DNA of 64,000 nt from an uncultured Planctomycetota bacterium (GTDB lineage Bacteria; Planctomycetota; Phycisphaerae; Sedimentisphaerales; UBA12454), in NCBI GenBank assembly GCA_903847315.1, contig CAINDG010000040.1:16813-80812 (forward strand), read 5' to 3'. The position numbers and the translations under genes are program-made. The notes under the pieces were generated by a model. It was not told the origin of the DNA. It saw only the letters and a list, made by a program, of their open reading frames with translations, and made no database searches. Below, in pieces: positions 1-64,000 of the stretch; positions within the stretch are counted from its first letter, which is position 1; each line of letters begins with the position of its first letter.

Positions 1-993
1 GGGGCAAGGTATGGGTATTTGATGCCGAGCCATCTTGGCCTTTTCTATCATAATTGTACATGTGGCGCAAGACTACCTGCGGCGAGATTTCTTCGAGACA
101 AAGTTAAGAAGGATGGTAATCGAGTTGAAACAACTTTGAAAAAGATATGTCCAAAAGGTCATCCATGGGGCATTGGCAGCGATGCTTTACTTAGTCACTT
201 TATTTGTGTTGTGGGTGGAATATCGGCGGGAAAAACTTGCTTCATGACAATGGCGGTACAGGGTCTCATAGATAACGGTTCACGATGCGAGATAGTAGCC
301 CAGGGCACAAAACATAGTGATAGATATAAGATTCTTAAACAGGGTCTTTTATTGCCAGCAACTCAGCGAGGAACAGTACCTGAGGCTATCGTGTTGCGTT
401 TGTCCGGAAACAAGAAGAAGGAGTTGCGACTGTATTTCTACGATCCTGCCGGAGAGGATGTCAGTCGTGTAGAGCGGGGTACAAAAGAAGATTTCGTTTT
501 TTTTCAGGATTTAACAGGGGTGATATTACTTGTCGATCCACTTGGATTACCGAAGCTGCGTCAAGATATCAGTGGCAAGTACAACTCATCGTTAGAAGCA
601 GCCAAGATGTCAGAGACGCCTTTGGAAGATGTTGTTGCGAGCCTTAGCAGAAACGTTAGGAAATTTCTCAAGTGTGGACGAAGCGGTAGAGTAACTATAC
701 CACTGGCAGTAGTTATAAATAAGACGGATGTTTCTGAAATCAGCGAGAGAGTTGGAACGGATATTGTTCAAAAAACTAGGGGCGAAACAGCAGAACATGT
801 CCTTTGTCGAAAGGCACTGCTGGATTGGGGAGCGAGAAGCGAAATTAGTGCTCTTGAACAAGAGTTCACGTTCATTCGTTACTTCTCATGCTCGACACTA
901 GGGCGTATTCCTGATGATAGTAAGAATCCTTTCATAGCCGATCGTGTTCTTCAGCCCTTAGAATGGTTGATAAACTTGGATAGAGAAAGATGA
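1..993 (+). CDS. TRAFAC-like GTPase with N-terminal zinc ribbon (frame open to the window edge, may be 5'-partial)
   Basis: ORF 19..993; CxC...CPKGH zinc-ribbon-like start, Walker A GGISAGKT, DPAG Walker B/G3, NKTD G4, SCST G5-like. The frame stays open upstream of the TTG/ATG at 19/22 to base 1. Confidence 0.8.
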   Translation, partial: GARYGYLMPSHLGLFYHNCTCGARLPAARFLRDKVKKDGNRVETTLKKICPKGHPWGIGSDALLSHFICVVGGISAGKTCFMTMAVQGLIDNGSRCEIVAQGTKHSDRYKILKQGLLLPATQRGTVPEAIVLRLSGNKKKELRLYFYDPAGEDVSRVERGTKEDFVFFQDLTGVILLVDPLGLPKLRQDISGKYNSSLEAAKMSETPLEDVVASLSRNVRKFLKCGRSGRVTIPLAVVINKTDVSEISERVGTDIVQKTRGETAEHVLCRKALLDWGARSEISALEQEFTFIRYFSCSTLGRIPDDSKNPFIADRVLQPLEWLINLDRER

Positions 994-1111
994 TGAAGTA
1001 ATACTCTTCGCTGTCATTAGACCATAATATTACTCGAATGGAAAAGACATACTGTAAAAAATAGCATATTGGTAACATGAGGTATGAAAAAATAGAGAAA
1101 GATTAAAGTAT

Positions 1112-2005
1112 ATGGCAAAAGGGAAGAAGAATCAAAAAGTTGACAGGGCTTATGTGCCCACTAATCCTCCTATTTTAGGGAGTGGTGGTTTCACAACAGC
1201 CCCTCTATCTGCAATTTTGAACGGTTTTCGCGATACGATAGATAGGCTCAAGTCGGAGCCAAAGGATGAAACTTTCAGTGGGGCAGGATTGCGTGGAATT
1301 TTAGCGGCCGTAGAGGCGGTAAAGAATGGTGACATTGATGGTGCGATAGATGTTCTCCGAGAAAGTAAGAGAAAAATAGAGTCAGCAAGAAAGAAATCTC
1401 TGATATTCTTGGTCAAGAATTTCCTTCACCGCCGTAGAAGCACTATTTTTCTTGAATCCATACTCTCGAGTTTGTTGGACGTCCGTGCAGTTCGGACGGC
1501 TAATCAAGCGTTAGAATCTTTCGAGAAGAGCAAGCCATCAGAGGATACAATAGGCCGTCTACGGAAAATGGCAGAGAAAGACGTTTATAAGAGTCACAAA
1601 TACTCTGATGATGACATTATTCCTTATGCAATATCAGATCCAAACTTGCGGCGCATCTTGTCGTCAAATCCAGATCTTCGGTATACGTTGCGAGGTCGGC
1701 TTTCCGATATGGGAATAGATATGCCCAATCTTGGCCCTTGCGCCGTTTGCAAAAAGCTCTCAGTGGGCGAGATGAGAAACAGCGATGGTAAATCATGGAA
1801 ACTCTGTCCTTGGTGCGCCCAAAATGCCAAAGAATTGATTGGCGAACAGAGGGAGAGGGTTAATAGTCTTTTAAATTCACTCAGAGAAAGCAGGCAGGAT
1901 CTGGTGGAGGCGGTGGCACTTGACGGGAAGAATAATAAACCTGCTCAGAAAAATTTAGACGAGTGTAACAAGATACTAAGCCAACTGGAACCACATACGA
2001 CTTGA
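1112..2005 (+). CDS. Charged/helical protein with C-terminal zinc ribbon (CAVCKK...LCPWC), GTPase-linked
   Basis: ORF 297 aa, two CxxC pairs, immediately downstream of the GTPase on the same strand. Confidence 0.7.
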   Translation: MAKGKKNQKVDRAYVPTNPPILGSGGFTTAPLSAILNGFRDTIDRLKSEPKDETFSGAGLRGILAAVEAVKNGDIDGAIDVLRESKRKIESARKKSLIFLVKNFLHRRRSTIFLESILSSLLDVRAVRTANQALESFEKSKPSEDTIGRLRKMAEKDVYKSHKYSDDDIIPYAISDPNLRRILSSNPDLRYTLRGRLSDMGIDMPNLGPCAVCKKLSVGEMRNSDGKSWKLCPWCAQNAKELIGEQRERVNSLLNSLRESRQDLVEAVALDGKNNKPAQKNLDECNKILSQLEPHTT

Positions 2006-2057
2006 CAAAAGAGGCGCATTTTGAATCGCTGGGTAAGCACAAATAGGAGTTAGCGAT

Positions 2058-4064
2058 ATGACAAAAGAGTACAGTACTTTCAACTATCCGCTTTGGTTAA
2101 CAGGCATTTGGATGCCAGAAATCCAGATAATCTCTGTATTGGTTGGAATAGCTATTTTGATTGCAGGAGCATGTGTCCTTTGGCTTCGACAATTGGGTTT
2201 GTGGATAGCAGTATTTTTTTTAGGTGTTTCTGCGGTTGTTCTGGTGACACCCATGATTGGAAAGATGGCCCATTATATGTCTATAGCCGACCATTTCCCC
2301 TTTGGAAATACGATAGAACCGCGTGTCATGTTTAGCAATCTGCCCCAAGCAATCATATTGTTGTTCTGCAATATTGCGGGGCCAGTTTTATGTCTGTGGT
2401 TAATGAGGCCAGAGGATTCTATTCTTATTAGATTGGTGCGCATTATTTCGATAGAATTTATTGTTCTCATACTATCAATGGTTATCGGCGGAGCAATTGC
2501 ATGTTCTCACGCTGAGGGGAGAAAAGGAATTGAATCCATACGTCGCATGCTACATCTAGTATTTTGTCAGAGGGGGCATTTTTCTCGCGCAGCAGTATAT
2601 GGTCTTCCACTGTGCTTAGTATTATTCTCCGTAGATATGGCGGTGCTTTTCGGCGCCGCGGTTCTTCCGTTTCTCATTTCTCATTATGCTTTGTCATTCT
2701 GGTTCTTGGTTCTCAGTCCGGTGACATCACTTTTAGTGCGGATTGTCAGGGTTGTAGGACTCATTATTGTTGGCCTATTGTTGGCTATCTTGCTGTTTTT
2801 GTCGATTCAAAAGCCGAAAGAATTCGAACTTAATCTCAATCTCAGATGGCGTTTAGCTCTTGTTGTAGGGCTTTTTTCCACAGTTTGGGTTTTCTGGGTA
2901 ATGCCGTTGCTGTGTAGTTACTCATCTTTTCCTAATCAGTCTCCATTTGTCAACTGGCTGGCGTATTTGAAAATGACTGCGCCGGTCCCTGTTCCCATAG
3001 CTCTGGGGCTTGGTTTTGTTTATGTTGGTATCTTGTGGTTTTTGGCTAAATGGATGGGTAAGTGGTTTTTCCTCTACCCCTTAGCGTACGGAGTCTTTAC
3101 TTTTTTCCATCTACGGCAAGAAGCAGAGGGAACACCTCATCGTTCTCCTTCTGATCCAACAGTTGCTACCCGACGGTCGAGTTTGTCAGGGCTCGGCGGT
3201 AACCTCTTTAAGACGGGAAGTATCCCCAGTGTTCTGCATGACATACGTCCCCCACGAGGATGGGCTCCATTATTATGGATACCTATTGCTCCATGGACTT
3301 ATCTACCCTCATGTATCTTGGTCATAGCGATGATGTTTTGTAATTATCCAGTCACGAGTCTGCATGGTATATGGCGTGTGTTTTGGCTATGTACATCGAG
3401 CCTAACACTCGCTATCGTGTTCTTTCCGATTATCAGCAGATCTGTGATTCGGTATCTTTTAGGTAATGAAGAAGGTGGTTTATTGACAGGCTATTTGGTG
3501 CGCCGTACGGCTGTCATTTTGCTGACATATATTGCGATTTTATTTATCTTTCCAGTTATCATTGCGATTGGTGGCTCGCTGGCTATGGTCCCAATCATAG
3601 GATCGGTTCTATGGGCGGTGCTATACGCCATTTATCTTATTCCATGTGGACAACTTGTAGCGCAGGCACTTCTTTTCTTGCCTTTAGGTATGTTGATGTT
3701 GCCACCAATGGTTGCGAATAAAACGGATGCCAAGTATAAGTTTTGGGAACAGGTGGAACGGCTGGGTAAATACATTGACGAATTAACGGGTCCTTTCCTT
3801 GGCGTTGCATTATGTGGACTTTTTGTTTCCGGAACGGTGACAGCGGTCTCAGTAACAAGTTTATTTCTCATTTCGCAGTTTTATATCGGTGGACATAGTA
3901 CCGGATGGTATAGTGCTTTTTGTAGCGTGCTGGGTGTTATACCGTTCTTTTCGTTGTCGCCACTGCATTTGATTGTAGTTATTGGTGTTTGCGGTCTCTG
4001 TATAAGTGCTTTCAATACTGCTATTACAAATGCCTATTTGACTGTACGTGGATTAATCAAGTAA
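2058..4064 (+). CDS. Large polytopic membrane protein
   Basis: ORF 668 aa with many long hydrophobic segments; 52 bp after the previous gene. Confidence 0.75.
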   Translation: MTKEYSTFNYPLWLTGIWMPEIQIISVLVGIAILIAGACVLWLRQLGLWIAVFFLGVSAVVLVTPMIGKMAHYMSIADHFPFGNTIEPRVMFSNLPQAIILLFCNIAGPVLCLWLMRPEDSILIRLVRIISIEFIVLILSMVIGGAIACSHAEGRKGIESIRRMLHLVFCQRGHFSRAAVYGLPLCLVLFSVDMAVLFGAAVLPFLISHYALSFWFLVLSPVTSLLVRIVRVVGLIIVGLLLAILLFLSIQKPKEFELNLNLRWRLALVVGLFSTVWVFWVMPLLCSYSSFPNQSPFVNWLAYLKMTAPVPVPIALGLGFVYVGILWFLAKWMGKWFFLYPLAYGVFTFFHLRQEAEGTPHRSPSDPTVATRRSSLSGLGGNLFKTGSIPSVLHDIRPPRGWAPLLWIPIAPWTYLPSCILVIAMMFCNYPVTSLHGIWRVFWLCTSSLTLAIVFFPIISRSVIRYLLGNEEGGLLTGYLVRRTAVILLTYIAILFIFPVIIAIGGSLAMVPIIGSVLWAVLYAIYLIPCGQLVAQALLFLPLGMLMLPPMVANKTDAKYKFWEQVERLGKYIDELTGPFLGVALCGLFVSGTVTAVSVTSLFLISQFYIGGHSTGWYSAFCSVLGVIPFFSLSPLHLIVVIGVCGLCISAFNTAITNAYLTVRGLIK

Positions 4065-4103
4065 GATAAAACTAATTAACCTTTTTAAAGAGAAAATTGA
4101 ACG

Positions 4104-5417
4104 ATGAAAGGCGACTATTTCCCTAAGGTTCGTTATCGTTTTGAGAGATATCCTATACTTTCAGAAGGTCATTTTGAACAATTTGCGCAAACTGCTAAAT
4201 ACCTGATTCAAAACTTGCCATTGGCAACACCAAATCTTTCATTTGGGTCAGCTGCATGTGTAAGTTCAGGAGTATTGGAATCTAATTATAGGCAGTCTCC
4301 AAACAAAGAAGTAATAAAACTTAAAGCTATAGAATCATCCGATGGCGTGCTTTTGGAACATTCCTACGATTCAGCCGGTCGTCTATTAAAGACTATTTAC
4401 CCGGATAACGTGTATTTAAGATATGATTGGGGGAGTAATAACCAGTTAACAACCGTACATTTATCCAACGGGCAAAATATTACCTATAATTATCGAGAGG
4501 ATGGTTTGTTGGATAAAGTAATATATCCTGGCGGTCTTCAATTCCGTTATGAATACACAATCGATGGAAGGTTGCTCAAATGCGTATATCCCGATCATAG
4601 GTGTGTTGCTCGTACATACGATCACCGAAACCAGCTTATTGAGGTGATATACGCCAATTCTAAATATACTTATGAATGGGGTGATTATGGATCGCTCAAA
4701 GGGGTGGCTTTTAGAAGCCATGGCCGAGTTTGTGAACTTCCATTAAATAAGGATAGACTAAACATTAGTTTATTACCAAATAACAGTAGTGGAGCAGCGG
4801 GAACGGAAATAGAATCCAGCCTTGGTGTATGGATGTATTCGTCCGAAGGATTTTTGCGTGAAATGACATTGCCTGATGGAGAACTACTTTGTAATAATTC
4901 TTCAACCTATGGTATCCCAAAGACTTTTTGGAGTTCTCTGGGGCAAACAGTGTATGAATACGACAGAAACAATGTTTTGTCTGCAGTTCTTTATCCAAAT
5001 GGTATGCGGTCTGTATATCATCATATACCTAAGACTCGTATTGTATATCTTGTGAGTACCAATGGTGTGGCTCTTTATCAGTATGATCGCGATGGAAAGC
5101 TGCGAGAAATTAGGGCTGACAATGGACAATATGTGTTATTTAACTATAATCGTCATGATATGGTTAAAAAAGTAGCGACTGCCCAAGGAGCAATGCAGTT
5201 TCGCTATAATGGCAGCAAATTAACGCGAATTGTATTCTCGACAGGCGTGTCTGCTGACCTCTCATATGAAGTTGCAGGTTGTCCAAATGCTATTAGACTG
5301 CAAAAGATAGCGAAATATCCATTAGCGGCTATAGTAGCGTTTGGAAATACATTGTGGCAGTGGACTGCTTTGAAACCGTCTCTTCGTCTCGAAGACAAAA
5401 AAATGCGGGAGGTATAA
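4104..5417 (+). CDS. YD-repeat (RHS-like) protein
   Basis: Repeated motifs such as HSYDSAGRLLKTIYPDN, YNYREDGLLDKVIYPGG, YEYTIDGRLLKCVYPD, YDHRNQLIEVIY, YQYDRDGKLREI. Confidence 0.85.
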   Translation: MKGDYFPKVRYRFERYPILSEGHFEQFAQTAKYLIQNLPLATPNLSFGSAACVSSGVLESNYRQSPNKEVIKLKAIESSDGVLLEHSYDSAGRLLKTIYPDNVYLRYDWGSNNQLTTVHLSNGQNITYNYREDGLLDKVIYPGGLQFRYEYTIDGRLLKCVYPDHRCVARTYDHRNQLIEVIYANSKYTYEWGDYGSLKGVAFRSHGRVCELPLNKDRLNISLLPNNSSGAAGTEIESSLGVWMYSSEGFLREMTLPDGELLCNNSSTYGIPKTFWSSLGQTVYEYDRNNVLSAVLYPNGMRSVYHHIPKTRIVYLVSTNGVALYQYDRDGKLREIRADNGQYVLFNYNRHDMVKKVATAQGAMQFRYNGSKLTRIVFSTGVSADLSYEVAGCPNAIRLQKIAKYPLAAIVAFGNTLWQWTALKPSLRLEDKKMREV

Positions 5418-5418
5418 T

Positions 5419-8400
5419 ATGGGTTGGCTGGGTAATGCTTTAAATTGGGTGGGTCAGACATTTAATCCGATTACTGCCAATCAGTGGTATGCACAGCGGT
5501 CAGCGATGAACTGGCAGAGCGGGAACCTAATAGGAAAAGCACTGGCGATTACCCAGGACTCTATTGGTGGATACGTCGCGGCATGGACGGGGCAGTCAGC
5601 GTCGACCGCACAGGCTTGGTGGTCCCTCCCATGGACAGCAACCACCTTCTTCGTCGGCGGGCAGGCTGGCACCTTCTTTAAAACCTTAAATATGTGGCAA
5701 GGCGTTTCAACAGGTTTGTGCACCTCGGCGAACGCCCTTAGCGGTGGGGCAGCAGTCAATCCTATCAGCGGCGCGTTTCAGATAGCTGGCCTTGGAGGTA
5801 GTTTACTGGGCGAAATTGCCAAGCCTCTCATGCAGGCCACCGGTCCGGTGGGTAATTCGCAATATATGTGGAACTTATCGCACCTCCCGGGTACGACCAT
5901 TGAGTCGCAGTTGGGGTGGAACTTTGCGACAATACACAAGGGAGTTGGGCTTAGCAATATCGGACATGTGGCAGACGCGTTCTCATTTGGCGGCAGTGTC
6001 GGCGACACGCTGAATCGATCCATTCCTAACGTTGGCGGAATTCTTTTCGAGAACTGTGATGCGGTTCTTACGAACGTTGGAGAAATTACAGGCGCTTACT
6101 GGGATGACCAAAACGCATCGCTTGTGCTTGTGGGCAAAGATGGTACAAAAGATCGCCCAACCACGATCCAATTGCCTGGCATGGATAGAGAACTTTTGAA
6201 TATTGCTCTAAGAGCTTCACTTGCAGGTCAGCCAATTGGTGTTAGTATTGATCCACCTTTTAAATACCGTGAAAGTATAAAACAAGGGGTGAATCCGCCG
6301 GATGGAACATCCATGCTGGTTAGTTATCTTGGAAATACGGAGGGGACGCTATTTGGTGCTATCATGTTCGAAGCGGACAGGCTTCTGAAATGCCTGGACA
6401 AGGGAGTACATAACGAGACAAAGAAGGCGGTTCGAGCAACGGTTCCCGGCTTCAAGACGCTGTTAGAGATGATTAAACCGAGTAATATACAGGGGAGCAA
6501 TGTCTGGCACAGATTTTGGTTTGTCATAGACAAAGTGGAGATCAAGCACGATTCAAGTTCTAATGCTATCGCGTTTGCAGACGTGCGGCTAAAAGTTCTT
6601 ACCGAAACAGAAATGAGCGGTCCATCCGCAAATAAATACATTGATTCAGCCGATGAGGCTTTTGTCCAGCATTTGACCAGACACTATGATGAATATGCGA
6701 AAGATTTCCCGATTTTAGCCAGACTTAAAGAATTAGCAAAGATAACCGCTATTGCAAAGTTCCTCGTCAACAGGAAAATACCTATAGATACTCATTTTCT
6801 TTTTACGTCGCGTCCAACACAAGTTGACACCCCATCTACAACCCCTGGGATCTCAGTAACAAGCCCAAATGTTGAAGTGAGTCAGAAGGGAAATGTGATT
6901 CATACACGCACTGTGTCTCTTTTTGGAGGTGTTGACATGGACGCCGAACCTCAGATATTATCTGATGTTGGCAAGAGTGCCTATCAGCTCAGGCAAATTG
7001 CAGAAGCCGCACGTCCGAGTAGAAGTTCTTCTGCATGGACCTTCCGAAAAAATGGAACTATGGGGAAAGCTTTGGCCGCTAAATTAGGTTCAGGCGGTGC
7101 TCCGTTTCGGAAAATTTGCATTGATCATCATTTTGCATTAAGTGACAAAGACAGGTTGTTAAGTATTCAAAGAGTTTACAATTCAAATAATACATCAATC
7201 GGCGATTTTGGTCCTAGTTGGTTGCTTTGGGTTCCATTTTCAATCACAGTTGTACCCCATAATGACAAGCGGGCGGAGGTGTTGCCTTGTGAAGACGTCA
7301 ATAGACATAGTGCCTTTGCTCTGTTGATTTTGCATGACCACACATCTGCGGGATCGAGTATGTATAGACCAGTTGATAACTCGTCACGTCCTACGGTGTT
7401 TTGTAAAATTACTTCGCAGGTGTTAAACCATGGGCAAATCTCATTTCAGTACAATCCATCAGATTGTATCCGGGCAGAGAAAAACTGTTTCATCGTGGAA
7501 AAAGATGGGTTTCACTACTATTTCGATTCACATGGATGCCTCCAGGAAATTCATAAGGGGCAATCCTGTGTCGTCCGGTATCATCGAGAAAATCAGCGTA
7601 TTAAACGTATAATAGACAACCTGAATCATTTCTATGATATTCAATATCATCAAGGTCGGATTATTGAAATTGCCTCGACAGATAAAACTGTTATTCACTA
7701 CTTGTATAACCCATCGGGATTCTTAGTGTCCTGTAGAATAGGCAATAAATGCATTGAAAGTTATTCCTATGACGTTCAAGGACGCATAACTGAAATCAGA
7801 GACCACTTAGACCAAGTAATTTGTCGGAATGTATATAATAATTTTGGTGAAGTGATAAAAGAGCGTTCTGATGTTGTGATAGAAGCATCGGGTGCAAAAG
7901 TGTATAGATTATTCGAACAAGGCAGGCTTGTATCGGCTAAAGATGAAGCAGGAGGCACGCTGTGTCTTAAATACGGGAGGCAGGGCGAATTGTCGATGGC
8001 TGAAGTTAAGGATCATAGTGGCCGAGCGAGCCAACTGACATACGATTTAAACGGAAAATTAATTTGCCTCAAAGAATCCACAGGCCGAGGGATATATCTG
8101 GATTATGACAAGTTTGGTAGGGTTATTCAATGCACCGGCCCAGACAGGCAATCAAGAAATTTTCAGTTGGATGACAAGGGACGGGTGTTTTGTATTACAG
8201 ATCAAGATGCAGGCCGATGGTCGGTTGAGTACGATAACGTCGGCAATATACAAAACATTACTGATCCTGCAGGCAGACAATCAAGTTATAAGTATGTCGG
8301 AGAAATGCCAGTGAGTGTTTGCGATCCCACTGGAGAGATAAAGGTTAAACCCAGAAAATATACCCTCGAAATTCAAACCAAGGTATCGAATCGACTGCAA

Positions 8401-8583
8401 CAGAGTATGGTGTATGACCGTAACCAACGATTGACGCGGTATAAAACGCGTAAGGGTAGACCTATACGGTTTTATTATGACGAGTTTGGTAACCTTAAGA
8501 CAATTTGTAATAAAGTCGGGACTACACAATATCAAATTAACGAGAAAGATATGATACTTACAATCATGTTTGGAAAACATTAA
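5419..8583 (+). CDS. RHS/YD-repeat protein with Gly/Trp-rich hydrophobic N-terminus
   Basis: 1054 aa; RHS-entry-like YNSNNTSIGDFGPSWLLW followed by many YD repeats; starts 1 bp after the previous stop. Confidence 0.85.
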   Translation: MGWLGNALNWVGQTFNPITANQWYAQRSAMNWQSGNLIGKALAITQDSIGGYVAAWTGQSASTAQAWWSLPWTATTFFVGGQAGTFFKTLNMWQGVSTGLCTSANALSGGAAVNPISGAFQIAGLGGSLLGEIAKPLMQATGPVGNSQYMWNLSHLPGTTIESQLGWNFATIHKGVGLSNIGHVADAFSFGGSVGDTLNRSIPNVGGILFENCDAVLTNVGEITGAYWDDQNASLVLVGKDGTKDRPTTIQLPGMDRELLNIALRASLAGQPIGVSIDPPFKYRESIKQGVNPPDGTSMLVSYLGNTEGTLFGAIMFEADRLLKCLDKGVHNETKKAVRATVPGFKTLLEMIKPSNIQGSNVWHRFWFVIDKVEIKHDSSSNAIAFADVRLKVLTETEMSGPSANKYIDSADEAFVQHLTRHYDEYAKDFPILARLKELAKITAIAKFLVNRKIPIDTHFLFTSRPTQVDTPSTTPGISVTSPNVEVSQKGNVIHTRTVSLFGGVDMDAEPQILSDVGKSAYQLRQIAEAARPSRSSSAWTFRKNGTMGKALAAKLGSGGAPFRKICIDHHFALSDKDRLLSIQRVYNSNNTSIGDFGPSWLLWVPFSITVVPHNDKRAEVLPCEDVNRHSAFALLILHDHTSAGSSMYRPVDNSSRPTVFCKITSQVLNHGQISFQYNPSDCIRAEKNCFIVEKDGFHYYFDSHGCLQEIHKGQSCVVRYHRENQRIKRIIDNLNHFYDIQYHQGRIIEIASTDKTVIHYLYNPSGFLVSCRIGNKCIESYSYDVQGRITEIRDHLDQVICRNVYNNFGEVIKERSDVVIEASGAKVYRLFEQGRLVSAKDEAGGTLCLKYGRQGELSMAEVKDHSGRASQLTYDLNGKLICLKESTGRGIYLDYDKFGRVIQCTGPDRQSRNFQLDDKGRVFCITDQDAGRWSVEYDNVGNIQNITDPAGRQSSYKYVGEMPVSVCDPTGEIKVKPRKYTLEIQTKVSNRLQQSMVYDRNQRLTRYKTRKGRPIRFYYDEFGNLKTICNKVGTTQYQINEKDMILTIMFGKH

Positions 8584-8700
8584 TTATAAAGTGCAAATAT
8601 TAAATTCTTGTTCCTTAAAAAGTTAACTCTCAGTTTTTCGTCACTTATATAATCTCCTACCGTAGCATCTTCATTCCGCAAATAGTTACAAAACTCTCAA

Positions 8701-8746
8701 TCGGGCTGTCGATCCGAAGGATGAGGGTTCAAGCCTCTTCGACAGA
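8701..8746 (+). other. tRNA-Asp-like 3' half (anticodon stem-loop, variable loop, T-arm), no recognisable 5' half
   Basis: TCGGG-CTGTCGA-TCCGA anticodon arm (anticodon GTC), AGGAT variable loop, GAGGG-TTCAAGC-CTCTT T-arm; no D-arm or acceptor match upstream. Confidence 0.55.
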
Positions 8747-8762
8747 TGAGTTATTGATGTTT

Positions 8763-8796
8763 TTCTACTGTCACGTATTTGACAGTAGAATTTTTG
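8763..8796 (+). terminator. Rho-independent terminator after the tRNA-Asp-like fragment
   Basis: Perfect 11 bp stem TTCTACTGTCA/TGACAGTAGAA followed by TTTTT. Confidence 0.8.
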
Positions 8797-9050
8797 TAGT
8801 CCAAATGGCGTCTAAGCTCAACCTGCAACTAACCTGAAACTATTATGAGGTTATTCTGACCTTTCCGAAAATCATTTTGAGGACAGTTTAAGGGCAATGG
8901 GGCAGTCAAAAATAGTAATATTTTCACAACACCTTATTTTGTAAACAGTTGTGTACTGTTATGTTTTTACACACGGAGAGGCCAACCCTCTCTTTGTATT
9001 TTGCTGTAACTGATTTACTGAAAATGAGCTATGAAGTGATATAAAAATAA

Positions 9051-9140
9051 CGGAGAGGGCGGGATTCGAACCCGCGGTACTCGGTAAAGAGCACACTGGT
9101 TTTCGAAACCAGCTCGATCAGCCGCTCCGACACCTCTCCG
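9051..9140 (-). tRNA. tRNA-Ser(CGA)
   Basis: Reverse strand CGGAGAGGTG...CTGGT-TTCGAAA-ACCAG...GGTTCGAATCCCGCCCTCTCCG; long variable arm; acceptor pairs. Confidence 0.93.
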
Positions 9141-9626
9141 GAAGTTAAAAACTTAAAACTAAAAGCTCAAAACTTATAGAAGAAGCTATTTTAATCAAAT
9201 ATCCCAAAAACTCAAGTTTAATTGGTTAGTCCCGCCCCTATTTGTATTGTTCATAAGAATAGTAATAATGAGTTAGTTATGTAAATTACTTTGCGATTTA
9301 ATTGTGCACAACCACAGTACAAACAGGCGTTTGCTTGTTACGGCGGTCTGTCCGTCCGCAGAACTAAAGTATGAAGACGGATTGATTTTTGATATTGGGG
9401 CGCACAAATCCTTCCGCTCAATTATAGTGCCTTATCATATTGTTTCTACTTTAGTGTTACGGTCTAACCTTTAGTCCTATAAAACTGTGTAATAAGCTCC
9501 AAGTCAGTGTTTGGCATTCGTACAAGTGTAAGTCCTGTTTGGGGTTAAGAGGAATAGAGATACGGCCGAATAGAATAATAGCGGTTTAACTCTATAGATA
9601 CTGCGCATTGTCCAGGGGTATTAAAA

Positions 9627-11528
9627 ATGCAGACCAATAATCGAAGAATAAAAGTGCCTGTCCTTATTCCGTTGGGGCTGGCAATTCTTGTTCTTTTGGT
9701 TTCTTCCATTCTTGGCGCATACCTGCTGGAGAGGCACAATTATATTGATGGGGTCAAGATAAAGGTTGAAGGAGCACAGTTGCTTTTCGATAGGCAGCTG
9801 GAGGAAGATTCGCGTACAATAAGCGGACTTCTTGACTTTATAGAGGAGAGAGGGGATTTGCAAAAAGCCTGGCTCGAAAAGAATCGCGACGCGCTGCTTG
9901 AATATTCATTACCGATTTTTAAAAATATCCATTCCCGGTATAAAGTGACCCACTTTTATTTTCTTGGACTGGACAGGACTTGCTTTTTGCGAGTTCATAA
10001 TCCTGCCAAATACGGGGATTTAATAGACAGATTTACCCTGAAGGCAGCGGTGAATCAAAATCAGCCGGTATGGGGTATTGAATTAGGAACTTTTGGCACC
10101 TTTACGCTGCGTGTTGTTCATCCATGGCTGATTGATGGAAAGCTGGTCGGTTATATTGAGATTGGCGAAGAAATTGAACATATTTTGCCGGTATTGAAGG
10201 ATGTTTTTAAAGTTGAGCTTTGTATTGGTATAGATAAGAAATATGTAACTCGCAGCGGCTGGGAAGAAGGCATGCGAATGATGGGACGGAATGACGCCGA
10301 CTGGGAGTTATTATCCAAAGAGGTGATAGTGGATTCCACATTTGCAAAGCTTTCAGATGAATCTTTACAAAATATAAAAAAGATTTTTGAGCAAAAGAGC
10401 AAGTCTTTGTTTGGCGCTGAGATCCAGGACCGTGATTATAAGGGCGGATTTGTACCGTTGATTGATGCCGGCAAACGCCATGTTGGCGACCTTGTTGTTA
10501 TGAAGGATGTTGCAGAGGCACAAGCAGCTCTTAAAACGTTTTCAATAATTCTGTCTACTGTCTGCATTATAGTCGGCATTTTATTGTGTGTGTTGTTTTA
10601 TACATATATCCGCCGTATAGAGTCTAAACTGACAAATGTATATATAGACCTTCAGAACCAGATAGAAAAGCGAAAGCAGACCGAGGGAAAATTGCAGGAG
10701 GCTTATGACCAGATGGAGCTTAAGGTTCAGGATCGTACCTCCCAGTTGCGGAAGCTTAACGAAAAACTGGAAACGACAGTTGCCAAATTAACCTCGGCCA
10801 ATCGGGAGCTTGAGCAGTTTGCTTTTGTCACTTCTCATCATTTACGCGAGCCTGTCAGAAAGATATCCCTGTTTGGAAAGATGCTGGCTGATTCTCTGTC
10901 GGGCAGGCTGAAAGATGATGAGCGTGAAAATCTTGATTTTATGATTGACGGCGCCGACAAGATATCGCTGATGGTAAAAGGCCTTAAACTTTATTTTGAA
11001 ACTTCGGTAGAAAAAATTAAATCTGAAGATATAGATTTGAATTTGGTTTTGGAGCAGATAAAGAGGATTGACCTGGCGGATGAACTTGGCCGGACAAACG
11101 GAACGATATTGATTCCTGAAAAATTGCCTGTGGTTAAAGGCTCTCCTACTCAGATTCGCCGGACGTTAGAGCATCTTATAGAGAATAGTTTAAAGTATCA
11201 CAGAAAGGATGTTCAGCCGGAAGTTATCATACGAGCGTATGAACAGGCCGATGAAATGGTTCGCATAGAAGTGGAAGATAATGGCATTGGTATCAAAGAG
11301 GATTATCTTAAAGATATTTTTGATCCCTTCAAGCGTCTGCACGTAGGAGGCGGTTATGAAGGTATCGGCATTGGCCTGACTATTTGCAAGATGGTTGTTG
11401 AAAGACATGGCGGCCGGATAGGTGTCCGGTCGGCTTACGGTCAGGGTACGACATTATGGTTTACATTGCCGCTCGCGACAGCCGCAGCGGCTCATGATTT
11501 TGCCCATTCTGATTCCGCAAATTTATAA
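9627..11528 (+). CDS. Membrane sensor histidine kinase with periplasmic Cache-like sensor
   Basis: Two TM segments flanking the sensor region, H-box SHHLREPVRKISLFGKML, ATPase motifs ENSLKY, EVEDNGIGI, GIGLTICKMVVERHGG. Confidence 0.9.
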   Translation: MQTNNRRIKVPVLIPLGLAILVLLVSSILGAYLLERHNYIDGVKIKVEGAQLLFDRQLEEDSRTISGLLDFIEERGDLQKAWLEKNRDALLEYSLPIFKNIHSRYKVTHFYFLGLDRTCFLRVHNPAKYGDLIDRFTLKAAVNQNQPVWGIELGTFGTFTLRVVHPWLIDGKLVGYIEIGEEIEHILPVLKDVFKVELCIGIDKKYVTRSGWEEGMRMMGRNDADWELLSKEVIVDSTFAKLSDESLQNIKKIFEQKSKSLFGAEIQDRDYKGGFVPLIDAGKRHVGDLVVMKDVAEAQAALKTFSIILSTVCIIVGILLCVLFYTYIRRIESKLTNVYIDLQNQIEKRKQTEGKLQEAYDQMELKVQDRTSQLRKLNEKLETTVAKLTSANRELEQFAFVTSHHLREPVRKISLFGKMLADSLSGRLKDDERENLDFMIDGADKISLMVKGLKLYFETSVEKIKSEDIDLNLVLEQIKRIDLADELGRTNGTILIPEKLPVVKGSPTQIRRTLEHLIENSLKYHRKDVQPEVIIRAYEQADEMVRIEVEDNGIGIKEDYLKDIFDPFKRLHVGGGYEGIGIGLTICKMVVERHGGRIGVRSAYGQGTTLWFTLPLATAAAAHDFAHSDSANL

Positions 11529-11719
11529 AATCTTTTCTCACTTTTCTTAATTAATTCTCTGCTCTCCGCCATCAGCGGCTTCTCAAGTATTAAATTAACT
11601 TGACCATTTTGTTAATCTGCGCAAAGTTTAACGACTTTAACGAATATTAACCATAATCAGAAGCTATTGCCATAAGAAATTTAGTTGCAATTACTTACAG
11701 CGTTGATTATTTTTCCGAT

Positions 11720-12169
11720 ATGTCAAAATCTCATCTTGTTATCTTAAAAAAGATTTATGCTGATAAGATACTTAACGGCAGTAAGAGCATAGAGTTACGT
11801 CTTCTAAAGGCCGCCTTTCCGCCTTTTAATTCTGTTACTGTTGGCGACAGATTATTTCTGAAAGAGTCGAGCGGCCCGGTTTGTGCCGTTGCGCAAGTCT
11901 CTGCTGTTAAGCAATTTAACGATTTAACCCCTGCAAAAATAATCGGCCTAAAGACTGAATATAATCATCTAATCCTCGGCGATGACGAATATTGGAAGTT
12001 CAAATCCGACAGTAGATTTGCGGTTTTAGTTTGGCTGAAAAACGTCAAACGTATAAATCCTCATAGGATTTATAAAAAGGACTGGCGTGCCTGGGTTGTA
12101 TTGAAAGAGCATGACGATTTTGGCTTATTGAAACTGAAGTTATCTTTTTCTGCCGATACTATTGATTAA
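11720..12169 (+). CDS. ASCH/PUA-like domain protein
   Basis: ILKKIYADKILNGSKSIELRLLK...VGDRLFLKESSGPVCAVAQV resembles ASCH domains. Confidence 0.6.
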   Translation: MSKSHLVILKKIYADKILNGSKSIELRLLKAAFPPFNSVTVGDRLFLKESSGPVCAVAQVSAVKQFNDLTPAKIIGLKTEYNHLILGDDEYWKFKSDSRFAVLVWLKNVKRINPHRIYKKDWRAWVVLKEHDDFGLLKLKLSFSADTID

Positions 12170-13369
12170 TCCGACAGCCATTATATTTACCAAGAGGCTC
12201 GACCCGCCGTAACTTACAAACGGCAGAGTGATTCCGGTTATCGGCATTATGCCGATGTTCATACAGATATTTACAATTACCTGAATTGCAAAAATTATGC
12301 TTAATCCTGCCGCTACATAACTTCCGAATGTGTCGGAACTCGCAGCGGAAATTTCCAGTCCGCAGGCTATCAGCAAGGCGTACAATCCAATTACTAATAC
12401 TGCCCCGGCAAAACCCCATTGATGGCTTATGAGTGCGAATATAAAATCGTTATGTCTTTCCGGCAGGAATTTATATTTTACAAACGGCCCGTTTCTGTAG
12501 CCTTGTCCGCTGAGTCCGCCGGACGCTATCGCAAGTTTGGATCGCATAAGCTGGTAGCCTTCATCGACCTCCCAGTTGCCAAGTCTTTCGCCGGATACGC
12601 CGAGCATATTTCCGAGCCAGGCGTGCTGTCTGCTTTGCTTTTTAAGCCAGCTTTCGCCGCCATCGACATTACTCTGCAAAAGTACGGAACTTACCCGCAT
12701 CCGCTGGTAATCGTGCATTTGAAACCAGAGAACCGGAAACGCCAGAACCGCGAATACAATAATCATAATAAGATGTTTGGTTTTTGCGCCCGCGATAAAC
12801 AGCATCGACAAAAGTACCGGCATCATTAGAAGAACCGTTCCCAAATCCGGCTCGAGCAGAATCAGCGCCATCGGCAAAAGCGTCAGGACAAACGGCGGAA
12901 TAAGCGCGGATAAATTACGATAGTTGCTTCTGTATCGCAAGTGCCAGCTGAGGGCTATTATATAAATGAGTTTGAAAAACTCCGAAGGCTGAAACTGCAA
13001 AAGCGAACCCAAAACAATCCACCGGCGCGAGCCCTTCTTGACCGGCACAAACGGCAGATTCACAACCCTGTCCAGCAGCAACACCGCAAGCAATATGATT
13101 ATCGCGGTATAAAGCCAGAAACTGGCGGAACCCAGTTTTTTATAGCTGAATGAATTGATAACGATAAGACCGACAAAACCGGCGGCGGCAAATATCGCCT
13201 GTTTTTTCCACATATCCGCGATTGAACTGACAGAGCCTGAGGAGTCGATGGGATGGCCTGATGCGTAAATCATCATAATGCCGATAGCGACAAGGCCGGC
13301 TGCCGCGGCCAGCATTATCAGCCGGGTCAGGAGCATCCGCCCCCGCAAAAATTCAAACATATCAAACAT
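12140..13369 (-). CDS. rodA: Rod shape-determining protein RodA (SEDS family)
   Basis: SEDS motifs: QPSEFFKLIYIIAL, ALILLEPDLGTVLLM, PERHNDFIFALISHQWG, PITGITLPFVSYGGSSLL. Confidence 0.93.
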   Translation of the reverse strand: MFDMFEFLRGRMLLTRLIMLAAAAGLVAIGIMMIYASGHPIDSSGSVSSIADMWKKQAIFAAAGFVGLIVINSFSYKKLGSASFWLYTAIIILLAVLLLDRVVNLPFVPVKKGSRRWIVLGSLLQFQPSEFFKLIYIIALSWHLRYRSNYRNLSALIPPFVLTLLPMALILLEPDLGTVLLMMPVLLSMLFIAGAKTKHLIMIIVFAVLAFPVLWFQMHDYQRMRVSSVLLQSNVDGGESWLKKQSRQHAWLGNMLGVSGERLGNWEVDEGYQLMRSKLAIASGGLSGQGYRNGPFVKYKFLPERHNDFIFALISHQWGFAGAVLVIGLYALLIACGLEISAASSDTFGSYVAAGLSIIFAIQVIVNICMNIGIMPITGITLPFVSYGGSSLLVNIMAVGLINSIGRKR

Positions 13370-13884
13370 AATTCATTTTTCCGTCCGCCGCTGGCAGGTA
13401 AACCTATGATGGAAATGATAACAAAAACGGGAAAAAGAAAAAGGGGAAAGAATTAGCCATCGGCCGGCAGCGAACTTGTTCGGCAGGCAGGCGGCCTTTA
13501 GAGTTTATCAGCAGCAGAACGGAAAAATCAGCTATTTCGCACATTATAGAATGATGGCGGAATTAGTTTTATAAAAAGCAGGGCAACAGAAAGATGCAAA
13601 TTATATTGCACTACCACATAAGTCTTTTATTTATAAGCAGTTAGCAAAGGACAAATGTGAGTATTATTTACTTGATATAAAAATTATACCGTGGGTATAA
13701 TTACGAAATATTTACTCGCCTCGTACCGAAGAATAAAACGCTGAATATAGCGTATGATACTTTAGATTTTATGTGGAAAGAAAAGGAGGTGCATCGATAG
13801 GAAAGTGAAACGATGATTTTGCAAAGGATTGTATTGTAAAGATAAATTCAAAAAAGTTTAGTTGTTAGTTTTAAGGAGTAAAAA

Positions 13885-14244
13885 ATGAAAAAAGTAATTA
13901 TGCTAATCACGTTATGCCTCATTGCAGCAATCGTAGTACCAGTGTTCGCAGCAGACAAGCCGGCAATAGGCAAGCCAACTGCTCCTGTGGTCAAAGAACA
14001 AACAGTAACGGGCAAAGTCAGTATAGTAAAGGACAAAGAAGGCAAAGTCATAGAAGTTATTCTGACAGCCGGCGAAGTAAAATATATGGTAACTCTCAAC
14101 GAGGAAGGCAAAAAGCTTGGAGCCCTGGACGGCAAAGAAGTAAAGGCTACCGGTATAGTTCACAGCAAAGAAGCAGTCAAATGGATCACAGTTACTAAAT
14201 TTGAAGAAGTAAAACCTGCTCCACCAAAGGAAGCTCCAAAATAA
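13885..14244 (+). CDS. Small secreted protein, possible OB/BOF-like fold
   Basis: Signal peptide MKKVIMLITLCLIAAIVVPVFA; AAGGAG RBS upstream. Confidence 0.7.
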   Translation: MKKVIMLITLCLIAAIVVPVFAADKPAIGKPTAPVVKEQTVTGKVSIVKDKEGKVIEVILTAGEVKYMVTLNEEGKKLGALDGKEVKATGIVHSKEAVKWITVTKFEEVKPAPPKEAPK

Positions 14245-14285
14245 GCGCTAAAGAAATAGAAAATTAATTATCTTCAGTGAATTTC

Positions 14286-14328
14286 AGGTTTCTGCATTGC
14301 TGTAGAAGTGGTGCAGAAACCTTTTTTT
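14286..14328 (+). terminator. Rho-independent terminator
   Basis: AGGTTTCTGCA...TGCAGAAACCT stem followed by T7. Confidence 0.85.
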
Positions 14329-14351
14329 GTTGCGGATTTACAGCGATATGA

Positions 14352-16148
14352 CTAATCGCTTGTATCGAGGATACTCATAAAGGCTTTTTGCGGGATTTGC
14401 ACACTGCCGATGTTTTTCATTCGCTTTTTGCCTTCCTTCTGCCTTTTAAGAACCTTCATTTTACGGGTAACGTCGCCGCCGTAAAGTTTTGCGGTTACGT
14501 CCTTCCTGAAGGCCTTTATGGATTCGCGAGCGATAATTTTTCCGCCGATGGCAGCCTGCAGCGGTATCTCAAACTGATGGCGGGGGATTGCCTTTCGCAG
14601 TTTCAGCAGCAGTTTTCTGCCGCGGGCTTCAGCGTTTGAACGGTGGACAATAAGACTTAAAGCATCGACCGGTTCCTTGTTGATGAGGATTTCGATTTTG
14701 ACAAGGTCGGCAGCCTCAAAGCCGATAAGCTCATAGTCCATTGTGGCGTAACCTTTGCTTATACCTTTGAGCTGGTCGTAAAAATCGTAAACAATTTCCG
14801 CCAGCGGCGCGCGAAACTCCATCATTACACGGGTAATACTTATGTAGTCGGTCTTCAGGAGCGTGCATCTTCGCTGCTCGGCGAGCTGCATAATCGAACC
14901 GATACTGTCTTTAGGCGTTATGATTTCTAGTTTTACAATCGGCTCGCGCAACTCTTCTATTTTTGTGGGCTCGGGTAACTGGCTGGGTGAATCGACTTTC
15001 AAAGATTCGCCATCGGTGGTAAGGACCTCATAAGTTACAGTCGGGGCGGTCTGAACGACTTCAATATCATTTTCTCTTTCAAGTCTTTCCTGAATAATTT
15101 CCATATGCAGCATTCCGAGAAAGCCGCAGCGAAAACCAAAACCGAGAGCAGGACTGCTCTGTGGGAAAAAAGAGAAACTGGCGTCATTGAGCGAAAGTTT
15201 TTCAAACGCTGAGCGAAGCTGCGAATATTCAGTATTATTGCCGGGGTAAAAATCGCTGAAGACCATCTGCAGAGGCTTTTTGTAGCCGTGCAGGGGCTTT
15301 TCGGCAGGGTCGGAAACCAGGGTAATCGTATCGCCGACCGTAACGTCAGACAGCGTTCTAATATTGGCGATAACGTAACCAACTTCGCCGGGGCCGAGAG
15401 AATCTGTTTTTTTCATTGTCGGCGTAAACTTGCCAAGGTCGGAAATCTGATAAGTTCTGCCGGCGCCCATCATTTTTATTTTCTGGCCGGCAAGGAGCGT
15501 ACCGGAAAAAACTCTTACATAACATATTACGCCTCTATAGTCGTCGAAATGACTGTCGAATATCAATGCCTTGATATGCTCATCCGGGTCCGGCGTTGGA
15601 GGAGGCAGCAGAGTGACTATCGCTTCGAGCAATTCATTGACGCCTATGCCGCTTTTTGCGCTGATATTGAAACACTCGTTTTTGTTTATGCCGAGGACGT
15701 GCTCTATTTCCTCGCCGACGACTGCCGGCTGAGCGGCGGGCAGGTCTATTTTGTTGATGACCGGAAGAATTTCAAGGTTGCAGTTAATCGCAAGATATGC
15801 ATTGGCGACGGTCTGAGCCTCGACGCCCTGCGTGGCGTCAACTACGAGAATCGCGCCTTCGCAAGCGGTCATTGAACGGGAAACCTCGTAATGAAAATCG
15901 ACGTGGCCCGGCGTGTCAATCAGGTTGAGCATATATTCCTTGCCTTCGTGTTCATATCGCATTGTAACAGCGGAGGCCTTGACGGTTATGCCGCGTTCGC
16001 GCTCGATGTCCATACTGTCGAGCATCTGATCCTTAAATTCCCTTTGGCTCACAGTGCCGGTAAGCAGCAGCATCCTGTCAGCCAGGGTGCTTTTGCCGTG
16101 GTCGATATGCGCGATAATACAGAAATTTCGTATATTGTTTATGTCCAT
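14352..16148 (-). CDS. lepA: Elongation factor 4 (LepA)
   Basis: MDINNIRNFCIIAHIDHGKSTLADRML..., DTPGHVDF, NKIDLP; full-length 598 aa. Confidence 0.98.
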   Translation of the reverse strand: MDINNIRNFCIIAHIDHGKSTLADRMLLLTGTVSQREFKDQMLDSMDIERERGITVKASAVTMRYEHEGKEYMLNLIDTPGHVDFHYEVSRSMTACEGAILVVDATQGVEAQTVANAYLAINCNLEILPVINKIDLPAAQPAVVGEEIEHVLGINKNECFNISAKSGIGVNELLEAIVTLLPPPTPDPDEHIKALIFDSHFDDYRGVICYVRVFSGTLLAGQKIKMMGAGRTYQISDLGKFTPTMKKTDSLGPGEVGYVIANIRTLSDVTVGDTITLVSDPAEKPLHGYKKPLQMVFSDFYPGNNTEYSQLRSAFEKLSLNDASFSFFPQSSPALGFGFRCGFLGMLHMEIIQERLERENDIEVVQTAPTVTYEVLTTDGESLKVDSPSQLPEPTKIEELREPIVKLEIITPKDSIGSIMQLAEQRRCTLLKTDYISITRVMMEFRAPLAEIVYDFYDQLKGISKGYATMDYELIGFEAADLVKIEILINKEPVDALSLIVHRSNAEARGRKLLLKLRKAIPRHQFEIPLQAAIGGKIIARESIKAFRKDVTAKLYGGDVTRKMKVLKRQKEGKKRMKNIGSVQIPQKAFMSILDTSD

Positions 16149-16219
16149 TTGTCTTTTTTACAAAATGATAAACATACATTATAGCTGATTGGTAATTTAA
16201 AGCAATCTTTACGGATAAT

Positions 16220-17359
16220 CTAATCCGGCTGAGCGAAATCACACAAAATACTGTCGGCTATCGGCAGGGCGTTTTTGGTCAGGCGGAGATTGCCGTTTTT
16301 TAACTGCAAAAGATTCAATTTCAGATTTTTTTCTATCGAATCTTTGAAAAGTTCGAAAATGTCAAATCCTGTTTTTCGTTTATACTCTTTTAAATCTATG
16401 CCCTTAATCAAACGCAGGCCGAGCACCGCTGTCTGAGATGCCTTTTCAATCGGACTTATTTTTATGCGTTCTGCTATGGGGCTTTTATCATTTTTGATGC
16501 AGTCAGCGTATTTGTCGATATCGCTGATATTTTCGAATCTGGAACCACTGATATAACCTGCCGCGGCAGGACCGATGCCGATGTAAAAATTATTTTTCCA
16601 GTATGTCAGGTTGTGTTTGCACTGAAAATCCGGTTTTGCGAAGTTAGAAATCTCGTAATGCTCAAAACCCGCATCGCCAAGAGTTTCAATTGCTGTTTCA
16701 TACATTTTTCTGTCGGTTGTTTCGCTAACAGGTTTTAACTTGCCTGCGGATTTGGTTTTTTCCAATGGTGTGTTTTTCTCATACGTAAGACTATATGCGC
16801 TTATATGCGTTACATCCATTTCAATAGCTTTTTTCAGAGTTTGCCGCCAGGAGCGCAGATTTGAGCCGGGAATTGCGAAAATTAAATCGATACTGATATT
16901 CTTAAAGCCGACAGTTTTTGCAGCCTCTATGGTTTTTTGAGCCTGTTTAGCTGAATATGCTCTGCCGAGAAAGGCAAGTTCCGTATCGAAAAACGATTGA
17001 ACGCCGATTGAGATGCGATTAACACCAAGTTTTTTTAAATTGACTAATAAATTCTCGTTTGCATCGGCAGGATTAACTTCGACGGTGAACTCATCCGGCC
17101 TTCCGGTAAGGGCTAAAACTTTTTTCAAAAATCCGCACAATAGTTTCTGTCCGAGACAGGATGGATTTCCGCCTCCGATATACAAAGTATCAACCGGTTT
17201 TTGAAAGGAAGATTTTTTCAATTCTGCAATTTGGGCGTTTAAAACTTTTTTGATATCATACTGATTTGGCGGTTTTGAATAAAAGCCGCAGTATAAACAC
17301 TTGGATTTACAGAACGGAATATGAATGTAAACAGATTTTGGCAGATTTTTATTAACCAT
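16220..17359 (-). CDS. hemW: Radical SAM coproporphyrinogen III oxidase-like protein HemW
   Basis: YIHIPFCKSKCLYCGFYS, TLYIGGGNPSCL; start chosen at MVNKNLPK because the longer ORF start (17386) overlaps a terminator hairpin. Confidence 0.9.
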   Translation of the reverse strand: MVNKNLPKSVYIHIPFCKSKCLYCGFYSKPPNQYDIKKVLNAQIAELKKSSFQKPVDTLYIGGGNPSCLGQKLLCGFLKKVLALTGRPDEFTVEVNPADANENLLVNLKKLGVNRISIGVQSFFDTELAFLGRAYSAKQAQKTIEAAKTVGFKNISIDLIFAIPGSNLRSWRQTLKKAIEMDVTHISAYSLTYEKNTPLEKTKSAGKLKPVSETTDRKMYETAIETLGDAGFEHYEISNFAKPDFQCKHNLTYWKNNFYIGIGPAAAGYISGSRFENISDIDKYADCIKNDKSPIAERIKISPIEKASQTAVLGLRLIKGIDLKEYKRKTGFDIFELFKDSIEKNLKLNLLQLKNGNLRLTKNALPIADSILCDFAQPD

Positions 17360-17378
17360 AGTATCCATCAAATAAAAA

Positions 17379-17404
17379 GGCGGCAAAAGAGCCGCCTTTT
17401 TTTA
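17379..17404 (-). terminator. Terminator of the tRNA-His transcript (hairpin potentially bidirectional)
   Basis: AAAGGCGGC-AAAAGA-GCCGCCTTT with T-runs on both sides. Confidence 0.8.
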
Positions 17405-17406
17405 CG

Positions 17407-17481
17407 GGTGAGAGACGGGACTCGAACCCGCGACCCTCGGAACCACAATCCGATGCTCTAACCAACTGAGCTACACTCACC
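17407..17481 (-). tRNA. tRNA-His(GTG)
   Basis: GTGAGTGTAGCTCAGTTGGTTAGAGC...TCGGA-TTGTGGT-TCCGA...; genomic G-1:C73 pair present. Confidence 0.95.
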
Positions 17482-17484
17482 ATA

Positions 17485-17511
17485 AAGGGCAACCGCTGGA
17501 GGTTGCCCCTA
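17485..17511 (-). terminator. Terminator-like hairpin downstream of ppdK
   Basis: GGGCAACC-GCTGGA-GGTTGCCC palindrome. Confidence 0.6.
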
Positions 17512-17520
17512 CATAAATCT

Positions 17521-20241
17521 TTAATTTTTAACTACAGCTTGGGCCGCTGCCAATCTTGCAATCGGAACTCTGAACGGTGAGCAGGAAACATAATCCATAC
17601 CAACTTTATGGCAGAATTCAATACTTGCCGGTTCGCCGCCGTGTTCGCCGCAAATTCCAACTTCGAGATTTTTACGGGTTTTTCTACCGCGTTCGATGCC
17701 GATTTTAATCAATTCGCCGATACCAACCTGGTCGATACTCTGGAACGGGTCGCCCGGCAGAATACCTTTATTAATATAATCCGGCACGAAACCGCCGATA
17801 TCATCGCGCGAGAAGCCGAAGCCCATCTGCGTAAGGTCGTTTGTGCCGTAGCTGAAGAACTCAGCGACTTTGGCGATTTCGCCGGCGACGAGAGCGGCTC
17901 TTGGAATTTCAATCATCGTTCCGAACATATGAGGAATCTTTTTGACGCCGGTCTTTTTGCAGACCTCGGCGTAAACTTCTTTTGCGATTTTCAGCTGGAA
18001 TTCGATTTCCTTTACATCGCAGACGACCGGTATCATTATTTCCGGATACGGTTTTTTGCCGGCCTTTATCAATTCTGCTGCCGATTCGAAAATAGCCTTT
18101 ATCTGCATCCTGCTTACTTCCGGATAGGTAATGCCGAGCCTTACGCCGCGGTGTCCCATCATCGGGTTGGATTCATGCAGAGAATCGGCACGCTTGTTGA
18201 ACTCATCAGCATTGATGTTCAAATCTTTAGCAAGGGCTGCGCGTTTGTCGGCGTCCTGCGGAACGAACTCATGCAGAGGCGGGTCGAGCAGTCTAATTAC
18301 TACCGGCAGTTTATCCATCGCCTCGAGCGTTCCTTTTATATCTTTCTTAACGAATGGATAAAGCTGGTCGAGAGCTTTTTGCCTTTCAGCTACAGTATTG
18401 CTCATAATCATCTTGCGGAGCAAAAACAGCGGCTGGTCCGCACCTTTGCCGTAGAACATATGCTCTGTTCTGAAAAGGCCGATGCCTTCGGCGCCGAACT
18501 GTCTTGCCTTTACGGCGTCTTCAGGAGTTTCAGCGTTGGTGCGAATGCCGAGTTTCTTTACCGAATCGCAAACCTTGAGAAAATCATTCAATTCCTTGTT
18601 CTCTCTGGAAGCGTCCATCATAGGAAGCTTACCTGCGTAGAAAACGCCTTTTGTACCGTTGAGCGTAATCCAATCGCCTTCGTTCATAACTTTGCCGGCA
18701 ACGTGAAGCTGCTTTTTAGCATAATCAACTTCAATTGATCCGCAGCCGACGATGCAGCACTTGCCCCAGCCGCGAGCAACTAAAGCAGCGTGACTTGTCA
18801 TACCGCCGCGAGCGGTGAGAATAGCCTGTGCAGCACGCATACCTTCGACGTCTTCAGGATTTGTTTCTTCACGAACGAGAATAACATCCTTGCCCTGTTT
18901 TTTCCATTCGACAGCATCGACAGCGTTGAACACGATTTGGCCGCATGCGCCGCCCGGACCTGCGGGCAGACCTTTGGCAAGAGGCTTATGATCTTTTTCA
19001 GTTATCGGGTCGATAATCGGATGCAAAAGCTCATCAAGCTGAGCAGGCGTAACTCGCATAACAGCCTGTTCTTTAGTAATGAGTTTTTCTTTCAGCATAT
19101 CAACTGCCATTTTGACTGCGGCCGGGCCATTGCGCTTACCGACTCGGCACTGAAGCATAAACAGCCTGTTGTTTTCGATTGTAAACTCTATGTCGAGCAT
19201 ATCATGGTAATGCTTTTCGAGTTTTTTCTGTATCGCGTCCAATTCCCTGTAGGCTTTTGGCATTTTCTTTTCGAGCGAGACTTCGGTTTTATTGTGTTCG
19301 CTCTTTGAAGATTCGTTTACCGGTCCCGGTGTTCTGGTGCCAGCCACAACGTCTTCGCCCTGAGCATTGACAAGATATTCGCCGTAGAAATGATTGTCGC
19401 CGTTGCCGGGGTTTCTTGTGAAAGCAACACCGGTCGCGCTTGTTTCGCCTAAATTGCCGAATACCATCGACTGAACATTAACCGCTGTACCCCATTCATC
19501 GGGGATATTTTCGATTCTTCTGTATGATATAGCTCTTTTGCCGTTCCACGATGAGAACACCGCGTCGATGCCGCCCCAAAGCTGCTTGTTGGCATCGTCG
19601 GGAAATTCTTTTTTAAGAACTTCCTTAATCGTTGCCTTGAATTTTGCGCAGAGACCTTTCAAATCTTCAGCGGTCATTTCGGTATCTGTTTTGTAACCTT
19701 TCTGCTTCTTGAGCTGGTCCATTATCCTGTCGAGCTGCTTGCGGATACCCATATCGTCGGCAGTCTCAATACCGGCGGCCTTTTCCATAACGACGTCGCT
19801 GTACATCATCAGCAGTCTGCGATAGGCGTCATAGACGAATCTTTCATCACCGCTTAAAGCAATCAGGCCCGGAATTGTCTCTTCGGTAAGGCCGACATTA
19901 AGTACGGTTTCCATCATACCGGGCATACTGCTTCTGGCGCCGCTGCGGACGGAAACCAGCAGAGGATTGGTTGTACCGCCGAATTTTTTGCCCATTATCT
20001 TTTCGACATTAGCCAATGCTTTTTCAACATCAGCTTTGATAGTTGCCGGATACTTCTTTTTATTTTTATAAAAATAAGTGCAGACTTCTGTCGTGATAGT
20101 GAAGCCCGGAGGTACTGGTACACCGAGGCTTGCCATTTCGGCAAGATTCGCTCCCTTGCCGCCGAGGAGTTCCTTCATTTTCGCGTTACCTTCGCCTTTA
20201 CCGCCGCCGAAGAAGTAAACCATTTTCTTGCTCTTAGCCAT
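17521..20241 (-). CDS. ppdK: Pyruvate, phosphate dikinase
   Basis: 906 aa; KGANLAEMASLGVPVPPGFTI, GGMTSHAALVARGWGKCCIVG, FGTNDLTQMGFGFSRDD-type motifs. Confidence 0.98.
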   Translation of the reverse strand: MAKSKKMVYFFGGGKGEGNAKMKELLGGKGANLAEMASLGVPVPPGFTITTEVCTYFYKNKKKYPATIKADVEKALANVEKIMGKKFGGTTNPLLVSVRSGARSSMPGMMETVLNVGLTEETIPGLIALSGDERFVYDAYRRLLMMYSDVVMEKAAGIETADDMGIRKQLDRIMDQLKKQKGYKTDTEMTAEDLKGLCAKFKATIKEVLKKEFPDDANKQLWGGIDAVFSSWNGKRAISYRRIENIPDEWGTAVNVQSMVFGNLGETSATGVAFTRNPGNGDNHFYGEYLVNAQGEDVVAGTRTPGPVNESSKSEHNKTEVSLEKKMPKAYRELDAIQKKLEKHYHDMLDIEFTIENNRLFMLQCRVGKRNGPAAVKMAVDMLKEKLITKEQAVMRVTPAQLDELLHPIIDPITEKDHKPLAKGLPAGPGGACGQIVFNAVDAVEWKKQGKDVILVREETNPEDVEGMRAAQAILTARGGMTSHAALVARGWGKCCIVGCGSIEVDYAKKQLHVAGKVMNEGDWITLNGTKGVFYAGKLPMMDASRENKELNDFLKVCDSVKKLGIRTNAETPEDAVKARQFGAEGIGLFRTEHMFYGKGADQPLFLLRKMIMSNTVAERQKALDQLYPFVKKDIKGTLEAMDKLPVVIRLLDPPLHEFVPQDADKRAALAKDLNINADEFNKRADSLHESNPMMGHRGVRLGITYPEVSRMQIKAIFESAAELIKAGKKPYPEIMIPVVCDVKEIEFQLKIAKEVYAEVCKKTGVKKIPHMFGTMIEIPRAALVAGEIAKVAEFFSYGTNDLTQMGFGFSRDDIGGFVPDYINKGILPGDPFQSIDQVGIGELIKIGIERGRKTRKNLEVGICGEHGGEPASIEFCHKVGMDYVSCSPFRVPIARLAAAQAVVKN

Positions 20242-20474
20242 CTCTGTAAATCTCCTTAAACAAATAAAATAGCCTATAAAAGGCTGTTACATAAAATTGT
20301 ACTGTAGAAACAATAAGAGGCGCGTAAGTATAGAGATGTAGCCGGTGCCTGTCAACCATTTTCGGCGATTACAATGCGTCAAAAACCCAAAGAAGTGCTA
20401 TTTTGTCCTTTTACGGCTTGACTAAATATATTCTATCTACATAATTGTTATCTGATGCGGTCGAAAACGGCAAA

Positions 20475-21605
20475 ATGAAACAGAAAGAACTATTAGTTAT
20501 TTTGATAATATTTATTGTGTCCGTATCAGGCTGTGCGCCTGTTCGGCACGCCGTTCCGGAGCCGTTGATTTTAAAAGCGACTTTGCCGGGGATGCCCGGG
20601 AACATCAGGGTTTTCGAAGAGGATTTCACGCCGACTGTTAAACAAAATCCAAAGGATTCCAATGACTACAGCCTTTTAGCTCTTTCCGGCGGCGGGGCCA
20701 GCGGAGCTTTTGGGGCCGGAGTTTTATGCGGCTGGACAAAAACCGAAACCAGGCCGAAGTTTCAGGTTGTTACAGGAATAAGCACAGGAGCCTTAATAGC
20801 GCCTCTGGCATTTATCGGGCCTGAATGCGACGAGGAATTAAAACAGATATATACCACAATCAAGCCGAAAGATATTTTTAATGTCAACGGTTTGTTTGGC
20901 GTGCTGGGAATATTATATGGTGAGTCGTATGCGGACACGAAACCTTTGTCTTTGCTAATTGCCAAAACAATGACGCAGGAGAAAATTGACGTCATTGCAC
21001 AGGAATACGCCAAAGGAAGACGGCTTTATGTCGGCACAACTTATCTGGACGCTCAGCGTTTCGTAATTTGGGATATGGGCGCGATTGCGGCCAGTAAAAA
21101 TCCGCACGCCGCCGAAATATTCAGGAAGGTACTGCTTGCTTCTGCCGCGTTTCCCGGACTTTTCCCACCCGTATGTTTCGATGTTGAAGCCGATGGCAAA
21201 AAATATGACGAGATGCATGTTGACGGCGGAACTATAACCGGCGTATTCAGCCATTTTAAGTCTTTCAGGGTCGCAGGTCAGATGCCGTACAAACTTTCCA
21301 ATATTTATGTTATCAAAAACGGCAGGGTAGCCGCGGAGTATAAGCAGGTAAAGCGAAATTCCCTGAAGATATTGAACCATTCATTTTTAACGCTGATGAA
21401 AACACAGACGTGGAATGATTTATATCGAATATATGACCTGGCCAAGGACGATAAAATCGGATTTAGCTATATGTGCATTCCGAGTGATTATGTGACTGAA
21501 AGCACGAAAATGTTTGACCCTGTCGAAATGAAAAGACTTTTCGATATGGGTTTTGAGATGGGCAAAGCCGGCGATAAGTGGCAAAAAACAGTGGCTATTA
21601 AATAA
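20475..21605 (+). CDS. Patatin-like phospholipase, lipoprotein signal
   Basis: Lipobox-like VSVSGC; GGGASGAFGAGVL, G-I-S-T-G nucleophile elbow, DGG motif. Confidence 0.88.
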   Translation: MKQKELLVILIIFIVSVSGCAPVRHAVPEPLILKATLPGMPGNIRVFEEDFTPTVKQNPKDSNDYSLLALSGGGASGAFGAGVLCGWTKTETRPKFQVVTGISTGALIAPLAFIGPECDEELKQIYTTIKPKDIFNVNGLFGVLGILYGESYADTKPLSLLIAKTMTQEKIDVIAQEYAKGRRLYVGTTYLDAQRFVIWDMGAIAASKNPHAAEIFRKVLLASAAFPGLFPPVCFDVEADGKKYDEMHVDGGTITGVFSHFKSFRVAGQMPYKLSNIYVIKNGRVAAEYKQVKRNSLKILNHSFLTLMKTQTWNDLYRIYDLAKDDKIGFSYMCIPSDYVTESTKMFDPVEMKRLFDMGFEMGKAGDKWQKTVAIK

Positions 21606-21623
21606 TTTTTCTCCTGCGGCAAA

Positions 21624-22241
21624 CTATTCTGTATGAAATACGGGGGTTTTGATTTTCTTTAAACTTAGTATTCCGCTAATGACAGTTATCAATGCCGTGA
21701 TTATATAAGTAACAGTCATAAACCAATATCCCCACACAGCCGTCTGAACGTAAGCCATTTTCATAATAACCGTGCCGACAGCGAAAGCTTGTATGAACAT
21801 CTTGATTTTGCCTGAGAGGGTAGCCGGGAATTTTATCCCTTTCGATTCGCTCCAATGCCGCAGCACTGTTACGAAAAACTCTCTAAGAATTATTATTCCT
21901 GCAAACCCCCATTGGAAAATAGCATTCTGAACTTTTGTGAAATCAAAAAGTTTCGGCTCGCCGATAATCGCAAAACAGACAAACGCTCCGACTATCAGTA
22001 TTTTGTCCGCAAGCGGGTCAACCAATCTGCCGAATTTGCTTGCGACATTCAGTTTTCTGGCTATCGGTCCGTCAATCATATCGGTCAGGCCGGCGATTAC
22101 GAAAATCACAAAAGCAACGTCAAGATAAAAAGATGTGTCCTGATGCACTGCCAGTTTCGGCTCAAAGAAAATCATCACCAGAAAAATCACCGACAGTACA
22201 AGTCTGCCGCCTGTCAGGATGTTCGGAATCTGCTTTATCAT
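21624..22241 (-). CDS. pgsA: CDP-diacylglycerol--glycerol-3-phosphate 3-phosphatidyltransferase
   Basis: CDP-alcohol phosphatidyltransferase motif DMIDGPIARKLNVASKFGRLVDPLADK. Confidence 0.92.
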   Translation of the reverse strand: MIKQIPNILTGGRLVLSVIFLVMIFFEPKLAVHQDTSFYLDVAFVIFVIAGLTDMIDGPIARKLNVASKFGRLVDPLADKILIVGAFVCFAIIGEPKLFDFTKVQNAIFQWGFAGIIILREFFVTVLRHWSESKGIKFPATLSGKIKMFIQAFAVGTVIMKMAYVQTAVWGYWFMTVTYIITALITVISGILSLKKIKTPVFHTE

Positions 22242-22273
22242 AGAAAACAGGATATAGAATGTTTAAGAAAAAA

Positions 22274-23665
22274 TCAAATTTTTTCCGCAAGCAAATCGTA
22301 ATCTTTAAAGCCTGCAATCTTCGCTTTTACAAAACTGCCGGGCAGGTCGGTGCAGTTATTTATGAAACAAACACTGTCAATATGCGGCCCTTGGCCGTAA
22401 AAACGCCCCACAGATTGTCCCTCCGGATGATTTTCCCGTCTCGACTCGGCGTCGAGCCGAGGTTGGACGTCGATAAGGCATTCGATAACCTGACCGAGGA
22501 TGGCCTGGTTTTTCTCAAACGCTATCTGCTGCTGGACAAGCATAAGCTGCTCTCTTCTGTCCTCCTTGATATTATGCGGTATCCGGCCGGGCAGTTCTGC
22601 CGCCTTTGTGCCTGCCTCCGGCCAGAATGTAAAACAACCCAAAGCGTCAAAACGAGCCCATTTCGCAAACTCGACAAGCTCGTCGAATTGCTCCTGTGTC
22701 TCGCCGGGGAAACCGGCAATTACCGTTGTCCGAAGCGCAACATCGGGAATGTTCTGGCGGATTTTATCAATAAGAGCGGCGATTTGCCTTTTCGTATCAG
22801 GCCGATGCATCTTTTTCAGTATCTCATCGTTAATGTGCTGAATAGGCATATCAATATAATGAACAACCTTTTTGCTTTTCGCGATTGCTTCGATAAGTTC
22901 ATCCGTGATACCTGAAGGATTCAGATACATAAGTCTTATCCATTTGAGCTTGTCGATTTTTTCCAGTTCGCTGATGACTTTTACAAGGCCGTTCTTTTCG
23001 CCAAGGTCGCGCCCATAGTTCGCGCTGTCCTGTGCGATGATGGATAGTTCCACTACGCCTGATTTGGCAAGCTGATTTGCCTCGAGCGCAATATCGTTCA
23101 GCGGTTTGCTCCTGAATTTACCTTTAATCGACGGGATTGTACAGAAAGAGCAGGTTCTGTCACAGCCTTCGGAAATTCTCAGGTACGCCCAGTGCGAAGG
23201 ATTTATCAGCAGCCTGTCGGTATCCGACTGCGTTTTGTTTAACCAGTCGGCGGGACTGGCGTAAAATTTAGCGGGATTTTCGCTGAAAAGATTTTCAATT
23301 ACATTTGCGATATTGTCTCTTGCTCCAAGGCAGACGACAGCATCTATTTTTGGAAATTGCTCAAGAAGTTTTTCTTTAAATCTTTCCGGCAGGCAGCCCG
23401 CGATGATAACCTTTTTTATTTTCCCTTTGCGTTTTTTTGCGAGAGTCTGGTTTATGACTTCAGCAGCCTCGTCAACGGCGGGTTTTATAAAGCCGCAGGT
23501 ATTAATTACCACGACGTCGGCGTTGTCGATGTCGTAATCTATCACAAAGCCGGCCTGGGCAATCAGCGCAAGCATCTTTTCCGAATCGACAATATTTTTC
23601 GGACAGCCCAATGCGACGAAGCCGACCGCTATTGGTGTTTGGTTATTTTTGTTTGTTATAGACAC
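22274..23665 (-). CDS. rimO: Ribosomal protein S12 methylthiotransferase RimO
   Basis: VALGCPKNIVDSE, ISEGCDRTCSFCTIPSIKGKFRS radical SAM, TRAM-like C-terminus. Confidence 0.96.
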   Translation of the reverse strand: MSITNKNNQTPIAVGFVALGCPKNIVDSEKMLALIAQAGFVIDYDIDNADVVVINTCGFIKPAVDEAAEVINQTLAKKRKGKIKKVIIAGCLPERFKEKLLEQFPKIDAVVCLGARDNIANVIENLFSENPAKFYASPADWLNKTQSDTDRLLINPSHWAYLRISEGCDRTCSFCTIPSIKGKFRSKPLNDIALEANQLAKSGVVELSIIAQDSANYGRDLGEKNGLVKVISELEKIDKLKWIRLMYLNPSGITDELIEAIAKSKKVVHYIDMPIQHINDEILKKMHRPDTKRQIAALIDKIRQNIPDVALRTTVIAGFPGETQEQFDELVEFAKWARFDALGCFTFWPEAGTKAAELPGRIPHNIKEDRREQLMLVQQQIAFEKNQAILGQVIECLIDVQPRLDAESRRENHPEGQSVGRFYGQGPHIDSVCFINNCTDLPGSFVKAKIAGFKDYDLLAEKI

Positions 23666-23723
23666 AATCAGATTTCTTTCTTAAATCAGAGAACATATTA
23701 TATTAATTTTCGTACGAAAAGCT

Positions 23724-24383
23724 ATGAGCGAATTTGAGACAGCAAAAAAGAAAAGACTGATAAAACAGGTTTTAACCGCGGTTATTTTCCCGGTGGTTAT
23801 CATCGGCGGGTGGTTTTATCCTGTCCTGGGTTATTTTATTCCGATTTGTATGGTTGCCGGCATAACAATAGCATTCTATCGCGGAAGAAAATGGTGCGAT
23901 TGGTATTGTCCGAGAGGAAGTTTTTTTGATACCGCAATAAAATTCATAAGTCCAAACAAGGAAATACCTGCGTTTTTTAAGAATCTTTCGACCAGAATAA
24001 TAATGCTGATAATTCTTATGACGATTATGACGGTTCAGATAATTATGGTCTGGCCAGACCCGTATAAAATCGGAAAAGTTTTTGTCGTTATACTGACTGT
24101 TACCACAAGCATAGCCATTGTTTTGGCTGTAATTTATCATCCGCGGGTATGGTGTTGTTTCTGCCCGATTGGTTCGATATCCAACTGGGTCGGCAAAGGG
24201 AAAAAACCGTTAAAAATAGATTCCAGCCTTTGCATCGACTGCAAACTCTGTCATAAGGTCTGCCCAATTCAGGTATCAGCTTATAAATTCAAAGGCAGCG
24301 GCGTAGAAAAGGTGATGGATGGCGATTGCCTTAAATGCGGCCTTTGTACAACGGCCTGCCCCAAAAAAGCGCTGAGTTTATAA
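23724..24383 (+). CDS. 4Fe-4S polyferredoxin-like membrane protein (NapH-like)
   Basis: WCDWYCPRGSF, CCFCPIGS, CIDCKLCHKVCP, CLKCGLCTTACP; TM segments. Confidence 0.85.
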   Translation: MSEFETAKKKRLIKQVLTAVIFPVVIIGGWFYPVLGYFIPICMVAGITIAFYRGRKWCDWYCPRGSFFDTAIKFISPNKEIPAFFKNLSTRIIMLIILMTIMTVQIIMVWPDPYKIGKVFVVILTVTTSIAIVLAVIYHPRVWCCFCPIGSISNWVGKGKKPLKIDSSLCIDCKLCHKVCPIQVSAYKFKGSGVEKVMDGDCLKCGLCTTACPKKALSL

Positions 24384-24390
24384 GCGATGA

Positions 24391-25017
24391 TTATATCTTT
24401 TTAAAAGCGAGGGTGAATGTATTTCTTTTTTCCCTGATGAACTTTCTTTCGTAGTTTGTGCCCACAAGTTCATCATTTTGTGCGCCGGCAGGTTTTACGA
24501 ACTCGATAGGCTTTAATTCCTTCGCAAAACTTTCAAAAACATTCTGCATCCAATTGAAATAGTCGGCGTGGTCGGTGGCGATGTTAATCAGGCCTCCCTT
24601 TTTCAAACATCGAATCATTTGCGAGACATTTTCCGCACTGACAAACCGTCTTTTGTGATGCGGTCTTTTAGGCCAGGGGTCGGGAAAATAAATATGAAAA
24701 CAATTAACTGTACTGTCATCGATATGCTTTTTGACGAAAAGTGCCGCCTCGGTTCGTATGATACGAACATTCCCTATGTCCCTCCGCCCCATTCTATCTA
24801 CGGAGTATTTATAAAATTTGTTCGCCCATTCGATTCCTAAAAAGTTTATCTTTGGAAAAGCAATCGCCTGATGGACCAAAAAGGTGCCTCTGCCGGAGCC
24901 GATTTCGACATGCAGCGGGGCAGAACGTCCAAAAACGTCCGAAAAATCGGTTTTGCCCTGCACATCTTCCTGCCGCAAGGCGATATCGGGATATTCTTTT
25001 AAGGTTTTCCGGGCCAT
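24391..25017 (-). CDS. trmB: tRNA (guanine-N7)-methyltransferase
   Basis: EIGSGRGTFLV, YFPDPWPKRPHHKRR. Confidence 0.95.
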   Translation of the reverse strand: MARKTLKEYPDIALRQEDVQGKTDFSDVFGRSAPLHVEIGSGRGTFLVHQAIAFPKINFLGIEWANKFYKYSVDRMGRRDIGNVRIIRTEAALFVKKHIDDSTVNCFHIYFPDPWPKRPHHKRRFVSAENVSQMIRCLKKGGLINIATDHADYFNWMQNVFESFAKELKPIEFVKPAGAQNDELVGTNYERKFIREKRNTFTLAFKKI

Positions 25018-25155
25018 TTTCAGTTTGCTGATTTTTTACGCAAAACCATAATTAAGTCAAGTTTAAAAAGAAACGATATATATTTTGTGAAACTATCAGA
25101 CTGTCAGTTTCGTATAGGCTAGTGGAAATAACAATATGTTCTCGGACCTAAGATT

Positions 25156-25848
25156 ATGATAAGGCCAATAAAATTACGACGAAAACGGGTACTGATTGAT
25201 GTCGATACCCAGAAAGACCTTCTGATGGCAGATGGCACAGCCTGCATAAAGAATCATCGCAGAATCCTTATGAACATCAGAAGAATGTATGCCTGGGCGA
25301 GAATCAAGCATATCAAAGTGGTTTCAACAGTATTGTGCAAGCCGGGCAGAAACGGCGATAATTTCTGTATCACCGGCACCAACGGCCAGAAAAAAGTTTC
25401 ATATACTCTCCGCAACAAAAGAATTAGTTACCAGGCCGACGACAGCACAGACCTGTCCAGAGACCTGTTTACCCGCGTTGACCAGATAATACTGAGCAAA
25501 AGATGTGCAAACCCATTCGAAGAGCCCAGAGCGGAAAGACTGCTTTCGGAGTTGAAAGCCGATGAATTTATAGTAATTGGCGCCGTTGCCGAAACAACAG
25601 TAGCGGCAACCGTCCTCGGCCTTTTGCAAAGAGGAAAAAGAGTGGTCGTTCTTACCGACGCAATCGGCGTATTCGACAGACACTCGGCTGATGTCGCATT
25701 TCGGAAGATGAAGGCAAAGGGAGCGATTCTGGTGGAAACAAAAGATATCGCCGGCTCAACTCATTTACATACCGCTGGAATATGCGATTGTAAACTTTGC
25801 AAAACCGCTGAAAAAGAAGAAAAACTTCAGACACAAACCATCGCATAA
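25156..25848 (+). CDS. Isochorismatase-like cysteine hydrolase
   Basis: VLIDVDTQKDLL; VIGAVAETTVAATVLGLLQRGKRVVVLTDAIG. Confidence 0.75.
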   Translation: MIRPIKLRRKRVLIDVDTQKDLLMADGTACIKNHRRILMNIRRMYAWARIKHIKVVSTVLCKPGRNGDNFCITGTNGQKKVSYTLRNKRISYQADDSTDLSRDLFTRVDQIILSKRCANPFEEPRAERLLSELKADEFIVIGAVAETTVAATVLGLLQRGKRVVVLTDAIGVFDRHSADVAFRKMKAKGAILVETKDIAGSTHLHTAGICDCKLCKTAEKEEKLQTQTIA

Positions 25849-25879
25849 CAAACACAAAATTCTATGATAATTATCAATG

Positions 25880-26542
25880 TTAAGCGGGTGGAAGCGCATC
25901 TGTTACCAGAGCTAACAACAAAAGAGCTAATTTAGACAAAATTTCCGCAACGATTAAGGCGGCTATAAAACTGATAATAGCCTTACTGCCTTTCACATTG
26001 CAGGAGATTGCATAAGCACGATACATCAAAAGTATTACCCAGATAAGTACCACAAGACTAACGACAATTCCAAGAAGGAACAACAATACGTCAGCGCCTC
26101 CAATAGCAACTGCCGGCGTCTGGTGCGTGGATTTAGATACTATAAACTCAACAAATCTGCCATATCCTTTAGGCAGCGTAACCAAAGCCGACAGAAGATA
26201 AGGGGCCCTGGCTAAAGCCTGGGTACCGAATACATCAATTGCTCTGACAGATGAATGTGACCGTGATATGATATGACCGGCAATCAAAAGCATTATGGAA
26301 ATCCAGAGCCAATCGCTTAACACCTCAGCGAAAAAGAGCCACAATGGCGCAGCTTTACCAGTGTGAACATCTAATACACCGTCAAAATGTGTATTGCTCA
26401 GCGAACCTATATATGTGGCTGTCAAAATAATGGCTAGGCCGACCAACAAAGCGCTGCCGCCTGCGATAAACTGAAATGGATTGAATAACCATTGGCCCAA
26501 AGTTCTTTTTTGCAGATTGTTGTTTAATTCTATATCAGTCAT
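25880..26542 (-). CDS. Yip1-like multi-TM membrane protein
   Basis: Several TM segments, start at MTDIELNNN; ends LLALVTDALPPA. Confidence 0.6.
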   Translation of the reverse strand: MTDIELNNNLQKRTLGQWLFNPFQFIAGGSALLVGLAIILTATYIGSLSNTHFDGVLDVHTGKAAPLWLFFAEVLSDWLWISIMLLIAGHIISRSHSSVRAIDVFGTQALARAPYLLSALVTLPKGYGRFVEFIVSKSTHQTPAVAIGGADVLLFLLGIVVSLVVLIWVILLMYRAYAISCNVKGSKAIISFIAALIVAEILSKLALLLLALVTDALPPA

Positions 26543-26561
26543 AAATGGTCCTCTCAAAAAT

Positions 26562-26837
26562 CTATTCCTGGTTTTCCGGAGTTTTGATTTGCTCGATAAT
26601 ATTATCAAGTTGATTCCGCACGGTCGGATAGCTCAGCTTTTGCAGCCGAGCCATCTCTTTCAATGACCCGCTGCATCTGATGAATTGCAAAATTAATTCC
26701 TGGTCCTCAACAGATAACTTGGCCAAGGCCGGCAGCTCAAATAATCCTTCTATCTCAGTGTCGCATTTCTGGCAGGATAACTTTTTGATATTTAACTGAC
26801 TCTGACAGGCCGGGCATATAGAAGGCAGTTTTTTCAT
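26562..26837 (-). CDS. DUF2089-like zinc-ribbon + helical (HTH-like) protein
   Basis: CPACQSQLNIKKLSCQKCDTEIEG...LPALAKLSVEDQELILQFIRCSGSLKEMARLQKLSYPTVRNQLD. Confidence 0.85.
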   Translation of the reverse strand: MKKLPSICPACQSQLNIKKLSCQKCDTEIEGLFELPALAKLSVEDQELILQFIRCSGSLKEMARLQKLSYPTVRNQLDNIIEQIKTPENQE

Positions 26838-27157
26838 AATTTTGTCCCTTTTAATAGAATAAAGTTTAATATATGATTACCAATGTTAATATATTATTAA
26901 ATAATGTCAAGTAAAAAATAAATAAAATTAATATATTTTTCAATATTATTCATTTTTAGGCCTGTTTTACGAGAAAAAGACGGACTGTCAGGCTGGCAGG
27001 AAGGCGGCCTAAAACTGCAATTTTGCCAGAAACGAAAAATGCGACTGATACCGCTTATCTTCTTTTGAAATAACAAGTTATGACTAATAAAATAACGCTT
27101 TCAGGTAATGGCACATTATTTGCTTCTTTACAGTCCTCATATTAGGACAGACACTTT

Positions 27158-27556
27158 ATGGCCATAGACAATATAAAAGTACTTATTAACGGTTCAGACT
27201 GGGCCTGGCCGGATGCGGTCAGGCAGATATTCAAAGACCGTTCCGTTGAATTGCTGATGGTAAAACGGGCGGACGAAGCTTTGAATGTTCTGCAGCACAG
27301 ACGAATTCATACGGCCATTGTCGATATGGATTCCAAAATGTTCAGCGGACTTGGAATGATAAGAATTATCCGCGGCAGTTTTCCGCTGCTGCCCTGTATT
27401 CTTCTGGCTGAGGACGCGGAAGAAAAACTGCTTACCGCGGCATTGGAATTAGATGTGTTCAGCGTGATGAACAAGCCGGTGGATATCGCGTTGCTGCAGA
27501 ATCAGCTTCACAGGCTTTTTGTCAAAAGATATAACAGTAATTTGTTTAATAGTTGA
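27158..27556 (+). CDS. Atypical response-regulator receiver protein
   Basis: AIVDMDSKMFSGLGMIRII and MNKPVD; lacks the N-terminal acidic pair. Confidence 0.7.
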   Translation: MAIDNIKVLINGSDWAWPDAVRQIFKDRSVELLMVKRADEALNVLQHRRIHTAIVDMDSKMFSGLGMIRIIRGSFPLLPCILLAEDAEEKLLTAALELDVFSVMNKPVDIALLQNQLHRLFVKRYNSNLFNS

Positions 27557-27569
27557 AAGGAATTAGGAA

Positions 27570-27860
27570 ATGAAAATCAGACCATTGGCTGATAAGGTGC
27601 TTGTCGAACGCATCGAGGCCGAGAACAAAACTGCCGGCGGTATCGTTCTGCCGGATACGGCAAAGGAAAAACCGCAGCGAGGCAAAATAGTCAGCGTTGG
27701 CGAGGGGAAACTGCTTGAAGACGGCTCAAGAGGCCAGATGCAGGTTAAAAAAGGAGATGAGGTGCTCTTTACAAGCTATGCCGGTACGGAAGTAAAACTC
27801 GACGGCAAAGAGTACGTCATTATGGACGAAGCGGACATTATGGCAGTTATCGAAAAATAA
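27570..27860 (+). CDS. groES: Co-chaperonin GroES
   Basis: [40 protein letters not shown]. Confidence 0.98.
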
Positions 27861-27888
27861 AAGGAATTGAAAAATAGGAGTTTATAAA

Positions 27889-29514
27889 ATGGCAGCAAAA
27901 AAAATTGCTTACAATACCGAGGCCCGCGAGGCAATCCGTCAGGGCATAAGGAAACTTGCCCAGGCGGTAAAAGTTACGCTGGGACCGTGCGGAAGAAATG
28001 TTATTCTTGAAAAATCGTATGGCTCGCCGACTGTTACAAAAGACGGTGTTTCAGTCGCCAAGGAAATCGAGCTGGAAGATTCTTATGAAAATATGGGCGC
28101 TCAAATGGTAAAGGAAGTCGCCAGCAAAACAAGCACCGTCGCAGGCGACGGCACAACGACAGCGACAATTCTCGCTGAAGCCATCTTTGAGGAAGGCCTT
28201 AAAAATATCACCGCTGGCGCAAACCCGATGCAGGTAAAACGCGGCATAGATATGGCCGTTGAAAAAATTGTCGATGAACTCAAAAAAATGAGTACAAAAA
28301 TAGAATCCGGCAAACAAATCGAACAGGTCTCTACCTGCTCGGCGAATCAGGATGCTGAAATCGGCAAAATAATGGCTCAGGCTATGGAAAAAGTTGGCAA
28401 AGACGGTGTTATAACCGTCGAGGAAGGCCAAAGTCTTGAAACCACAGTTGAATTAGTCGAAGGTATGCAGTTTGACAAAGGGTTCATCAGTCCGCATTTC
28501 ATCAATAAGTACGAAGATATGACCTGCGTACTTGAGAAACCTTATATCCTCATTCACGAAAAGAAAATCAGCTCCATCAAATCGCTTGTTCCGCTGCTCG
28601 AAAAAATCGCAAAGCAGGGTAAGCCTCTGCTTATTATCGCTGAAGATATCGAAGGCGAAGCGCTTGCGACGCTGGTTGTAAATAAACTCCGCGGCGTTCT
28701 GCAGTGCGCTGCGGTAAAGGCTCCGGGCTTCGGCGACAGACGCAAGGCGATGCTTGCCGATATCGGCGTTCTTACCGGCGGCGAACCGATTTTCGAAGAT
28801 CTCGGCATGGATATTGAAAAGGTTGACCTGTCTCAGCTTGGCCAGGCGAAACGTGTTACAATCGATAAGGATAACACCACGATTGTCGAAGGCGCAGGCA
28901 GCACAGAAGAAATCAAGGGACGTATCGAGCAAATTAAAAAAGAAATCGAATCCACGACGAGCGATTACGATATCGAAAAACTTCAGGAAAGACTTGCAAA
29001 ACTTTCCGGCGGCGTTGCGCAGGTCAATGTTGGCGGCGCGACGGAAGCGGAAGTAAAAGAGAAAAAGGCCCGCGTCGAAGACGCTTTGCATGCCTGCAGA
29101 GCGGCTATCGAAGAAGGCATTCTGCCGGGCGGCGGCGTCGCAATGCTGCGGACATTCAAGGCTCTCGATAAAATAAAAGCAAAAGACGATGAGAGAATCG
29201 GCGTCGATATCGTAAAAAGAGCAATCGTCGCGCCAATCAAACAAATTGCGACAAACGCAGGGCTTGACGGCTCAATCGTTGCTCAAAAGGTTATGGAAAG
29301 CGATGATGTAAACTTCGGCTATGATGCTTTGAGAAAAGAATACGGCAATATGATTGAGTTCGGCGTCATTGTTCCGACAAAGGTTGAGCGCATCGCATTG
29401 CAGAATGGCGCTTCGATAGCTTCACTGCTGCTGACAACCGATGCTATTGTGAGTGAGATTCCTGAAAAGAAGGAAGCTCCTCCGATGCCACCTCACGGCG
29501 GCGGAATGTACTAA
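27889..29514 (+). CDS. groEL: Chaperonin GroEL
   Basis: Full-length; [49 protein letters not shown]-terminal PPHGGGMY. Confidence 0.99.
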
Positions 29515-29555
29515 CAAAACTTAAAATTTAAAAGTTAAAGTGTAAAACTTTGGAG

Positions 29556-29587
29556 TCCCGCACCTAAAAAAACATTAGGTGCGGGAT
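29556..29587 (+). repeat. Palindromic hairpin after groEL (terminator-like or interspersed element)
   Basis: TCCCGCACCTAA-loop-TTAGGTGCGGGA perfect 12 bp arms. Confidence 0.75.
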
Positions 29588-29873
29588 GGTTATTTTTATG
29601 TTGTTCAGATTTTATTCAAATTCGTTAAATCAGTTTTCAAAAGGTTATGCAAAAGGGCTTTTTGTCGTGGGACTTTTGCTGATTGGTTTTGGCACACTCG
29701 TTTGGGTTCTCAAGGAAGTCCTTGCCGTCCTTGCCGCTGCGATTTTTATCGTTGTCGGCTTTGTTTGCTGCTTTAACGCTGTCAGGATATTTATCAACAC
29801 AATGAAATCCAATAAAGACAACTCTAGTTCCGCCGGCAGAAGCGACAATGTCAGGGTACGTATCGAAGAGTAG
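29586..29873 (+). CDS. Small membrane protein
   Basis: ORF 95 aa with two hydrophobic segments. Confidence 0.5.
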   Translation: MVIFMLFRFYSNSLNQFSKGYAKGLFVVGLLLIGFGTLVWVLKEVLAVLAAAIFIVVGFVCCFNAVRIFINTMKSNKDNSSSAGRSDNVRVRIEE

Positions 29874-29983
29874 ATAATCAACGGAATCCGTGTTGTTTTT
29901 TGTAAACATCTTTTAACATTTGTATTTCCCAATACCTTAGTACCTATAAAACCTGAGATTTTAATACTGTAAAAGGATTATGT

Positions 29984-30012
29984 GTTGACAAAACACAACA
30001 TAGTGCTAAAGT
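29984..30012 (+). promoter_or_regulatory. Sigma-70-like promoter upstream of the putative small RNA
   Basis: TTGACA-17 bp-TAAAGT. Confidence 0.45.
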
Positions 30013-30018
30013 TTATCA

Positions 30019-30310
30019 CAGTTTGATTGTTATTTAATCAGGCTTTTAGCGTGTTAACTTTTTTTGTAATCAAGTGTTGTGGATAGAAAACCATCAGCCT
30101 GTCTAATTAGAAAAGTTCTGGCACAGGCTTTGCTCGAAACAAGAATACTTTATAACTTTGCCGGGTGGGCTGATCGCTTCGATTCCCAGGAGGAGGAGAA
30201 GTCAAAAAGCCCGCCTGTAAACGCAACCAGGGCTAAAAATATACAAAAGAACCCTGTTAAAATATTGCGTTCTATGGAGCTGGCCAGGAGGAGGCAGCTC
30301 CATTCTTTTG
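30019..30310 (+). ncRNA. Putative structured small RNA with GGAGG-rich loops
   Basis: Successive pairable segments: AGCCTGT/ACAGGCT; GGTGGGCT/AGCCCGCC; AACGCAA+CAGGG/CCCTG+TTGCGTT; ATGGAGCTG/CAGCTCCAT then TCTTTT. Confidence 0.5.
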
Positions 30311-30364
30311 CGCTGAATTAGGGGGTAAACATAAATCGAAATCAATAATCTCTCTCGTTTTAAC

Positions 30365-30437
30365 TGGGCGATACTGGATTCGAACCAGTGACCCGCTGAT
30401 TAAGAATCAGCTGCTCTACCAACTGAGCTAATCGCCC
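30365..30437 (-). tRNA. tRNA-Lys(CTT)
   Basis: GGGCGATTAGCTCAGTTGGTAGAGCAGCTGA-TTCTTAA-TCAGC...GGTTCGAATCCAGTATCGCCCA. Confidence 0.96.
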
Positions 30438-30757
30438 TGCAAAAGGCGATACTTTATATTCATCAGTTAAATATTGCAAGAGGTATTAACAATAGCCTAT
30501 ACAAAACCCTCAAAAGACAGTCAAAAGTTAATGTTTTTGCGTTAAAACCATAGCCGACGCTGCTTGTCTTTTAATTTTAAAAAATATTTTTAAGAAAACA
30601 TCCTATAAAATCGCCAATCCAGTTTAAAAAATTCAAATTTTGAAGAATTTTAACAAGTTTGGTTATTTTAACTAAATATTCTATTTTATCTATTTTAACA
30701 ATGTCGATAAAATAGTAGTTGGTTGGACCAGTTATTTAAACAAAGGGAGTTGAAACA

Positions 30758-31102
30758 ATGACACAAGCATTAGAAACAGTAGAGACAGCAGAATCATTGG
30801 TAGAAAATCGCAGGTTTTCCCGTACAGACCTTACTTGGCCGGTCAGCCTTTGGCTGCCAGAGGCAAACAGGTTCTTCAACGGCAAGACAATTAATGTGGC
30901 AAAAGGCGGCGCATTGCTTTCATTGCCTATGTCAGTGCCGGTAAAGCCCGGCCACGTTGTGGAAATCAATTTTCCGCGCACTATGAGTCTTGCACAAAAG
31001 AAAGGTCAGTTTGCCAGGATAAAAACCGGGAAAGTTCTGCGGGTAGAGCGCGATTCCATTACGACTGACGCTACAATCGGCGTGGCCATTCAGTTTGCCT
31101 AA
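30758..31102 (+). CDS. PilZ-like domain protein
   Basis: RRFSRTDLTWPVSLW...GKTINVAKGGALLSLP...VVEINFP pattern resembles PilZ. Confidence 0.6.
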   Translation: MTQALETVETAESLVENRRFSRTDLTWPVSLWLPEANRFFNGKTINVAKGGALLSLPMSVPVKPGHVVEINFPRTMSLAQKKGQFARIKTGKVLRVERDSITTDATIGVAIQFA

Positions 31103-31270
31103 AGCAGGGCGATACAATTTTGGCTGATTTTACATCGATGTTGCTGTCTTGCGGTTGGCAGATACGATTGGCTGCGATTTTGCGTAGTTTATCCCCCTTA
31201 TTTTTTTGGGCAAGAATTTGCTTTACATAGATACCCCCTGTGTCTATAATACGCCCCTTAATTTTTTCTC

Positions 31271-31383
31271 GTCATTTTGAGCGGAGTCCTGCGAAGCAGG
31301 ACGGAGTCGAAAAATCTATTTTAAAAAGATTTCTCCACTCAATTCGTCCCGAATTTTTCGGGACTCATTTCGGTCGAAATGAC
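31271..31383. repeat. Interspersed palindromic repeat element
   Basis: Terminal inverted GTCATTTTGAGC / GGTCGAAATGAC with internal hairpins GTCCTGC-GAA-GCAGGAC and GTCCCGA-ATTTT-TCGGGAC. Confidence 0.6.
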
Positions 31384-31426
31384 TTTCTGCAAGGCAAAAA
31401 GTCAGTTAAGTACTGGAGATAAAACG

Positions 31427-31759
31427 ATGTACGCGATAATTGAACAGGGCGGTAAGCAATATAAAGTTAAGCAGGGCGATCGTATTCAAATCGAACTCGC
31501 CGATGTTGCCCCTGATGCAAAGACAATAGAAATCAGCAAAGTTCTGCTCGTAGGCGAAGGCAAAGACATAACAGTGGGCTCCCCCTATATCGAAGGCGCA
31601 AAGGTTACAGGAAAGTTCACCGGCGAAACTTCTGCCGATTCGGTTGTAAAAGGCAAGAAGTTGTTTCCGACGCATTTCAGACGCCGTAAAGCCAGTAAGA
31701 AACGCATCGGCCATCGCCAGAAATATATGGAATTGACAATAGAGAAGATTAAAGCTTAA
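31427..31759 (+). CDS. rplU: 50S ribosomal protein L21
   Basis: MYAIIEQGGKQYKVKQGDRIQIE...HFRRRKASKKRIGHRQKYMELTIEKI. Confidence 0.96.
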   Translation: MYAIIEQGGKQYKVKQGDRIQIELADVAPDAKTIEISKVLLVGEGKDITVGSPYIEGAKVTGKFTGETSADSVVKGKKLFPTHFRRRKASKKRIGHRQKYMELTIEKIKA

Positions 31760-33588
31760 TCTTCCTCGTGTCCTAAAGATATTTCCATTCCACACTGACC
31801 GCAGAGAAACCGGACTTGATATTCCATGCCGTCCTCATCCTGCAAAATCAACGGCTCAGCAGATTTTTTTTCGCCATAATGTTGGCAGAGATTGAGTTCT
31901 TTCCTCAGACAATATTTTGTCCTCATAACAATTTCGCCCGTCATATTCAGGCCTGACTCCGCTGCGGGTTCGATAGTCTCGACGCCGTGCCGATGGTAAA
32001 AATCCTCAGCCTTTTTATTTAATACATTGCCGGTAAAAGTTAAATGCTTCTGAGGCCAGGGAACATTGTTCTTCGAGATTTTAACAGTTTGGCGAGGGCG
32101 ATTAACCTCTCGCACCTGCAATAATTGCTCAACAAGCTGACGCCGAGCATCGTTTAATTGAGAGGCAGGTACAAAATACATATCCTGCGTATCAATTTTC
32201 AAATCTATACACTGAAAAATAGTATTTCCAAGTCGGCCAAGCTGTTTTTTAAAAGTTTCTGTAGCAGCATCTTTTTTCAACGCTGGTTTTTTGTCACTGA
32301 TTATCTCAACATCTGCTTTGTTTCCATCCTCATCTGTTCCGATTAAAGTCAATCCGCTTTGTATTTCCTGCACTATTATCGACAGGGCGATTTTTCGCTG
32401 GGCCGGATTGCCCGAAAGCTTACCTGCGAACTGGTGGTCGTAATTGCGATAAATCTTTTGGCCGACGTAAATCTCATTTATCTTTTGCGGATAGATTTTT
32501 TGTCCTTCGGCGCGGTTAGCCGTTGTTCCGGACAAATTCTGCTGCCAGTCGAAAAAGCAAATCCCATCGCCATTATGCAGTTCTTCTTTGCTGTCGATGA
32601 TGAAAAAGGTTCTTTCCGCTTTTTTCACAACGCCTATAAGTTCACCGACAGATTTCGGGGTATCAATTGAGCCGATTTTGGATATTAGTCCTGCGATGCC
32701 GTAATCGGTAAAGCCGCGATTAAAAGTTTTATCGAGATTCGGCTCGAAATCGAACTGTACCGAGCCGGACGAGCTTTTCTGAAGTTTTTTCTTTGCCAGG
32801 ATTTTATCGAGCTCTCGGCGATAAAAGGCTGTGGTATTGGCGACATAAGGAATATCTTTCAGTCGGCCTTCGATTTTGAACGCACTGACGCCTGCATCAA
32901 TTAATTCTTCCAGATGCTGCGAAAGATTAAGGTCTTTAAGCGACAGCAGGTAGCGGTTATCGACGATGGTTTTGCCGGTTGCGTCCTTGAGGCTGTATAG
33001 TCTTCTGCACGGCTGGGCGCATTGTCCGCGATTTCCGCTTCGTCCGCCCAGCGCATAGCTCATATAGCACTGTCCGCTTGCACCGATACAAAGCGAACCG
33101 TGAATAAAACATTCAAGTTCGATAGATGTTCCGCCGCGGATTTGCCGAATCTGGTCGAGCGTTAATTCGCGGGCTAAAATCGCCCGGCTGAAACCGATAT
33201 CCTGCCGGAATTTTACTTTTTCGAGCGTGCTGTTATCCATCTGTGTGCTTGCAATCAGCGGAATTGGCGGCAGGTCAAGCTCGAGCAGACCGACGTCCTG
33301 TATAATCAGGCCGTCAATTCCTGCTTCGTATAGCTGATGAATCATTTTCTCGGCAATCGCCAGTTCGTCATCGAACAGCAGGGTATTGAGTGTTACATAA
33401 ACCTTCGCGTAATATTGGTGGGCGGAATCCGTAACCTGTTTAATATCCGCAATTGTGTTGCCGGCCGCCTGACGTGCGCCAAAACATTCAGCGCCGATGT
33501 AAACGGCGTCAGCGCCGCATTGAATCGCCGCGATTGCTGTCAATGCATCTTTTGCGGGAGCTAATAATTCGATTTTTCTGTTTGCCAT
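31756..33588 (-). CDS. Peptidase U32 family protein
   Basis: ELLAPAKDALTAIAAIQCGADAVYIGAE; ELECFIHGSLCIGASGQCYMSYALGGRSGNRGQCAQPCRR. Confidence 0.93.
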   Translation of the reverse strand: MANRKIELLAPAKDALTAIAAIQCGADAVYIGAECFGARQAAGNTIADIKQVTDSAHQYYAKVYVTLNTLLFDDELAIAEKMIHQLYEAGIDGLIIQDVGLLELDLPPIPLIASTQMDNSTLEKVKFRQDIGFSRAILARELTLDQIRQIRGGTSIELECFIHGSLCIGASGQCYMSYALGGRSGNRGQCAQPCRRLYSLKDATGKTIVDNRYLLSLKDLNLSQHLEELIDAGVSAFKIEGRLKDIPYVANTTAFYRRELDKILAKKKLQKSSSGSVQFDFEPNLDKTFNRGFTDYGIAGLISKIGSIDTPKSVGELIGVVKKAERTFFIIDSKEELHNGDGICFFDWQQNLSGTTANRAEGQKIYPQKINEIYVGQKIYRNYDHQFAGKLSGNPAQRKIALSIIVQEIQSGLTLIGTDEDGNKADVEIISDKKPALKKDAATETFKKQLGRLGNTIFQCIDLKIDTQDMYFVPASQLNDARRQLVEQLLQVREVNRPRQTVKISKNNVPWPQKHLTFTGNVLNKKAEDFYHRHGVETIEPAAESGLNMTGEIVMRTKYCLRKELNLCQHYGEKKSAEPLILQDEDGMEYQVRFLCGQCGMEISLGHEED

Positions 33589-33616
33589 TTGAATTGTATC
33601 GGATTAGAACGCGAAT

Positions 33617-34273
33617 CTATTGTGTTATTGCCATATGAGACTTTATCATTTCTTCGGTATTATTTCGCCAGTCGGCAGGACCGTTAGCGGCGAAATATTC
33701 GAACGATGCTTCGCCGGCAAGTTCGCCCAAAAGCGCCTTGCGCCGGGCTGAATTCGGCATCGTTTCTATGATATATTTTCGAATAGCTTCAAGTTCAGTT
33801 AGAAACTGGCCGTGCTTTTCCGTAAAAATATCTTCGAGTTTTTTTCTTATGTGACCGGCGTAAGCGGGATAATCACCTTCGGTGCAGACGGCTATCTGCA
33901 GGTCGCCTCGTCTAACGACGGCAGGCACGAAGAAATTGCAAAGTTCCGGGTCGTCGGCAATATTGCAGAGTATCTCGAGCTGCTGGCAATCGTTGTAAAT
34001 CTGTTCATTTGTTTTTCTGCTGTTGGTTGCCGCAAAGACGATTGACGCACCGACAAGATAATCTTTCGAGTATTTTGCTTCTACAAATTCCGTATTCGAA
34101 TGTTTACATCTGGTTTCCAGAATCTCGTCGATTTGTTCGGCCACGACAACCACGCGGGCCTGGGCTTCAAGAAGCCCCAATATCTTTCTTGCGGCGACAG
34201 AACCGCCGCCGATAACCACCGCGCGCTTTGCTTCCAGGTTTAAAAAAATGGGATATTTCATAGTAATGTCCAT
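33617..34273 (-). CDS. Siroheme synthase N-terminal/precorrin-2 dehydrogenase-like
   Basis: YPIFLNLEAKRAVVIGGGSVAARKILGLLEAQARVVVVA; FAATNSRKTNEQI; NIADDPELCNFFVPAVVRRGDLQIAV. Confidence 0.9.
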   Translation of the reverse strand: MDITMKYPIFLNLEAKRAVVIGGGSVAARKILGLLEAQARVVVVAEQIDEILETRCKHSNTEFVEAKYSKDYLVGASIVFAATNSRKTNEQIYNDCQQLEILCNIADDPELCNFFVPAVVRRGDLQIAVCTEGDYPAYAGHIRKKLEDIFTEKHGQFLTELEAIRKYIIETMPNSARRKALLGELAGEASFEYFAANGPADWRNNTEEMIKSHMAITQ

Positions 34274-34374
34274 AATAGCATCTTTTCAGCCTTATAGCAA
34301 TGAATTATTTAACGTGCAAAAAATGGGTTTTTGTGTAAAATACGCCTATCAGGTCAATTTTGCTGTGGAATTTT

Positions 34375-34908
34375 ATGAAAAAAATAACAACACCATTAAC
34401 AAATGAAATTATACGCTCCTTAAAAGCCGGCGATGAAGTGGCCATAAGCGGCGTCCTTTACACCGCCCGCGATGCGGCGCATAAGCGGCTTTGTGAGCTT
34501 ATCGAGCAGAAAAAGGAACTTCCGATACCACTGGAAGGTTCTGTAATTTATTTTGTCGGTCCTACGCCTGCGCCGCCGGGAAGAGTAATTGGTTCTGCCG
34601 GCCCGACAACATCGGCAAGGATGGACAAGTTCAGTCCGATTCTTGTCGCGGCAGGACTGAAGGGTATGATTGGTAAAGGTTATCGCTGCGATGCCGTAAA
34701 AGATGCGTTGAAAAAATATTGTGCGGTTCATTTTGCCGCGCTCGGCGGGGCAGGGGCGCTTTTGAGTCAGTATATAATTTCCGCGGAAATTGTCGCTTAC
34801 GAAGATTTAGGTACCGAGGCGATAAGGAAACTTGAAGTTAAGGATTTTCCTGCGATTGTGGCGTATGATTCTTTCGGCAACAGCGTTTTTAAAAAGGTTA
34901 GTGAATAA
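34375..34908 (+). CDS. Fe-S fumarate hydratase/tartrate dehydratase beta region (class I)
   Basis: GDEVAISGVLYTARDAAHKRL; YFVGPTPAPPGRVIGSAGPTTSARMD. Confidence 0.92.
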   Translation: MKKITTPLTNEIIRSLKAGDEVAISGVLYTARDAAHKRLCELIEQKKELPIPLEGSVIYFVGPTPAPPGRVIGSAGPTTSARMDKFSPILVAAGLKGMIGKGYRCDAVKDALKKYCAVHFAALGGAGALLSQYIISAEIVAYEDLGTEAIRKLEVKDFPAIVAYDSFGNSVFKKVSE

Positions 34909-34911
34909 TGA

Positions 34912-35019
34912 ATCCCGCACCTTCCAATATTCAATTATATATCTTTGAAAGGAATAATAACTTGTATTTTGTATATACCAAAGTTTTAAAGAAGAAGGAA
35001 TTAGAAGAAGGTGCGGGAT
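34912..35019. repeat. 13 bp inverted repeat spanning the intergenic region; right arm overlaps the ychF-like start codon
   Basis: ATCCCGCACCTTC (34912-34924) and GAAGGTGCGGGAT (35007-35019). Confidence 0.7.
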
Positions 35020-36073
35020 GAAAACGGCATTTCTTGGCATAAACGGTTCGGGTAAAAGTACACTGCTTGCGGCAGTCAGCGGCAGGAAAGTAAATCTAAC
35101 CGGCGCATCGCAAATTGAAGAAGTAATCGCCAAAGTGCCGGACGAAAGGCTCGATTGGCTTTATAATTTGTATAAACCGAAGAAAAACGTCCCCGCGACA
35201 ATAGACTGTCTCGATTTGCCGGGTCTGTCTTTTGCTGATGACCACTCAAGGGCTGCCGCCAGAAGATTATTAGGCAATGTCCGAACCGCTGAGCTGCTCG
35301 TGCTGGTTATAAGAGCGTTTGATAACGCTGGAATCAAGGCAGAGCCATTGAAAGAGCTTTCGGAACTTATGACTGAAATACTTCTTGCCGACCTTGAGCT
35401 TGTCGAGACGCGAATAGAGAAACTTGAAAAACAGGTTAATAAACCTTCGAAAGAGCAGCCAAAACAAAAAGCCGAGCTTGAAATTCAATTAAAACTGCGT
35501 CAAACAATCGAAGCTGAAAAACCTTTAAAGACTGCGATTGCAAATGACCTTGAACTTGAGCTTATAAAGCCGCTCGGTTTTCTGACGTTAAAACCGATAG
35601 TGGTTGTTTTTAATACTGCCGAAAACAATCCAGCGCAGAATTTTGATACAGCCGGCATTATTGATTCGACAGTGCCGACAATCAGCGTTTGCGCTGAGAT
35701 TGAATACGAGATAAGTCAGCTTGACGAAGAAAGCAAAAAAGATTTTATGAAAGATTTGGGCCTGGCTGAATCAGCGGCGAGCAAATTCGTTCGAAGCTGT
35801 TATTCTGCGCTGGGTCTGATTAACTTTTTTACGGTTGGCGATGATGAGACAAGGGCCTGGCCGATAAAAGCAGGTACAATCGCTCACGACGCAGCCGGCA
35901 AAGTTCACAGCGATATAAAACGCGGCTTTATCAGGGCTGAAACGATTAGCTTTGCGGATTTAAAACAGCTCGGCGATGAAAAAGCGGTAAAAGCCGCCGG
36001 CAAAATTCGTCTTGAAGGCAAAAGCTATGTCGTTCAGGACGGCGATATTATTTGTTTCAGATTTAATGTATAA
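35018..36073 (+). CDS. YchF-like GTPase/ATPase with divergent P-loop
   Basis: FLGINGSGKSTLLAAVSG; DLPGLSFADD; YchF-type C-terminal LINFFTVGDDETRAWPIKAGTIAHDAAGKVHSDIKRGFIRAETIS...VQDGDIICFRFNV. Confidence 0.88.
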   Translation: MKTAFLGINGSGKSTLLAAVSGRKVNLTGASQIEEVIAKVPDERLDWLYNLYKPKKNVPATIDCLDLPGLSFADDHSRAAARRLLGNVRTAELLVLVIRAFDNAGIKAEPLKELSELMTEILLADLELVETRIEKLEKQVNKPSKEQPKQKAELEIQLKLRQTIEAEKPLKTAIANDLELELIKPLGFLTLKPIVVVFNTAENNPAQNFDTAGIIDSTVPTISVCAEIEYEISQLDEESKKDFMKDLGLAESAASKFVRSCYSALGLINFFTVGDDETRAWPIKAGTIAHDAAGKVHSDIKRGFIRAETISFADLKQLGDEKAVKAAGKIRLEGKSYVVQDGDIICFRFNV

Positions 36074-36091
36074 GATTTGCGAAAGTTTAAT

Positions 36092-37126
36092 ATGAAAGCG
36101 TTAGCATTAACAGGTTTGAAAAAACTCGAGTTCTTTGAAGTTCCACAGCCGCAGATAACAAAAGATACCGATGTACTGCTTAAAATCGCGGCGGTCGGAA
36201 TATGCGGCAGCGATATACATTATTACGACGACGGAAAAGTCGGCTCACAGGTTGTAATATATCCGTATCGAGTCGGCCACGAATGTTCCGCGACAGTTGC
36301 CCAAATCGGCAAAGCTGTGAAAAATATAAAAATCGGCGACAAAGTTGCCGTTGAACCGACAGTAGTCTGCCACAAATGCGACCAGTGCAAAATGGGCAGG
36401 GAAAATACCTGCAGGAATATAAAGTTCCTCGGCACGCCGGGCCAAGGCGACGGCTGCCTGTGCGAATATATAGTTATGCCTGCGGAAAATTGTTTCGTAG
36501 TCACCGACAGCCTTACGCTTACGCAGGCGGCATTGTGCGAGCCTTTTTCGATAGGCATATATTCGGTAAAACAGGGCCAGGGGCCGTATAGTGATAAAAT
36601 TGCGATACTTGGCTCAGGCCCGATAGGACTGAGTTGTATGACGGCAGCAAGGGTAAAAGGCGTAAAAAAAATTTATATGACGGACAAACTTGATTATCGT
36701 CTTGCTGTCGCAAAAAAGCAGGGCGCAGACTGGGTCGGCAATCCTGATAAAAATGATATTGTTAAAGAGATAACAAAGCTTGAGCCGCAGGGAATTGATG
36801 TTGTTTATGAATGCGCCGGCCAGCAGAGTACGATGGATGAAGGCATTGGTATTTTGCGGCCGGGCGGAAAACTCGTTCTTGTCGGCATACCTCGTGAAAA
36901 CAAAATTTTCTTCAGCATTGACAAAATCCGCAGAAAAGAAATTACGATTGTAAATATCCGCAGACAAAACCGCTGCATCGAAGATGCGGTTGAATTTCTT
37001 ATAACAGGTAAGGCGAATCTTGATTTTATGGCTACACACAAATTCGCTTTTAAAGATGCGATAAAAGCTTTTGATATTGCGGCAGGTTACAAAGACGGCG
37101 TAATTAAGGCGACGATTGAATTTTAG
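36092..37126 (+). CDS. Zinc-dependent medium-chain alcohol/polyol dehydrogenase
   Basis: VGICGSDIHYYDDG; GHECSATV; CHKCDQCKMGRENTC; ILGSGPIGL. Confidence 0.93.
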   Translation: MKALALTGLKKLEFFEVPQPQITKDTDVLLKIAAVGICGSDIHYYDDGKVGSQVVIYPYRVGHECSATVAQIGKAVKNIKIGDKVAVEPTVVCHKCDQCKMGRENTCRNIKFLGTPGQGDGCLCEYIVMPAENCFVVTDSLTLTQAALCEPFSIGIYSVKQGQGPYSDKIAILGSGPIGLSCMTAARVKGVKKIYMTDKLDYRLAVAKKQGADWVGNPDKNDIVKEITKLEPQGIDVVYECAGQQSTMDEGIGILRPGGKLVLVGIPRENKIFFSIDKIRRKEITIVNIRRQNRCIEDAVEFLITGKANLDFMATHKFAFKDAIKAFDIAAGYKDGVIKATIEF

Positions 37127-37138
37127 GTGGAGTCATCG

Positions 37139-39868
37139 GTGAAAATTGGGCATAATTTGAAATTTCGGTCGCTCATATTTTTGCTTATCGTTTTGTTGTA
37201 TCTTTCAAATACAGCTCTTGCACAAAAGGTTGATACTTCCGCGTTGTGTACCCCAACCGAATGTAACATACCTGTAGATAATCAAGCGTCCTTGAACAGC
37301 AAACTTAGCTTCCATTTGCCGGATATATACGGCCGTGTAGTAGATTCGCAGGATTACGTAAATGTTCCTGTTTTGATAATGTTCGGCTCGTGCTGGTGCG
37401 GCGGTTGTCAGCAGGATGCGGAGCCTCTTAGAAAAATAGCAGCCGAGTATGCGGACAAAGGCCTTGCGACAATTCGGACGGTCGCAGGCGATAACGAATT
37501 GGCCGCTACAGATTTTCAAAGGCACTACAGGCTGCCGTTTATACAGATGCTCGACACAAACCGTTCATTCGAAAAACAATACAACAGGGATGGCTGGACA
37601 TTTCTGATGCTGGCAGACCGCGAAGGCAAAATAGTTTATAAAGTAAACCGCCCTAATGAAAACGATTGGCTTGAGCTCAAAAATATATTAAACAAAATGC
37701 TCCTGACGCCTGCAGCGAGCAAAAAAATAACATGCGACGGCGTAGAATATATGTCTCAAACTCTGCAGAGGACCAAAGAAACAGAAAAACCTCGCTTATG
37801 CGAACGATTTCCATCGATAGCCTGCGGTCCTGACGGCAAGGTATATGTAGTCTTCACTTCCAACCGTAATGGTTCTCAGGATATTTTTATGCGATTTTTC
37901 GATGGCCAAAAATGGTCAGATGATATTCCTATAGCCGTTACTGCCGCAGATGAATATGACGGCACGGTATTGATAGATAAAAAAGGACAAATATGCGTTT
38001 GCTGGACAAGCAATGCTAATAGTAAAACTTATGAAATATTCTTTAACTCCTTTATGAGTCCTTTTCAGCAGGGGACACCGATAAAAGTAACCAATTCAGA
38101 CGATGACACAATGCATGCACGTATGGCCTGCGATGAAAAAAACATTATATGGATAGCCTATTATAAATGGCACAAAGCAGGGAAGTACTCCAGAGACAAA
38201 GAAGTTTATCTCTGCAGATTGGAAAACGGTCATCTTTCCGGGGAATTACAAATTAGCCCCAAAGATGTTCCATGGTACGAGGACCATACAGAGCCGGCCA
38301 TTTTTGCCTATAATGATGGCGTTGTTGTCGCCTGGAACTGGGACTTTCATCCTGCCAGCAAAGCCTATTCTAATCAGGCCGGCGGACCGACTATCTTCAT
38401 AAGGCAAATCAATAACGATATGACATTAGGGAAAATATCCTCAGTAAGCGGCAAAAACATTGACGTAACTCCTTCGGTAGCCGTTTCCGATAACGGACAA
38501 ATATGGTGTTCCTGGGATAGTCAGGGGGCAAAGCAGTATAAAAGCATTTGTGTTCGTAATGCTAACCCCGGCAGTAATAATACGCCGAGCGAAATTCAGG
38601 CTTTGAGTAAGCCGGTTGCCAATATTTGTACACCGACTCTCGTTGCCGGCTCAAAAAATTGCCTTACATTATTGTGGAGCGAATCTGAGGATAACACAAA
38701 TTGGGTACTCAAGTCTGCCAAATTGGATACACAAAACAAAAAAGCCTGGACGGATATAAAAGTAATAGAATCAATTGACAATCCAAGATTCTGCTCCGCT
38801 GCTTATGATTCTCAAAGTCAGTTATGGATTGCATATTCTATTGAGACGGAAAATGGCAGAAAAATAACAGTTAAAAAGCTGGAAAAACAGTTAACTGAAT
38901 CTGCCGCTTTAAATAACAATCAAACAACTTTATATTCCAATAAAAATAAAGAGGCAGTGCAAAATTTGCGCAAGCTGATAGATGAAAAATATTCATATCG
39001 TGACCTGCGTGGTGTCGACTGGAACAAATTGTTTGAGATGTACACTCCTCAATTGGAAAGAGCGAAGACGCCGCAGGAATTTGCTGAAATAGCGGCCGAT
39101 ATGTTATTAAATGCCAAGGATATGCATCTATGGGTAAAAATTAACGGCAAAACTGTAAACGGCTTCAAACGCGATATTCATCGTAATTATAATTTGAACT
39201 TACTTAAAAAAGAAGTCCCCCGCTGGAATAATTTAAGTCGATATGTAAGTACAGGACAATTCCCAGATGGCATTGGCTATATTTTAATAGAAAGTTGGAC
39301 TAAAGATGCAAATCAGGTATTGCAGCCTGCACTGCAAGCCGTTAAAAATCTTTTAAATAGCAAGTCACTAATAATAGATGTAAGGCCAAATGGCGGCGGT
39401 GACGAATCCACTGCTCGAAAAGTTGCCGGATGTTTCGTGCAGCAGCCGGCGGTTTATGCCAAAAATATTTATCGCAATGTTAAGGAGCCGAACGGCTGGG
39501 GACAAGTTCAGGAAAGAACATTCGTTCCCAATCCGGATATACCGACTTATAAAGGGAAAATCGCCGTGCTTATGGGGCAGGGAAACTTAAGCAGCTGCGA
39601 AGCCTTCCTTCTAATGATGAAACAAGTACCTGAATGCAAACTCATAGGAGAAAAATCTTATGGCAGTTCAGGAAACCCGAAACCTTATGACCTTGGCAAT
39701 GGCGTGACGGTTTGGTTGCCCTCGTGGAAAGCACTTCGTCTAGATGAAACTTGTTTTGAAGATCAGGGTATAAAACCGGATATCAATATTGTAGCGGCCG
39801 AAAGTCAGCTAAGAGAAAAAGACTCTGTTCTTGAAGCTGCCCTGAAGCATCTCAGAAATAGTTTTTAA
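37139..39868 (+). CDS. Secreted TlpA/thioredoxin-like - beta-propeller-like - S41 protease fusion
   Basis: GTG start with signal peptide; FGSCWCGGCQQD; repeated exo-sialidase-like strands; DVRPNGGGDESTARK, GQGNLSSCEAFLL, GEKSYGSSG. Confidence 0.8.
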   Translation: MKIGHNLKFRSLIFLLIVLLYLSNTALAQKVDTSALCTPTECNIPVDNQASLNSKLSFHLPDIYGRVVDSQDYVNVPVLIMFGSCWCGGCQQDAEPLRKIAAEYADKGLATIRTVAGDNELAATDFQRHYRLPFIQMLDTNRSFEKQYNRDGWTFLMLADREGKIVYKVNRPNENDWLELKNILNKMLLTPAASKKITCDGVEYMSQTLQRTKETEKPRLCERFPSIACGPDGKVYVVFTSNRNGSQDIFMRFFDGQKWSDDIPIAVTAADEYDGTVLIDKKGQICVCWTSNANSKTYEIFFNSFMSPFQQGTPIKVTNSDDDTMHARMACDEKNIIWIAYYKWHKAGKYSRDKEVYLCRLENGHLSGELQISPKDVPWYEDHTEPAIFAYNDGVVVAWNWDFHPASKAYSNQAGGPTIFIRQINNDMTLGKISSVSGKNIDVTPSVAVSDNGQIWCSWDSQGAKQYKSICVRNANPGSNNTPSEIQALSKPVANICTPTLVAGSKNCLTLLWSESEDNTNWVLKSAKLDTQNKKAWTDIKVIESIDNPRFCSAAYDSQSQLWIAYSIETENGRKITVKKLEKQLTESAALNNNQTTLYSNKNKEAVQNLRKLIDEKYSYRDLRGVDWNKLFEMYTPQLERAKTPQEFAEIAADMLLNAKDMHLWVKINGKTVNGFKRDIHRNYNLNLLKKEVPRWNNLSRYVSTGQFPDGIGYILIESWTKDANQVLQPALQAVKNLLNSKSLIIDVRPNGGGDESTARKVAGCFVQQPAVYAKNIYRNVKEPNGWGQVQERTFVPNPDIPTYKGKIAVLMGQGNLSSCEAFLLMMKQVPECKLIGEKSYGSSGNPKPYDLGNGVTVWLPSWKALRLDETCFEDQGIKPDINIVAAESQLREKDSVLEAALKHLRNSF

Positions 39869-39886
39869 AATTCGGAGGATATTAAA

Positions 39887-41125
39887 ATTAACGCGGCGAT
39901 AATAAGTGTAGGCAATGAGCTTTTAAACGGCAATACCGTTGACACAAACAACAATTGGCTGCAAAACCGGCTGCTTACAGTATCGATACCTGTAGTTTAT
40001 AGTTGCGCCATCGGCGACGATATCGGAGAGATTAAAAACGCGATTAAATACGCATCAGGCAAAGCGGATATCATTTTAATCACCGGCGGGCTTGGTCCGA
40101 CCGATGATGACCTTACAAGACAGGCAATTGCGGAATTTTTAAATGTTAAACTTGAGTATCATTCTGAAATTGAAGAAAAAATAAAAAAGTTTTTCAAAGG
40201 TCTAAACAGGCCGATGGTTGAAAATAACAAAATTCAGGCCTATCTTCCTGCCGGGGCAAGCGAAATCGAAAACGACCTCGGTACCGCACCGGGAATATTT
40301 TATGAAGGTAACAAAAAAATAATCGCGGCATTTCCCGGCGTGCCTTCCGAAATGAAGCAGATGTTCGACAAATTAATTATGCCCCGATTAGAAAAAATAT
40401 CCGGCGGGGATTTTTTAGTCGTCAGAAAAGTCAGGTGCATCGGTGCCGGCGAGTCAGCCATTGCCGAGATGATAGGCAATATGATGGCCAGAGACAGAAA
40501 TCCGCTGATAAATTGTACCGTCGATTGCGGAGTCATCACTCTGCATATTATCGCACGAGCAAAAGACAAACACACTGCCGAGACAATGGCGGCAAAAGAT
40601 ATTGAAAAACTTCGCGGCATTCTTGGCCGACTTGTTTACGGTTTCGATGAACAAACCCTTGCCAAGGTCGTCGGTCAGAAACTTTTAGAGAGAAAAAAGA
40701 CTTTGGCGACTGCCGAATCCTGCACGGGCGGTCTTATAGCCAAAATGATTACTGATGTACCGGGTTCGAGCAAATATTTTACTTACGGCTGGGTTACTTA
40801 CAGCAACGAGTCGAAAATGTCTGAACTTGGCGTAAAAGAAGAATTAATTGAACGGTTTGGCGCAGTCAGCGGCGAAGTTGCCCAGGCGATGGCGGCGGGT
40901 GCCAGAGAAAAATCTGGTGCTGATTTCGCGATAGCCGTTACCGGCATCGCCGGTCCTGATGGCGGCAGTGGAAAAAAACCTGTCGGGTTAGTATATATTT
41001 CCATAGTTTCTCCGGATGGCATCAAAACAGAGGAATTTTTATTTGGGCACAGAAACAGAGATTTTATCAGACTAAGAACTTCCCAAAACGCACTTAATTT
41101 ACTCAGATTAAACTTGGGCGATTGA
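39887..41125 (+). CDS. cinA: CinA competence/damage-inducible family protein (probable ATT start)
   Basis: In-frame N-terminal INAAIISVGNELLNGNTVDTNNNWL...ITGGLGPTDDD upstream of the called ATG at 40214; GGAGG 8 nt before ATT; C-terminal TAESCTGGLIAKMITDVPGSS. Confidence 0.9.
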   Translation: MNAAIISVGNELLNGNTVDTNNNWLQNRLLTVSIPVVYSCAIGDDIGEIKNAIKYASGKADIILITGGLGPTDDDLTRQAIAEFLNVKLEYHSEIEEKIKKFFKGLNRPMVENNKIQAYLPAGASEIENDLGTAPGIFYEGNKKIIAAFPGVPSEMKQMFDKLIMPRLEKISGGDFLVVRKVRCIGAGESAIAEMIGNMMARDRNPLINCTVDCGVITLHIIARAKDKHTAETMAAKDIEKLRGILGRLVYGFDEQTLAKVVGQKLLERKKTLATAESCTGGLIAKMITDVPGSSKYFTYGWVTYSNESKMSELGVKEELIERFGAVSGEVAQAMAAGAREKSGADFAIAVTGIAGPDGGSGKKPVGLVYISIVSPDGIKTEEFLFGHRNRDFIRLRTSQNALNLLRLNLGD

Positions 41126-41193
41126 CCTATTTGACCGATATTGATATAATCGAAACTGGCTATGCGCCCAAAGTGTTTTTATAAGCAGGTATT

Positions 41194-42906
41194 ATGGCGA
41201 AAAACCGGAGAAAATTAGGCGAAATACTCTACAAAAGCGGATTAATCGGCAAGGAAGCCTTGATTGACGCTATAAAATCCAGTCAGCAAAAAAACAAGAG
41301 AATTGGAGAAACGCTGATTGAGTTGGGGCTGGTCTCGGAAGATAACATCAGCAAGGCCATTGCCCATCAGTTCGGCCTGGAGTTTGTGGACCTTGACAGG
41401 CAGTCGATTTCGAAAGACACATTAAATCTGATACCCGAAGAAGTTGTTCAGAAGTATGGTGTTCTTCCGCTAAGCAAGGCAAACGGCAAACTCAGACTGA
41501 TTATCAGCGACCCGCTCGACCTCGATATGCTCGATATGCTGCGTTTTCGTCTCAACAGCGAAATTGAATGCTGCATCGCAAGCCCGACAAAGATTCGCGC
41601 ATTTATCGACCGAAGCATCGATAACGTAAGAAGCAGTATCGATGCCACTGCTGCGGAACTGGCACAGGAAGGTCATACTATTGAAGAGGAGATAAGAAAG
41701 GCTGAGGAAGCAGAGGGTGATGACGAAGGACCGATTATTCGGCTTGTCAATATGATAATTGATGAAGCGGTTCGTATGAAGGCAAGCGATATTCATATCG
41801 AACCGATGACTGACCGTGTAAGGGTTCGCTATCGTGTTGATGGTGTCTGCGCCGAAAGGGATAATATTCCAAAGCATATGCAGGCATCGGTACTCGCAAG
41901 ATTAAAAATTTTGGCGGGAATGGATATTTCCGAAAGACGAATACCGCAGGACGGCAGAATTCAGAGAGAAATTGACGGCAGGAAAGTAGATTTTCGTGTC
42001 TCGGCGCTTCCGGGCTACCACGGCGAAAGCACAGTACTTCGTATTTTGGAGCCCGAATCGATTAATATCGGTATTCAGGCGCTGGGTCTTGGCGATGAAG
42101 ATAATAAGAAATTCTTAAAAATTATCAAAAGGCCGAACGGAATATTTCTTGTTACGGGACCGACCGGAAGCGGTAAAAGCACGACGCTTTATTCTGCGCT
42201 CAAGGAACTTAACAAGCCGGACAAGAAGATTATTACCGCCGAGGACCCCGTGGAATATAACGTGGCCGGCATTAACCAGTGCCAGGTCAAAGAGGACATT
42301 GAGCTGACTTTCGCTAAAATTCTGAGAGCGATGTTGCGGCAGGCACCGAACGTGATTCTCGTCGGCGAAATCCGTGATGGAGAGGTTGCCGATATCGCGA
42401 TACAGGCCGCGTTGACCGGACATCTTGTTTTCAGCACGCTGCACACAAATGACGCCTGCAGCGCGATTACCCGTCTGATTGATATGGGTGTAAAGCCTTT
42501 CCTTGTCGCAAGCTCGATTCAGGCTATTATGGCACAGCGTCTCGTAAGAAGAATATGCCCAAATTGCAAAATTGTCGATGAACATCCCGACCCGCATTAT
42601 CTAAGGCTGCTTAATATAGGGCCTGATGATGTAAAGAAAAATCCTGTATATAAAGGCGCAGGCTGCAATAAATGTCATAACCTCGGTTACAAAGGCAGAC
42701 AGGGAATTTTTGAAATACTCGAAATGAATACCGAATTAAGAGAACTTGCTTTTGCCAGGGCTCCGGCGTCGGAACTGCGAAAAGCCGCAAGGGCCGCTGG
42801 TATGAGAACCCTGCTTGAAGACGGCAGGGAAAAAATATTCAAAGGGATAACTACGCCTGAGGAAGTTTCCAAACATTCGCAGGCGGAAGGTCTGGTACTT
42901 GATTAG
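41194..42906 (+). CDS. GspE/PilB-type secretion ATPase (copy 1)
   Basis: MshEN-like N-terminus; GPTGSGKSTTLYSAL; GEIRDGEVADIAIQAALTGHLVFSTLHTNDA; CPNCK...CNKC. Confidence 0.96.
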   Translation: MAKNRRKLGEILYKSGLIGKEALIDAIKSSQQKNKRIGETLIELGLVSEDNISKAIAHQFGLEFVDLDRQSISKDTLNLIPEEVVQKYGVLPLSKANGKLRLIISDPLDLDMLDMLRFRLNSEIECCIASPTKIRAFIDRSIDNVRSSIDATAAELAQEGHTIEEEIRKAEEAEGDDEGPIIRLVNMIIDEAVRMKASDIHIEPMTDRVRVRYRVDGVCAERDNIPKHMQASVLARLKILAGMDISERRIPQDGRIQREIDGRKVDFRVSALPGYHGESTVLRILEPESINIGIQALGLGDEDNKKFLKIIKRPNGIFLVTGPTGSGKSTTLYSALKELNKPDKKIITAEDPVEYNVAGINQCQVKEDIELTFAKILRAMLRQAPNVILVGEIRDGEVADIAIQAALTGHLVFSTLHTNDACSAITRLIDMGVKPFLVASSIQAIMAQRLVRRICPNCKIVDEHPDPHYLRLLNIGPDDVKKNPVYKGAGCNKCHNLGYKGRQGIFEILEMNTELRELAFARAPASELRKAARAAGMRTLLEDGREKIFKGITTPEEVSKHSQAEGLVLD

Positions 42907-42926
42907 TATTTTGATAGGGTTTTATA

Positions 42927-44063
42927 ATGGCTACAGTACATATAGACAGGCTTCTTGAAGCGTGTATAAAAATGGGTGGTTCGGATTTGCACCTTACGGT
43001 GGGCAGACCGCCGGTGTTGAGAATCAACGGCAGATTAAGGCCGCTTGAAACAAAGGTGCTTGAACCCGAAGATACATCTTCTATTATGAAGAGTATAACG
43101 CCGGAAAAAAATCAGAAAGAATTCCAGGAAAAAGGCGGTACGGATTTCGGTTTTGCATTCGGAGACAGGGGACGTTTTAGAACGGCCGTCTTTCGCCAGA
43201 AAAGCAATGTAACGCTTGTATTGAGACTTATACCGTCCAAACTGTTGAGTTTTGAGGATATTGGACTGCCTAAGATTTGTGCCGCATTGTGCCGCAGGCC
43301 GAGGGGACTTTTCCTTGTAACGGGACCAACAGGTTGCGGCAAAACCACTACTCTTGCCAGTATGATTAACTATATCAACGAAAACCTTGACCATCATATA
43401 ATAACGGTTGAAGAGCCGATTGAATATTATCATCCGCACAAAAAATCGATTATAAACCAGCGTGAAGTCGGAGTTGACGTGCCGACTTTCAGCGAAGCCC
43501 TAAGAAGAGTTTTGCGGCAGGACCCGGATGTGGTCCTTGTCGGTGAGTTGCGAGACCTTGAGACGATGGAAGCCGCCATTCGAGCGGCTGAAACAGGACA
43601 CCTTGTCTTTAGTACAGTTCACGCTACAAGCTGCCAGGGCACGATTAGCCGTATAATCGATGCTTTTCCAATTGCTCAGCAGGAGCAGATAAGGATGCAA
43701 ATGAGTACAAATCTCATTGCGGTTCTAAGTCAGATGTTATGTCCGTTAAAAAGCGGCAAGGGCAGAGTCGCTGCTTATGAATTTATGGTTGTTACATCCG
43801 CTATTTCCAGCCTTATCCGTGAAAACAAAACATACAGAATTGAGTCAAGCATACAAACAGGTAAAAAACTCGGCATGCAGCTTCTCGACGACCATTTATG
43901 GGATCTGTACGAAGCAGACAAAATTAGTCTGGAAGAAATGCTCGACAAGTCTCGTCAGCCAGGTGCTATGCTCGAAAAAGCGGAAAAGAAGATGGGCGGA
44001 AGGACAGAGGAAATAAGAAGAGAACTCGAAAATATTGGTCCTGTGATTGGGGCATCAGGCTAA
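42927..44063 (+). CDS. pilT: Twitching motility ATPase PilT-like
   Basis: GGSDLHLTVGRPPVLRINGRL; GPTGCGKTTTLASMINYIN; AAETGHLVFSTVHAT. Confidence 0.95.
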   Translation: MATVHIDRLLEACIKMGGSDLHLTVGRPPVLRINGRLRPLETKVLEPEDTSSIMKSITPEKNQKEFQEKGGTDFGFAFGDRGRFRTAVFRQKSNVTLVLRLIPSKLLSFEDIGLPKICAALCRRPRGLFLVTGPTGCGKTTTLASMINYINENLDHHIITVEEPIEYYHPHKKSIINQREVGVDVPTFSEALRRVLRQDPDVVLVGELRDLETMEAAIRAAETGHLVFSTVHATSCQGTISRIIDAFPIAQQEQIRMQMSTNLIAVLSQMLCPLKSGKGRVAAYEFMVVTSAISSLIRENKTYRIESSIQTGKKLGMQLLDDHLWDLYEADKISLEEMLDKSRQPGAMLEKAEKKMGGRTEEIRRELENIGPVIGASG

Positions 44064-44373
44064 TTTTTTTGCGGGGGTCAAGGAAGAACTGCGAAAAAGG
44101 GGATGCTTTTAGTCATCAATTTTACGGAATGGTTTCTTTTGGCAAAAGTGTCTGTTTTGTAAATATTTATGCTCTTAATTTCTATGCAATATTTATTATT
44201 TTACCAGTTTTAAACTTAGATAAATCTACAAATAGAAGGCCTTATTTGTTTATATTATTTTAAATACCAAGTGTCGTGTATATAATTTTGTTGCTATCAT
44301 AATGTTATGAGCGTATATTGTTTTTAGGAAAGCGAAAAAGTTTTACCTTTAAATATAGAATTGGAGGTCTAAA

Positions 44374-46122
44374 ATGGCCAAAGACATTCCAATAGAACAA
44401 CTTCGTGGCAGGACGCTGGGGCGAATTCTTGTTAAAATGGGAGTCTTAACAAGAGAGAAAATCCATCAATGCTTGGCTGTTCAACAGAAAAAAGGCGGCC
44501 AGGTATCACTCGGGCAGGTAATGCTTGAGTTGGGAATGATAAATGACAAACAGCTGAAAAAGGCGCTGGCGGCGCAGAGGGGTATGGAATATGCGGATTT
44601 GGCCGGTATGGATATAGAAAAATCCATTATTGACCTGATACCCGCCCAAATGGCAACGGCCTATAGAGTCATCCCGCTTGAGTACGATAAAGCGAATAAT
44701 AGTATGGTGGTGGCAATTGAAAGTCCCGACAATTTCAAGGCAACCGACGACTTAAGTACGTTGATGGGGTTTAAAGTAAGAGCCAAAGTTACCTCGCCTG
44801 CCGATGTCGATGAAATGCTTAAAAAATATTATTCCAAGGAAGAGGAGAGCATAAACGACCTCATAGGTGCGCTCGAGCAGGATAATTTCCTGGCGGAATT
44901 TCAGGGTAGAAACCAGAGTATCGACCTTGACGAGCTCAAAGAGCTTGCCGAATCAAACCCGGTTAAAAAACTGCTCAACCTCGTGCTTTTGCAGGCTATA
45001 AAAGACAAGGCCTCGGACGTTCATTTTGAGCCTTTTGAAGATGAATACAAGATGCGCTACCGAATAGATGGCGTACTTTATGAAATGATACCTCCGCCCC
45101 GACATATCGCTGTAGCTATTAGTTCGAGAATAAAAGTTATGGCCAATCTCGACATAGCCGAAAGACGTTTGCCGCAGGACGGAAGAATTCCGCTGACAGT
45201 CCAGGGCCATCAGGTTGACCTGCGAGTCGCTATTTTGCCGACAATGTTTGGCGAAAGCGTCGTGCTTCGTGTCCTTGACAGGTCGCAGCTCGATTTAAAG
45301 CTCGAAAATCTCGGATTGAGCGCGGAAGATATGAATATGATTCGTCAATTGATGCAAAAACCCAACGGGATTCTAATTGTAACAGGCCCAACAGGCTGCG
45401 GAAAAACAACAACCCTTTATTCAGCGTTAAAAGAGCTTAATACCATAGACAGTAAATTAATTACCACCGAAGACCCCGTTGAGTATGACATTGACGGCAT
45501 TATTCAGGTGCAGATGAAGCCCGACATCGGTCTTACATTCGCAAGCTGTCTGCGGTCTATATTGCGTCAGGACCCGGACATTATAATGGTCGGCGAAATT
45601 CGTGACCTTGAAACCGCGCAGATTTCAGTACAAGCCTCGCTGACAGGACACCTTGTTTTTACAACTCTTCACACTAATGATGCACCAAGCGCAATCGCAA
45701 GACTTGTGGACCTTGGTCTTGAGCCATTTTTAATTACAGCGACTCTCGAAGGAATTATCGCGCAAAGACTTGTAAGGAAGATATGCAAAAATTGCAAAGA
45801 GGCTTACGAACCGACCGAAGAGCAGCTTCTCGAGCTTAATTTAACGCCTGATATAGTGAAAGGTAAGACATTTTATTATGGCCGAGGCTGCGACCAGTGC
45901 AACAATACGGGCTACAGAGGCAGACTTGGACTATTCGAAGTAATGACATTTACCGATGAGATGCGCGAGCTTGTAATGAATCACGCCTCGACAAACGTTC
46001 TGAGAAATGCGGCGAAAAAGATCGGTATGAGAACGCTTCGTGAAAAAGGTCTTAATGCCATATATGACGGTCTGACAACGATAGAAGAAGTTGTCAAAGA
46101 AACGGTAATGGAAGAACAGTAA
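44374..46122 (+). CDS. GspE/PilB-type secretion ATPase (copy 2)
   Basis: GPTGCGKTTTLYSALKELN; DPDIIMVGEIRDLETAQISVQASLTGHLVFTTLHTNDA. Confidence 0.96.
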   Translation: MAKDIPIEQLRGRTLGRILVKMGVLTREKIHQCLAVQQKKGGQVSLGQVMLELGMINDKQLKKALAAQRGMEYADLAGMDIEKSIIDLIPAQMATAYRVIPLEYDKANNSMVVAIESPDNFKATDDLSTLMGFKVRAKVTSPADVDEMLKKYYSKEEESINDLIGALEQDNFLAEFQGRNQSIDLDELKELAESNPVKKLLNLVLLQAIKDKASDVHFEPFEDEYKMRYRIDGVLYEMIPPPRHIAVAISSRIKVMANLDIAERRLPQDGRIPLTVQGHQVDLRVAILPTMFGESVVLRVLDRSQLDLKLENLGLSAEDMNMIRQLMQKPNGILIVTGPTGCGKTTTLYSALKELNTIDSKLITTEDPVEYDIDGIIQVQMKPDIGLTFASCLRSILRQDPDIIMVGEIRDLETAQISVQASLTGHLVFTTLHTNDAPSAIARLVDLGLEPFLITATLEGIIAQRLVRKICKNCKEAYEPTEEQLLELNLTPDIVKGKTFYYGRGCDQCNNTGYRGRLGLFEVMTFTDEMRELVMNHASTNVLRNAAKKIGMRTLREKGLNAIYDGLTTIEEVVKETVMEEQ

Positions 46123-46147
46123 TAATCAGTAATTAAAAAGGTGATAT

Positions 46148-47392
46148 ATGCCGGTTTTTCAATATGAAGCGATGGATTCCAGCGGGAAGGAAGTAAAAGG
46201 ACAGATTGAGGCCCTCAGCGGCGAGGAAGCGCTGAGCAAAGTGCGGAATATGGGATATTTTCCCACAAAGCCGCCCAAAGCCAAAGGGGGATCGCGCGAG
46301 AAAAAAACAACGGCGGCAAAGCCTAAAGCCCGCAGGGGTGCCGGCAGCAAGGTAAAAATAAAGCAGCTTACGCAATTTGCAAGACAGCTTTCGACTCTTC
46401 AGGATGCAGGTCTGCCGATTTTGCGTTCGCTGCGGATTCTGGAAGAGCAGCAAAAGGCCGGCGCGTTCAGACGCATTATCGGTTATGTGGCCGATGATAT
46501 CGAAAGCGGCTCCACGCTGTCCGAAGCGCTGGGAAGATTTCCCAGAGCGTTCAATAAACTGTTCGTCAACATGGTGGCGGCGGGCGAAGTCGGCGGCGTG
46601 CTGGACGTAATTCTGGCAAGACTTGCCGACTTTATGGAAAAGGCACAGAAACTCAAAGCCAAAATCAAGGGCGCGATGGTTTATCCAGTTGTGGTTATGA
46701 CCGCGGCGTTGGGAATTGTTCTTGGCTTAATGATTGGCGTTATTCCAAAATTTACCACAGTTTTGAAAGATATGGGAAGTGGAGACCTGCCGACGCTTAC
46801 TCGCGGTCTTATGGCGATAAGCAGCTGGCTTGCGTTCCAGTACGGCTGGGCTGTGGTAATTTCGGTACCGATAGTACTTATTTTTGCGATGCGGATTATA
46901 AGACAATTTGCTATAGGAAGATATGCTCTTGATACCTTAAACCTCCATATGCCTATTATAGGACAGATTGTTTATAAAACTACCGTCGCAAGATGGACAA
47001 GAACGCTCGGTACGCTCATAAGTGCCGGTGTGCCGATACTCGAGGCGATAAATATCACTGCCGATACGTCCGGCAATGAAGTCTATTTGGTTATGCTTCG
47101 CAAGGTGCACAACGCTATCAGGCAGGGCGATACGTTCGCTAATCCGCTAAGGCAGTCAAAGACGGTTGACGGACTTGTGGTCAATATGATTGACGTCGGA
47201 GAAGAGACCGGCGATATGGACAAAATGCTTCTGAAAATCGCCAACAATTTCGACGAAGAAGTGGACGTGCTGGTCGGCTCTCTTATGAGTCTGCTTGAGC
47301 CAATAATGATTATCGGCCTCGGCAGCATCGTAGGCGTGATTGTAGTAAGTATCTTTTTGCCGATGGTGAAAATTATTACGACTTTGATGTAA
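46148..47392 (+). CDS. PilC/GspF inner-membrane platform protein
   Basis: FARQLSTLQDAGLPILRSLRILEEQ; GEVGGVLDVILARLADFMEKAQKLKAKIKGAMVYPVVV. Confidence 0.95.
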   Translation: MPVFQYEAMDSSGKEVKGQIEALSGEEALSKVRNMGYFPTKPPKAKGGSREKKTTAAKPKARRGAGSKVKIKQLTQFARQLSTLQDAGLPILRSLRILEEQQKAGAFRRIIGYVADDIESGSTLSEALGRFPRAFNKLFVNMVAAGEVGGVLDVILARLADFMEKAQKLKAKIKGAMVYPVVVMTAALGIVLGLMIGVIPKFTTVLKDMGSGDLPTLTRGLMAISSWLAFQYGWAVVISVPIVLIFAMRIIRQFAIGRYALDTLNLHMPIIGQIVYKTTVARWTRTLGTLISAGVPILEAINITADTSGNEVYLVMLRKVHNAIRQGDTFANPLRQSKTVDGLVVNMIDVGEETGDMDKMLLKIANNFDEEVDVLVGSLMSLLEPIMIIGLGSIVGVIVVSIFLPMVKIITTLM

Positions 47393-47453
47393 AGAAAAAA
47401 ATTTAACGGTCGGAATTAAAAATAAAAAAAGCAATTATATGAAAGGCTGAAAA

Positions 47454-48383
47454 ATGAAAACAGAAAGAAAAATTTTCGGATTTACGATTGTCGAGCTTTT
47501 AACTGTTATGGCTGTTATCGCGATGCTTATGGGTCTGCTTGTACCCGCCCTGAATTTAGTGCGGAGACTTGCCAAGGATACCAATCAAAGGGCCGAGTTT
47601 CACAGCATCGACGTAGCGCTGGAAACCTATGTCAACGAAGGTGAAAACCAGCCGTATCCCGCCTCGAAAGCGTTAGTCACAAGCAGTAAATATACGGTTG
47701 GCGCCCAAAGACTTACAGAAGCGCTTTTAGGAAGGGATTTGGTCGGTCTTGACCCCAACACAAGCTGGGACGCAAAGCTTGATGAGGACAAGACAGATGT
47801 TTATGCAAGTAAAGCCAAGGGTTCGTCTCAATCATTAATAAATGCCTCTTTAGCCCGGAGACAGGGGCCTTATCTTAACCCTGGCAATGCCGAAGCGTTT
47901 CAGGTTGGGCAGTTATTTACTAGTACTTCTATAACAAGCAATGTTTATGACGGCTCAAAGGCACCGGCACCGGTTTTGACGGATGTTTATCGTGTAAAGA
48001 AAGTTGTTTCAAATGGAAGAACCTCAATGGCTGGAACCCCGATTTTGTATTACAGGGCTAATGTTTCATCGCTGACTTTTCCGGATGTGAACGATCATAC
48101 GACACTTCCTACTCCTGATTGCAATGATATATATTGCAGTCGCGACAACGACGAGCTTCTGGCCCTGGGACAGGTACAGGACCAAACTTTGGACCAGTAT
48201 TTTTATTCGGGCTATACGGATCTCGTTACCAACCACGACGGCGGATGGATATTTTACAATGCCATCACAAACAAGCAGATAGCCGGCAAGGCTCGGCCGT
48301 ACAATATGACAAGTTATATCCTTATTTCCGCCGGCCCAGACGGCATATATGGAACAAGGGACGATATTTGTAATTTTAAATAA
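47454..48383 (+). CDS. Type II secretion pseudopilin-like protein
   Basis: Prepilin motif FGFTIVELLTVMAVIAMLMGLL; C-terminal SAGPDGIYGTRDDICNF. Confidence 0.88.
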   Translation: MKTERKIFGFTIVELLTVMAVIAMLMGLLVPALNLVRRLAKDTNQRAEFHSIDVALETYVNEGENQPYPASKALVTSSKYTVGAQRLTEALLGRDLVGLDPNTSWDAKLDEDKTDVYASKAKGSSQSLINASLARRQGPYLNPGNAEAFQVGQLFTSTSITSNVYDGSKAPAPVLTDVYRVKKVVSNGRTSMAGTPILYYRANVSSLTFPDVNDHTTLPTPDCNDIYCSRDNDELLALGQVQDQTLDQYFYSGYTDLVTNHDGGWIFYNAITNKQIAGKARPYNMTSYILISAGPDGIYGTRDDICNFK

Positions 48384-48398
48384 GAGCGGCAAAAAGAT

Positions 48399-48527
48399 TA
48401 CGTTGAACGGTTGTGGTTCCGCCGTCGCCAAAAGGCTATGGCGAGACAAGTGCGATGCTCGTTTCGTCAAACGTCCAACGATTGACGTAACCGTGGCGAG
48501 TCGCGCAACCGGTGAACGGATGACGTA
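48399..48527. repeat. Intergenic palindrome-rich segment between tandem pseudopilin genes
   Basis: Outer TTACGT/ACGTAA and CGGTT/AACCG arms, inner TCGCC...GGCGA hairpin. Confidence 0.45.
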
Positions 48528-48547
48528 AAATTAAAAAGGACGATAAA

Positions 48548-49471
48548 ATGAAGACAGGGGAAAAAAAGGGATTTACGCTGGTAGAGCTTTTAACGGCAGT
48601 TGCGATTGTTATAATGCTGCTTGGCTTACTTATGCCGGCTCTGAGTTTGGTAAGGAAACTCGCAAATCAAACCAAACAGAAGGCACAAATCGGCAGCATT
48701 GAAATCGCCTTAAATATGTATAAAAACGACTTCGGCCAGTACCCGCCGTCGCACGGATGGAAGACTACTGCTTCTGACCACAATGACTATCATTACAGCG
48801 GCGCCCAGACCCTTGCCGAGGCACTTGTAGGCTATGACCTGCTTGGCGTCCATTCCGATTCTGTCTTCAGGGCGGACGGCAAAGATAACTCTACCCCCAC
48901 CAACCAGATTCTTTATCCTTCTGACCCAAACAAAACAAATCTCAGCAAACGAAAAGGGCCTTATATTGACAGGACAAACGTCGGCGTTTTCGAGCCCAAC
49001 GATATATTCGTAAATACATCGTACTTTTCGTTTCCGGGTAAGTATCCGCAGAGATATATGATTTGTGATGTCTTTACCGCTTTAAGCAAAAGAATTGGCG
49101 GGAAAACATACAAAATCGGCACGCCTGTCCTGTATTTTCGGGCAAACCCTTCTGCGAATAATACGGTACTTATGCCTTACTTAGTGCAAAATGACCATTT
49201 AAATAACATCTATAACTATTGTGATAATTATGATCTTATAAGCGCTGGAAGAATATCTGATGGAACAGCACATGAGCTTAATAAAACAACTGTTTATGGT
49301 GATGCATTTTACAAGTTTATCAGGGACCAGATGATTCCAATATTCTCGAACCCAGTTGGAAACTACGGAAGACCTGTTAAGCCCGATTCGTTTCTCCTGA
49401 TTTCGGCCGGTGCCGACGGCATATACGGTACAAAGGATGATATTTGTAATTTTGAGCCTAATATTGAGTGA
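48548..49471 (+). CDS. Type II secretion pseudopilin-like protein, paralog of 47454..48383
   Basis: KKGFTLVELLTAVAIVIMLLGLL; C-terminal SAGADGIYGTKDDICNF. Confidence 0.88.
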   Translation: MKTGEKKGFTLVELLTAVAIVIMLLGLLMPALSLVRKLANQTKQKAQIGSIEIALNMYKNDFGQYPPSHGWKTTASDHNDYHYSGAQTLAEALVGYDLLGVHSDSVFRADGKDNSTPTNQILYPSDPNKTNLSKRKGPYIDRTNVGVFEPNDIFVNTSYFSFPGKYPQRYMICDVFTALSKRIGGKTYKIGTPVLYFRANPSANNTVLMPYLVQNDHLNNIYNYCDNYDLISAGRISDGTAHELNKTTVYGDAFYKFIRDQMIPIFSNPVGNYGRPVKPDSFLLISAGADGIYGTKDDICNFEPNIE

Positions 49472-49492
49472 TGTGGATAGCTGTTTTTGACA

Positions 49493-49984
49493 ATGAAAAG
49501 AATACAAAACAAAATTGGCCTGACAATCGTGGAGGTTCTGGTCGTTGTCGCGATAATATCGGTTCTGGCCGCGGGGTTATATACTGTCGGCAATTACGTT
49601 GAAACGCAGACCAAAATAAAACAAACCAAATCTACAATCGAAATCCTTTCTGCCGCGATTGAGCAGTATCACGACTTCTACGGCAAATTTCCTTATGACT
49701 ATAATAATCCCAGCGACCCCAATCTGAATATAGATTTGCTGTACCCCAGACTTTCTCTTTCTCCGGACGCCAGGAAAATTCTTAGCCAGATAAATCCGTC
49801 GTTTATAAAAGATATCGATAAAGATAATCGGCCTGAGATAATCGACGCGTGGGGGCAGGAGTTCAGATATAAATACCTTAGTGACCCAAATCGACCGTAT
49901 AATTTTCCTATTATTATTTCCGCCGGCCCGGACAAAAAATTCGCCGGTTATATAAACGATGTAAACGACATCACCAGCCGTTAA
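49493..49984 (+). CDS. GspG-like pseudopilin
   Basis: KIGLTIVEVLVVVAIISVLAAGLY; C-terminal ISAGPDKKF. Confidence 0.85.
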   Translation: MKRIQNKIGLTIVEVLVVVAIISVLAAGLYTVGNYVETQTKIKQTKSTIEILSAAIEQYHDFYGKFPYDYNNPSDPNLNIDLLYPRLSLSPDARKILSQINPSFIKDIDKDNRPEIIDAWGQEFRYKYLSDPNRPYNFPIIISAGPDKKFAGYINDVNDITSR

Positions 49985-50015
49985 TTTTTATTTTTATGTA
50001 ATTCGGTGTAATTCC

Positions 50016-50804
50016 GTGAAATCTGTGATTAAAAAAACCTGTCCTGAGCCTGTCGAATGGAAACGAAATCAGAAAGCCGCCTTCTCAATGGTCGAGATGC
50101 TTGTCGTTCTGGGCATAATCGCCGTCCTTGTCGCACTGGCCATACCCGCGATAAGCACGATGCAGAAGTCTTACAACTCCACCGGCACAGAAAGTATGAT
50201 TGGCTCAGCACTGGCCACCGCAAGAACACTTGCGATCAGTCATCAGCAATACGCAGGCGTCAGATTTCAAAAGGCAGGCGACCCGAATAATGTGAGGAAA
50301 GCCGACCAGTATATGATTTTTATTATTTATGAAGAACCCAAAAAAATGTCAAATCTTACCGACGCATTTCGTGCTGTTGACGGTTATAAGCCTATGAAAC
50401 TGCCGGAAAATATTGGCATTATGGATATGACAAATATAAATCTTGATGCCAATATTAATGATGACACCAAGCTTTCGGATGCCACCACGTTCTCGATAAT
50501 ATTTTCTCCCGCCGGCAAACTTGTAAAGCATCTGGTTCAAACAAGGAATAAAGATGGTGTTACTGGTGTTACTGGTAACAGCAGCAAAGACGATGTTTTT
50601 AATACCGAAAATAATATTACGGCTACTCCGCCAATAGGTATGTTTAGGCAGGATAATGTACAAGAGCAAAGCCGCAATGGATTTGTTATTTACAACCGCG
50701 AGCAGTTTAACAATTTGAATGTTAATACGCGTTATTCGGAATACCTGAAAAATCTGAATTCTGTTTACGTAAATGCCTATACAGGCGAATTGATTGGGAA
50801 ATGA
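50016..50804 (+). CDS. Pseudopilin-like protein (GspH-like)
   Basis: AAFSMVEMLVVLGIIAVLVALAIPA; GTG start. Confidence 0.8.
   Translation: MKSVIKKTCPEPVEWKRNQKAAFSMVEMLVVLGIIAVLVALAIPAISTMQKSYNSTGTESMIGSALATARTLAISHQQYAGVRFQKAGDPNNVRKADQYMIFIIYEEPKKMSNLTDAFRAVDGYKPMKLPENIGIMDMTNINLDANINDDTKLSDATTFSIIFSPAGKLVKHLVQTRNKDGVTGVTGNSSKDDVFNTENNITATPPIGMFRQDNVQEQSRNGFVIYNREQFNNLNVNTRYSEYLKNLNSVYVNAYTGELIGK
50038..50060 (+). repeat. REP-like CCTGTCCTGAGCCTGTCGAATGG inside a CDS leader
   Basis: Near match to the reverse complement of 57088-57111. Confidence 0.6.
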
Positions 50805-50814
50805 TAATTTTAAG

Positions 50815-51549
50815 ATGAACGACAGATTAAAACAATCCGGTTTTTCGCTCACTGAGGTATTGATAGCAGTGGGAATACTGTCTATCGGGATGATGCTTGT
50901 AGCCACGATGTTTCCTGTGGCGGTTTACCTCACGGCCGTTGCATCGGAAAGGACAATGGCTGCGATTGTCGCGGATGAGGCATTTGCGAAGATTCAGCTT
51001 TACGGCGTTAATATTTCATCGCTCCAATGGAATCTTCCACGAAACACGAATTGTACAGACTATGAGAAAGTATTCTTAAATATTGACCCTAATGAATTTG
51101 CCTATCCGGCCGTTGACCCCTGTTCGACGACTAATCGCCAGTATTACTGGTCGGCGTTGTGCAGGCAAAAAAACTCCGCTGATAATACGTTGTATCAGAT
51201 AATTGTCTTTGTAGCCAGAAAGACAGGTCCGAACTTTACTTATCAGGGCGGCGGAGAAGGCGAGAAAAGACCTAAAATTATTAAAGTTAACGTGCAGGTT
51301 ACAAACAGGTCTGCCGTATTGACGGTTCTGGATGGCAATGAAACAAAATATGTCAATCCGCCGGCGACAGTGCTCGATAATGCGACCGGAAGGCTATACC
51401 GTGTTATTGATAGGCAGAATTCTGCAATAACACTTGATAGAACCTGGGAAGATAAAACCGGCACGGATTCTATCTGGCTTATACCTCCGTCACAAACCGG
51501 CGGGAAAAATGCTGATATCGAAGTGTATCAAAGAATAATAAGATTTTAA
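50815..51549 (+). CDS. Pseudopilin-like protein (GspI-like)
   Basis: QSGFSLTEVLIAVGILSIGMMLVATMFPVAV. Confidence 0.85.
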   Translation: MNDRLKQSGFSLTEVLIAVGILSIGMMLVATMFPVAVYLTAVASERTMAAIVADEAFAKIQLYGVNISSLQWNLPRNTNCTDYEKVFLNIDPNEFAYPAVDPCSTTNRQYYWSALCRQKNSADNTLYQIIVFVARKTGPNFTYQGGGEGEKRPKIIKVNVQVTNRSAVLTVLDGNETKYVNPPATVLDNATGRLYRVIDRQNSAITLDRTWEDKTGTDSIWLIPPSQTGGKNADIEVYQRIIRF

Positions 51550-51567
51550 AATAGTTACTGTATTACT

Positions 51568-52374
51568 ATGAAAAAAGGATTTACAATAACCGAGCTTCTG
51601 GTTGCGATGGGTCTGCTTGCGGCTGTGCTGGCGGCATCGACGATGATTTTTCATTATGCGATAGAAGCGCAGAGAACCGCGATGGCGACTGCGGATATTA
51701 TGCGAACCCTGCGGACGATTACTGACCAGCTTAACGCCGATTTCGCAGGCCTGCGTTCATCTGATGCGCCGATGATAATTAAATTTCACGGCGACCCGAA
51801 TGATTCGAATGAAACCGATTCAATTGTATTTTTCGCTAACGGCGATTTCCAGGATTCCAACGGTGTGGTGCGAGGCGATGTCGCGAGGATTTATTACGGC
51901 CAGTCCAAATCGCCGGACCCGAATAATCCTAATCTTGGAAAACAAAAGATTCTCGCCCGAAAGCCGGTGATTTTAGAGCCAAACCAGACAGTTTCTACGA
52001 ATGAATATGAGCCTAACAGTCTTTCGCAGTTGGTAAATAGATATCTTGCCGTCGACCCGAATACAAACGGCAATATTGCCAAATGGATTGCGCGTCCCGA
52101 TGTCAACTCAACTAATGCCGGTTCTATTCCAATGTATCTCGCAAAGGGTGTCGATGATTTCTCCATAAGGTACTGTTACAGGAACGATACGACAGGCGGC
52201 CTTATAAACTGGCATAGGCCGGTGAATGAAAAAAGATATTTTGGTCTTTTGCCCCGTTACTCTTATTTCAAGAAATATCCCGATTCGATTAAGTTTACTT
52301 TTACACTTTATGACTCAAAAGGAATTTTAAAAACCGGCAGAAGATTTGAGCATATTGTTTATACTAGAAATTAA
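51568..52374 (+). CDS. Pseudopilin-like protein (GspJ-like)
   Basis: MKKGFTITELLVAMGLLAAVLAAS. Confidence 0.85.
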   Translation: MKKGFTITELLVAMGLLAAVLAASTMIFHYAIEAQRTAMATADIMRTLRTITDQLNADFAGLRSSDAPMIIKFHGDPNDSNETDSIVFFANGDFQDSNGVVRGDVARIYYGQSKSPDPNNPNLGKQKILARKPVILEPNQTVSTNEYEPNSLSQLVNRYLAVDPNTNGNIAKWIARPDVNSTNAGSIPMYLAKGVDDFSIRYCYRNDTTGGLINWHRPVNEKRYFGLLPRYSYFKKYPDSIKFTFTLYDSKGILKTGRRFEHIVYTRN

Positions 52375-52390
52375 TATATAGGATTTAGAA

Positions 52391-54985
52391 ATGATAAAGG
52401 AATTAACAAAAGGGTTTAAAACGAGCAAATCCGGCTCGGCCCTTATAATGACTATTGTCCTGACCGTTTTGCTTGCGGTAATTGCCATAATGTTTGTGGC
52501 TGTGGCTCGGATGGACAAGGCCGCTACGAGCAATATCTATGACAATAAAATGCTCGATTCCGCCGCTAAGTCCATTATCGAGATTATCGGCAGAGAGCTT
52601 GTTCTTGATGCTCCCGGCATAGCAGGGCGGGGATATTATGACTATCCCGATTCTAATAACCCCTGGCTCGCGAGCATTGAACCGTACGAAGCAGTCCCGA
52701 ACGACCCTAACACGTATCGCTGGCGGCAAATAAGCGATGTTAATGGATATTTGAAAAGCCGGAACTTCCAACGCAATGACGTGAATACTGCACCGTATGG
52801 TCTGTCTACAACAAAAGTTGTTCGGGAGTATCCTGAGTTCGCGGTGGATTCGAACGGAAGATTTCTAAAGCCCAACGGGAGTCCTGCGACCAATGGCGTT
52901 TCTGCCGATGCCGATGGCGACGGAATAGCAGATGCCAAATGGTTCGAATTTGCGGATATGCGCACATCGAAGGGGCAGCGGATTTATGCCGCTGTTCGTG
53001 TGATTGATAACAGCGGAATGATTAACGTCAATACCGCCCATAGTTTCAATGCCAATACCGCTGACGGCAACAGCCAGATGCAGATAAATCTTGCAGGTCT
53101 GCTTAAAGGAACCGACACAATCGCCAAACTGCACCAGATCCGCTGCGGCAGTGAACCGAACAATTGGACAAATTATAAGAAAAATGTTATCTGGGATTAT
53201 AACAGCATACCGGGCGGTAATTATCTGCCATTCGATATATCCGATGAGCTTGAACTGAGATACCGCTACTGTATCGACAGCAAATTTATTTCGCGGTTTG
53301 AAGTAAATGACCCCTGTTCCGTAAGAGGTGTCGGCAAAAGAAATTTTGGCAATCTGTATAACGGCGATACTGATGTTGGGACCGATCCCTGTTCTTCAAA
53401 TTGGCGTCTGTCAGATTGGCAGCATAGAATTGTAGAACCTAATTATCCCTATGCCGACCGCAGGCACTTATTGACGGCTTACAATCTCGACCGCATCATC
53501 GACCCTAACGGCAATAAAATGATAAATATCAACACCGCTGACGTTAATAGTTTATACAAAAGTATTCGCAGAGGCCTTCTTGACGCTAATTCCGGGTCAG
53601 ATGTAAATGGAATAGCAGCACAAATGGCTGTCAATATAATTGATTATCGTGACAGCGATTCAAATGTCACCGTTTACAGAAATGACGGCAACGACTATTA
53701 CGGTTTCGAGCGGCCCTGCATTTATATTTCCGAGTTGGCTTGCAGACAGGTAAAAATTTCAGGCACAACCCATAAGTCTTACGCTGTTGAGCTTTATAGA
53801 CCTTATCCCGAAGATAAAGTTCCTAATGGATGGCAACTTAATATTACTAACGTAATAGACTCACCAATAGATATTAACTGGTCGGGGACAAAGCAGTTTT
53901 ATGTTATAACGTGGGAAGACTCCGATGCTCCATTGAGTGTGAATAATAGCGATGCTAACGTCCGAACAATGGACAATCCTGGCAATAGCATTATTTTTAA
54001 TCCTTACGAAATATTTTATTTGACACGTAATGTTAAAGGCACAGATGTCACAGTTGATTTCGAAACTGGTAGTGATACTTGGCCGGTAGCCGATGGTAAT
54101 TACAGTGTTCAAAGGGATATTACGAAGCATAAATGCATAAGGCGTTTGTGGGGGGACTCGACTATCAGAAGTTCAATGACGCTTGGAAAAATTAATGACT
54201 ATAATACTGCCGGAGACTCGAATATCATCAATGTCATAATTCCTGCCCATCCGGCCAATGAACCTTTTACAAACATTGGCCAAATCGGAACGGTTTTATG
54301 CAGAAGCGGTTACGAAGATATAACGCCGATTGGGCCCAGCGATACGCAGGCAACAGTGTATTTTAATTTAGCCGCCCCGGATTTTCAGCAGATTTTCAAA
54401 TACCTGACTGTTATGGACCCGCGCAATCATATCAGCGACGCCAACCAGACAAGAATCAAAGGCAGAATAAATATAAATACCGCACCGGCCTATGCGATAG
54501 CGCAATTGCCGTGGGTTACTCATAGAGCAGCCGGCTATAACGATGCCAATCTTGCCAAAGCGATAGTTGCTTATAGAGATAAAACAGCGATAACCAGCGA
54601 TGTTAATTATACAAACCGGCAGGGCGGTCCGGGTTTTGAAAGTATTGGTCAGCTTTGTAATGTTAATCGCGGCAGCGACCCCAATTATAGAATTGATTAT
54701 TACGGCCGTGACAAGAAAGACCAGATAGGGCTTCCCGACCCCAATGGTAATGACGGCGCGATAGATGATTTTAAGGAACGCGATTTGATTTTCGCGCGAA
54801 TCAGCGACCTTGTGACAGTTCACAGCGATATATTTACCGCTTATATATTAGTGAGAATTGGTGTTGACGGCCCGCAGAAAAGATATATGACAATCCTCGA
54901 CCGCAGCGGCATAAAACCGCCTATAACAGACCCCAACAACAGAGTTGCCGTAAGGGCTTTTCAATATGTCCCCGAAGCAAGATAA
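52391..54985 (+). CDS. GspK-like minor pseudopilin, long form
   Basis: SGSALIMTIVLTVLLAVIAIMFVAVA; repeated NVNTA/NINTA helix-hairpin-helix-like motifs. Confidence 0.8.
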   Translation: MIKELTKGFKTSKSGSALIMTIVLTVLLAVIAIMFVAVARMDKAATSNIYDNKMLDSAAKSIIEIIGRELVLDAPGIAGRGYYDYPDSNNPWLASIEPYEAVPNDPNTYRWRQISDVNGYLKSRNFQRNDVNTAPYGLSTTKVVREYPEFAVDSNGRFLKPNGSPATNGVSADADGDGIADAKWFEFADMRTSKGQRIYAAVRVIDNSGMINVNTAHSFNANTADGNSQMQINLAGLLKGTDTIAKLHQIRCGSEPNNWTNYKKNVIWDYNSIPGGNYLPFDISDELELRYRYCIDSKFISRFEVNDPCSVRGVGKRNFGNLYNGDTDVGTDPCSSNWRLSDWQHRIVEPNYPYADRRHLLTAYNLDRIIDPNGNKMININTADVNSLYKSIRRGLLDANSGSDVNGIAAQMAVNIIDYRDSDSNVTVYRNDGNDYYGFERPCIYISELACRQVKISGTTHKSYAVELYRPYPEDKVPNGWQLNITNVIDSPIDINWSGTKQFYVITWEDSDAPLSVNNSDANVRTMDNPGNSIIFNPYEIFYLTRNVKGTDVTVDFETGSDTWPVADGNYSVQRDITKHKCIRRLWGDSTIRSSMTLGKINDYNTAGDSNIINVIIPAHPANEPFTNIGQIGTVLCRSGYEDITPIGPSDTQATVYFNLAAPDFQQIFKYLTVMDPRNHISDANQTRIKGRININTAPAYAIAQLPWVTHRAAGYNDANLAKAIVAYRDKTAITSDVNYTNRQGGPGFESIGQLCNVNRGSDPNYRIDYYGRDKKDQIGLPDPNGNDGAIDDFKERDLIFARISDLVTVHSDIFTAYILVRIGVDGPQKRYMTILDRSGIKPPITDPNNRVAVRAFQYVPEAR

Positions 54986-55021
54986 GAAAAGATAGGGGAA
55001 CTGGTCGGAAAAGAACAAATG

Positions 55022-55053
55022 AAAAAGGCCCTGCCGGATGGCAGGGCCTTCAT
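55022..55053. terminator. Bidirectional terminator between convergent gspK-like and cold-shock genes
   Basis: GGCCCTGCC-GGAT-GGCAGGGCC with A-run and T-run flanks. Confidence 0.85.
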
Positions 55054-55075
55054 TTTTCAAGTTGTTTGCTCCTCG

Positions 55076-55279
55076 TTACGCTGGAACTACATTGGTTGCA
55101 CAGGGACCCTTTTTGCCCTCGCCAACCTCAAACTTGACGCTTTGGCCTTCATCGAGCGATGTGTAGCCGGGGACCTTTATTTCCGAATGATGGACGAACA
55201 AATCTGCGCCGCCGTCGTCTGGTGTAATAAAGCCATAACCTTTACTCGAATTGAACCATTTTACCTTACCTGTACTCAC
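55076..55279 (-). CDS. Cold shock protein (CspA family)
   Basis: [34 protein letters not shown]. Confidence 0.97.
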
Positions 55280-55535
55280 GTGATTACTCCTAAAAAAAAA
55301 CTAAAAAATATCCCTCTGTTTTATTTATTCGGAAGTACTATTGAGAGATGAAATAATATTCCTAAAACTTTTAACATAATTACTGCAATTTTTAACCATT
55401 ATTTTCACTATTTACTTATCGGCTTATTAGACCATAACAGTTACAAATATGCAACAAATAAATGCTGATTTGCGCAGAAATTTAGTCTTGAAATATGTCA
55501 AAAACCGGCTTTTTTACGTAAAAATGCCGTTTTTT

Positions 55536-56585
55536 TCAATTTAATTTGGTTCTTAGCGTTTCAGCCCGCAGGATATCTCTTTGCTCGGCATTAAGGGATT
55601 GGCCTTTATTTATCTGCAAATGAGCCGGCTGGGTGAGCATAAAAAGCTCGTTTATTGTCTCGATTGGAATTTCCTTAAGTCGGCCCATATTAATGCCCAT
55701 TCTCAGATTGCTCAAAAGGAACATTGCCTCGTGCGAACTGATGAGTCTTGCGTTTTTCAGCACAGCAAGTGCGCGTGAAATTTTATCGTCGAGAATATTA
55801 ACGTCTTTTACCAGCAGTTTGTCGCGGGCAAGTCTTTCGTATTCGACAATTTTAGGGATAATCAAAGTCTGGAAGTCTTCAACGATTTTTTCTTCGCGTA
55901 CGCCCAGTGTAACCTGATTTGAAATCTGGAAGAAATCACCGACAGCTTCAGTTCCTTCGCCGAACAGGCCGCGAACCGCAAGGTTCATATCCTTTGCCGA
56001 TTCGAATAATTTTTTAAGTTGTTCGGTCATTTTAAGCGCGGGCAGATGCATCATCACGGAAACCCTGATGCCGGTGCCGAGATTTGTGGGACAGGCGGTC
56101 AAAAAACCGTAGCGAGGACTGAATGCGTACTGGATTTTTTCGCCGATAGCATTGTCGATGCTATTTATTTTCTGCCAGCATTTCTCAAGGTCGAGTCCTG
56201 CCGCCAGTACTTGCAGCCTGAGATGGTCTTCTTCGTTTATCTGCGCTGCGAAAAGCTCGTTTTTTGCAATAACGACGCCTCTGGGCCCGCGGCCGGCAGC
56301 AAGATGACGGCTGATAAGCTGCCTTTCAATGAGGAAATCCCTTTCGAGGCTGCTGCCCTGAGCGATATCAATAAAAGCAATATCGCCAAGCTCGCTAAGC
56401 GAAAGGATGGGCTGGCGGAGAAGGTCGAGAATTTTTTGTTTTTCTTCCTCATCGCATCGGCAGGTAAACCTGTGGCCGGCAAGATTGCGGGCAAGTCTTA
56501 TCCGCGAAGAAATTACAATGTCCGATAACGGAACGGCAGGGTCGAACCATCGGCTTGTTTTCGTACTTAAATCCGTAAGTCTCAT
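55536..56585 (-). CDS. mcsB: Protein arginine kinase McsB-like
   Basis: ISSRIRLARNLAGHRF; TACPTNLGTGIRVSVMMHLPAL (phosphagen kinase family). Confidence 0.94.
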   Translation of the reverse strand: MRLTDLSTKTSRWFDPAVPLSDIVISSRIRLARNLAGHRFTCRCDEEEKQKILDLLRQPILSLSELGDIAFIDIAQGSSLERDFLIERQLISRHLAAGRGPRGVVIAKNELFAAQINEEDHLRLQVLAAGLDLEKCWQKINSIDNAIGEKIQYAFSPRYGFLTACPTNLGTGIRVSVMMHLPALKMTEQLKKLFESAKDMNLAVRGLFGEGTEAVGDFFQISNQVTLGVREEKIVEDFQTLIIPKIVEYERLARDKLLVKDVNILDDKISRALAVLKNARLISSHEAMFLLSNLRMGINMGRLKEIPIETINELFMLTQPAHLQINKGQSLNAEQRDILRAETLRTKLN

Positions 56586-57085
56586 TGCAGTGTCTTTAAC
56601 TGGTCCCTGATTTTTGCGGCCAGCTCGTAATCTTCCTTCTCAACAGCCAGGCTCAATTGTCTTTTAAGCTCTTCGGCTTTATTCGGCTCTTCAAGCCTGG
56701 CGTTCGAACTGGTTTGTGTTTGGGCAGGAACTTTTCCTTTGTGCGTTAAGTTATTATCCTGAGTTTTTTCAATAATCTGGCGCAGGTCGTCTCCAAAAAA
56801 TTCGTAATCGTTCGGGCAGCCCAGAAGCGCCTGCTTGCGGAATTGCTCCATTGTTATTCCGCAATTGGGACAGGCCCTGCGTGATTTTTCAGAATCTATG
56901 TTTTCATCCTGCTGATGCGCAGCGATGAGCGAACCTAAAAGTTCGTTCAGCGAGAGTTGACTTTTTATAGTCACTCCCTCTTTCTGTGCGCAGTTCTGAC
57001 ACAGATGACTTTCGGTTCGCTGACCATCGACTATCTCGGTCAGGTGAACCGTTGCTGTTTTAGTTTTGCAAATTTGGCACTGCAT
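56582..57085 (-). CDS. mcsA: McsA-like zinc-binding activator with UVR motif
   Basis: CQICKTKTATVHLTEIVDGQRTESHLCQNCA; CPNCGITMEQFRKQALLGCPNDYEFF; C-terminal UVR EKEDYELAAKIRDQLK. Confidence 0.93.
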   Translation of the reverse strand: MQCQICKTKTATVHLTEIVDGQRTESHLCQNCAQKEGVTIKSQLSLNELLGSLIAAHQQDENIDSEKSRRACPNCGITMEQFRKQALLGCPNDYEFFGDDLRQIIEKTQDNNLTHKGKVPAQTQTSSNARLEEPNKAEELKRQLSLAVEKEDYELAAKIRDQLKTLQ

Positions 57086-57087
57086 AT

Positions 57088-57111
57088 CCGTTCGACTCCG
57101 CTCAGGACAGG
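57088..57111 (-). repeat. REP-like CCGTTCGACTCCGCTCAGGACAGG
   Basis: Reverse complement CCTGTCCTGAGCGGAGTCGAACGG resembles 50038-50060. Confidence 0.6.
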
Positions 57112-57201
57112 ATAAACCTGTTTTATTATACGAAAAAATCTCTTAAAAAATCCACCCAATCTTATATCGGCATCAAAACAAAGCGACTAAATGGACACTT
57201 T

Positions 57202-57570
57202 TTAACTATATCTTGCCTTGCAGCCGGCCATTTCGGTAACTTCTACGTACAAAGGACTTATGCGATTTGGGAGCTGTTTTTGAATAGAGACAAAGATATA
57301 TTTGGCAACATTTTCGGCCGAAGTATTCATATTTTTAAAGCATTCAAAATCTTCGAGTGCCTGGTCGTTAAACTGACTGACAATTTCATCCAGAATTTTT
57401 TTGAGCTTATTAAAATCAAAAAGCAGTTCATTTTCATCGAGAGCCTCGCCGCTGACGGCAGCTTCGACTATCCAGTCGTGAATATGATACGGCTCGGTTG
57501 CATCAGATAATTTAAGCTGATGGCCTGCGCGGAAAGTTGTTGTTACGGATATCGTGTACAATTTTTTCAA
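57202..57570 (-). CDS. 6-pyruvoyl tetrahydropterin synthase/QueD-like
   Basis: FRAGHQLKL...YHIHDWIVEAAVSG; MNTSAENVAKYIF; VEVTEMAG. Confidence 0.82.
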   Translation of the reverse strand: MKKLYTISVTTTFRAGHQLKLSDATEPYHIHDWIVEAAVSGEALDENELLFDFNKLKKILDEIVSQFNDQALEDFECFKNMNTSAENVAKYIFVSIQKQLPNRISPLYVEVTEMAGCKARYS

Positions 57571-58073
57571 TCCTGCTTAAGTTCTATTTCAGCAAGTCTT
57601 TTTTGCAGTTTTTCATAAACACCCTGCGGAATCAGATTAGACACATCGCCGCCAAGCCTCGCTATTTCTCTGATAAGCGTTGAGCTTGTAAAGCCGTACT
57701 GTTCGCCGGTCATAACGAAAACGGTCTCAATGCCCGCAACGGCGCGGTTAGTCATAGCAAGCTGAAATTCGTACTGAACGTCGGTAAGATTTCGCAGGCC
57801 TCGCAAAATTGCCGTTGCGCCGACACTTGCCGCGTATTCGACAGTCAGGCAGTCATAACACTGAACAGTTACGCCCTGAAGGTTGGCGACAAGCGGCTTT
57901 ATTATTTCAACACGTTCCGGAAGTGTGAACAGCTGGCTTTTGAGCGGACTATTGCCCACAGCGATAATCAGTTCGTCAAAAAGTTTTACGCCTCGATTAA
58001 TTACGTCCAGATGGCCGTTGGTTATCGGGTCGAAAGAACCCGGAAAAACCGCCCTGACAAATCTCTTTGCCAT
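57567..58073 (-). CDS. coaD: Phosphopantetheine adenylyltransferase
   Basis: AVFPGSFDPITNGHLDVI; YGFTSSTLIREIARLGGDVS. Confidence 0.97.
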   Translation of the reverse strand: MAKRFVRAVFPGSFDPITNGHLDVINRGVKLFDELIIAVGNSPLKSQLFTLPERVEIIKPLVANLQGVTVQCYDCLTVEYAASVGATAILRGLRNLTDVQYEFQLAMTNRAVAGIETVFVMTGEQYGFTSSTLIREIARLGGDVSNLIPQGVYEKLQKRLAEIELKQD

Positions 58074-58202
58074 ATTACGCCTTTCAATTCAGAGTATATA
58101 TAAATTATAACAGAAATGGGATTGGTGTTAAATAGCAGAATAGAAGAAAAAAACATAAGGAGACGCTGCGGATAAAGTTGTTTTCACAAAAAATTAATCA
58201 GC

Positions 58203-60419
58203 CTATTTACCTTTAGAGGCTTCATATTCAAGAGATTCAAGATGTTTTTGAAGCTGGAGCACTGCGTCATCCTGTTTATATTGTTTCATTAACTGAATAT
58301 AATTTTTCAACACTTCGATTTCCTCAGTGTACCGCTCCTGAAATTCCAACGCCCTTGCGAGATTAGCGTAATAAGCTGGATCATCAGGATTCAAAGAAAG
58401 CGCTTTCTTAAAGGCTTCAGTGGCCGCCTTGAGATCTCCTATTATGGCAAGCGCATCGCCGAGACGTCTCCAGCTTTCGTGGTGAGCAGGCCTTTCCTTT
58501 ACCTCTTCTTGAAATCCTTCTACAGCTTTACGAAACTGTTCCATTGCCTGATCTGATTTGTTCTGTCCTTGAAAAAGTATCCCCAAACTGGAATGAATAA
58601 TTGCTACACTGGTTTTGTTCTCGGCCCTGTCGTTGTACTCGATAGCTTTATTAAACGCCTCAATGGCTTGTTCCGGATTGCCCATTTGAGCATACATAAT
58701 CCCAATTTCATTATACGATTGTATAGAACAGGTAGGATTTTCTTTTATGGCCAAAAGATAATTTTTTATACTTTCAGCAAATTGTTTCTTGTCTTTAAAC
58801 TCTTGAGCGCAATTAAAGTATTCTTCGGCCGAATGATCTTTTGCGCTCATAAGCACCACCGGAGCGAGCAGATTCTCTACGGGACAGTAATTATCTGTTA
58901 AAATTAAATGTCTTGTTTTTTCCTTGAGCATATTAATGTCCGAATCATCCAGATACCATATTTTCAGTTCACCGCCTTTGTATTGCGAGAGGATATTTTT
59001 TAAATCCAGCGTGCGTTTGGCAGATATAATTATGAAAGTATTACGTATTGAGTGTGATTGAATATCGGCTACTACATAAATATGAGGAAATGTTTTTTCA
59101 AGAGTATTTATTACCGACCCGAGGAACAGGCCGGAATCGAAAATATCAATCATGTTTATCATATAAACGCCATCATTGCTTAGAAGTTCAGAGATTTTGT
59201 CATTGAATTCCTGAGTGACAAGCTGAAATGGCACCGAATAATCATTGATGGCATCTTCATAAATAAAGTCATATTGCGGTATTTGGTTGCCATTGCGCTT
59301 CTGTTCAAACAGTTTATCAACGTAGTTACGGGCATCTACATTAATAGTGTTTATCGTAGTGTTCCTCTCCAGGCCGAAGGCCTCCATCGCGGCATTGGTT
59401 ACGGCCGGGTCTATTTCAACGACATCTATTCTGCTGCCCGGCCGAACCTTTTTAAGATATCTAGGATAGACGTATCCGCCGCCGCCAATAACCATTGCAC
59501 TTAGCTTTTCTTTATTTTTGCTGAGTTCCTCGGTTACGGCAGCATAAACTTTTGTATAAGAATATTGCAGGTTAAGCATATCATTCATCAAAATATCGCT
59601 ATGTTTCAATGCGTCCTGAAAAAAGAAACGTCTGTTTGGGTTTTCAATAGACTTACGGACGGCGATATAGGAATACCTGCTTTCATTTTCATAGATTAGG
59701 TTCGGATTTGGCTGTTCTCTTAGTGCGACAGCTGAAGCTGTATTTTTTGTCCAGTCGGCGGGTATCATAGCCATACTCATCAGAGCAGAGAAAATTATTA
59801 TCCATAAATATAACGGCCAAAATCTAAACCAGTATAAAATGCTCATTAACAGCAAAACGGCTCCAATTACCCAAATAATAGTTATAGTTCCCATCGCGGC
59901 TATCAGGTAATAGCCCGCCGCGAACGTTCCCGCGATACTGCCTGCTGCTGACCAGGCATAGATATCTCCTATTGTTCTGCCCGCAGGCAATCCGCGGTCG
60001 AGAGCCATTTTCGCAACTATAGGACTTATTGTTCCCAACAATGTTGATGGAATCAGGAATACTATGGAGACATGAGTAAACACGTGTAGGGGCCAATTTA
60101 AATGTACAAGCCACAGCCATTTGCTTGTAATGTTGTTCAAAACCACTGTAACAACACAGGCAACTGAACAAATGGCGAAAAGCACTGCCACAGCTTTTTT
60201 TGCGGGAAATTTGTCTGCAATTCGGCCGCCGAGATAGTTACCTATTGTAATACCGGCCAAAATTACGCCGATTACCGCTGTCCATGTATATAAAGACGAG
60301 CCGAGATGACGGGCGATTAGTCTGCTGGCGACAAGCTCCAGCACCATAATACAAAAACTTGAAATAAATACGGTAGCGCTTGGAATGAAAATTGATATGA
60401 AACTTTTGGACTTAGTCAT
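58203..60419 (-). CDS. Polytopic membrane - spermidine synthase-like - TPR fusion protein
   Basis: Multiple N-terminal TMs, VIGGGGYVYPRYLKKVRPGSRIDVVEIDPAVT methyltransferase-like core, C-terminal TPRs. Confidence 0.85.
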   Translation of the reverse strand: MTKSKSFISIFIPSATVFISSFCIMVLELVASRLIARHLGSSLYTWTAVIGVILAGITIGNYLGGRIADKFPAKKAVAVLFAICSVACVVTVVLNNITSKWLWLVHLNWPLHVFTHVSIVFLIPSTLLGTISPIVAKMALDRGLPAGRTIGDIYAWSAAGSIAGTFAAGYYLIAAMGTITIIWVIGAVLLLMSILYWFRFWPLYLWIIIFSALMSMAMIPADWTKNTASAVALREQPNPNLIYENESRYSYIAVRKSIENPNRRFFFQDALKHSDILMNDMLNLQYSYTKVYAAVTEELSKNKEKLSAMVIGGGGYVYPRYLKKVRPGSRIDVVEIDPAVTNAAMEAFGLERNTTINTINVDARNYVDKLFEQKRNGNQIPQYDFIYEDAINDYSVPFQLVTQEFNDKISELLSNDGVYMINMIDIFDSGLFLGSVINTLEKTFPHIYVVADIQSHSIRNTFIIISAKRTLDLKNILSQYKGGELKIWYLDDSDINMLKEKTRHLILTDNYCPVENLLAPVVLMSAKDHSAEEYFNCAQEFKDKKQFAESIKNYLLAIKENPTCSIQSYNEIGIMYAQMGNPEQAIEAFNKAIEYNDRAENKTSVAIIHSSLGILFQGQNKSDQAMEQFRKAVEGFQEEVKERPAHHESWRRLGDALAIIGDLKAATEAFKKALSLNPDDPAYYANLARALEFQERYTEEIEVLKNYIQLMKQYKQDDAVLQLQKHLESLEYEASKGK

Positions 60420-60598
60420 AACTTGCTTTCCTTGTTTTATTGCTGGTGGAAAATGATAACAAATTTGGCTGATTTCTGCAAGCAGCAAGAGTTCTGTCGG
60501 AAAAGACCTTTTTATGAAAATAGATAACAAAAACCTCGCAAAAATTGCGGGAGTAAATATAATTTAACATAGAATATAGAATTATAGAAGGGACGGAT

Positions 60599-61960
60599 AT
60601 GAGAATATCAGTAGAAGAGGTTTTTGAGACTGTCAGGATGACTATCGAGCAGAACTTCGATATCAGAACCGTTACACTCGGCGTCAATCTCAAGGATTGT
60701 ATGGATAGAAATCTTTCAGCTTTTAACAAAAGAATCTTTAAACGGCTTTCAGAGATGGGTAAACGCCTTAATAAATGTGCCGACCAGCTCGAGCAAAAAT
60801 ACGGCATACCTATAACAAACAGGCGAATAAGCGTAACGCCGGTCGCGCTGCTTATCGAGCCGCTGCCGAGGAAAATCTCAACGGCAGTTTCGGTTGCTAA
60901 AACTCTGGATAGGGCCGCAAAGGCGGCCGATATTGATTTCATCGGCGGATTCGGCGCTCTTGTTCATAAAGGTATGACTTCCGCTGATGAATTGCTTATG
61001 GATTCAATCCCGCAGGCGATATCGCAGACGGAAAGATTATGCGGATTCCTTAATCTTGCATCCAGTACTGCCGGTATGAATATGACGGCAATTGAAAAGG
61101 TCGGACATATTCTCAAAGCTCTTGCCGCCAAAAGCAAAAACGGAATCGGCTGCGCAAAAATTGCTGTTTTTGCAAATGTGCCTGAAGACAATCCTTTTAT
61201 GGCTGGGGCTCATCATGGCATTGGTGAACCGGACTTTTCGCTGAATATAGGAATATCCGGACCGGGCGTTGTCAGGGATGTTGTCGCGAATAATCCGAAA
61301 TGCGATTTGACGATGCTTTCGGAGATTATAAAAAGAACTGTTTTTAAAATTACACGAGCAGGCGAGCTTATCGGCAGGGAAATAGCGGAGTTAATGGATG
61401 TTGAGTTCGGTATAGTCGATATTTCGCTTGCATCGACGCCGAAGAAGGGCGATTCGGTAGCTCAGATAATAGAAGCGATGGGCATTTCACGGATGGGCAG
61501 GCCGGGTTCGACTGCCGCACTTGCACTGCTTATGGATGCGGTTAAGAAGGGCGGTTCAATGGCGTCCGGAAATGTCGGAGGACTAAGCGGGACTTTTATT
61601 CCGGTCAGCGAAGATGCCGGTATGATAAGGGCGGTTCGCACAGGCGCGCTTAATCTTGAAAAACTTGAGGCTCTTACGAGCGTCTGCTCGGTAGGTCTTG
61701 ATATGTTCGCGGTTGCCGGCGATACACCTGCGGATGTTTTGAGCGCGATTATCGCTGATGAGCTTGCAATCGGCGTCGCCAACAATAAGACCACCAGTGT
61801 CAGGGTTATTCCGGTGCCCGGCAAAAAGGCCGGACAAATCGTACACTTTGGCGGATTGCTGGGCTCGGCGCCGATTATGAAAGTCTCAAAAATCGCTTCG
61901 CCGAATTTTATCAATAGAAAAGGAAGAATACCCGCCCAGATAAGAGCGTTGAGAAATTAA
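60599..61960 (+). CDS. PFL/DUF711 (UPF0210) family protein
   Basis: Family-like MRISVEEVFETVRMTIEQNFDIRTVTLGVNL; GGFGALVHKGMT; 453 aa. Confidence 0.88.
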   Translation: MRISVEEVFETVRMTIEQNFDIRTVTLGVNLKDCMDRNLSAFNKRIFKRLSEMGKRLNKCADQLEQKYGIPITNRRISVTPVALLIEPLPRKISTAVSVAKTLDRAAKAADIDFIGGFGALVHKGMTSADELLMDSIPQAISQTERLCGFLNLASSTAGMNMTAIEKVGHILKALAAKSKNGIGCAKIAVFANVPEDNPFMAGAHHGIGEPDFSLNIGISGPGVVRDVVANNPKCDLTMLSEIIKRTVFKITRAGELIGREIAELMDVEFGIVDISLASTPKKGDSVAQIIEAMGISRMGRPGSTAALALLMDAVKKGGSMASGNVGGLSGTFIPVSEDAGMIRAVRTGALNLEKLEALTSVCSVGLDMFAVAGDTPADVLSAIIADELAIGVANNKTTSVRVIPVPGKKAGQIVHFGGLLGSAPIMKVSKIASPNFINRKGRIPAQIRALRN

Positions 61961-61964
61961 TTTT

Positions 61965-62546
61965 ATGTGGAATATCTTTGAATATCCGTTTGTCGGACTT
62001 GGGATAGCAGTTCTTGCTATGATAGCGCTGTGGCTGCTGTGGATATTTAAGCCTGAGAAAAAACGCAAATGGCATCCGCTTATACCCTTTATAATTATCG
62101 TTTTGTCCTTTGCGGTTGAATATTTTGTGCAGACTGACAGGGAAAAAATACTCGGCGCGATAGACAAAGGCATCAGGGCCTTCGAGAATCAAAAAATCGA
62201 GCTGATTAAGGAAATAATCTCTGATGATTATTCCGACTCTCACCATGCTTCAAAGGAGTCGTTAACAGCTCATTGTCATGTCCTTTTTGAAACGGCAGCA
62301 ATTGAGAAAGTAACATTCCTGAGCAGGGAAATGCTTATAGAAGATAACCGCGCGACTTTTACCGCTGAAATGTTCGTGAAGTTTGCCGAAGAAAGTGAAA
62401 TAGCGAAAATAGGCAAGGCATTTCTGATTGTAAAGGCAAGATTTCATTTTATAAAAACACCGACCAAAAGATGGCTCATAAACAATTCCGAAATTCTCGA
62501 ACTCGATAGAAAGCAGATTAACTGGGGCGAGGTAAATAAAATTTAA
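61965..62546 (+). CDS. Membrane-anchored protein with NTF2/SnoaL-like C-terminal region
   Basis: N-terminal TMs then soluble region; follows the previous gene by 4 bp. Confidence 0.5.
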   Translation: MWNIFEYPFVGLGIAVLAMIALWLLWIFKPEKKRKWHPLIPFIIIVLSFAVEYFVQTDREKILGAIDKGIRAFENQKIELIKEIISDDYSDSHHASKESLTAHCHVLFETAAIEKVTFLSREMLIEDNRATFTAEMFVKFAEESEIAKIGKAFLIVKARFHFIKTPTKRWLINNSEILELDRKQINWGEVNKI

Positions 62547-62569
62547 AATTCAAAAATCAAAATTGTGGA

Positions 62570-62586
62570 GTCCGCCAATGGCGGAC
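62570..62586. repeat. Short palindrome GTCCGCCA-A-TGGCGGAC
   Basis: Perfect 8 bp arms, context TGGAGTCC...GATGG similar to 29551-29589. Confidence 0.6.
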
Positions 62587-62666
62587 GATGGTTTTTATTC
62601 ATTTCTTGACCAAATCTGCCTGTTCTGTTATTATACTTGGCTGTTTTATATTGGGAGTAGCGTAAA

Positions 62667-64000
62667 TTGAAGGCATTTAGACGGATATTTAAATATATTT
62701 GGCCGCAGTGGCCCAGAATTGTTGTCGTCGTTTGCGGCGCACTAATCGTTTCGCTGCTTTTGTCAGTGAGCTTTATGGCGATTATCCCGCTGCTGAAAGT
62801 TATGATGGGCGAAGAGGGACTGCATGGCTGGGTGGACAGAAAAACCTGCAACTGGCGGTACGGCGTGGATTTTTATGTGCCGGACAAAACCGATTTGACC
62901 GCCAAAGACAGTCGGGATATTGTGAACTGTCTTCTTGTAAACAAGATAAAAAAAGGCGGGCTGGCGCAGGTGGCAGGATTAAAATTGAATGACAAAATTA
63001 TCGGCGCGGGCGACTTTTTGCTCAAGACACAGGAAGGGGAAATCCATTCCGCCATTTTGATGCAGGAAATGGCAAACACTTCGAAAGGCTCTATCCAGCT
63101 GCAGGTAATCAATAAAGATAACATATCAGAATTGAGGCAAATCCAGATTGAAACGACGGCAAGCAAGACATTTATGGAGCAGGCAAAATGGGGGACAGTT
63201 CAGCGTATCCAGTGGAATCTGGAAAAAGCGTTTTTCGGAAAAGCGCATAAACTGATGGTTTTGCTTCCGAGAGAAAACACGACCAAGGGAAAAACTCAGG
63301 CGGTTAGTCTTATTATGATAGTGATGCTGGTAATAACCCTGATTCGCTGTGTAGCGAAGTTTTACCAGGATTATTTGGCTCAGAAAGTAGTGCAGGTAGC
63401 GATAAACAATTTGCGGCGGGACGCTTTTGGGCATGTGATGAATATGCCGATAAGATATTTCGTTAATGAGCAGCCGAGCGATACTGTCAGCAGGCTTATC
63501 AGGGACAGCGGCGCTATGGGCAACGGCATTAAAATTCTTCTCGGCAAGGCGCTGCGCGAACCTCTCAATGTTGCTTTCTTTTTGGCCTTCGCTATGTTTT
63601 TAAACTGGCAGTTGACGCTTGTGTTTTTAGGCGGTGCCCCGGCCACATTATGGCTGACTGTTTCACTGGGCAGGAAAATGAAAAAGGCGACTAAAAAAAC
63701 ACTGGTATCCTGGGCGCAAATGCTCACAAAGCTGCAGGAAACAGTAGTCGGCTTGAAGATTGTGAAAGTTTATAATCAGCAGGATTATGAGAAAAATACG
63801 TTTGGAGCTATAAACAACAGATTGCTGAAGCAACTGCTGAAAAGCTCGAGGGTAGATGCTGCGACACTGCCGATACTGGAAGTGATTGGAATGGCAGCAG
63901 GCGCAGCGGCGATAATAGTCGGCACGCACTGGATAAACAAAAGCCAATTGGATGCCACTGAATTTTTTGCGATGTTGTTCTTTTTGGGCGCTGCCGCTGA
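62667..64000 (+). CDS. ABC transporter transmembrane protein (MsbA-like) with PDZ-like insert; TTG start, runs off the window
   Basis: Frame translated by hand: LKAFRRIFKYIWPQWPRIVVVVCGALIVSLLLSVSFMAIIPLLKVM...GGLAQVAGLKLNDKIIGAGDFLL...VVQVAINNLRRDAFGHVMNMPIRYFVNEQPSDTVSRLIRD... Confidence 0.85.
   Translation, partial: MKAFRRIFKYIWPQWPRIVVVVCGALIVSLLLSVSFMAIIPLLKVMMGEEGLHGWVDRKTCNWRYGVDFYVPDKTDLTAKDSRDIVNCLLVNKIKKGGLAQVAGLKLNDKIIGAGDFLLKTQEGEIHSAILMQEMANTSKGSIQLQVINKDNISELRQIQIETTASKTFMEQAKWGTVQRIQWNLEKAFFGKAHKLMVLLPRENTTKGKTQAVSLIMIVMLVITLIRCVAKFYQDYLAQKVVQVAINNLRRDAFGHVMNMPIRYFVNEQPSDTVSRLIRDSGAMGNGIKILLGKALREPLNVAFFLAFAMFLNWQLTLVFLGGAPATLWLTVSLGRKMKKATKKTLVSWAQMLTKLQETVVGLKIVKVYNQQDYEKNTFGAINNRLLKQLLKSSRVDAATLPILEVIGMAAGAAAIIVGTHWINKSQLDATEFFAMLFFLGAAA

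Follow-up and report, generated by a model that had tools for sequence, protein, structure and literature searches.

A probable GAP1-N2-type DO-GTPase/HSP70/GrpE system with an undescribed four-gene tail on a block of foreign codon usage in a planctomycete

The window analysed here is a stretch of 64,000 nucleotides (C40:16813-80812, window position 1 being C40:16813) from a planctomycete genome of 2.44 Mb in 54 contigs. ORF listing places five plus-strand open reading frames at its left end (window 1-8583), separated by gaps of 118, 52, 39 and 1 bp, just as an earlier note on this DNA had described. The five ORFs are real, but they are not a complete unit, the operon being cut by the edge of the window: the first gene is open at its 5' end (1-993), its start lying 582 bp to the left of window position 1, and the contig sequence carries five further co-directional genes upstream on the same strand. 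The five ORFs are the downstream half of a ten-gene bacterial operon that was probably imported. All ten genes lie tightly spaced on one strand. The gene that spans the window edge is preceded by a 207-bp gap and followed by the 118-bp gap, and either could contain a promoter. Behind the last gene, a terminator-like hairpin of 11 pairs with a T run (window 8763-8790, plus strand) has the longest stem among the terminator-like sites of window 1-9700.

The upstream half opens with an HSP70 fused to a vWA domain (742 aa, C40:4058-6286; Pfam HSP70 9.5e-91, VWA 4.1e-8), followed by GrpE (271 aa, C40:6319-7134; Pfam GrpE 2.2e-9) and a second HSP70 (558 aa, C40:7147-8823; Pfam HSP70 3.6e-55), all on the plus strand. 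The next two plus-strand genes encode a 1324-aa protein composed of FNIII-like repeats and a GTPase (C40:8848-12822), which was recognised through matches to Actinomadura and Chloroflexota proteins, and a 1063-aa GAP1 protein (C40:12832-16023) that has both the N2-type N-terminal domain (Pfam GAP1-N2, PF20013, 1.1e-16) and the middle domain (GAP1-M, PF20014, 1e-8). The gene at the window edge (C40:16231-17805, plus strand, its 3' two-thirds forming window 1-993) encodes a membrane-anchored zinc-ribbon DO-GTPase2 of 524 aa, with hydrophobic N-terminal segments and zinc-ribbon cysteines. Its match to the Pfam DO-GTPase2 family (PF19993) is 8e-10 for the window ORF and 3.5e-9 for the near-complete protein. 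The G1 (VGGISAGKT), G3 (DPAGED) and G4 (NKTD) motifs pointed out previously are present, and DPAGED supplies the Walker B glutamate expected of the DO-GTPase family.

The 1324-aa protein has no Pfam match above cut-off, DO-GTPase and fn3 included, and no Pfam match to DnaJ or TPR. At its C-terminus it resembles the first DO-GTPase of Actinomadura loci (best match 1.1e-16), and Pfam detects DO-GTPase2 in its Chloroflexota counterpart. This C-terminus and the 524-aa protein make up a paralogous GTPase pair, one member of which bears N-terminal TM helices and zinc ribbons. The repeat region matches the equivalent region of the Chloroflexota protein (9.5e-9), Pfam finding fn3 in neither, and the FNIII assignment of these repeats is a weak one.

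GTPase-centric systems defined by a DO-GTPase and GAP1 have been described as predicted conflict systems (Kaur et al., 2020, eLife, PMC7159879). In the GAP1-N2 subtype an FNIII protein is present, and in systems with two GTPases one of them has N-terminal TM helices; HSP70 and GrpE occur in about 14% of neighbourhoods, some of which have a second HSP70 without the peptide-binding domain (PMC7159879). In this HSP70/GrpE theme, fusion of the FNIII protein to DnaJ or TPR is typical, not obligatory (PMC7159879). The locus shares with the subtype the DO-GTPase2 pair, the zinc ribbons, the TM-anchored GTPase, GAP1-N2 with GAP1-M and, on a weak assignment, FNIII-like repeats, and with the theme GrpE and two HSP70s, the second as in the published subset. 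In our judgement, rather than by any computation, the core is almost certainly a GAP1-N2-type DO-GTPase system of the HSP70/GrpE theme. The earlier note had pointed in the right direction with a TRAFAC GTPase, zinc ribbons and a membrane protein in a predicted conflict system. It did not recognise the exact combination as a named system, but the core matches a published class and only the four-gene tail behind it is new. The locus differs from the theme in that one HSP70 is fused to vWA, the first GTPase is fused to the repeat protein, a DnaJ or TPR fusion is undetected, four extra genes follow and the host is a planctomycete. The HSP70 theme has been reported mainly from actinobacteria and firmicutes (PMC7159879), and the locus thus places a predicted GTPase/chaperone immune-type system outside these lineages.

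GAP1-N2 matches are found in 36 of 392 genomes sampled from Planctomycetota. When 59 related genomes and 397 genomes of the class are searched with this particular GAP1, BLAST finds no relative outside its own genome, nor were GAP1 relatives found among plasmids and viral contigs. Its closest relatives among those found belong to Ca. Brocadia, a Chloroflexota MAG, many Actinomadura and a Thiotrichaceae MAG. Actinomadura, Chloroflexota and one other planctomycete (G434), which also has the HSP70-vWA fusion, keep the order HSP70/GrpE, first GTPase, GAP1 and TM-GTPase; the Thiotrichaceae locus reads GrpE, HSP70, GAP1 and TM-GTPase. The order of the core is thus conserved across distant phyla. Homologues of the 297-, 668-, 437- and 1054-aa proteins were not detected in 39 core loci of GAP1 relatives, and for the first three the examined planctomycete loci were negative as well. 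Two apparent associations were set aside. In G434, transposase-like genes separate a giant RHS ORF from GAP1, and in four genomes (G430, G259, G377 and G382) DUF1598 genes lie some 14 kb from GAP1, all four belonging to one family and probably reflecting shared ancestral order. The tail of a zinc-ribbon, a membrane and two YD-repeat proteins is thus new and has so far been found in one genome.

The first tail gene (window 1112-2005, plus strand) encodes a predicted helical protein of 297 aa with CxxC pairs at 210/213 and 232/235 that make up one zinc ribbon. Its AlphaFold model is helical but of low confidence (pLDDT 51) and uninformative, and relatives were found neither in plasmids nor in genome or viral contigs. 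The second (window 2058-4064, plus strand) encodes a polytopic membrane protein of 668 aa with about 15 hydrophobic segments, for which no family, structure or genome relative was identified and viral contigs yielded no relative. One marginal match in G285 (9.4e-4) belongs to a non-membrane locus and was judged spurious.

The last two tail genes encode a 437-aa protein made up mostly of YD repeats (window 4104-5417, plus strand) and a 1054-aa protein that combines YD repeats with a DUF1598-related domain (window 5419-8583, plus strand). Both score above the Pfam RHS_repeat cut-off (7.9e-17 and 1.3e-21, respectively), and they are the only genes in the genome to do so. Could they form the toxin shell that the earlier note proposed, assembled or released by a GTP-controlled membrane complex? 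The YD stretches resemble Rhs, Tc and teneurin shells in sequence and local fold, and the longer protein has a weak DUF6531-like start, features shared with RHS/YD polymorphic toxins and Tc shells. However, each protein aligns with only part of the solved shells of about 1000 residues, with fewer repeats than a known shell would need, and the RHS core model NF041261 (1261 positions) is matched only at 421-547 and 452-739, so that neither protein reaches its C-terminal end. Pfam and further family models recognise no toxin domain at either C-terminus. Neither protein has a PAAR-type N-terminus or an evident signal peptide or TM segment, and no match to a T6SS sheath (T6SS_VipA) was found in the genome. 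An RHS-type toxin shell under GTP control is on these grounds very unlikely.

The 1054-aa protein consists of an N-terminal stretch, the DUF1598-related domain (aa ~220-556), a weak DUF6531 and the YD repeats. Over aa 250-540 it is homologous to proteins that score above the cut-off of PF07643, a model that itself gives no direct match here. Confidence in the full-length structural model is high mainly at aa 220-556, and the folds that this model matches are mainly YD-shell proteins with very low TM-scores, which do not inform the DUF1598 fold. Fusions of DUF1598 to YD repeats or DUF6531 also occur in two other planctomycetes (G370 and G171), where the contigs concerned yielded no GAP1 gene. 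Compared with the DUF1598 proteins of planctomycetes, which share the homologous domain and, in those two genomes, the fusion, the protein described here lacks an evident signal peptide, its domain escapes the Pfam model and it sits in a DO-GTPase operon.

The synonymous codon usage of twelve genes, from L002:458 near the contig start to window position 8583, is displaced by z -3.1 to -5.9 relative to the rest of the window, which served as reference in place of the whole genome, and every one of them scores below every reference gene. All ten operon genes share this foreign usage, which ends between the last tail gene and the next native gene; the downstream histidine kinase and RodA genes are typical (z -0.7 and 0.1). 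The simplest reading is that the ten genes were acquired in one block. To the right, tRNA-Ser, ASCH and RodA are found in the same order in two genomes of the same genus (G006 and G003), neither of which yielded the two genes to the left of the operon. The abrupt change in codon usage between 8583 and 9627, together with several contigs of relatives that end at the tRNA-Ser match, might also indicate that an assembly error joined the leftmost 25 kb to the rest of the contig and that the operon comes from another organism. This is improbable: a 3' fragment of tRNA-Asp at the right edge of the foreign block (window 8700-8746, plus strand), left of tRNA-Ser, carries the variant ATCGGGCTG that other fragments of the same genome share. 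A misassembly would, moreover, leave the gene content of the operon unchanged. The tRNA-Asp fragment is a possible integration scar. It cannot be taken as a proven att site, because copies of it are dispersed through the genome and the intact tRNA-Asp gene lies among genes of mostly native codon usage. The tRNA-Ser was also rejected as an attachment site, as the contig's first 16.9 kb, a stretch that ends just inside the window, contain no copy of its 3' end.

Does the tail work with the core? With the tail seen in a single genome, the link rests on position and composition. The four genes could be unrelated island cargo that happens to lie beside a DO-GTPase core. In favour of this, the other core loci have no detectable tail homologue, and DUF1598-YD fusions stand on contigs where no GAP1 is found. 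Against this, the tail continues on the same strand as the core with the short gaps given above, has the same foreign codon usage and is separated from it by no strong terminator-like hairpin, the only one following the last gene. Unrelated cargo is thus the less likely reading, albeit one of some weight, and we judge, again without computing it, that the tail probably belongs to the core. GAP1-N2 cores are accompanied by variable components, often with TM segments (Kaur et al., PMC7159879), and the words RHS, YD repeat and DUF1598 are absent from the main text of that study. Most likely, the tail provides variable membrane parts and sensor or effector parts for a known GTPase switch. The YD-repeat, DUF1598 and large membrane parts are the first of their kind seen beside such a core, which here also has the HSP70-vWA fusion.

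The literature searched contains no experimentally shown function for any DO-GTPase system. The roles of the single components are, by judgement and not by calculation, tentative. The membrane-anchored GTPase and the one fused to FNIII-like repeats may together make up a GTP-dependent switch, with GAP1 coordinating the pair. The FNIII-like repeats and probably the DUF1598/YD proteins would recognise a trigger at the membrane or close to it, these domains serving as recognition or scaffold surfaces, and the HSP70s and GrpE would contribute ATP-driven remodelling. The 297-aa zinc-ribbon protein may be the adaptor that connects the switch to the 668-aa membrane protein, the putative membrane-side effector or signal relay. 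The output would be related to defence or envelope stress, not to the export of an RHS toxin. Alternatively, the locus may be a proteostasis unit for membrane proteins or envelope stress, in which HSP70/GrpE and the GTPases work on membrane proteins of the cell itself and no conflict is involved. HSP70 and GrpE are chaperone parts, a study of PSP has the DO-GTPase family predicted to act in membrane-related stresses (PMC11237479), and the family searches revealed no effector bearing a recognisable toxic enzyme domain. Nevertheless, a patchy distribution together with foreign codon usage is more in keeping with mobile conflict systems than with housekeeping, and the family is placed among the conflict systems in the published analysis (PMC7159879), making a proteostasis unit unlikely.

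Taken as a whole, we lean, by a modest measure, towards a GAP1-N2 DO-GTPase/HSP70/GrpE system with an undescribed four-gene tail on a block of foreign codon usage that works in the manner proposed. If the tail does work with the core, it offers a route to asking what DO-GTPase systems sense and do, and DUF1598, a domain of planctomycetes, gains a first functional context. A more specific version, in which the DO-GTPase/Hsp70 switch controls an intracellular YD assembly, with the 437-aa and DUF1598-YD proteins paired as a scaffold or partial shell and GTP hydrolysis leading to its loading, opening or anchoring at the membrane protein, is decidedly improbable; if true, it would mean that YD repeats are used outside toxin export.

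Upstream of the operon, two protein genes reach close to the start of contig C40 (L002:458-3424, where L002 is the upstream part of this contig), one encoding a HEAT-repeat protein and the other what we take to be a putative DUF1566-type protein. Both have foreign codon usage, as in the operon. The island thus extends beyond the operon and, given how close these genes come to the contig start, its left end lies outside the visible sequence. The right-hand border of the foreign block carries a tRNA-Asp 3'-half-like fragment (window 8700-8746). Counting this one, at least six such intergenic fragments are dispersed over the source genome, G000, including those at C32:13026, 37724 and 45148 and at C21:16490 and 24726, and the intact tRNA-Asp is located at C44:2151-2226. 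They could represent scars left by integration, or else a repeat derived from a tRNA.

A locus related to the operon is found in Ca. Brocadia sp. WS118 (stretches L041 and L094), where it is interrupted by a contig end. Its genes encode an HSP70-like protein, a 1168-aa protein with three AAA domains, a coiled-coil-like protein, a zinc-ribbon protein, a DO-GTPase and GAP1, possibly constituting a further variant of the same theme.

The planctomycete genomes G171 and G370 hold further proteins in which a DUF1598-related domain is fused with YD repeats or with DUF6531 (L082:5954-8674, L083:3-2501 and L085:8397-12452). One G171 fusion protein starts N-terminally with a signal-peptide-like stretch, and no GAP1 gene was found near the fusion genes in either genome. 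Another planctomycete genome, G434, carries two giant ORFs of ~12,600 and ~12,100 aa matching RHS-repeat (C1, around 2522000 and 3328000).
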